Virus record (IMG/VR): IMGVR_UViG_3300036795_000011
Span: 1-24,887 of that record
Direction: 5' to 3' (one strand)
DNA: 24,887 bases
DNA from: a virus
Shown here: positions 1-24,887 of the stretch, piece by piece
Layout: each line of letters starts with the position of its first letter
Position numbering within the stretch: the stretch's first letter is position 1
The notes under the pieces: model-generated
Database searches by the model: none
Told to the model about the DNA's origin: nothing
The model's input: the letters and a program-made list of their open reading frames with translations, nothing else
Made by a program: the position numbers and the translations under genes

Positions 1-7
1 GCGGCGG

Positions 8-403
8 TCACTTCGAGCTCCGAGCGAACTCGTCGAGCGCGCTCACCGGGATACGCCACAGCTTTCCGACCTTCGCCGCCTGAAGCCGTCCTTGCTCACA
101 CGCTTTACGCACGCTTCGTTGCTCTTTTCCCAGCCGCTTCGCTGCGAGTCGCGTACCTACCGACTCACCAACGATGCGCTGCGAGGCCGTTTCCGGAACC
201 AGTTTGGTACCGGAACGGTTCCGGTTGAGCGTGCCAGCGGTTCCGGTACCGCGGACCTCAACAGCAACCGACTGGAACTCATCGACGAGCGGGCGTAACC
301 ACGCGGGTAAGCCTCCGACCGTCGACTCGTGCTGACGGAAGATCGCCGCGATCGCCGGCACGCAATGATCCGGCACCAGAATCCCGCTGGGGATCACCGT
401 CAT
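8..403 (-). CDS. Helix-turn-helix DNA-binding protein (excisionase/MerR-like HTH)
   Basis: The protein is 131 aa from the ATG at 403. The last 50 residues form an excisionase-type winged HTH: a VGTRLAAKRLGKEQRSVRKA helix pair, the turn EQGRLQAAKVGK, then LWRIPVSALDEF. This is the usual layout of HTH_17/Xis-like domains that bind DNA and bend or repress it. The N-terminal 80 residues match nothing I recognise. A GTG at 424 would add seven residues, but AGGTG sits about 4 nt before the ATG and only 2 nt before the GTG, so I prefer the ATG. It is transcribed away from the late operon, as expected for a regulator at the edge of the structural genes. It could be an excisionase, a repressor or a late-gene regulator; the sequence does not decide. 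Its coding sequence contains striking inverted repeats (191-250). Confidence 0.7.
   Translation of the reverse strand: MTVIPSGILVPDHCVPAIAAIFRQHESTVGGLPAWLRPLVDEFQSVAVEVRGTGTAGTLNRNRSGTKLVPETASQRIVGESVGTRLAAKRLGKEQRSVRKACEQGRLQAAKVGKLWRIPVSALDEFARSSK
191..250. repeat. Cluster of GGTACCGGAAC / GGTTCCGGTACC inverted repeats
   Basis: Three related palindromic elements lie within 60 bases inside the HTH gene: TTCCGGAA (191-198), CGGAACGGTTCCG (211-223, perfect around one central base), and the pair GGTACCGGAAC (206-216) with GGTTCCGGTACC (239-250), which are reverse complements of each other across a loop of about 22 nt. A further half copy, ACCGGAACG, lies in the intergenic DNA at 476-484. The set could be an operator cluster, a hairpin in the HTH mRNA, or a codon-level by-product of a Gly/Thr/Asn/Arg-rich linker. 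Confidence 0.5.
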
Positions 404-450
404 GAGCACCTGCCGAACACACACCTAGCCGCGTAGACCCCGGGCGGCGA

Positions 451-463
451 GCCCCCTGGGGGC
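451..463. promoter_or_regulatory. 13-bp GC palindrome in the intergenic region
   Basis: GCCCCC-T-GGGGGC is a perfect palindrome with one central base. It lies between the leftward HTH gene and the rightward late operon, in a gene-free stretch from 404 to 557. It could be an operator or a short 5-bp hairpin with a CTG loop. No T-run follows, so it is not a standard intrinsic terminator. I could not find a convincing -35/-10 pair for the late operon in this gap. Confidence 0.3.
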
Positions 464-557
464 GTACACACCAAGACCGGAACGTGCTGCGGCTCGGGCT
501 GGCTACGGGTCTGGGACATCGGAAGTGAAGCCCGTCATGGGCGCGAAAGGGGCCGTC

Positions 558-743
558 ATGGCTGCGCGTTTGCAGGTTCTTCCTCTACCAACCACGGATG
601 GCGTGACCGACGTGCCGTTTGTGCTTGTGGTGGATCAAGCGGTCGATCTTGAGATGAAGGACTTCCGTGCTGACGTCGAATGTCTTCGTGCGTCGACTGG
701 CGCGCGCGGTGTGTTGGTCTTCGACAAGCGGGTTGATGTCTGA
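558..743 (+). CDS. Conserved small phage protein upstream of terminase
   Basis: The protein is 61 aa. I chose the ATG at 558 because GAAAGGGG sits 6 nt upstream; an in-frame GTG at 525 would place the start before that ribosome binding site. The sequence begins MAARLQVLPLPTTD and ends with ARGVLVFDKRVDV. The pattern xLQVLPLP...PFVLVVDQ...GARGVLVF resembles short proteins of unknown function that sit just before the small terminase in many Streptomyces and related actinophages (from memory of the family, not searched). The stop overlaps the next start (TGATG at 741-745), so the two genes are probably translationally coupled. No catalytic motif is visible, and the function is unknown. Confidence 0.65.
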   Translation: MAARLQVLPLPTTDGVTDVPFVLVVDQAVDLEMKDFRADVECLRASTGARGVLVFDKRVDV

Positions 744-1168
744 TGGCTGGTCATGGTCCTGCGCCGAAGGCTGCGGCGCGCCGAGCTCGGTCGAATGCCG
801 ACCCGGTGCCGTTGCGCTCCCTTCAACTCATTCGGTCGCCGGCACCTGAACTGCCTGAGGGTCATCCGTGGCACGCGCAGACGGCCGAGTGGTGGGCAAT
901 GTGGTCAGGGTCGGAACTGGCGAAGGACTTCACTGCTTCGGACTGGTCGTTCTTGCTTGATACGGCGGTCTTGCATTCGCTGTTCTGGTTTGGAAAGTCT
1001 GAGCTTGCCGGTGAGCTTCGGCTGCGGGTGGCGAAGTTCGGTGCGACTCCTGAAGACCGTGCTCGGTTGCGGATTACGTTCGCCGACGCGGATGAGCGGG
1101 ATGAGAAGCGGGCTGCGCGTCAAGGTTCGGTGGCGCGGGAGCGCCGCGGGCCGCTGAAGTCCGCGTGA
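743..1168 (+). CDS. Terminase small subunit
   Basis: The protein is 141 aa. It has a basic Pro/Ala-rich start (MAGHGPAPKAAARRARSNAD), then a helical core containing HPWHAQTAEWWAMW, FTASDWSFLLDTAVLH, ELRLRVAKFGATPEDRARLR, and a charged tail. This is the typical shape of actinophage small terminases, which recognise the packaging site on phage DNA and load the large subunit. The GATPEDRARLR stretch is characteristic. It follows the 61-aa gene with a TGATG overlap and lies 3 nt before the large subunit, the standard order. It acts on concatemeric phage DNA in the cytoplasm. Confidence 0.85.
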   Translation: MAGHGPAPKAAARRARSNADPVPLRSLQLIRSPAPELPEGHPWHAQTAEWWAMWSGSELAKDFTASDWSFLLDTAVLHSLFWFGKSELAGELRLRVAKFGATPEDRARLRITFADADERDEKRAARQGSVARERRGPLKSA

Positions 1169-1171
1169 CCG

Positions 1172-2872
1172 GTGCCGTGGAAGCCGTCGGTCCGTGGCGA
1201 GGTTCCGACCCTCGGATGGTTGGCGATCGACTGGATCACGGAGTTCCTCGCCGCGCCAGACCGTCCCGAGTATGAGCCGCTGGTCCCGTATCGGGAGCAG
1301 GAAGACTTCATCCTCCGGTACTACGAGCTGGACCCTCGCACCGGAAGGCGTCGCCGTCGTCGGGGTGTCATTTCCCGACCGCGTGGCTGGGGTAAGTCGC
1401 CGATTCTGGGCGCGCTGGCGTGTTTTGAGGCGCTTGGACCGGCCGTGCCGGACGGCTGGGATGCGGACGGGCAGCCTGTCGGGAAGCCCTGGGCGCTTGT
1501 CCGGACTCCGCTGGTGCAGGTCGCGGCTGTCTCTGAGGAGCAGACGAAGAACACGTGGACGCCGTTGCTTGAGATGCTGGAAGGCCCGGTCGCTGATGAG
1601 TATCCGGGGCTCGAGCCGCTAGGGACGTTCGTGAACCTGCCACGTGGCCGAATCGAGCCGATCACGAGCTCAGCGCGGACGGTAAAGGGCAACAAGCCGG
1701 TGTTTGCGGTGTTGGATCAGACCGAGGAGTGGGTCCGGTCGAATGGCGGTCTTCGGCTCGCTGAGGTCATGCGGATCAACGCCGCGAAGATCGGCGGTTC
1801 GACGGTTGAGTCGCCAAACGCCTTCACGCCAGGTGAGGGTTCGGTCGCTGAGGAGTCGGCGGCATTCTGGGCTGCGATCCAAGAGGGCCGAGCACGGGAT
1901 GACGGCCTGTACTACGACCACCGCGAGGCGCCCGCCGACACCGACATGGAGGACCGCGACTCCCTGTTGAGTGGCTTGCGGGTCGCTTATGGGGACTCGT
2001 CGGCGCACAAGGACGGGTGTGTTATTCACGACCCGCCGTGCGCGCCGGGGCACGTCGACTTGGACGTGATCGTCGCGACCATCTGGGATCCGGCGACCGA
2101 GCCGCAGACGTCACGATCAGACTTCCTCAACCAAGTCACGCACGCGTCTGACTCTTGGATCGACCGACCGACATGGCAGGCGCGCTTTGCGTTCGGCGAA
2201 GGTTCGGCGGTCGCGCCGCTGGCTGACCGGGATGTTGTGACGCTCGGGTTCGACGGGTCACGCGGTCGGGCGAAAGGCAAACCGGACGCGACCGCGCTGA
2301 TCGGGTGCCGCGTGGCCGACGGGCACCTGTTTGAGGTCGAAGTCTGGGAAGCACCCGACAGCGACCAAGCGAAAGACTGGACGCCCCCGATCCCGTTGGT
2401 CGAGGCAGCCATCGCTCGGTGTTTCGACCGCTATTCGATCGCGGCGTTTTACGCTGATCCGGCGAAGGATTGGCGGTCCTACGTCAACGCGTGGGAAGCG
2501 AAACACGCCGGGCAGTTACTGAAAGCTCCCGATGGCAAGCAGATAACAGCGTCTCGCGACCACCCGTTCGAGTGGTGGATGACGGGCGGTCGTTCAGGTC
2601 TGATTCAGCGGGCGATCGAGCAGTTAGAGGGCGCGATCCGCAACGGTGACATGACTCACGACGGGTCATATGCGCTGACACGGCATGTGTTGAACGCTCG
2701 ACGACGGGTCCGGAACAAGAAACTCACGCTCGCTAAGGAACACGACTACTCGCCAAACAAGATCGACGCTTCGGTGGCCGCCGTACTGGCGTGGCAGGCC
2801 CGTCTCGATGCCGTCGCCGCTGGTGTCGGCCAACAGCGCCGAAAGTTCGTGGCTCCATCTCGTATCCGATGA
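1172..2872 (+). CDS. terL: Terminase large subunit (packaging ATPase-nuclease)
   Basis: The protein is 566 aa from a GTG, a normal length for the family. The ATPase domain shows a Walker A-like RPRGWGKS (residues 69-76), and a Walker B-like PVFAVLDQTEEW (176-187) whose acidic residues fit the catalytic position. The C-terminal RNase H-like nuclease shows acidic residues at VTLGFDGS (D361), AAFYADP (D429) and NKIDASVA (D532), the three-acid pattern needed for metal-dependent cleavage. It pumps DNA into the prohead through the portal and cuts the concatemer. It sits directly between the small terminase and the portal. Both active sites look intact. Whether packaging is cos or pac cannot be judged from this gene alone. 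Confidence 0.93.
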   Translation: MPWKPSVRGEVPTLGWLAIDWITEFLAAPDRPEYEPLVPYREQEDFILRYYELDPRTGRRRRRRGVISRPRGWGKSPILGALACFEALGPAVPDGWDADGQPVGKPWALVRTPLVQVAAVSEEQTKNTWTPLLEMLEGPVADEYPGLEPLGTFVNLPRGRIEPITSSARTVKGNKPVFAVLDQTEEWVRSNGGLRLAEVMRINAAKIGGSTVESPNAFTPGEGSVAEESAAFWAAIQEGRARDDGLYYDHREAPADTDMEDRDSLLSGLRVAYGDSSAHKDGCVIHDPPCAPGHVDLDVIVATIWDPATEPQTSRSDFLNQVTHASDSWIDRPTWQARFAFGEGSAVAPLADRDVVTLGFDGSRGRAKGKPDATALIGCRVADGHLFEVEVWEAPDSDQAKDWTPPIPLVEAAIARCFDRYSIAAFYADPAKDWRSYVNAWEAKHAGQLLKAPDGKQITASRDHPFEWWMTGGRSGLIQRAIEQLEGAIRNGDMTHDGSYALTRHVLNARRRVRNKKLTLAKEHDYSPNKIDASVAAVLAWQARLDAVAAGVGQQRRKFVAPSRIR

Positions 2873-2889
2873 ACTGAGGGGAGATCGAC

Positions 2890-4425
2890 GTGGCTCTTGC
2901 TGACGTCGATGTCCCGAACTCCCCCGCATGGTGGATGAAGTTGCTCGCGATACGGATGCTGAACCGTGACCGGCTGATGCGGCTCGCGGTGCTGGACGCC
3001 TACCGCCGTGGTCGGCCGCCGATGCCGAAGTCCACTGGTGCCGAACGCGAGGCTTTCTACGCTTTCCAGCGGATCGCGCGCACGAATGTGCCGCGAGTGA
3101 TCGTCCGGGCGCCAACCGAGAGAATGGCGATCCGCTCGATCCGCACTGCCGCGGTGAACGACGCCAACGGTGACGATGTCGCGTGGCGGTACTTCACTGG
3201 AGCTGGGCTCGCGGCGGCTCAGGCTGACCTGTTCTCTGACGTGTTCACGTTCAGCGAGAGCTACATCAGGGTTGCTGTCGACGGTGACTATCCGGTCGCG
3301 TTGCGACGTGATCCGCGGTACTGCATCACGGCTCAAGATCCAGGTAATCCGCTTCGGACTCTTGCGGCGTTTGAGCTTTGCTACGACGACATCGCGCAGA
3401 AGGTCTACGCCTACCTGTGGTTGCCGGGTCAGCAGTGGGTCGCCGAGTCGGAACGTGGGACACGCCCGGTCCCGTTCGTGGTGCCCGGCACCGATTCGGT
3501 CGGTGTACGCGGCTGGCGGGCGCTGGGTTACTTCCCTCGGCTGTCGTTCACGCCTGAGGCGTTCACGATGCGCCCGAACGCCGATGATATGGCTGAGTCT
3601 GACCGTGATGGCGGTCCTTACTGCGAGACGTTCGACTCTCAGCGGGTGCCAGTGTTCCGCTTTGACAACCGTGATGGTGTCGGGGAGTTCGAGGAGCATC
3701 TCGACGCTATCGACCGGTTCAACTACACGACGCTTAACCGGATCGTGACCGCCGCGCTGCAGGCGTACAAGCAGCGGGCGTTGGAACAATCCGCTGAGGG
3801 TGCGAACGGCGCGGAACTGCCCGACCGGCTGCCGGATAAAGACCCAAAGACCGGCGAGAAGATCAACTGGGATGAGGTTTTCGCTCCCGGACCGGACGCG
3901 CTATGGAAACTGCCACCCGGGGTAAAGATCTGGGAGTCGGTCGCGGTCGACCTGACTCCGATCATCACTGCCGGCAAGGAAGACCTGAAGGTCATCTCAG
4001 CGGTCACGTCGACACCGTTCAACCTGTTCACCCCGGAAGGCGCGAACCAGACCGCCGAGGGCGCGCAGCAGAACCGCGAAGCGCTCGTGTTCAAGGTCGA
4101 GGACCGCCAACGGATCACCGAGCTCAAATGGGCTGAAGTGGTCGCGTGCATGTTCGAGTTTGCTCCGGACGCCGACCGCTATGCGGAGCAGGACGGCCAG
4201 AAACTTGACCGGGCGGACGCCTCGAAGATCATCCTTGACTGGCACCCCGCAGAGAGGTTCAGCCTCGCAGAACGGGCCAGTGCGGACTCGCAGAACAAGT
4301 CGCTGTCGAAGGACATGGCCGCTGCGAAGATCTGGGGTTTGACCCCGGACGAGATCGAACTGAACAGCGCGCAGCGTGCCCGTGACGCGCTGTTGGTCGC
4401 AGCGAATGCCCAGCCCGCAGTCTGA
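2890..4425 (+). CDS. Portal protein (SPP1 gp6-like family)
   Basis: The protein is 511 aa from a GTG preceded by GAGGGGAG at 2877-2884. It carries the features of the SPP1-type portal family: an N-terminal helical region (MLNRDRLMRLAVLDAYRRG), the early motif RTNVPRVIVRAPTERMAI, a central stretch with DHLD-like helices (EEHLDAIDRFNYTTLNRIV), and a Q-rich C-terminal part with NQTAEGAQQNREALVFKVED. Portals form a dodecameric ring at one capsid vertex, through which terminase pumps DNA and to which the neck attaches. It lies between the large terminase and the MuF-like gene, the usual order. The last 20 nt overlap the next gene. Confidence 0.9.
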   Translation: MALADVDVPNSPAWWMKLLAIRMLNRDRLMRLAVLDAYRRGRPPMPKSTGAEREAFYAFQRIARTNVPRVIVRAPTERMAIRSIRTAAVNDANGDDVAWRYFTGAGLAAAQADLFSDVFTFSESYIRVAVDGDYPVALRRDPRYCITAQDPGNPLRTLAAFELCYDDIAQKVYAYLWLPGQQWVAESERGTRPVPFVVPGTDSVGVRGWRALGYFPRLSFTPEAFTMRPNADDMAESDRDGGPYCETFDSQRVPVFRFDNRDGVGEFEEHLDAIDRFNYTTLNRIVTAALQAYKQRALEQSAEGANGAELPDRLPDKDPKTGEKINWDEVFAPGPDALWKLPPGVKIWESVAVDLTPIITAGKEDLKVISAVTSTPFNLFTPEGANQTAEGAQQNREALVFKVEDRQRITELKWAEVVACMFEFAPDADRYAEQDGQKLDRADASKIILDWHPAERFSLAERASADSQNKSLSKDMAAAKIWGLTPDEIELNSAQRARDALLVAANAQPAV

Positions 4426-5269
4426 CGCGCAGCGGTACATCGCGTCCGCACTGTCCTACCAGCGTCAGACCGTCGCACTGCGGACCGCTACCGCTACGGC
4501 GGTTGAGCGCGCATGGCGAAGCCTCGGATCGTGGCGCGAGCAGGACATGCCACCGTTTCTCGCCGCAGTGGTCCCGCTGGTGAACGGCGCGCAACGCGCC
4601 ATGCTGTCGCTGACAACGGCCTACCTGGCGCAACAGAAACAGAACGCGCTCGGCGGCAAGTTCACGCCCGTCGTTGTGGACCCGGCCCTGGTTGTTGGTG
4701 CAGCAGCCCGCGGCGGCGTTACCCCACGGCAGGTGTATGAGCGGCCGTTTCATCTCACCTGGCGGCAGATCGCGGACCTCCCCCGTGAGCCTGGCGCGGT
4801 CGATCAGGCGATCAACGCAGGTCGCGACCGTGCCACGTCGCTAGCGCTCGATGACCTGCAACTCACTAAAGTCCAGGCGTCGCAGCGGGTGCTGTCGCTC
4901 GACGGGCATGTGGTCGGGTATCGGCGGACGCTCGAAGGCGAACACTCCTGTGGGCTGTGCATCGTCGCGTCGACCCAGCGTTACCACCACAAAGACCTGA
5001 TGCCGATCCACGGCGGATGTGACTGCGACGTGGCCCCGATCTACGGCGACCTCGACCCCGGCCATGTCATCGACCCGCTCACCCTCGATGGAGTACACGA
5101 CCGGATCGCAGAACGGTTCGGTGTGAGTGCTCGCGACGCGCGTGCGGTTCCCGACCAGGGACTGCCCGACTACAAGGACATCCTCGTCGTACATGAGCAC
5201 GGCGAGCTCGGTCCCGTACTAGGTGTTCGCGGTCAGCCGTTCCTCGGCCCCGACGACATCGCTGCCTGA
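4406..5269 (+). CDS. MuF-like capsid/head morphogenesis protein with Cys cluster
   Basis: The protein is 287 aa from the ATG at 4406, overlapping the portal end by 20 nt; a GTG at 4376 is possible but overlaps further. The N-terminal half is helical. The second half has the actinophage MuF-like signature: RVLSLDGHVVGYRRTLEGEH, then a CGLC pair (C182, C185), and a CDC pair (C205, C207) around HGGCDCDVAPIYG. MuF-type proteins lie after the portal and are minor head components, probably at the portal vertex. The four cysteines and nearby histidines suggest a zinc-binding knob (inference). No toxin or ADP-ribosyltransferase domain is fused at the C-terminus, unlike some MuF proteins. The start is weakly supported because no strong ribosome binding site is visible. 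Confidence 0.8.
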   Translation: MPSPQSDAQRYIASALSYQRQTVALRTATATAVERAWRSLGSWREQDMPPFLAAVVPLVNGAQRAMLSLTTAYLAQQKQNALGGKFTPVVVDPALVVGAAARGGVTPRQVYERPFHLTWRQIADLPREPGAVDQAINAGRDRATSLALDDLQLTKVQASQRVLSLDGHVVGYRRTLEGEHSCGLCIVASTQRYHHKDLMPIHGGCDCDVAPIYGDLDPGHVIDPLTLDGVHDRIAERFGVSARDARAVPDQGLPDYKDILVVHEHGELGPVLGVRGQPFLGPDDIAA

Positions 5270-5307
5270 CCCCAACAAAAAACCGACCCGACAAGGGAGA
5301 CGCCGCC

Positions 5308-6054
5308 ATGGCGAAGATTCACCTGCCGATCCATCCCCACTCAGGGCTTACCGCGATCGGGTTCACCTCCCGCGGTCCCGTCTGGCCCGTCAAGGGCGCC
5401 GGACCCGAGGAAGACGCAGCAGCAGAGGCGGCCGCCAAGGCCGCAGCCGACGCGAAAGCTGCCGCCGACGCGGCAGCAGCAGCGACGCAGAACGACAAGG
5501 GCTATCCAGACAACACCCCCGTTGAGCAGATGACGCCAGCTCAGCAGGCGAACTACTGGAAGCACCAGTCGCGCAAGCACGAGGACCGCGTCAAGTCCTA
5601 CGAAGGGTTCACACCCGAGCAGGTCAAAGAGTTCAAAGACAAGGCCGAGAAGCACGACAAGGCCGAGAAGGACAAAGCGTCCGACACCGAAAAGGCTGTC
5701 AATGCCGCCAAGGAGGCAGCCGAGAAAGAAGCCGCGGACAAGTACAAGCCGCAGCTGGTCACCGCGAAGCTCGAAGCAGCCGCGGCCGCCAAAGGCGTCG
5801 AGTCCGAGCAACTATCGAAAGCGCTCGAGTTCGTCGACGCATCAAAGTTCCTCAACGCCGCCGGCGACGTCGACACCGACAAGGTGAAGGCGTTCGTCGA
5901 CGGGATCGCGCCCGCCACGGGCAGCAGCACCACGCGCAGAGGCCCAACCGCCACGGGACACGGGTCTACCACCAGCAGCGGGCGCCCCGGCAGCAGCGGA
6001 AGCGTCGCTCAGGTGATGGAAGAGCGCAGAGCAGCGCGCGAAGCCAAGAAGTAA
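5308..6054 (+). CDS. Capsid scaffolding protein
   Basis: The protein is 248 aa, with AAGGGAG 9 nt before the ATG. Residues 1-32 include HPHSGLTAIGFTSRGPVWPV, a motif typical of actinophage scaffolds. It is followed by an Ala/Lys/Glu-rich coiled coil (about 34-62), a short YWKHQSRKHEDRVKSYEG segment, a long charged helix rich in KAEK and KEAAEKEAADK (about 105-150), and a low-complexity Ser/Gly/Thr linker with a basic end (VAQVMEERRAAREAKK) that probably binds the capsid protein. It lies between MuF and the decoration/capsid pair, the canonical place. It should guide prohead assembly and leave before or during packaging. No protease domain is visible. Confidence 0.85.
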   Translation: MAKIHLPIHPHSGLTAIGFTSRGPVWPVKGAGPEEDAAAEAAAKAAADAKAAADAAAAATQNDKGYPDNTPVEQMTPAQQANYWKHQSRKHEDRVKSYEGFTPEQVKEFKDKAEKHDKAEKDKASDTEKAVNAAKEAAEKEAADKYKPQLVTAKLEAAAAAKGVESEQLSKALEFVDASKFLNAAGDVDTDKVKAFVDGIAPATGSSTTRRGPTATGHGSTTSSGRPGSSGSVAQVMEERRAAREAKK

Positions 6055-6084
6055 CCCCATCCGACGTCCCGAAAGGACACCGCC

Positions 6085-6453
6085 ATGCCTGGTCTTAAGA
6101 CCACGACTTACGGCACCGGTGACTACTCCTGGATGCTGAACACTGATGGCCTCGACGAGGCCGTCACCGGTGTCCTGGACGTAAGCACCTTCACCGCCAA
6201 CACCCACTACCCGAACGGGTACTTCCCGTGCGGACTGCCCATCCGCATCGACGACCGCGACGTCATCCGGCCTTGGGCTGATGTCTCCGGCGCCCGCCTC
6301 GGGTTCCTCAAGGGCGACTGGAAGACAGACGGCGTCGAGGACGTCAACTGCGCGGTCATCGTCCGCGGCAATGTCAAGACCGCGAAGGTCCCGCTCGCCG
6401 GGTTCGCGGTGCCAACCACCGCGGCCCAGCCGCAGTTCGCCTTCTGGAGCTGA
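6085..6453 (+). CDS. Head decoration protein (gpD-like)
   Basis: The protein is 122 aa, with GAAAGGA about 8 nt before the ATG. The sequence is beta-rich (YSWMLNTDGLDEAVTGVLD, GYFPCGLPIRIDDRDVIRPW, AVIVRGNVKTAKVPLAG) and ends in aromatic FAFWS. Size, position directly before the capsid gene and composition fit the lambda gpD-like trimeric cement proteins that bind the outside of the expanded capsid. The residue pattern resembles actinophage head decoration proteins. No other role is suggested by the sequence. Confidence 0.75.
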   Translation: MPGLKTTTYGTGDYSWMLNTDGLDEAVTGVLDVSTFTANTHYPNGYFPCGLPIRIDDRDVIRPWADVSGARLGFLKGDWKTDGVEDVNCAVIVRGNVKTAKVPLAGFAVPTTAAQPQFAFWS

Positions 6454-6459
6454 TGAGCC

Positions 6460-7506
6460 ATGGCACTGTGGACTGACATCATTGATCCCGTCGAAGCTAC
6501 GGGTATCGCACGCGACGAGCAGTACGTCATCGAGCAGCAGCGGGGCGGCACGCTCGCCCGGTTCCTGCCGAATGTGTTGGTCGACTCCGATCACGTCAAG
6601 TTCTTCCCCGGCGTAACCGGACTGGTCGACGCGGCCCGCTACCGGGCGTTCAACGCGCCGCCCGAGGTCGGCAAAGGTCAGGGCGTCACGTCGAAGACGA
6701 TTGATCTTCCCGCGATCTCTCGCGAGGAGCCGCTCGACGAGATGACTCAGAAGGAGCTGGCACGGCTGTCCGACGACCGGATCCGGAAGAGCCTGGAGTC
6801 GACGATCCGTCGGACTGTCCAGGCGATCTCGATGCGGCAGGAAGCCACCCGCGGTATCGCGATCGATCAGGGCGCTGTCGTCGTGGATACGGACAACTTT
6901 CTGATCAACGACGCGTTCGGTCGGGACGGGTCGCTGACCGTTTCGGCAGGTACGGGCAACTGGTGGGCCGACACGACCGTTGACCGGCTTACTGCGCTTG
7001 GTGCGTGGCAGGACATTTACGCCGGACTAAACAACGACGCCAACCCTGGCCGGCTCGTGTTCGGTAGCCGCGCGGCTTACAACGCGTTCGCTGCCGGCGA
7101 CCAGTTCAAGACGCTGGTGGGGACCGCCTCACGTCCCCCGATGTCCGCTGAGGTCAACGCCTATGTCGCTTCGGCAGGTCTGCCGCCGTTCGAGATTTAC
7201 GAGCGGCGCGTCATGATCGAAGGCACGTTGACGCCGGTTCTCAACGCGAAGAAGGTCTACTACCTCTGCGAGCCTGTAGCGGTCGATGAGGAAGACGGGT
7301 CTCTTCTGGGTGCGACCTACTGGGGTAAGACCGTGTCGGCTGGTTTCGAGTCGTGGGGCATCGAGCCTGACGAGCAGCCCGGCATCGTCTGCGGCGTGTT
7401 CAAGGACGAGAAGGTCGGCGCCTCAGTCGAGGTGCAGGGTGACTCGATCGGTGAGCCGATCCTGGCGAACCCGAACGCGTCGATGGCGATCCAGGTGCTC
7501 CAGTGA
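6460..7506 (+). CDS. Major capsid protein (lambda gpE-like, HK97 fold)
   Basis: The protein is 348 aa, the usual size for the gpE-like family. The N-terminus (MALWTDIIDPVEATGIARDE) leads to RFLPNVLVDSDHVKFFPG, then SKTIDLPAISREEPLDEMTQ and a helix-rich spine, LARLSDDRIRKSLESTIRRT, which matches the HK97-fold long helix of this family. The C-terminal half has PPFEIYERRVMIEGTLTPVL and a beta-rich end. It should form the icosahedral shell together with the decoration protein upstream. The ATG follows GGAG by 10 nt. The stop overlaps the next start (GTGA), suggesting coupling. No maturation protease is seen nearby, in keeping with gpE-type capsids that carry no delta domain. Confidence 0.88.
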   Translation: MALWTDIIDPVEATGIARDEQYVIEQQRGGTLARFLPNVLVDSDHVKFFPGVTGLVDAARYRAFNAPPEVGKGQGVTSKTIDLPAISREEPLDEMTQKELARLSDDRIRKSLESTIRRTVQAISMRQEATRGIAIDQGAVVVDTDNFLINDAFGRDGSLTVSAGTGNWWADTTVDRLTALGAWQDIYAGLNNDANPGRLVFGSRAAYNAFAAGDQFKTLVGTASRPPMSAEVNAYVASAGLPPFEIYERRVMIEGTLTPVLNAKKVYYLCEPVAVDEEDGSLLGATYWGKTVSAGFESWGIEPDEQPGIVCGVFKDEKVGASVEVQGDSIGEPILANPNASMAIQVLQ

Positions 7507-7793
7507 GCGCCCGTGTCCTGAAGTACACCGTCGTCGTAAGACGCCCGGAGGACCTCACCGCTGTCGCGCTCGTGGGTGGGCAGCCGGTGCCGGATTGGGC
7601 GACCGATCTGGTTCACCCGGACGATCTCGTCGACGCAGATGTCGCGGCAGACTGTCCACCGCCGCAGTCCGGTAAGGGATCCGGTGTCGACGCGTGGCGC
7701 GACTACGCGTCAGGCAAGGTCGATGTCGCCGACGGTGCCTCCCGCGAGGAGATCATCGAGGCATTGACCGCCGCTGGAGTCCCGGTCGAGTAG
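7503..7793 (+). CDS. Small neck-region protein with C-terminal helical (HeH-like) module
   Basis: The protein is 96 aa from a GTG overlapping the capsid stop. The N-terminal part (YTVVVRRPEDLTAVALVGGQ, PVPDWATDLVHPDDLV) is of unknown fold. The C-terminal part from residue 57, GSGVDAWRDYASGKVDVADG then ASREEIIEALTAAGVPVE, is a compact helix-extended-helix-type module. The same module ends the protein at 9310-9651. Small proteins of this build occur between capsid and neck genes in many actinophages. The position suggests a head or connector accessory role, but no direct function can be assigned. Confidence 0.65.
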   Translation: MSARVLKYTVVVRRPEDLTAVALVGGQPVPDWATDLVHPDDLVDADVAADCPPPQSGKGSGVDAWRDYASGKVDVADGASREEIIEALTAAGVPVE

Positions 7794-8219
7794 ATGGTCA
7801 CGGCCAGCGACCTCGCCGCCAGCACCGCGCCCGAGGGTGTGCACGCCCACATCCCTCAACGGCCGTTGTTCACCGCATCGTCCCGCCCGTCGCTTGACGA
7901 GGTTGGGGTGTTGACGGTGAGCACGGCCAGGGCGATCGTCGGTGCTGTCGGCGGGGCGCTGCCCGATGATCTTCTTGACTATGCGGTGACCGTGTGCGAG
8001 GTCGGCACGGCCGCGAAAGTCGAACAGTCGTACTTCCCCGAGCAGCAAGGCGGCGGTAGCGCCGCCGCTGAGCTGCTGTGGTCGGAGTACAACGACGGGC
8101 TCACACGGCTAGTAGCACAGACGCTCGCTGGGCGTGACCGCACGCAGTTCAGCGCCGGTACGGTGCGGCTCGCCTCACCGACTTTCGGCTTGCCGCGGAG
8201 CCGATGGTGCCGACTGTGA
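7794..8219 (+). CDS. Head-tail adaptor (Ad1/gp6-like connector)
   Basis: The protein is 141 aa, starting immediately after the previous stop. A helical core (TARAIVGAVGGALPDDLLDY, CEVGTAAKVEQSYFPEQQ, AELLWSEYNDGLTRLVAQTL) resembles helical connector subunits that form a ring beneath the portal. Order after the capsid gene and before the gpG-like gene fits a first adaptor. The last 16 nt overlap the next gene. The assignment rests on size, helical pattern and gene order, and the fold itself is an inference. Confidence 0.6.
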   Translation: MVTASDLAASTAPEGVHAHIPQRPLFTASSRPSLDEVGVLTVSTARAIVGAVGGALPDDLLDYAVTVCEVGTAAKVEQSYFPEQQGGGSAAAELLWSEYNDGLTRLVAQTLAGRDRTQFSAGTVRLASPTFGLPRSRWCRL

Positions 8220-8719
8220 AGGTCGAGGCGTCGGTTGATGGGGTCGACGCGGTGTTGCGGTCGTTGGATGCGCTCGGTGAGCGGCTGACCGATCTGCGGC
8301 CGGTGTTCACGGACGTCGCGGATGACTTCCATCGGATGGAGTCGCGCCTGTTCGCGTCTCACGGTGGCAGCGCTGGTGAGCCGTGGGCGTCGTCGGCCTC
8401 TGGTAGTCCAGTCACACTGGAAGGGCGCCGGGCGAAGATGCGTCGGTCGCTGACCACGCCAAGGGTGAACGGTGCGGTGCAGCGGATCACCCGCAACAGC
8501 GTCACGTTGGGATCCACGCATCCGCTCGCTCACGTCCATCAGGGCGGCACGGGCGCTCGGTACGTGAAGACGTACAAAGGGAAACCGCTCGCGAAACCCC
8601 GCTACGCCGGGTCGTTGCCGCGCCGCGCCGTGTTCAACGTCGGCGAGACCGACATCGCACGGTGGCACACCATGATCTCCGACTATGTGACATCCGAGAC
8701 GACGCGACTCGGCCTGTGA
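8204..8719 (+). CDS. Virion morphogenesis / tail completion protein (gpS/gpG-like)
   Basis: The protein is 171 aa with GGAG before the ATG. It fits the phage virion morphogenesis family: an N-terminal strand-helix (VKVEASVDGVDAVLRSLDAL), then DDFHRMESRLFASHGGSAGE with PWASSA, the late HPLAHVHQGGTG motif, and RRAVFNVGETDIARWHTMI near the end. The HP-x-A-x-x-HQ-G-G-G/T pattern with a downstream RR-x-F/A is typical for this family, whose members complete the neck or tail end before head joining. It overlaps both neighbours (16 nt upstream, GTGA downstream). Confidence 0.75.
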   Translation: MVPTVKVEASVDGVDAVLRSLDALGERLTDLRPVFTDVADDFHRMESRLFASHGGSAGEPWASSASGSPVTLEGRRAKMRRSLTTPRVNGAVQRITRNSVTLGSTHPLAHVHQGGTGARYVKTYKGKPLAKPRYAGSLPRRAVFNVGETDIARWHTMISDYVTSETTRLGL

Positions 8720-9300
8720 TCACCACTGCCGGGCCTGTCGTCACCGCTGACGAGGTTTGTCAGGCGGTCGCAACGATCCTTGAGACCTTCCTGCCGGACG
8801 TGCTCGCGTCGATCCCTGACGACCGCACGATCGACCCGCCGTCGAGCTACAGCCAAGTCCCGACCCGCGAGGCGGTGCTTCAAGCCGAGGCAGAGCTGCC
8901 CGCCGTAGGAATCTTCTCCGCTGGGCTATCAGGGCCACCGGTCCGCGACGAGGACGGGAACTGGTCGAAGACGTGGCGGGTCACCGTCGTCGGCTATGTC
9001 CGGGCCGGGTCGTACACGGACACGCAGTGGATGTGTCGGACGTTAGCGCCGCTGATCCTCGCGGTCCTCGCGCAGAACCAGACGTTGGGCGGTATCGCGG
9101 CGAGTGTCACCCCGATCGATGAGACCTATGACGTTGTCGACTCCGACGCTTCACGCACCCTCGCCGGCTGCGCCGTCGATATCGACGTCGAGGTTCAGGA
9201 CTCGTTCAACGACCTGGTGATCCCGCCGTATGACCCGGACGGCCCGCTTGTCATCACTACCAGCACGGACGCCGAAGTTCTCCATCCCGCACTCGCGTAG
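8716..9300 (+). CDS. Probable tail terminator / neck protein
   Basis: The protein is 194 aa from the GTG at 8716, which overlaps the preceding stop as GTGA; a longer in-frame reading from 8662 would overlap the previous gene by 58 nt and is less likely. Features include a helical N-terminus (TADEVCQAVATILETFLPDV), a mixed core with SKTWRVTVVGYVRAGSYTDT, a helix LAPLILAVLAQNQ, and a beta-rich end (AGCAVDIDVEVQDSFND). Size and position between the gpG-like gene and the sheath fit a tail terminator that caps the tube or sheath. I do not recognise a named family from residues alone. Confidence 0.55.
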   Translation: MITTAGPVVTADEVCQAVATILETFLPDVLASIPDDRTIDPPSSYSQVPTREAVLQAEAELPAVGIFSAGLSGPPVRDEDGNWSKTWRVTVVGYVRAGSYTDTQWMCRTLAPLILAVLAQNQTLGGIAASVTPIDETYDVVDSDASRTLAGCAVDIDVEVQDSFNDLVIPPYDPDGPLVITTSTDAEVLHPALA

Positions 9301-9309
9301 GAGCGACAG

Positions 9310-9651
9310 ATGCCGCAGGCATACAACACGACTGACAGCCCGATCGTTATTGACGATCAGGGGCGGACTCTCGCCGGTCACGAGCGAGGCGAGATAGACC
9401 TCGACGTGGCGCTCGGCGCCGTGCAGGATGGCGGGCTGCTGTTGCAGAGCGACGTTCCGGATCCGGTCACCCCCGGACCGGAACGTCTTTTTGTTGGTTC
9501 ACCCCCGCCGAAGGGTGGCGCGGGGTCAGGCGCGGACGTGTGGGCAGCCTACGCGTCCGATAACGACGTGACAGTCCCTGACGGGGCGTCACGCGACGAC
9601 ATCATCGCCGCGCTCGATTCGGCCGGTGTCCCGACCGAGACCGAGGAGTAG
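9310..9651 (+). CDS. Small neck-region protein sharing the HeH-like module
   Basis: The protein is 113 aa with AGGAG 8 nt before the ATG. The N-terminal half is beta-rich (SPIVIDDQGRTLAGHERGE, then GGLLLQSDV). A Pro/Gly linker (VGSPPPKGGAGSG) leads to ADVWAAYASDNDVTVPDG and ASRDDIIAALDSAGVPTE, which aligns residue for residue with the C-terminal module of the 96-aa protein at 7503-7793. It lies just before the sheath gene. Similar proteins occur in this place in actinophages without a proven function. The repeated module suggests that both bind a common partner, for example a neck ring (inference). Confidence 0.65.
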   Translation: MPQAYNTTDSPIVIDDQGRTLAGHERGEIDLDVALGAVQDGGLLLQSDVPDPVTPGPERLFVGSPPPKGGAGSGADVWAAYASDNDVTVPDGASRDDIIAALDSAGVPTETEE

Positions 9652-9654
9652 GTC

Positions 9655-11124
9655 ATGCCTGTTGGCGTTTCCGTCACTACCGATGTGATGCAGCCTTCGG
9701 GCAGCGTCGATACCACTACGTCCGCGCAGTTCTTCGTCGCTGGCCTGACGGAACGCGGTGACACGACCGCGCCGGTGGTCGTCCGGAACATGGCCGAGTA
9801 CGCGGCGCTGCTCGGCGGCCGGGTGACCTACGGTTCGGTGTACGACCAGGCTCAGGCGTATTTCGGTGAGGGCGGCTCGAGGATGATCGTGGCCCGCGCG
9901 GTTGGCACGAGCGCATCGAAGGGCACCGTCACGGCGCCCGACCGAGCGTCCGGCTCGCCGGTTTCGACGTTGACCTTCACCGCTGAGAACGCGGGCGCAT
10001 GGTCGTCCGGCCTACAGCTCGTGGTCAGCGACGGGTTGGTCTCAAACACCGTCAACATCAGCGTCGTGCTGAACGGCGCGCAGGTTGAGATCTACAACAA
10101 TCTCGCCAACCCGGCCGCGGTCGCCACGGCGCTCAACGCCTCAACGTATGTGCGGGCCGCAGATCTCGGCTCGGCGACCGCCGCACCGAACAACAACCCG
10201 GCGGCCGGCACGTACACGCTGTCGGCCGGGTCCGATGACCGCGGCACGATGACCGCGACGACGCTGGTTACGGCGCTCGCGCAGTTCGGCGCTGACCTGG
10301 GGCCGGGCATGGTCGCGATCCCCGGTCAGCCGTACTCGACGGTTGCCGCCGGTATCGCTGCGCACTGCGCCGCGAACCGTCGCGTAGGTGCCGTTGTTGC
10401 CGCGCAAGGCACATCGGTGTCGGCCGCGATCACTGCCGCCCGTTCCCTGCGCACCACGACCGGGTCGGAAGGTGTCGGTTTCTTCTACCCATACGTGACG
10501 ATCCCCGATGGCGCGGGTGGGCAGCGCACGATCAGCCCAGAAGGCTACGCGGCAGGTGTCCGCGCCCGGAGCATTCTCGCGGTCGGCGGCGAGTCCGGTC
10601 CGTGGTTCGGCGAGACAGCCAAAGCACGGTTCGTCACCGGCGCCGAATCGACGCTGTCGACCTCTGACGCTTCATCGCTCGCTGACGGCGCGGTGAACCC
10701 GATCCGGGTGATGCTCGGCGGCGTCCGCCTCTACGACTGGCGTTCGCTGTCATACGACGAGTCGAACTGGCGGTTCCTGAACTACCGGGACCTGATCAAC
10801 GAAGTCGCGTGGCGGGTGTCGCAGCGGATGGAGTCGTTCGTCGGCGCGATCATCGACGGCTCGGGACACCTGTTCTCGCAGATGGAAGCTGCCGCGATCG
10901 GGATCCTCGTCCCGTACACGACCGCTGGTGCGCTGTACGCGCTCACCGACGGCAGCGGTAACCAGATCGACCCCGGCTACCGGGTGATCACCGCGTCGCC
11001 GGTGAACACGCCGACGACGATCGCGGCCGGGCAGGCGAACATCCGCGTCGAAGTCAGACCGTCCCCGGACGCCGAGCTGATCGGGATCACGATCAGCAAA
11101 GCCGCCCTCACCAACACCCTTTAG
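9655..11124 (+). CDS. Tail sheath protein (contractile)
   Basis: The protein is 489 aa, with GAGGAG 7 nt before the ATG. The N-terminus shows the sheath handshake-type start (DTTTSAQFFVAGLTERGDTT, then PVVVRNMAEYAALLGGRVTY). The middle contains a domain that begins with TLTFTAENAGAWSSGLQLVV. The C-terminal domain is the conserved sheath core, with YDESNWRFLNYRDLINEVAW and RVSQRMESFVGAIIDG, ending in IRVEVRPSPDAELIGITISK. This is the strongest sign that the tail is contractile. It should form stacked hexameric rings around the tube and shorten on infection. The tube gene follows after 9 nt, the standard order. Confidence 0.92.
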   Translation: MPVGVSVTTDVMQPSGSVDTTTSAQFFVAGLTERGDTTAPVVVRNMAEYAALLGGRVTYGSVYDQAQAYFGEGGSRMIVARAVGTSASKGTVTAPDRASGSPVSTLTFTAENAGAWSSGLQLVVSDGLVSNTVNISVVLNGAQVEIYNNLANPAAVATALNASTYVRAADLGSATAAPNNNPAAGTYTLSAGSDDRGTMTATTLVTALAQFGADLGPGMVAIPGQPYSTVAAGIAAHCAANRRVGAVVAAQGTSVSAAITAARSLRTTTGSEGVGFFYPYVTIPDGAGGQRTISPEGYAAGVRARSILAVGGESGPWFGETAKARFVTGAESTLSTSDASSLADGAVNPIRVMLGGVRLYDWRSLSYDESNWRFLNYRDLINEVAWRVSQRMESFVGAIIDGSGHLFSQMEAAAIGILVPYTTAGALYALTDGSGNQIDPGYRVITASPVNTPTTIAAGQANIRVEVRPSPDAELIGITISKAALTNTL

Positions 11125-11133
11125 GAGTCTGCT

Positions 11134-11559
11134 GTGGCCGTGAACGACAAGAGCGCTCAGAGCGACTTCCTGATCAGCATCGCTGGGCTGCCTGACACCG
11201 ATCTGTGGGCCACCCTGTCGGGTGGTGTGCCGTCGGTCGACTTCTCGAACTCCTACGACGGCGGTGCGGTCGACCCTGACCTACAGTCCGGCAACAAGAC
11301 CTACACCGACGTCACGACGACTCGGCCGTATAAGGCTGCCCGCGACTCGGTGCTCGCCGCGTGGATGCGCTCGCTGATCGGGAGCCTTCAGACGACCGCG
11401 ACGAAGCAGCCCGCCGACAAGACGAAGAAGAAGATGCAGGGCGTCAACCCAACCGCCTACTCTCTCGTCCTCAAGTCGGTGTCAGACCCGGACACCGACG
11501 CGGGCTCGTCGACCACCGGCATGCTGACCGCTGTCTGGGCTTGCAACGGGGTCAAGTAG
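11134..11559 (+). CDS. Tail tube protein
   Basis: The protein is 141 aa from a GTG with TTTAGGAG 7 nt upstream. The sequence (KSAQSDFLISIAGLPDTDLW, then GGVPSVDFSNSYDGG, and TYTDVTTTRPYKAARDSVLA) fits the XkdM/FII-type contractile tube family, with a beta-barrel core and a lysine-rich loop (DKTKKKMQG). It forms the inner tube through which DNA passes. It sits between sheath and chaperone, the universal order. The stop overlaps the next start (TAGTG). Confidence 0.85.
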   Translation: MAVNDKSAQSDFLISIAGLPDTDLWATLSGGVPSVDFSNSYDGGAVDPDLQSGNKTYTDVTTTRPYKAARDSVLAAWMRSLIGSLQTTATKQPADKTKKKMQGVNPTAYSLVLKSVSDPDTDAGSSTTGMLTAVWACNGVK

Positions 11560-12053
11560 TGACCGCCGACCATTCCTTCACCGGCCCTGGCGTCGAGGAG
11601 CAGGACGCGGAGGTTCGTAGCCTCCCGCTCGCGGCGACCCCGTTGGAAGCGTTGAAGACAGCGTTCTCGAGGATTCAGCGCCGCTCCGATGAGATCCGGC
11701 TGCCGCATCCTGGGGCGAAGCACATCGTGTTCGTGTTCAACCGTCACAAGGTGACGGACTACGACCTGTTGTCGAAGTGGTCGAACGCATCCGAGGGTGA
11801 CCAGATGGAGTTCGCGGTGACCCTGCTCGCCAACGCCAACGAAGACATCGTCGTCGACGGCAAGTCATCCGGTTTCACGTTGGCGTCAGCCGAGCTGCAG
11901 CAGATCACCGACACTCTGCACGCGAGTGCGGCAGTCAAGGCGTTCTTCGACCGGAACTTCATCTGGATCCGCACCCTCGCCGGACGGCTCAGCGAGGAAG
12001 CCGGCAAAGAGGACGACGGAGAGGACCCTACGACGGAGCCTTCAACGAACTGA
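11559..12053 (+). CDS. Tail assembly chaperone, first open frame
   Basis: The protein is 164 aa. I start it at the GTG at 11559, which overlaps the tube stop; a longer in-frame reading from 11361 is antiparallel to nothing real and would overlap the tube by 199 nt. The sequence has an N-terminal acidic segment, the central HPGAKHIVFVFNRHKVTDYD, and EDIVVDGKSSGFTLASAELQ. It ends in a charged tail (GKEDDGEDPTTEPSTN). Position between tube and tape measure, size and charge fit tail assembly chaperones, which coat the tape measure while the tube polymerises. Such genes normally have a longer form made by frameshifting; the -1 frame beyond the stop remains open (12065-12202). Confidence 0.7.
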   Translation: MTADHSFTGPGVEEQDAEVRSLPLAATPLEALKTAFSRIQRRSDEIRLPHPGAKHIVFVFNRHKVTDYDLLSKWSNASEGDQMEFAVTLLANANEDIVVDGKSSGFTLASAELQQITDTLHASAAVKAFFDRNFIWIRTLAGRLSEEAGKEDDGEDPTTEPSTN

Positions 12054-12064
12054 AGGCTCACCCG

Positions 12065-12202
12065 ATGCTGCAGCAGGCGATGGCCTACGCGGTCACGTTC
12101 CACGTCGACATCGTCCAGGTGCTCGACAGCGGCTGGTTTGAGTGGAAACTCCGTAACGCTGCGCTTGAGGCGTACAGCGACCTTCTGCCGTCTACACCGT
12201 GA
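12065..12202 (+). CDS. Tail assembly chaperone, second open frame (possible -1 frameshift product)
   Basis: This 45-aa frame starts MLQQAMAYAVTFHVD and contains VLDSGWFEWKLRNAALEAYS. It lies in the -1 frame relative to the first chaperone frame, and that frame stays open and protein-like upstream (PYDGAFNELKAHP from 12026-12064), overlapping the end of the first frame. This is the usual arrangement for a frameshifted gpG/gpGT-type pair just before the tape measure. A frameshift near 12024-12029 would give a product of about 214 aa. I see no perfect X-XXY-YYZ slippery heptamer; the nearest is G-GAC-CCT at 12023-12029. The alternative is separate translation from ATG 12065, with a weak GAAGG about 9 nt upstream. 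Confidence 0.6.
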   Translation: MLQQAMAYAVTFHVDIVQVLDSGWFEWKLRNAALEAYSDLLPSTP

Positions 12203-12217
12203 GAGGGGCTGACGACG

Positions 12218-14197
12218 ATGACTGACAACGATGTCGTCGTCCGGCTCCTGGTCCGTGATGACGGATCGGTGGAACTGAAACGGTTCCAGTCCCAGGTAGC
12301 TGCTACGAAGGCCGAGGTTGCCGGGCTCGGCGGCGCCGGGTCGTCGCTGGGCAACCTGTTTGACTCGCTGGACGGTAAGACGGGGAACCTGTCGAATCAG
12401 ATGCTCGGGCTCAACCGGAGCCTCGCGTCAGCGTCCGGGACGTTGCGTCACGACCTGCTCTACGGCGTGCGTGACCTGACCCTCGGGCTGACCGCGGCTG
12501 CTGGTGCGGCGACGTATTTCGGGTTGAAGGCTGTCGACTCCTTCCAGCACACGCAAGCAGCGTTCTCGGTTCTGACCGGGTCGATGCAGAATGGCAAGGC
12601 GCTCTACAACCAGTTGATGGCGTTCAACCTGAAGTCGCCGTTCGACATGCAGCCACTCGCCTCAAGCGAACAGACCCTGCTCGGGTTCGGCATCGGCCAG
12701 AAGGCATCGGTCGCTGATCTGAAGGCGATCTCGAACGTCGCCGCGGTGCAGCAGGACCCGAACGAGGCCCTGTCACGGATGGCGCTGGCGATCGGCCAGA
12801 TCAATCAGTCCGGTGTTGTCCGCGGCCAGGACCTCAACCAGCTCGTCCAGGCCGGTTTCCCTGCCTACGGGCTGCTCAGCCAGATCTCGGGCGGGTCGGT
12901 GCAGCAGTTGCGTAAGCAGATGGCGTCCGGTAACGGGATGGACCCGTCGAAGTTCTTGGCTGCGCTCGCGGATCCGAACAACCCGGAACTCAGCAAGTAC
13001 GGCGGCGCCGCGAAGGCGATGAACCAGACGATCTCCGGTCAACTGTCGAACCTGACGACAGAGGTTCGGCAGACCGCGATCAACGCGTTCCACCCGATGG
13101 CCGACGAGCTCATCAAAGAGATGCCGCAACTGACGAAGACGTTGCAGGGGATGACCAAGGAACTCGCCCCAGACATCGCCTCGTTCGGGATGGACATCAT
13201 CAAAGGCGCAGAGCACATCCTGCCGATCCTGACGCCTATCGTCCATTCGCTGCTTCAGGGCATGGACGGGCTCATGCAAGCCGGTGGGCCGTTCCTGCGT
13301 GAGTTGCAGAACGTCGACCCGCAGGTCACGTCGGCGCTCGATGACTTCTTCACGACCCTGGCCGGGGAGGAACCGGAGTTGGCGGGGATCTTCGGTGATC
13401 TGCTGCAGGTGCTGCCGTTGTTCATTACTGATCTCGGTGATCTGCTGGTGCTGGCGGACCCGTTGTTGAAGATGCTCGATACGTTCCTCGGCTTCAGACC
13501 CGTCCAAGGCATCATGGCGGACCTGCTTGTCGGGCTGCTCGCGTACAAGACGCTTGCCGGGCCGATCGAGATGCTCATGAAGTTCGGCACAGCGTTGCGT
13601 GGCGCGGCCGGTGCCGAAACCGCACTTGCGGCTGCTGAGGTCCGTAAGAAGGAAGCCGATGCGCTGCCCGACGTCCAGGGGCCTACTGGCGGCGGACCCG
13701 CCGGTTCGGGTGGGAGCGCCCTTTCTCGGCTCGCCCTGACAGGGATCGGTGCCCGCGAGTTGTTCGCAATGGGTCTAGCTGGCAGCCAACCTGACGTCCG
13801 GAACCCCGGAAGTTATGACATCGCCGGCGGCTCCGCGCACGGCGGTCTCACCCTGTTCGGTACGCCACCGACGACGCTTGCGGGGCAGGAGGCGTTGTTC
13901 CATCAATACAAGGGCAACTCGGCCGCGCTGCAGGACCTTGCTATCAAGTTCCCGTCTGCTGCGAGAGCTCTCGGAATGTCAGGCTCGGGTGGTTTGGGGA
14001 TCACGCCGGCGCTTGTGGCCGCGGCGATCCACAGTGACCCGCGCCTTGGGCGCGTAGTTGGTAAGACCGGATCAACCGTCAACGTTCATGACGGGGCGAT
14101 CACGATCCAGGTGAGTGATTCGAAGAACCCGACCGAGACCGCTCAATTCATCCGTCAAGAGTTGAACAAGTGGATCGAAGAGCAGCAGGACCGTTGA
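12218..14197 (+). CDS. Tape measure protein
   Basis: The protein is 659 aa, with GAGAGGGG about 9 nt before the ATG. Residues about 108-160 carry the tape-measure N-terminal signature: SFQHTQAAFSVLTGSMQNGK, then FNLKSPFDMQPLASSEQTLL and GFG. A hydrophobic segment, GLTAAAGAATYFGLKAV (about 90-106), and another near VQGIMADLLVGLLAY are the usual membrane-seeking parts. The remainder is helical and Gln/Leu-rich, with a Gly-rich linker (GPTGGGPAGSGGSA). It sets tail length and is ejected first into the host envelope. No lytic enzyme domain is fused here. The hub gene starts 1 nt after its stop. Confidence 0.9.
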   Translation: MTDNDVVVRLLVRDDGSVELKRFQSQVAATKAEVAGLGGAGSSLGNLFDSLDGKTGNLSNQMLGLNRSLASASGTLRHDLLYGVRDLTLGLTAAAGAATYFGLKAVDSFQHTQAAFSVLTGSMQNGKALYNQLMAFNLKSPFDMQPLASSEQTLLGFGIGQKASVADLKAISNVAAVQQDPNEALSRMALAIGQINQSGVVRGQDLNQLVQAGFPAYGLLSQISGGSVQQLRKQMASGNGMDPSKFLAALADPNNPELSKYGGAAKAMNQTISGQLSNLTTEVRQTAINAFHPMADELIKEMPQLTKTLQGMTKELAPDIASFGMDIIKGAEHILPILTPIVHSLLQGMDGLMQAGGPFLRELQNVDPQVTSALDDFFTTLAGEEPELAGIFGDLLQVLPLFITDLGDLLVLADPLLKMLDTFLGFRPVQGIMADLLVGLLAYKTLAGPIEMLMKFGTALRGAAGAETALAAAEVRKKEADALPDVQGPTGGGPAGSGGSALSRLALTGIGARELFAMGLAGSQPDVRNPGSYDIAGGSAHGGLTLFGTPPTTLAGQEALFHQYKGNSAALQDLAIKFPSAARALGMSGSGGLGITPALVAAAIHSDPRLGRVVGKTGSTVNVHDGAITIQVSDSKNPTETAQFIRQELNKWIEEQQDR

Positions 14198-14198
14198 G

Positions 14199-16100
14199 AT
14201 GCCGACGCTCAGCGCGACCTCGATAGCGCAGTACGCGTTCACTGTCGGTTTCCGGGGTGAGAGCGTGGTGACTATCACCGCGATCTGCGGTGCCGAGTCG
14301 GGGTTTCAGTACGGGTCGGAGACTGACACCGGCACGGTGTCCGGCCCGGCTCAGATCAACTATTCGGCGCATCCGCAGTACGACCGGGACAAATTGACGA
14401 ACGACCCCAGCTACAACTTGCGGGCCGCTTATACGATCTCCAACGGCGGTAACAACTTCGGTGCGTGGGACACCTACGACTCGCCGCCAGCGCCCAAGGA
14501 CCCCGGCAATGGTCGGTACCGTCAGTTCCTCCGGGTGGCGCGGATCGCCGCGGCGAAGGTCGACACCACCATCACCGCAGCTCCGCTCCCTCAAGGCAAG
14601 GGCAGCACCCCGTATCGGGGGTTCCTGCCGCCGGATAACGAGAAGGCGATCGATCTCACCATCGCCGGCAAGCAGGCACGGTCGGCTCTCGGGTACTCGC
14701 TGGTGGCTGCTGACGTGCAGTTCACGAATACTGAGGCGAGCCAACTCAGCCTGACGTTCGACGACAACGACTTCCTGATCTTGCAGCGGTACCAGTTCAC
14801 GGTCGGACCGACCGGAACGCCGATCGAGTATGCCGACCAACGATGGCGGATCCAGTCCCTTGCCACCCAGCCAACGGACAAGGGTCCTCAGACTGTGATG
14901 GTGTGCCAGCCATCCGGTGTGATGCGGATGAAAGGGCTCACACCGAACCCTGGAAAGAGGATCAGCCCTACCGACTACATGGCGGGGATCGCGCAGGAAG
15001 CCGGTTTGGACTTCGTCGGCGAACCCACCGCGACCCGGCAAGACATCGGACCGAAGAAGATCCCGGATCCCTCCACCGGCCAGAAACGGTATGAGAACGC
15101 CTGGGAAATAGGACAGCGGCTCGCCGCCAATCATGACCTCGTCGCTTATGAGTCCCGCGGGACGTACTACTTCGCGACACCCGCGTTCATCGCCAAGCAG
15201 GCGAAGCTCTGGTACGTGTTCATCGGCAAACTCGACGCCGATTACGATGCGCTCACCGACGCACAGAAGGACAGCGCCACGATCCATGTCGTGGAAGCCA
15301 TCGGCTGGCCGTCGATCGGCACCAAAGCCCAAGGGGTCGGGGTGAAATCCCAACGGACGCTGTCGTGTCAGATCCGCCGCGGGCAGGGCAAGCAGCTCCG
15401 CGCCGGGGACCGGCTGCTGATCGGGGTCGTCCCCCAACTCTCAGGCGGACCACCGCTCGCTGTGACATCCGTTCAGTGGGACCCCACCGACATCGCGGCA
15501 GGCCCAGTCTCCATCGAGGCAGCCGACCTCACCTCATGGGCCAGCCAGTCCACCGACCAAGGTGACGCCACGGCGAAGGACGGCGGACAGACCAGCGGCC
15601 GCGGCATCGCCAAGAAGGGAACCGCGAGCGCGCTCGACTTTGTCACCTTCGCTCTCGCGCAACGCCACGACCACTACCAGTACGGCGCGACACCGTCGCC
15701 GACCGACCCGAACCCAGACGCTGAGGATTGTTCGAGCCTGGTCCAGTGGTCTGCGGCGCAGACGGGGGTGACGATGCCCCGGACATCCGGTGAACAATGG
15801 CAGTTCTGCAAGTCGCTCGAGATCAGTGTTGAGAAGGCATTGAACACTCGCGGCGCCCTGTTGTTCATCGACTCCTCCGACGGGACCCCCGGTGGGGAGC
15901 ACGTCGCGATCAGCCTTGGTAATGGCCGACAGGACATGGCCGCGCACACGTCGCATGCACCGCTGAACAAGCAGGTAGCCGTGTGGACGACCACGGTTAG
16001 CGAGTGGGACCGCGCCGCACTAATCCCGGGGATGAGCTACGGGAGCGGCGGTGTAGTGATCCCTGGCGGCACTGACCGACATGCCGGAACACCCTTCTGA
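14199..16100 (+). CDS. Baseplate hub with N-terminal transglycosylase-like and C-terminal NlpC/P60 domains
   Basis: The protein is 633 aa with three parts. Residues about 8-112 resemble a lytic transglycosylase: ITAICGAESGF with E33 as likely catalytic acid, VSGPAQIN, and NLRAAYTISNGGNNFGAWDT. Residues about 145-450 are beta-rich and look like an XkdQ/gpD-type hub (IDLTIAGKQARSALG, QLSLTFDDNDFLIL, GDRLLIGVVPQLSGG). Residues about 478-600 are an NlpC/P60 peptidase: EDCSSLVQWSAAQTGVTMPR with C511, and GEHVAISLGNG with H568. Together they should dock the spike and cleave both glycan strands and peptide stems during infection. A linker (QGDATAKDGGQTSGRG) precedes the peptidase. The ATG follows the tape-measure stop by 1 nt. 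Domain borders are estimates. Confidence 0.85.
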   Translation: MPTLSATSIAQYAFTVGFRGESVVTITAICGAESGFQYGSETDTGTVSGPAQINYSAHPQYDRDKLTNDPSYNLRAAYTISNGGNNFGAWDTYDSPPAPKDPGNGRYRQFLRVARIAAAKVDTTITAAPLPQGKGSTPYRGFLPPDNEKAIDLTIAGKQARSALGYSLVAADVQFTNTEASQLSLTFDDNDFLILQRYQFTVGPTGTPIEYADQRWRIQSLATQPTDKGPQTVMVCQPSGVMRMKGLTPNPGKRISPTDYMAGIAQEAGLDFVGEPTATRQDIGPKKIPDPSTGQKRYENAWEIGQRLAANHDLVAYESRGTYYFATPAFIAKQAKLWYVFIGKLDADYDALTDAQKDSATIHVVEAIGWPSIGTKAQGVGVKSQRTLSCQIRRGQGKQLRAGDRLLIGVVPQLSGGPPLAVTSVQWDPTDIAAGPVSIEAADLTSWASQSTDQGDATAKDGGQTSGRGIAKKGTASALDFVTFALAQRHDHYQYGATPSPTDPNPDAEDCSSLVQWSAAQTGVTMPRTSGEQWQFCKSLEISVEKALNTRGALLFIDSSDGTPGGEHVAISLGNGRQDMAAHTSHAPLNKQVAVWTTTVSEWDRAALIPGMSYGSGGVVIPGGTDRHAGTPF

Positions 16101-16116
16101 ACGGATGAAGGAAATT

Positions 16117-16572
16117 TCAGCGAACGGTGGCACTCACACGCATATGGATCACGCCGTTCTTGCTTGTCCCTCTCCAAATCGCCGTACACGAGTAGCCGGA
16201 TTGCAGTAGCGCACCGAACGAGTTCTGCGCGGATACTTCGCCAGCAACCGTGTACCGCGTCCGTGTAACTGGATATGCAGTTGTCGAATCGAACTTCGCC
16301 GTGTCGGGTGCCTTCAAGATTTCCTTCACGCGTTCGTGGCAGAGCGTTTCGGCGTTGATCTTGACATCGAACCGAGACGGCTTGTCTAAGGGCCTGCCCT
16401 TCGGGATTGGCACCGGCGCGGTGGCCGTCATAGCGCTGTCGGAATGTGACCCAGCGAAGCCACCCGCTATCGCTAGAAGGACCGCGACCCCCACGACGAT
16501 AAACGGCTTCGGATGCTGTCGGGCCAGACGCCGAAGACGATCCATCAGCGTCGGAGGGTTTGGCTCGCTCAC
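16117..16572 (-). CDS. Antisense single-pass membrane protein (candidate moron)
   Basis: The protein is 151 aa from a GTG, read against the tail operon and convergent with the hub (16 nt apart). Residues 11-22 are basic (DRLRRLARQHPK), 23-41 form one hydrophobic helix (PFIVVGVAVLLAIAGGFAG), so the topology is probably N-in, C-out. The outer domain contains LCHERVKEILKAPDTAKF, YTVAGEVSAQNSFGALLQSG and YSCTAIW; C78 and C129 could form a disulfide. This C-x-x-x-VK-x-x-LK-x-P-x-TAKF...AQNSFGA pattern recurs in bacterial proteins of unknown function. Hand-counted GC is about 56 percent over 16141-16380, lower than neighbours. Function is unknown; a role in superinfection exclusion or host surface change is only inference. 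Confidence 0.75.
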   Translation of the reverse strand: MSEPNPPTLMDRLRRLARQHPKPFIVVGVAVLLAIAGGFAGSHSDSAMTATAPVPIPKGRPLDKPSRFDVKINAETLCHERVKEILKAPDTAKFDSTTAYPVTRTRYTVAGEVSAQNSFGALLQSGYSCTAIWRGTSKNGVIHMRVSATVR

Positions 16573-16607
16573 CCCGGCACCTTATGGCCAAGATGTCCAA
16601 TTGTCAG
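16573..16607 (-). promoter_or_regulatory. Promoter of the antisense membrane-protein gene, probably leaderless
   Basis: On the minus strand CTGACA (16607-16602) is a 5/6 match to the -35 consensus, followed by a 17-nt spacer and TAAGGT (16584-16579), which fits the actinobacterial TANNNT -10. Six bases later comes the GTG start at 16572, so transcription would begin at or next to the start codon and give a leaderless mRNA. AAGG inside the -10 could instead act as a ribosome binding site if transcription starts further upstream. On the plus strand the -35 element overlaps the AGGAG of the next tail gene. Confidence 0.6.
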
Positions 16608-16617
16608 GAGTGCGGCG

Positions 16618-17286
16618 ATGCCATCAGTAGTGGTCTCGATCGTCGCGGCGAGCGCTCAACTCGGCCACAGGCACGCGGTAATCAAATGTGGCGGCGACCG
16701 GATCGTGCTGCCAATCACGTCACCGAACGTCGATCACGGCGGGCTTGCCGGCGACTGGAAGACGGTTGTACGCCCGTTGGACAAGCCTCTGATCGGCATG
16801 GCCGGGCTACAGCTCGCGACCGACAAGGTCACATGCACCATCCAGGCCGACGACGGCAGTTCCGTCGAGTCGACCTTGAAGCGGCTGGTCAGGTTCGCGC
16901 AGGACGCTGACCATCACGTCAGCATCGCGAACTTCGGTTCGTTCGCGGCGGGTCCGTGGCACATCACGGATCTTGATATCGCGAGCGACCGCCGCAGGTT
17001 CGGCACGAACCGGATCACGCGCGCCCAGGTCACGATGACGCTGACCGAATCGACACCTGATCCGGATCCGAAGGCGACCAAGCCGAAGGCGACCAAGTGG
17101 GGTCGGCGTAGCGTGTGGGGAAGCGCCACGATGGTCCGCACCTACATCGTGAAGGCGGGAGACACTCTGCCATCCATCGCGGTGAAGTTCTACGGTCACG
17201 CTGACGACTGGCATTCGATCGCCTTAGCCAACAGCATCACCAATTCACGGTCGATCAAAGTCGGACAGAAACTACTTCTTCCATGA
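16618..17286 (+). CDS. LysM-containing tail/baseplate protein (XkdP-like)
   Basis: The protein is 222 aa from the ATG at 16618, chosen because CAGGAG lies 8 nt upstream; an in-frame ATG at 16513 lies inside the antisense gene and lacks that site. The N-terminal 145 residues are beta-rich (VIKCGGDRIVLPITSPNVDH and GPWHITDLDIASDRRRFGTN). A Lys/Thr/Pro linker (KATKPKATKWGRR) leads to a LysM domain at about 174-222 (TYIVKAGDTLPSIAVKFYG, then IKVGQKLLLP). LysM domains bind N-acetylglucosamine in peptidoglycan. In contractile phages and PBSX-type elements such proteins sit next to the hub and probably anchor or position it. The stop overlaps the next ATG. Confidence 0.85.
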   Translation: MPSVVVSIVAASAQLGHRHAVIKCGGDRIVLPITSPNVDHGGLAGDWKTVVRPLDKPLIGMAGLQLATDKVTCTIQADDGSSVESTLKRLVRFAQDADHHVSIANFGSFAAGPWHITDLDIASDRRRFGTNRITRAQVTMTLTESTPDPDPKATKPKATKWGRRSVWGSATMVRTYIVKAGDTLPSIAVKFYGHADDWHSIALANSITNSRSIKVGQKLLLP

Positions 17287-17960
17287 CGGTCCTGACCCGT
17301 CGCTACCTGCCCGGTCCGGTCGGAGACGACGGTGGGCTGCCCCTCGGGGCGGTGACGCGCCTCGGCCCGCTGTACGTGCTGTATCAGGCGCGTGAGTACG
17401 GCCCGGTGCTCGCGACCAGCTCAGCGATGTCCTCAGCGCTTGCGGTCGGCGACCAGGTACTGGTGGCGTTGTCCGATGTGGACAATGACCGGCTGATCGT
17501 GATCGACAAGATGAGCGCCGACAGCACCACGGCTACACCACCGGCTTACCTGCAGGCGTCGGGCAGTCTCACGGTCACACCGGCGGCGAACCGTCAGACG
17601 GTCAGCTGGACGCTGTCAGCCAGCCACGGTGGCGACGAGTCGATCGACGGTACTGACCACCACATCGTGCATCTGAACCAACCGGGCGTCTATCAGGTCG
17701 ATGTCCGCTACGTGAAGACCTCTGGTGCTACCCCGACGTACACAAGCACTGAGTTCGACTTGACGCTGAACGGCTGCGACACGCTCGCCCACTCGGACAC
17801 TGCCGCGCCAACGCTGCACAGTCTCGCCGATGAGCGCGCATCGTTCCGCCTGATCGTCACCGACAGCGGCTCGTTCACCGTGACGTTGGACTTCGAACCG
17901 ACTGGCGGCCTCGGATCGTTCACCGTCGACGTCGAGCTCGGCGTCGCACGGCTCACCTGA
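17283..17960 (+). CDS. Spike-like baseplate protein (gpV-type OB fold plus beta-sandwich)
   Basis: The protein is 225 aa, with its ATG overlapping the LysM stop. Residues about 25-78 (GPLYVLYQAREYGPVLATSS, then VGDQVLVALSDVDNDRLIVI) have the VGD-x-VLVAL pattern of the OB fold in gpV/gp5-type spikes. Residues about 88-225 look like a jelly-roll or C1q-like sandwich (YLQASGSLTVTPAANRQTVS, HLNQPGVYQVDVRYVKTSG, ASFRLIVTDSGSFTVTLDF). Between LysM protein and gp25 is the usual place for the central spike. It lacks a visible repetitive triple-helix tip or metal-binding end, so it might be a spike with a separate tip protein, or a peripheral baseplate component. Confidence 0.6.
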   Translation: MTVLTRRYLPGPVGDDGGLPLGAVTRLGPLYVLYQAREYGPVLATSSAMSSALAVGDQVLVALSDVDNDRLIVIDKMSADSTTATPPAYLQASGSLTVTPAANRQTVSWTLSASHGGDESIDGTDHHIVHLNQPGVYQVDVRYVKTSGATPTYTSTEFDLTLNGCDTLAHSDTAAPTLHSLADERASFRLIVTDSGSFTVTLDFEPTGGLGSFTVDVELGVARLT

Positions 17961-17973
17961 GAGGACACCCGGA

Positions 17974-18267
17974 ATGGTCGCGTTGATCAGTCACCCGTTC
18001 CGGTTCACAGGCAACGGTCGCATCGCGACAGTCGAGCAAGGCACCGACGAGGCTGCGGCTGAACAGATCGCGATGCTGCTGTTGATCCGCACCGGCGAAC
18101 GGCCACTGTGCCCGGAGTTCGGCGTCACCGACATGGTCGGGCAAGGCCTCGACGCCAGCGAGCTCGAGGCCGCCGTTGCCACGTTCGGGCCCGACGTCGA
18201 CCTACGGGACATCGAGATCACGTCAGTGACCGAGACGACTCAGCAGGTGTCCGTCACATTCGAGTGA
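17974..18267 (+). CDS. Baseplate wedge protein, gp25/GPW family
   Basis: The protein is 97 aa, the standard size, with GAGAGGA upstream of the ATG. It shows the family signature: HPFRFTGNGRIATVEQGTDE, QIAMLLLIRTGERPLCPEFG, and a C-terminal beta strand pair. The LLL-x-R-x-GER-x-x-x-PEFG motif is shared with T4 gp25 and P2 gpW, which start sheath assembly at the baseplate. Its 3' end overlaps by 14 nt a convergent minus-strand gene (18254-18496). Confidence 0.92.
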   Translation: MVALISHPFRFTGNGRIATVEQGTDEAAAEQIAMLLLIRTGERPLCPEFGVTDMVGQGLDASELEAAVATFGPDVDLRDIEITSVTETTQQVSVTFE

Positions 18268-18496
18268 CGGCACCTTCCGCCAGTAGTAGCCCGACGATTT
18301 GCCCAGGATCGGCGCCCCAATCAACTGCGCGAGACTCGACACCTACGACTACCCGCTCCTCGCCGTTGAACAACACCGTGTCGATACCGGGATCGAAGGG
18401 CGGATCGGGCTGCACAACGGTCACAACGCGACCACAGCCCGAGATCTCGTAACCGTCGAGTGGCTCGATGCTCCGCGGCTCGTTCATGACAGTCAT
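18254..18496 (-). CDS. Antisense small beta-rich protein between gp25 and gpJ
   Basis: The protein is 80 aa from the ATG at 18496, with GGTGGGA 3 nt upstream (weak site; a second ATG at 18487 is possible). The sequence reads as a genuine protein: MTVMNEPRSIEPLDGYEISG, RVVTVVQPDPPFDPG, DTVLFNGEERVVVGVESRAV, GQIVGLLLAEG. It suggests a small barrel with a strand-turn-strand around FNGEERVVVGVE. The opposite-strand reading of the same DNA is less protein-like. No function is recognised. It is convergent with gp25 (14-nt overlap) and diverges from gpJ across 29 nt. GC is about 64 percent, like its neighbours, unlike the other antisense gene. I found no clear promoter. Confidence 0.6.
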   Translation of the reverse strand: MTVMNEPRSIEPLDGYEISGCGRVVTVVQPDPPFDPGIDTVLFNGEERVVVGVESRAVDWGADPGQIVGLLLAEGAVTRM

Positions 18497-18525
18497 GGTC
18501 CCACCGAAAAGGCGAGGAGGCGAGG

Positions 18526-19650
18526 ATGATGACGAACCCGGATCTGAGCGCATACAACCCGCTCATCCTGTTCGATCTCGACTCGACCGATCTCGTCAAT
18601 CGCGCGCTCGTCGACCGGACCAGCAAAACACCGGAGTGGAACCCGGTCGACGGCAACGAAGAAATGACGCTGCTTGAGGCGCAGGCTTTGATCGCAGCCG
18701 AGATCATGTACGGAACCAACCGGATCCCGGACGGGACGATCACAGGCGCGCTCAACCTGCTGGGCGTCACGGTCTCACCGGGAGAGCAAGCCACGGCCAG
18801 CGTCACATTCAACCTCTCCGACAGCCTCGGCCACCGCATCCCGGCGGGGACCGTCGTCGCGGTTGCGGTGGGTGATGACCAGGTGCAGTTCACGACCGAC
18901 ACCGATCTGACGGTCGCAATGGGTGACACGTCGGGCACGATCTCGATGACCAGCGTCGACAACACCGCCGAAGCCAACGGGATCACCGCTGGCACGGCGC
19001 TTATCCCGATCAGCGCGATCCCTTACGTCGATACCGCGGTCCTTGCGACCGACGTGTTCGCGGGCGCCGACCCGGAAACCTCCAGCGACTTCATCAACCG
19101 CGGCATCACCCGGTTCGCCCGGCTCAACGACACCCTCGTCAAAGCCGCACACTTCACCGACGAAGCTCTGACCTACTCGCAGGTTGTCCGTGCGACCACG
19201 ATCGAACCGTGGGACTCAGTCGGTGCCGCCGCAACACCGGGCCATGTGACGGTCGCGCTACTCGGGGCGAACGGCGCGCCGTTGTCCTCCGGTGACAAGG
19301 CGACGATCCTCGCCGACCTGCAGGCCAAAGCTCTCATCAACCTGACCCTCCACGTCACCGACCCGACCATCACGACGGTCAACGTCACTGCCTCGCTGCA
19401 CTCGCTGCCCGGTGAGGACACCGCCGCAGTACACGATGCGGTTATCGCGGCGCTCGGCGACTACCTGTCGACCGACACGTGGCCGTGGAACGCGACCGTC
19501 CGGTACAACAAGCTGCTCAACGTCATCGAGAACGTCGACGGCGTCGACTACGTCGACACCCTCACCGTGCCGTCAGGCAACGTGAGCTTGTCCGGGGTAG
19601 CGCCATTGGCGGTTCTCGGTACGGCGACGATCACCGTCACATCATCGTGA
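18526..19650 (+). CDS. Baseplate J-like protein
   Basis: The protein is 374 aa, with two adjacent ATGs (18526, 18529) after GAGGAGGCGAGG; the second start gives slightly better spacing. It shows the gpJ family layout: an N-terminal LLEAQALIAAEIMYGTNRIP helix, the GALNLLGVTVSPGEQATASV entry into a beta domain, HRIPAGTVVAVAVGDDQVQF, then ADPETSSDFINRGITRFARL, and a C-terminal alpha/beta part with GDYLSTDTWPWNATVRYNKL. gpJ proteins form the wedges that connect gp25 to the outer baseplate and fibres. The stop overlaps the gpI start (GTGA). Confidence 0.9.
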   Translation: MMTNPDLSAYNPLILFDLDSTDLVNRALVDRTSKTPEWNPVDGNEEMTLLEAQALIAAEIMYGTNRIPDGTITGALNLLGVTVSPGEQATASVTFNLSDSLGHRIPAGTVVAVAVGDDQVQFTTDTDLTVAMGDTSGTISMTSVDNTAEANGITAGTALIPISAIPYVDTAVLATDVFAGADPETSSDFINRGITRFARLNDTLVKAAHFTDEALTYSQVVRATTIEPWDSVGAAATPGHVTVALLGANGAPLSSGDKATILADLQAKALINLTLHVTDPTITTVNVTASLHSLPGEDTAAVHDAVIAALGDYLSTDTWPWNATVRYNKLLNVIENVDGVDYVDTLTVPSGNVSLSGVAPLAVLGTATITVTSS

Positions 19651-20339
19651 CGACACCAGCGCATCCCATCACCGCAGAGTTGATGGGCCGACTGCCGCTC
19701 GCGTTCCAGGACGCCGACGCGGCATCCGGGCAGCCGTTGCAACGATGGCTCGGCCTGCTGTGGGATCAGGTCGGCCCAGCAGTCGACATGATCGACGAGT
19801 TCACCGGGACAGTCTCTCGGCTGATGGACCCGGCGACCGCCGACGACGCGTGGCTGTCGTGGCTCGGCCAGTTCGTCGGCCTGCAACTCCCGGCGTCGAT
19901 GCCAGCACCTGCGAAACGTGCGGCGATCCTCGCCGCCGCGTCGAGTCTTGAGATCTGTTCGGTGCCGTACATCGTGGCTGTCGCGAAACGGTATCTGAAG
20001 CCGGGCGCGACCGTGCGGGTCATGACCGACGTCGCCGACATGTGGCACTACACGGTGCAGGTCTACCAACACCAGGTGCTCGAGCTGACGTTGGACGAAC
20101 TGGATCTGGGCTATCCGCTACTCAGCGATGTTCTCACCGCATTCCCGCGCCTGAGCGACCTGACCGTGGAGTACGACTCGTTGCTCTCAGCGCTGACCTT
20201 GGAACGGCCGGCCGGGATGGTCATGACCCTCGAACTGACGGGCGGGACTCTCGACGACCTCGGCGCCGCGTACAGCCCGATCAGTGTCATCGACTCGACC
20301 TTCTCAACGATGGACGACATCGCCGTCTGGGAGCCATAA
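19647..20339 (+). CDS. Tail protein I (gpI-like baseplate protein)
   Basis: The protein is 230 aa from a GTG overlapping the gpJ stop; the longer frame from 19479 is rejected because it lies in the gpJ gene. The N-terminus (HPITAELMGRLPLAFQDADA) and DDAWLSWLGQFVGLQLPASM followed by AKRAAILAAASSLEICSVPY match the gpI pattern: a PxxFQ-type start, W-x-x-WLGQ-x-x-G, and a KR-x-x-I helix. Such proteins bridge gpJ and the tail fibres. The C-terminal third is rich in Leu and acidic residues (LELTLDELDLGYPLLSDVLT) in near-repeats with TLERPAGMVMTLELTGG, possibly a fibre attachment arm. Confidence 0.8.
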   Translation: MTTPAHPITAELMGRLPLAFQDADAASGQPLQRWLGLLWDQVGPAVDMIDEFTGTVSRLMDPATADDAWLSWLGQFVGLQLPASMPAPAKRAAILAAASSLEICSVPYIVAVAKRYLKPGATVRVMTDVADMWHYTVQVYQHQVLELTLDELDLGYPLLSDVLTAFPRLSDLTVEYDSLLSALTLERPAGMVMTLELTGGTLDDLGAAYSPISVIDSTFSTMDDIAVWEP

Positions 20340-20347
20340 GGAGACAA

Positions 20348-20992
20348 ATGGGCGCCACATCGAAGTACGCTCTTCGCTACCCAGCGGGGTCTGACCCGTC
20401 GACTATCGCCACGTACTTTCAGAACCTCGCCTCCGACGTCGACGGTGTCGTGGCGTCGTTCGACCACAGCACTGCGCGCCCCGCTGCGGGCAAGGAAGGC
20501 CGGATCCACCTGCAGCCTTCGGGTGGCAGCGGAACGCCACCGACGAACACGCTGTCGTATGACGATGGCACCGCGTGGCGCGTCCTCGGGGTGCTCGACC
20601 CCACGACCGGACTGATCGTCCCGTCGCTCGCGGGTGCCGCTCATCTCACTACCTATGACCAGACTTTGGTCGACCTCGGCAGTATGGGGTCGTCGAAGAA
20701 CATCGACTTGTCCCTCGGCCGTGAGTTCAAAGGTGTCCTGTCCGCTTCGTCATGCACGCTGGCGTTCACCAATGTCCCGTCGACCGCGAACACGCGGCTC
20801 ACTGTCGGGCTGAAACTCGCTCAGGACTCGACCGGCGCCCGGTCCGTCACTTGGCCCGGTTCGGTGTCGTGGGGGTCACTCAGTGCGCCTGCATTGACTG
20901 CGACACCGTCGAAGTCGGATTGGTTGTCGTTCGTCTCCGACGATGCCGGGTCCACGTGGATCGGCTTCAAAGCGGAGCCGGGTGGCTTCTGA
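20348..20992 (+). CDS. Short tail fibre protein
   Basis: The protein is 214 aa, with AAGGAGA 4 nt before the ATG. The N-terminal YALRYPAGSDPSTIATYFQN motif is common at the base of actinophage fibre or minor tail proteins. It is followed by a short domain with KEGRIHLQPSGGSGTPPTNT and an ATWR-like AWRVLGVLDPTTG. The C-terminal 110 residues are a beta-rich tip: DLGSMGSSKNIDLSLGREFK, then QDSTGARSVTWPGSVSWGS. This tip resembles the C-terminus of the larger fibre at 21842-23461. It probably contributes to host binding. The stop overlaps the next ATG (TGATG). Confidence 0.75.
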   Translation: MGATSKYALRYPAGSDPSTIATYFQNLASDVDGVVASFDHSTARPAAGKEGRIHLQPSGGSGTPPTNTLSYDDGTAWRVLGVLDPTTGLIVPSLAGAAHLTTYDQTLVDLGSMGSSKNIDLSLGREFKGVLSASSCTLAFTNVPSTANTRLTVGLKLAQDSTGARSVTWPGSVSWGSLSAPALTATPSKSDWLSFVSDDAGSTWIGFKAEPGGF

Positions 20993-21789
20993 TGCCAATG
21001 GGTACCGCCCTCGCGGTCTCGCGCAGCACCGGGCTTAACAAGCAGACCTACACGACACCCGGCACGTACTTGTTTACGGTGCCTGCCGGGGTCACGGAGC
21101 TCGTGCTCGATCTGGCAGGCGCCCAAGGTGGAGGCTCAACCGGCGGTATGGGCGGTCGCGTCCAGTGCAAACTACCCGTAACCGGCGGTACGACCCTCGC
21201 TGTGAACGTCGGGGGTCCCGGCGGGCAGCCGGGCTCGACGTACAGCAGTGGTGCGGGTGGTTTCAACGGCGGAGGCAGCGGAGGCGATCCTGCCACTTCT
21301 ACTCCAGCTGGTGGTGGCGGCGGCGCAACCGATATTCGCCGAGGTGGAACCGGACTCGCAAACCGCATTCTTGTTGCCGGCGGTGGCGCCGGCGATGGTG
21401 GCACGATCTACACCGGTTCCGTCACCATATGGGCTGGGGGGGCTGGCGGCGGGCTGATCGGCCAGAACGGGCAAAGCCCCGGCGGATCTCAGTCCGGGAT
21501 CGGCGGAACACAGAGCGCTGGTGGCGCTGGTGGCACAGGTATCGGCGCGTCCGGGACTGCAGGCTCTGCAGGAGTAGGGGGCGACGGGGGCCAGGGAAGC
21601 CAAGGCGACGGCGGCGGCGGCGGCGGCGGCTACTACGGCGGCGGTGGTGGAGTCGCTGGCGGCGGAGGCTCTTATAGCGGCGCCGGTGGTGGGGGTGGTT
21701 CGTCCTACACGGACGGCACCGCGACAAGCGTGACCCACACGACTGGCTACCAGCCCGGCAACGGCTACGCGACGCTCGCATGGTTCTGA
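20992..21789 (+). CDS. Glycine-rich tail tip/receptor-binding protein
   Basis: The protein is 265 aa. The first 60 residues are a beta domain (QTYTTPGTYLFTVPAGVTEL, then VLDLAGAQGGGSTGG), the classic entry of glycine-rich phage proteins in which TPGTY-x-FTVPAGVT precedes the Gly-rich body. The remaining 200 residues are largely Gly with Ser, Thr and Ala, including a run of seven Gly and repeated GGGGG blocks, and the end is a short NGYATLAWF strand. Such Gly-rich regions may form polyglycine-II helix bundles in adhesin tips (known for T-even gp38-type tips; inference here). It sits among fibre genes. A G7 tract and a (GGC)7 run could make the gene length-variable. Confidence 0.75.
   Translation: MPMGTALAVSRSTGLNKQTYTTPGTYLFTVPAGVTELVLDLAGAQGGGSTGGMGGRVQCKLPVTGGTTLAVNVGGPGGQPGSTYSSGAGGFNGGGSGGDPATSTPAGGGGGATDIRRGGTGLANRILVAGGGAGDGGTIYTGSVTIWAGGAGGGLIGQNGQSPGGSQSGIGGTQSAGGAGGTGIGASGTAGSAGVGGDGGQGSQGDGGGGGGGYYGGGGGVAGGGGSYSGAGGGGGSSYTDGTATSVTHTTGYQPGNGYATLAWF
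21436..21442. repeat. G7 homopolymer in the glycine-rich gene
   Basis: Seven consecutive G residues lie in frame as Gly-Gly plus the first base of Ala. Loss or gain of one G would shift the frame of the glycine-rich protein. Confidence 0.8.
21610..21630. repeat. (GGC)7 trinucleotide run in the glycine-rich gene
   Basis: Seven exact GGC units encode residues 207-213, all Gly, in frame. Gain or loss of a unit would change the length of the Gly block without breaking the frame. Confidence 0.85.
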
Positions 21790-21809
21790 ACCCAGCCATG
21801 CCACAGACC

Positions 21810-21824
21810 TATGCCGGCGGCATA
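21810..21824. promoter_or_regulatory. 15-bp palindrome before the large fibre gene
   Basis: TATGCCG-G-CGGCATA is a perfect palindrome around one base in the 52-nt gap between the glycine-rich gene and the fibre gene. It can also fold as a 6-bp stem with a GGC loop. It ends just before the CGAGGAG ribosome binding site. No T-run follows. It may be an operator, an RNA hairpin that tunes fibre translation or mRNA decay, or a chance palindrome. Confidence 0.45.
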
Positions 21825-21841
21825 ACCGAGGAGTGACTAGC

Positions 21842-23461
21842 GTGAGTCTGCCTGTAATCGTCGTCAAAGGCACCTTCAGCGAGGGTCGGCCAGCGGACGG
21901 CTCGGTCAACTTCCAGCTCACCGACCGGGTAAAGAACGCGGCGGGGAAGACCCTCATCCCTGCCTTCAGCCGAGCCGCTCAGATCAATCCCGACGACGGC
22001 ACCTTCTCCATCACTTTGCCCGCCTCCGACGATCCTGGCGCGTCCCCGTCGCCGATGCCGTACACCGTCACCTGGCGGATCAGCGGAGCCAACCCCGAGC
22101 AGTACGACGTGCTGATCCCGCACGACGCAGCCGGTGGTGTCATCGACCTGTACGACCTCACCCCGGTCGGTGAAACACCACCCGACACGCCGGGTGTCGT
22201 ATGGGCGACGGCCGCGGACGTCGCCGATGAAGCCGCAACACGTGCGGCAGCAGACGAGGACCTGCAAACCGCGATCGCGGAAGCCGGTGCCGTTCAGACC
22301 GTCGCTGGCGTCGAACCGGTCGACCAGGACGTACCTGAAAGCGGGCTCGCGACGGCGCTCGGAATCCCCGCCTTGTCCTCCGGTCTGACAGCAGAGACCA
22401 CGGCACGCGGCAACGCCGACACTGCTCTCGGTGCGGCGATCACCACGGAAGCCGACCGCGCGCAATCAGCCGAAGCGGCGCTGGCGACCGCTGTTGCCGC
22501 GAAGGCCGCAACGACCGCGTTGACCGCTGAGACGTCACGCGCGGCGGCGGCTGAGGATGTCAACGCCGCGGCTATCGCAGCGGAGACGACCCGCGCCGAA
22601 GGCATCGAGGCAGCGAAGGCCGATCTGGTCGCCGGGAAAATCCCGGTCTCGCAGGTCCCCGCGTCAGCGTTCACGATGATCACGCATGTCGCGGATGTCA
22701 CATCGATGCTCGCCCTGGATGTGGGTGGGGAAGGTGCGCTGGTTCGGGTCGCCGATGACGGCGACGGCGAGCAGGCGCTGTTCCTCCTGCCTGCTGGGTC
22801 TGATCCGTCTGATGAGGCTGACTGGCTTGAGGTCAACTACGACCCTGACGGTGCGGCTGCGGCGGCTGAGGCGGCGGCTGAGTCGTTCGCGACGGCGGCT
22901 GTGGCTGGTGAGGCGACGATCGCCCGTGCGGCTGAGTCCGCGAACGCTACGGCGATCACAGCAGAGGCGAGCAGAGCTGAGACCGCTGAGGCGTTGAAGG
23001 CTGATGCTGCGGATCTTGCTGCTGTCGCGATCTCCGGCGCCTATTCGGACCTGACGGGCACTCCGACGTTGGGTTCGATCGCGTCGCATCCGACGTCGGA
23101 CTTCCTGACCCCGGCGCAGGGTAACGCCGCTTATGAGCCGATCGTTGAGCCGATCACGACGATCGCGGCGAGCGGCACCGCGCAGACCCTCGGCTACGGC
23201 AACACCCTCGAAACGTTGACGGGGAACTGCACGAACACGCTGCCCGCTCCGGTCGCCGGTCAGGAGGTCGTCGTCAGGGCGGTGCAGGACGGCACTGGCG
23301 GGCGGACGCTCACCTGGGCGACCGCGTCAGGGTCGATCGTCTGGGACGGCGGCGCTGCACCGTCGTATCTCACGGCGGCCGGCAACGTGTCCGTGACCGT
23401 CTTCACCTGTTGGACCGCGGGCACTTGGGATGCCGTGGTCTCGGCTTACGACCTGCGATGA
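21842..23461 (+). CDS. Coiled-coil tail fibre
   Basis: The protein is 539 aa from the GTG at 21842; an in-frame GTG at 21833 overlaps the AGGAG ribosome binding site at 21828-21833, so the later start is preferred. Residues 1-108 are a beta attachment domain (MSLPVIVVKGTFSEGRPADG, then NPDDGTFSITLPASDDPG). Residues about 122-265 and 337-395 are Ala/Glu/Thr coiled coil with repeated AETxRA-type units (TAETTARG, TAETSRAAAAE, AAETTRAEG, TAEASRAETAE). Between them is a globular insert (VADVTSMLALDVGGEGALVR). Then come SGAYSDLTGTPTLGSIASHP and a C-terminal beta tip with QDGTGGRTLTWA. It should form a trimeric fibre that contacts the host. It overlaps the next gene by ATGA. Confidence 0.82.
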   Translation: MSLPVIVVKGTFSEGRPADGSVNFQLTDRVKNAAGKTLIPAFSRAAQINPDDGTFSITLPASDDPGASPSPMPYTVTWRISGANPEQYDVLIPHDAAGGVIDLYDLTPVGETPPDTPGVVWATAADVADEAATRAAADEDLQTAIAEAGAVQTVAGVEPVDQDVPESGLATALGIPALSSGLTAETTARGNADTALGAAITTEADRAQSAEAALATAVAAKAATTALTAETSRAAAAEDVNAAAIAAETTRAEGIEAAKADLVAGKIPVSQVPASAFTMITHVADVTSMLALDVGGEGALVRVADDGDGEQALFLLPAGSDPSDEADWLEVNYDPDGAAAAAEAAAESFATAAVAGEATIARAAESANATAITAEASRAETAEALKADAADLAAVAISGAYSDLTGTPTLGSIASHPTSDFLTPAQGNAAYEPIVEPITTIAASGTAQTLGYGNTLETLTGNCTNTLPAPVAGQEVVVRAVQDGTGGRTLTWATASGSIVWDGGAAPSYLTAAGNVSVTVFTCWTAGTWDAVVSAYDLR

Positions 23462-24887
23462 GCTACGCCCGGACGCTGCGCCGCGCTGCGCAGAACGTCT
23501 TCCAGTCGTTCACCTATTACGTCGATCCGGTGTCGGGGTCGGATAGTGCGGCGGGGTTGCGGTCGGCGCCGTTCGCGACGCTGACCCACGCGCTGGCTAC
23601 GGCTACTGCGGGGCAGTCGGTCGGGATCAAGCGCGGCACCACGACCCGGACTACCTCGACGATCACGTCGGCGTTGTCCGATGTGCGGATCGGTGCTTAC
23701 GGGGTCGGCGCGAAGCCGATCATCACCGGCGGGACACTCGTCACCGGCTGGGGAGCGGTGCTGACCGGAGGAAGCACCGTTCCGCTCGCGTCATCTGGCT
23801 CATCGGGCGGCTGCCTGTCCTACGCCTTCAACGTCAAACCTGTCGGTGGCACCGCGCCGACCGTCGTCCAATCCGTGAAGTCCGCGACCGGTGCTGGGAC
23901 GCTCGCGAGCACCCCGATCGTAGGGAACACGCTGCTCTACGCGGCGGCGTGGCCCACCGCCTGGTCACCGCTCACCCCGCCAGCCGGGTTCACGCAGCTG
24001 TACAACCAGGCGTCGTCGGACGGCCAGAACATGTACATCGGGATCCGCACCGTGCAGGCTGGTGACGGGAAGACGTGGACCGGCACGACCGCGACTAACG
24101 CGCCCCGGTCCTGCGTCGTCGCTGAGGTCACCAACTGGGGCGGTATCGACCAGCAGGTCAGCGGCAACATTCCAGGCAACGGGCCTTACACCCTCCCGGC
24201 GCTCACCCCAACCATCGCGAACACGCTGCTGTTCGAGTTCGCAGAGAACACCGACGGCACCAATCCTGCCGTCCCGAGCGGCTTCACGTCGCTGCAAATG
24301 CAGAACAGCACCTTCGACGCGCTCTATTCGTTCACCAAAGCCAACCCGACACCGGGAACCGCGACCGGCGCTTATTCGGCGTCGCTCACGACAGCACCCG
24401 CCGGCACACCTGGAATCGTCGTCGCGGACGGCGTGGCGCTCACCAAAGGCACGTCGACGGCCGTGACATCCGGGCAGTGGTTCTGGGCATCGAACACGCT
24501 GTACGTCAACACGGGCGGGGCGCCCACGGTTGTTGAGGTCGCGGCCGTGACAGACCTGCTGCACTTCGCCACAGCCTCCCAGCGGATCACGCTACGCAAC
24601 CTCGACGTCAGGTTCGCAGTCAACGACGGGCTGAGCTTCACCGCCACCGGCCGATTCATTGTCGATGGGTGCGCCTTCAAATACTGCGTGTACACGTCGA
24701 ACTCAGGGACCATCCTGATCCAGAACTGCACGGGCGGCGGGCGGATCGTGCGCTGCACGTTCGACGCCCTCGCCAACGACGGGATCTGGGGCCACAACAC
24801 CGCCAACGTCGAGATCGCCTACAACACGATGACCGACATCGGGTTCCTGACCGGCGACGTGCAGTCCGATGGCATCCAGTGGGAAGA
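23458..24887 (+). CDS. Beta-helix tailspike, partial at the right edge
   Basis: The frame runs open for 476 codons from the ATG overlapping the fibre stop (ATGA) to the end of the window, so the C-terminus is missing. The start (YYVDPVSGSDSAAGLRSAPF, then ATLTHALATATAGQSVGIKR) is the classic entry of right-handed beta-helix tailspikes and polysaccharide lyases. Short strand repeats continue at the end (ITLRNLDVRFAVNDGLSFTA, FIVDGCAFKYCVY, GRIVRCTFDALANDGIWGHN, VEIAYNTMTDIG). Residues about 125-322 form an inserted domain with TPPAGFTQLYN and YIGIRTVQAGDGKTWTGT, lectin-like in style, after which the helix family motif SGQWFWASNTLYVNTGG resumes. It may bind or cut a surface polysaccharide. Catalytic residues cannot be named without the rest. 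Confidence 0.8.
   Translation, partial: MSYARTLRRAAQNVFQSFTYYVDPVSGSDSAAGLRSAPFATLTHALATATAGQSVGIKRGTTTRTTSTITSALSDVRIGAYGVGAKPIITGGTLVTGWGAVLTGGSTVPLASSGSSGGCLSYAFNVKPVGGTAPTVVQSVKSATGAGTLASTPIVGNTLLYAAAWPTAWSPLTPPAGFTQLYNQASSDGQNMYIGIRTVQAGDGKTWTGTTATNAPRSCVVAEVTNWGGIDQQVSGNIPGNGPYTLPALTPTIANTLLFEFAENTDGTNPAVPSGFTSLQMQNSTFDALYSFTKANPTPGTATGAYSASLTTAPAGTPGIVVADGVALTKGTSTAVTSGQWFWASNTLYVNTGGAPTVVEVAAVTDLLHFATASQRITLRNLDVRFAVNDGLSFTATGRFIVDGCAFKYCVYTSNSGTILIQNCTGGGRIVRCTFDALANDGIWGHNTANVEIAYNTMTDIGFLTGDVQSDGIQWE

Follow-up and report, generated by a model that had tools for sequence, protein, structure and literature searches.

What does the 633-residue product of a tail gene from an uncultured phage do, and does it represent a new lysin architecture, given that a sequence-only reading had taken it for a baseplate hub with a glycan-cleaving domain in front and a peptide-cleaving domain behind? 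The gene lies on IMG/VR virus contig IMGVR_UViG_3300036795_000011, which was analysed over its whole length of 24,887 nt (24.9 kb; hereafter the window), within a myophage structural module ordered as terminase, portal, protease, sheath, tape measure, hub, LysM protein, putative spike, gp25-like protein, and baseplate J (Table 1). The hub reading frame starts with an ATG one base past the tape measure stop codon, a start supported by the conservation of the N-terminus MPTLSA in a related locus (L012). Because the window terminase is 59–61% identical to Rhodococcus, Mycobacterium, and Streptomyces phage terminases, and the J protein ~37% identical to Gordonia phage J, the actinobacterial host group proposed from the letters alone is likely, as judged from relatives. 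The LysM protein expected next to the hub is likewise borne out, by its Pfam match and by its own ATG at 16618 preceded by a Shine-Dalgarno-like CAGGAG.

Table 1. Features of the tail module in the window, with the evidence behind each assignment.
Feature	Coordinates	Strand	Basis
Tail sheath (contractile tail)	9655..11124	+	PHROG 23, 1.8e-41
Tape measure protein, directly upstream of hub gene	12218..14197	+	Pfam TMP_3, 3e-20
Hub gene (633 aa), with lysozyme-like front, gp27-type core, and NlpC/P60 back	14199..16100	+	Architecture shared with 11 further distinct sequences
Lysozyme-superfamily SLT_3 domain, residues 1-124 (Pfam 11-92); E33, putatively catalytic, at 14295-14297	14199..14570	+	Pfam, family profile
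Hub core, residues 149-444	14643..15530	+	tblastn to actinophage tail proteins; family profile vs PDB
NlpC/P60 domain, residues 479-614; C511 at 15729-15731, H568 at 15900-15902, D579/M580 at 15933-15938	15633..16040	+	Pfam, family profile
LysM baseplate protein, LysM C-terminal	16618..17286	+	Pfam LysM, 2.8e-9; homologue beside hub in related loci
Putative spike protein	17283..17960	+	Inferred from position and a weak, below-cut-off match to a beta-sandwich Pfam family
gp25-like baseplate wedge protein	17974..18267	+	Pfam GPW_gp25, 6e-4, below cut-off; synteny conserved
Baseplate J protein	18526..19650	+	Pfam Baseplate_J, 6.6e-22; 48% identity to J of sister phage G001

At the N-terminus, residues 11-92 match SLT_3 (PF18896) with an E-value of 7.8e-11 (42.7 bits vs a curated cut-off of 27), and a family profile built from 16 N-terminal domains matched c-type lysozymes in the PDB at 6e-15; a single-sequence phmmer search of the PDB with window residues 1-128 gave no match. 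The glutamate of the E-S motif (E33-S34) is present in all 74 aligned distinct sequences, window included. At the position of the G-L-x-Q motif, the window reads G-P-A-Q (G49-P50-A51-Q52): column 50 of the alignment holds Leu in 65 of 75 sequences and Pro in the window alone, and Ala at column 51 is again found only in the window among the 75, the usual pair being Leu-Phe/Trp. The column corresponding to Asp52 of hen lysozyme is occupied by Ser48 in the window, by Ser in 61 of 75 sequences, and by Asp in eight. Membership in GH22 (c-type lysozymes) was consequently rejected, as the second carboxylate, Asp52 in hen lysozyme, is replaced by Ser48. Most of the family, window included, lacks this second carboxylate, as lytic transglycosylases do, and may share their mechanism.

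The C-terminal domain matches NLPC_P60 over residues 492-577 (E 1.1e-9, 38.6 bits vs a cut-off of 23), and a profile of 14 C-terminal domains retrieved RipA, CwlO, and the diffocin protein CD1368 from the PDB, the best at 2e-26. Among the distinct aligned sequences, window included, C511 is conserved in 81 of 81, H568 in 80 of 80, and Tyr493 in 81 of 81. The three residues singled out by the sequence-only reading (E33, C511, and H568) do occupy these positions in the 633-aa translation, and catalytic competence is supported for each of them at the level of residue conservation. The third NlpC/P60 residue is less regular: an ungapped alignment places Met580 there in the window, the sole Met among 81 sequences, 71 of which carry a polar residue (Glu 47, His 13, Gln 10, Asn 1). 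The window peptidase may thus be weakened, or Asp579 may replace M580 as third residue should the hairpin ahead of it be shorter by one residue; the loop before this site does vary by one residue in relatives L012 and L096.

These departures raise the question of whether one enzyme domain is now structural or merely wall-binding in the window, either the NlpC/P60 domain with its Met or the lysozyme-like domain with its GPAQ motif binding the wall and cutting it poorly. Such a reading draws on the residues found in the window alone (M580, P50, and A51) and on the match of the NlpC domain to the NCBIfam model of inactive RipD (3.7e-7), though the model of active RipB scores better (9.9e-9). It is weakened by the retention of E33, C511, H568, and Tyr493, and by the possibility that D579 supplies the acid, so that we regard it as unlikely, if worth keeping in mind. 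We lean towards both enzyme domains being active in the window's own copy, which could still be catalytically poor because G49-P50-A51-Q52 is unusual and M580 is unique; across the family of proteins sharing this architecture, both domains most likely act.

Between the two enzymes, residues 135-354 match annotated minor-tail or structural proteins of Gordonia, Brevibacterium, and Arthrobacter phages (tblastn, E down to 1e-9), and the loci around these matches contain contractile-tail or baseplate genes. A profile of 20 hub cores matched PDB 9gtr chain q, a Gp5/VgrG-type hub-spike, with a whole-sequence E-value of 3e-6, the match being made up of one stretch in the first and one in the last part of the hub, individually weak but correctly ordered. 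The only paper we found naming 9GTR describes a Streptomyces coelicolor contractile injection system. PHROG 52 (tail protein) was matched by eight of the 20 hub-core members, the window's own core not being among these. Judged from these profile matches, the hub core is homologous to a solved gp27-type contractile-tail hub. The proposed succession of a lysozyme-like front, hub middle, and NlpC/P60 back therefore holds on the strength of both Pfam matches and the hub-core homology, and the window protein is very probably the baseplate hub of a contractile-tailed actinophage acting as a tri-domain tail lysin.

The order lysozyme–hub–NlpC was found in at least 12 distinct sequences including the window (558-633 aa, one of them split), the other 11 being from uncultured phages. 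These relatives were recovered by scans with domain alignments rather than single sequences; 10 of the 11 were picked up by the NlpC scan, and their first scoring used profiles that predated their discovery. Single-protein scans returned no relatives, whether run with the window hub against viral and genome collections or with the window sheath or J protein against viral contigs, and neither did a hub alignment search of genome contigs; among 50,697 deposited phage records, none matched over 80% of the window hub or of the L110 hub. Each of the 11 other tri-domain loci has LysM and gp25 homologues beside its hub, and 10 have a J homologue, the exception (L101) lying on a contig that ends just past gp25. 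This recurrence bears on whether the window gene could be an endolysin joined to a tail gene by mis-assembly, with no true hub. Proteins with SLT_3 and NlpC domains and no recognised hub do occur in other phages (L147, L160, and L169), but the fusion recurs, in an identical tail-operon position, in 11 further distinct sequences, and the window reading frame runs from 14199 to 16100 without an internal stop or frame break. Given the recurrence, we consider a fused or mis-assembled endolysin refuted for practical purposes, its probability being close to nil.

The nearest whole-phage relative (G001, IMGVR_UViG_3300020181_000030, locus L012) has an identical hub architecture and shares homologous tape measure, LysM, gp25, and J proteins with the window. 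It differs in carrying the LysM gene before the hub, in having the usual GLWQ in its SLT_3 domain, and in a third NlpC residue that aligns to Glu. In a poorly resolved hub-core tree, the window and L012 stand apart from a large group (L098 to L124), with hubs that carry one enzyme or none placed in between, both features with weak support. The hubs of L102 and L103 are truncated by the ends of their contigs and hence cannot be counted as being without an N-terminal lysozyme. Either one gain of this domain followed by losses or several gains would be compatible with such a tree. In one of the 12 tri-domain sequences (L100, 3495-5366), the hub gene is divided, within its lysozyme-coding part, between two in-frame ORFs, and is a broken or mis-sequenced copy.

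The suggestion that this is a new lysin architecture had leaned on the remark that hubs with one enzyme are known, implying that hubs with two are not. This implication does not hold, since both activities are already combined in the diffocin hub-hydrolase CD1368 of Clostridioides difficile (PDB 8v3w) and in gp119 of Rhodococcus phage E3. Like the window protein, CD1368 is a contractile-tail hub that unites a gp27-like domain with glycan-cleaving (transglycosylase) and NlpC/P60 domains on one chain (PMC10996793; review PMC13324602), and its NlpC domain is homologous to that of the window family (family profile, 1.2e-20). It departs from the window in that both enzymes are C-terminal (hub–transglycosylase–NlpC vs SLT_3–hub–NlpC), in that its transglycosylase is MltA-like (Tyr-Asp-Asp) rather than of the lysozyme superfamily, and in being part of a bacteriocin rather than a phage (PMC10996793). 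By analogy, the window hub would work like a CD1368-type bifunctional hub-hydrolase, of which it is not a member by domain order.

E3 gp119 is a single baseplate-annotated protein (806 aa) with SLT_3 (3e-20) and NlpC/P60 (2e-21) domains, encoded by an actinophage that has a sheath and also wedge genes. Unlike in the window protein, both enzyme domains are mid-chain (229-314 and 398-485); its status as a hub comes from annotation and position, as the family hub profile gave no match to it, and a literature search on gp119 found no text. At a further locus (L094), a hub is followed by a stretch weakly similar to Rpf-like transglycosylases (0.0034, below the cut-off) and then by NlpC. What stands of the earlier claim is thus the arrangement: hubs with both activities are known, and what is new is the placing of one enzyme at each end of the hub, together with the recurrence of this layout as a family. 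The same two activities on hubs in other layouts (diffocin, E3, and perhaps L094) suggest repeated acquisition of matched enzyme pairs.

Other hubs carry fewer recognised enzymes. Gordonia GMA6 gp37, ChisanaKitsune gp48, and Arthrobacter Brent gp19 share a homologous hub core and gene neighbourhood with the window but have no N-terminal lysozyme, their single recognised enzyme being a C-terminal NlpC (GMA6 and ChisanaKitsune) or CHAP (Brent) domain, and Cantare gp26 is a hub alone. We also observed that GMA6 (L003, 6013-8736) and ChisanaKitsune (L004, 4545-7266) encode two tandem hub paralogues, the second with NlpC, and that the C-terminal stretch of the first GMA6 paralogue (DSVGLFQQR) looks like a transglycosylase, though Pfam does not match it; in these phages, each of two hubs may carry one member of the enzyme pair. 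In Gordonia phage DalanDe, the C-terminal stretch of the hub encoded at L007, 5914-7239, resembles an M15/LAS-type peptidase (GYGEHSTGRALDV...DHVHIF), again with no Pfam match.

CwlT-type wall hydrolases of conjugative elements, which are secreted and have no hub, also join lysozyme-like and NlpC/P60 domains in a single chain; PDB 4fdy and 4hpe, among the matches of the C-terminal profile, are presumably such enzymes. Rhodococcus tectivirus Toil encodes SLT_3, NlpC, and LysM on separate genes, whereas in the window SLT_3 and NlpC are fused to the hub. This toolset is thus mounted on tail tips or virions in many different arrangements, to which the flanking layout adds another. The Toil arrangement, together with the Gly/Ser/Thr/Pro-rich linkers of the window protein (residues ~125-148 and 448-478), would be compatible with a processed polyprotein from which either enzyme domain, lysozyme or NlpC, is released by cleavage for packaging on its own. 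We consider this improbable, as protease-site evidence is nil and CD1368 has been modelled as a single chain, its hydrolase part built into the cryo-EM structure with the help of AlphaFold2 (PMC10996793).

Taking the window protein as an intact tri-domain hub, we propose that its middle domain most likely assembles as a trimer into a gp27-type ring at the junction of tail tube and spike. In each copy, the N-terminal domain would cut the MurNAc-GlcNAc backbone via E33 and the C-terminal domain the stem peptides via C511 and H568. Sheath contraction would drive the hub to the wall, where three lysozyme-like and three NlpC domains per virion would open a local hole; with glycan strands and peptides both severed, the tube could pass, and the LysM protein encoded next door may anchor the tip to the peptidoglycan. 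Trimer, tail-tip location, activity, and order of cuts are extrapolated from the sequence, which directly shows the gene, its domains, the conserved catalytic residues, and the conserved architecture and synteny. More tentatively, this may be a so far undescribed family of actinophage hubs whose glycan- and peptide-cutters, sitting at the two ends of the chain, would occupy separate places at the tail tip and so make their cuts in a fixed order during contraction, unlike the adjoining lobes of diffocin; we see this as a possibility rather than an expectation. The flanking layout adds to the means by which contractile tails are known to breach thick walls, and the family offers natural domain pairs from actinobacterial phages that can be tested as wall-opening enzymes.

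Beyond the hub, the window order of tape measure, hub, and LysM genes (12218-17286) is unlike that of related loci, where LysM comes before the hub. At this rearranged hub/LysM junction, a minus-strand gene (16117-16572) interrupts the tail operon and encodes a small protein with a hydrophobic segment at its N-terminus. The C-terminal part of its product is 37–38% identical over ~70 aa to minus-strand sites in ~60 Gordonia phages, which adjoin tail assembly chaperone genes. The gene looks like a moron, and one might guess that its product acts at the lysogen surface. Finally, a glycine-rich protein (20752-21789) matches the Pfam ALK/LTK glycine-rich domain at 1.9e-19 and is perhaps part of a tail-fibre tip or adhesin.

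What the first reader, a model, noticed from the sequence alone, without database searches (positions are those of the whole stretch)
16117..16607. Leaderless antisense membrane-protein moron inside the baseplate operon
A single-pass protein with an outer two-cysteine domain lies opposite the tail genes. It has lower GC than its surroundings and its own promoter: CTGACA, 17 nt, TAAGGT, 6 nt, then GTG, so transcription would start at the start codon. Morons with their own promoters are often expressed from silent prophages and change the host envelope or block other phages. This one combines an unnamed domain with a leaderless design.
Basis: partly seen in the sequence, partly recalled or inferred. 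Interest (0 to 1): 0.72.

Follow-up and report, generated by a model that had tools for sequence, protein, structure and literature searches.

The report
Antisense membrane protein among phage tail genes
A small gene placed backwards among this phage's tail genes encodes a membrane-tethered protein of a widespread, unnamed family; many unrelated phages carry the same domain backwards beside their tape-measure gene, so it is probably a shield that resident phages use to block DNA entry by rival phages, but nobody has tested this.

Summary
The gene is real. Window 16117-16572(-) encodes 151 residues: a cytoplasmic stub, one membrane helix and an ordered outer domain (residues 66-151) whose two cysteines co-occur across the family, as disulfide partners would. 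It matches PHROG 13160 (E 1.5e-14; all 39 relatives scanned match it), a family without function, Pfam, NCBIfam or PADLOC name. A pattern scan of IMG/VR gave at least 120 stretches with the domain, 106 non-redundant. Nine of them, plus Gordonia phages Kita, Clark and Sidious and a Deinococcus plasmid prophage, carry it as a lone antisense gene at the 5' end of the tape-measure gene. The tree implies several independent arrivals there. Here it lies one gene further on. Other members sit by integrases, repressors or toxin/immunity loci. Best reading: a lysogen-expressed, membrane-tethered cystatin-like domain that excludes superinfecting phages at DNA injection; it works like HK97 gp15 or Ltp but is not homologous to them. 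No experiment supports this yet. "Moron" is supported. "Leaderless" is not established: the promoter-like site is unique in the window, but its -10 overlaps an AGGTG Shine-Dalgarno. The empty-site test cannot be done in this lineage; in Gordonia phages the equivalent site is empty in SoilAssassin.

The parts
16117..16572 (-). antisense gene, 151 aa, GTG start; stub - membrane helix - linker - cystatin-like outer domain
   Evidence: (PHROG 13160, 1.5e-14)
16447..16503 (-). membrane helix, residues about 24-42; basic N-terminus suggests N-in, C-out
   Evidence: helix 24-38; sequence
16120..16377 (-). outer domain, residues 66-151; Cys78 and Cys129 a probable disulfide
16578..16582 (-). AGGTG Shine-Dalgarno candidate, aligned spacing 7 to the GTG
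16602..16607 (-). -35-like CTGACA; complement overlaps the LysM ribosome-binding region
16579..16584 (-). -10-like TAAGGT (TAnnnT), 6 nt before the GTG; overlaps the Shine-Dalgarno candidate
12218..14197 (+). tape measure gene (context; proposed target class)
   Evidence: PF20155 3e-20
14199..16100 (+). tail hub protein with lysozyme-like and NlpC/P60 domains, convergent neighbour
16618..17286 (+). LysM baseplate protein, divergent neighbour, AGGAG Shine-Dalgarno

Best explanation
The gene is a moron: a self-contained antisense cassette in the tail region that can be transcribed in the lysogen while the late operon is silent. Its product sits in the cell membrane by one helix and holds a small, probably disulfide-bonded cystatin/NTF2-like domain outside. 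It most likely excludes superinfecting phages by engaging the tail parts that carry DNA through the envelope, the tape measure or its partners at the membrane, and so stops injection, as HK97 gp15 and Streptococcus Ltp do. Shown here: gene, domain, topology by prediction, family breadth, recurrent antisense siting beside tape-measure genes. Inferred: expression in lysogens, exclusion as function, tape measure as target.
For: Nearly all carry a membrane helix or lipobox. Cysteine pair: 42 both, 49 neither, 11 discordant, Fisher 5e-17 uncorrected for kinship, pointing to an oxidising outer location. Nine of 106 lie antisense with the 5' end of a PHROG-confirmed tape measure as neighbour, one antisense at a tape measure's 3' end, two on the same strand directly before it (L082, L125). 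Same siting in Kita, Clark, Sidious and Deinococcus pDATS02. These do not form one clade: 11 changes for 13 rows, at least 4 forced by well-supported branches. Other members adjoin integrase or repressor (L012, L004, L144) or polymorphic-toxin/immunity loci of M. abscessus prophages; such loci are reported as lysogenically expressed (PMC8092301). Known injection-blocking exclusion proteins are membrane-anchored and overcome by tail or tape-measure changes (PMC10883804). Kita and relatives encode integrases (PMC4982280).
Against: No expression or exclusion data for any member were found. The window gene is one gene away from the tape measure, not adjacent. The window record is a 24.9-kb fragment without an integrase, so a temperate lifestyle is unproven. 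About 90 of the 106 loci have other or unresolved contexts, so tail siting is a minority pattern, and no formal enrichment control was run. Cystatin/NTF2-like folds are common and show no function.
Confidence: 0.5

Rival explanations
1. Lysogenic conversion without injection block: the domain binds or masks an envelope component or receptor, changing adsorption or wall properties.
For: Same topology would serve. Some members have an N-terminal zinc ribbon before the helix, like TcaA-type envelope proteins, which two members match weakly.
Against: Does not explain repeated siting beside the tape-measure gene.
Confidence: 0.22
2. Inhibitor of an envelope protease or chaperone: the cystatin-like domain inhibits or recruits a host factor needed by phages or by the cell.
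For: Best structural match is a designed cystatin fold, Z 10.1 over 76 residues.
Against: A shared fold shows no function; that match is an artificial protein, and no cystatin inhibitory motif was tested.
Confidence: 0.12
3. Late-expressed or regulatory role, such as modulating lysis timing or antisense control of the hub gene.
For: The transcript would run antisense into the hub gene if it is not terminated; the one terminator-like site found lies about 120 nt inside the hub gene and is no more than chance.
Against: A conserved protein domain across phages with different neighbours argues that the protein, not the antisense RNA, matters.
Confidence: 0.08
4. Neutral passenger gene with no selected function in this phage.
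For: GC differs from its surroundings, as for a recent arrival.
Against: Domain core, both cysteines and the NSFGA motif are intact.
Confidence: 0.08

Closest known systems
Gordonia phage Kita gp16 / Clark gp17 / Sidious gp16 (hypothetical or 'lipoprotein')
   Same: Same domain (hhalign against Kita: probability 99.1, E 1.2e-18); lone antisense gene in the tail operon.
   Different: Short lipoprotein rather than membrane helix; lies between tail assembly chaperone and tape measure.
HK97 gp15 (superinfection exclusion moron)
   Same: Membrane protein encoded in the tail region beside the tape measure; blocks injection, and hybrids with other tail tube/tape measure genes escape it (PMC10883804).
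   Different: 62 aa, sense strand, no outer domain of this kind; no sequence relation.
Ltp of phage TP-J34
   Same: Membrane-anchored exclusion protein whose target is the tape measure protein (PMC3952083, PMC10883804).
   Different: Lipoprotein with a repeat domain; the window protein has no lipobox and no Pfam match.
Cutibacterium acnes phage gp41
   Same: Signal/transmembrane N-terminus plus cystatin/VirB8-like domain; proposed exclusion protein (PMC11480721).
   Different: Not detectably homologous by sequence, different PHROG (1908), sits in a run of non-structural genes in PA6.
SNIPE
   Same: Membrane-bound; acts at DNA injection and associates with tape measure proteins (PMC13190303).
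   Different: A nuclease; no nuclease domain was found in the window protein.

Membership tests
PHROG 13160 / 2320 (unknown function) | profile match over the outer domain | tested here: met
   E 1.5e-14 and 4.6e-10; 39 of 39 aligned relatives match 13160
PHROG 13160 / 2320 (unknown function) | C..V..LK.P..A.F and NSFGA core with C in the third strand | tested here: met
phage moron | inserted between genes that adjoin in relatives | tested here: inconclusive
   Relatives have order TMP-LysM-hub, the window TMP-hub-gene-LysM, so no empty site to compare. In Gordonia phages the chaperone/TMP junction is empty in SoilAssassin and filled in Kita
phage moron | composition unlike its neighbours | tested here: met
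   GC in lowest 1.1%, GC3 0.68
phage moron | own promoter active in the lysogen | not testable with these tools
   promoter-like site only
leaderless gene | no Shine-Dalgarno before the start codon | tested here: not met
   AGGTG at aligned spacing 7; it would be used only if transcription starts upstream of it
leaderless gene | transcription start at the start codon | not testable with these tools
   needs 5'-end mapping
HK97 gp15 exclusion proteins | sequence homology | tested here: not met
   different PHROG
HK97 gp15 exclusion proteins | blocks phage DNA entry | not testable with these tools
   phenotype
Ltp lipoproteins | lipobox anchor | tested here: not met
   no lipobox cysteine in the window protein's N-terminus
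Ltp lipoproteins | Ltp repeat domain (a Pfam family) | tested here: not met
   no Pfam match in the window protein; only zinc-ribbon-type matches in relatives
C. acnes gp41 type | sequence homology | tested here: inconclusive
   hhalign with a single gp41 sequence finds nothing
C. acnes gp41 type | membrane anchor plus cystatin/VirB8-like domain | tested here: met
   cystatin design Z 10.1, IcmL-like 8.3, VirB8 7.7

The most novel reading that the evidence does not exclude
This is a large, undescribed class of tape-measure-linked exclusion proteins: a secreted cystatin-like domain that moves repeatedly into antisense positions beside the injection gene, so that guard and target travel together while the guard alone is expressed in the lysogen.
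Probability: 0.33. Interest if true: 0.78.

Novelty: new variant of a known kind. Interest (0 to 1): 0.56.

Why it matters
Membrane-anchored exclusion proteins are known one by one. Here one unnamed domain, found in phages of very different base composition and neighbourhood, shows a repeated antisense link to the tape-measure gene. That gives a genomic signature for finding exclusion genes and a direct, cheap prediction: expressing such a gene should block phages with the matching tape measure. Kita, a cultured integrase-bearing phage whose infection has been followed by RNA sequencing (PMC6426606), makes the test possible at once.

Tried and rejected
Leaderless start as a conclusion: kept open, because the -10 overlaps a Shine-Dalgarno. 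Generic promoter scan: no site passed its stricter rule. Single-protein scans of IMG/VR with the antisense protein, the sheath and the LysM protein found no relatives; alignment A2 was too divergent to scan. Empty-site test in the window's own lineage: impossible, gene order differs; the one bacterial prophage relative found (Jiangella muralis, L147) has TMP-LysM-hub and no antisense gene there. PHROG 13160 search of that genome gave nothing, and controls did not ring either, so no conclusion. Known defence family: no meaningful PADLOC match. Homology to HK97 gp15, C. acnes gp41 and the Howe gp17 lipoprotein: none detected. Solved structures by sequence: none. Literature searches found no paper on this domain or on its antisense siting.

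Full report
What is there. The window is a 24,887-base viral contig holding head, contractile-tail and baseplate genes of an actinobacteriophage-like myovirus; its sheath is about 38-41% identical to the best matches in Gordonia, Arthrobacter and Brevibacterium phages. The structural genes I named all run on the + strand. The ORF 16117-16572 on the - strand fills the 517-nt gap between the hub gene and the LysM gene. An in-frame TAA four codons upstream fixes GTG 16572 as the first possible start.

It is a gene. The protein matches PHROG 13160 at 1.5e-14 and PHROG 2320 at 4.6e-10, both of unknown function. It has no significant Pfam, NCBIfam, PADLOC or PDB relative by sequence. tblastn found 60 Gordonia phage records with a relative. 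After removing near-copies 106 remain; simple hydropathy rules give 93 with a membrane helix or lipobox, 16 of these with a zinc ribbon.

Architecture. The AlphaFold2 model from 39 aligned relatives gives helix 24-38, a disordered linker and an ordered unit of one helix and four strands, pLDDT above 90 from about residue 71 to 130. The unit aligns best with a designed cystatin fold (Z 10.1), then IcmL/VirB8-like and NTF2-like proteins around Z 7-8; Foldseek gives no confident solved relative, but its best viral matches are Gordonia phage Sidious 'lipoprotein' and other phage proteins. The helix cysteine (78) and strand cysteine (129) are present or absent together: 42 both, 49 neither, 11 discordant, Fisher 5e-17 without correction for kinship. 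That fits a disulfide and so an outer location.

Position in other phages. In Kita, Clark, ThankyouJordi and Bosnia the relative is a lone antisense gene between tail assembly chaperone and tape measure; likewise Sidious; in a prophage in Deinococcus plasmid pDATS02 it is antisense at the 5' end of the tape-measure gene. Among the 106 IMG/VR loci I took neighbours with long reading frames and scanned them. L065, L073, L077, L084, L089, L108, L113, L123 and L063 have the gene antisense with the 5' end of a tape-measure gene as its divergent neighbour. L099 lies antisense at a tape measure's 3' end. L082 and L125 lie on the same strand directly before it, as HK97 gp15 does. L018, L047 and Yersinia phage P840 have a member near the tail-tip J gene. 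Twelve of 106 directly beside the tape measure is a lower bound, since many contigs are cut and only long reading frames (mostly 450 residues or more) were scanned. I have no formal control. If genes were placed at random in genomes of about 60 genes, about three would be expected; that figure is my own rough estimate. In the tree the antisense-at-tape-measure members need 11 changes for 13 rows (shuffled mean 12.4), at least 4 of them forced by well-supported branches. Many forks are unresolved and the window's own branch is long.

The junction as a site. At the same chaperone/tape-measure junction SoilAssassin has nothing and the genes overlap, while Howe has an antisense lipoprotein gene (gp17, 175 aa) unrelated to this family. 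So different exported proteins occupy one antisense slot. In the window the slot is one gene further on, between hub and LysM. Relatives order these genes TMP-LysM-hub (GMA6, Bumble, ChisanaKitsune, Jiangella prophage), so the gene sits at a rearranged junction and an empty-site comparison is not possible.

Lysogeny. Other members adjoin integrase or repressor genes (L004; L012; L144), and in M. abscessus prophage prophi104-2 a member follows the polymorphic toxin and immunity genes near attP. PMC8092301 reports such toxin/immunity loci to be expressed in lysogens; it does not report on this gene. Kita and its relatives encode integrases (PMC4982280). The CarolAnn paper followed Kita infection by RNA sequencing, but the passages I read do not mention gene 16 (PMC6426606).

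Promoter and start. CTGACA-17-TAAGGT-6-GTG is the only such arrangement before any start codon in the window. From base composition I estimate about 2e-4 for a given start (hand calculation), so it is unlikely to be chance if this start alone is considered. But AGGTG lies at Shine-Dalgarno distance inside the proposed -10, and the -35 is the complement of the LysM ribosome-binding region. Of the relatives inspected, L084 has CTGACA-17-TATAAT 47 nt upstream plus a Shine-Dalgarno, and Deinococcus has AGGTG at spacing 9. Either the site is a promoter with a leaderless transcript, or AGGTG is a ribosome-binding site on a longer transcript. Sequence cannot decide.

Mechanism. [quoted passage not shown] PMC3952083). 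C. acnes phage gp41, with the same architecture and a cystatin/VirB8-like domain, is a proposed exclusion protein (PMC11480721). I therefore take superinfection exclusion at the injection step as most likely (0.5). It works like those systems if right; it is not a member of the gp15 or Ltp families. Expression, exclusion and target remain inferences.

Noticed in passing
L148 (Gordonia phage Howe) 2934-3461 and 1597-1944: Two further antisense genes in Howe's tail region: an unrelated 175-aa lipoprotein at the chaperone/tape-measure junction and a 115-aa protein before the chaperone.
   Followed up: partly
window 12218-17286: Gene order TMP-hub-LysM differs from TMP-LysM-hub in GMA6, Bumble, ChisanaKitsune and a Jiangella prophage; the antisense gene lies at the changed junction.
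   Followed up: partly
window 8-424 (-): 138-aa protein whose C-terminus weakly matches a phage DNA-binding family (PHROG 6401, E 3e-4) on the - strand at the contig end; looks excisionase-like.
   Followed up: partly
window 14199-16100: Hub protein carries both a lysozyme-like SLT_3 domain and an NlpC/P60 domain.
   Followed up: no
L142 4324-4752: M. abscessus prophages carry a family member right after the polymorphic toxin and immunity genes near attP.
   Followed up: partly
L082, L125: Family members on the same strand directly before the tape-measure gene, the place of HK97 gp15.
   Followed up: partly
L018, L047, L143: Family members close to the tail-tip J gene.
   Followed up: no
e.g. 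L023, L046, L075: About 16 of 106 members have a zinc ribbon as well as the membrane helix, a TcaA-like layout.
   Followed up: no
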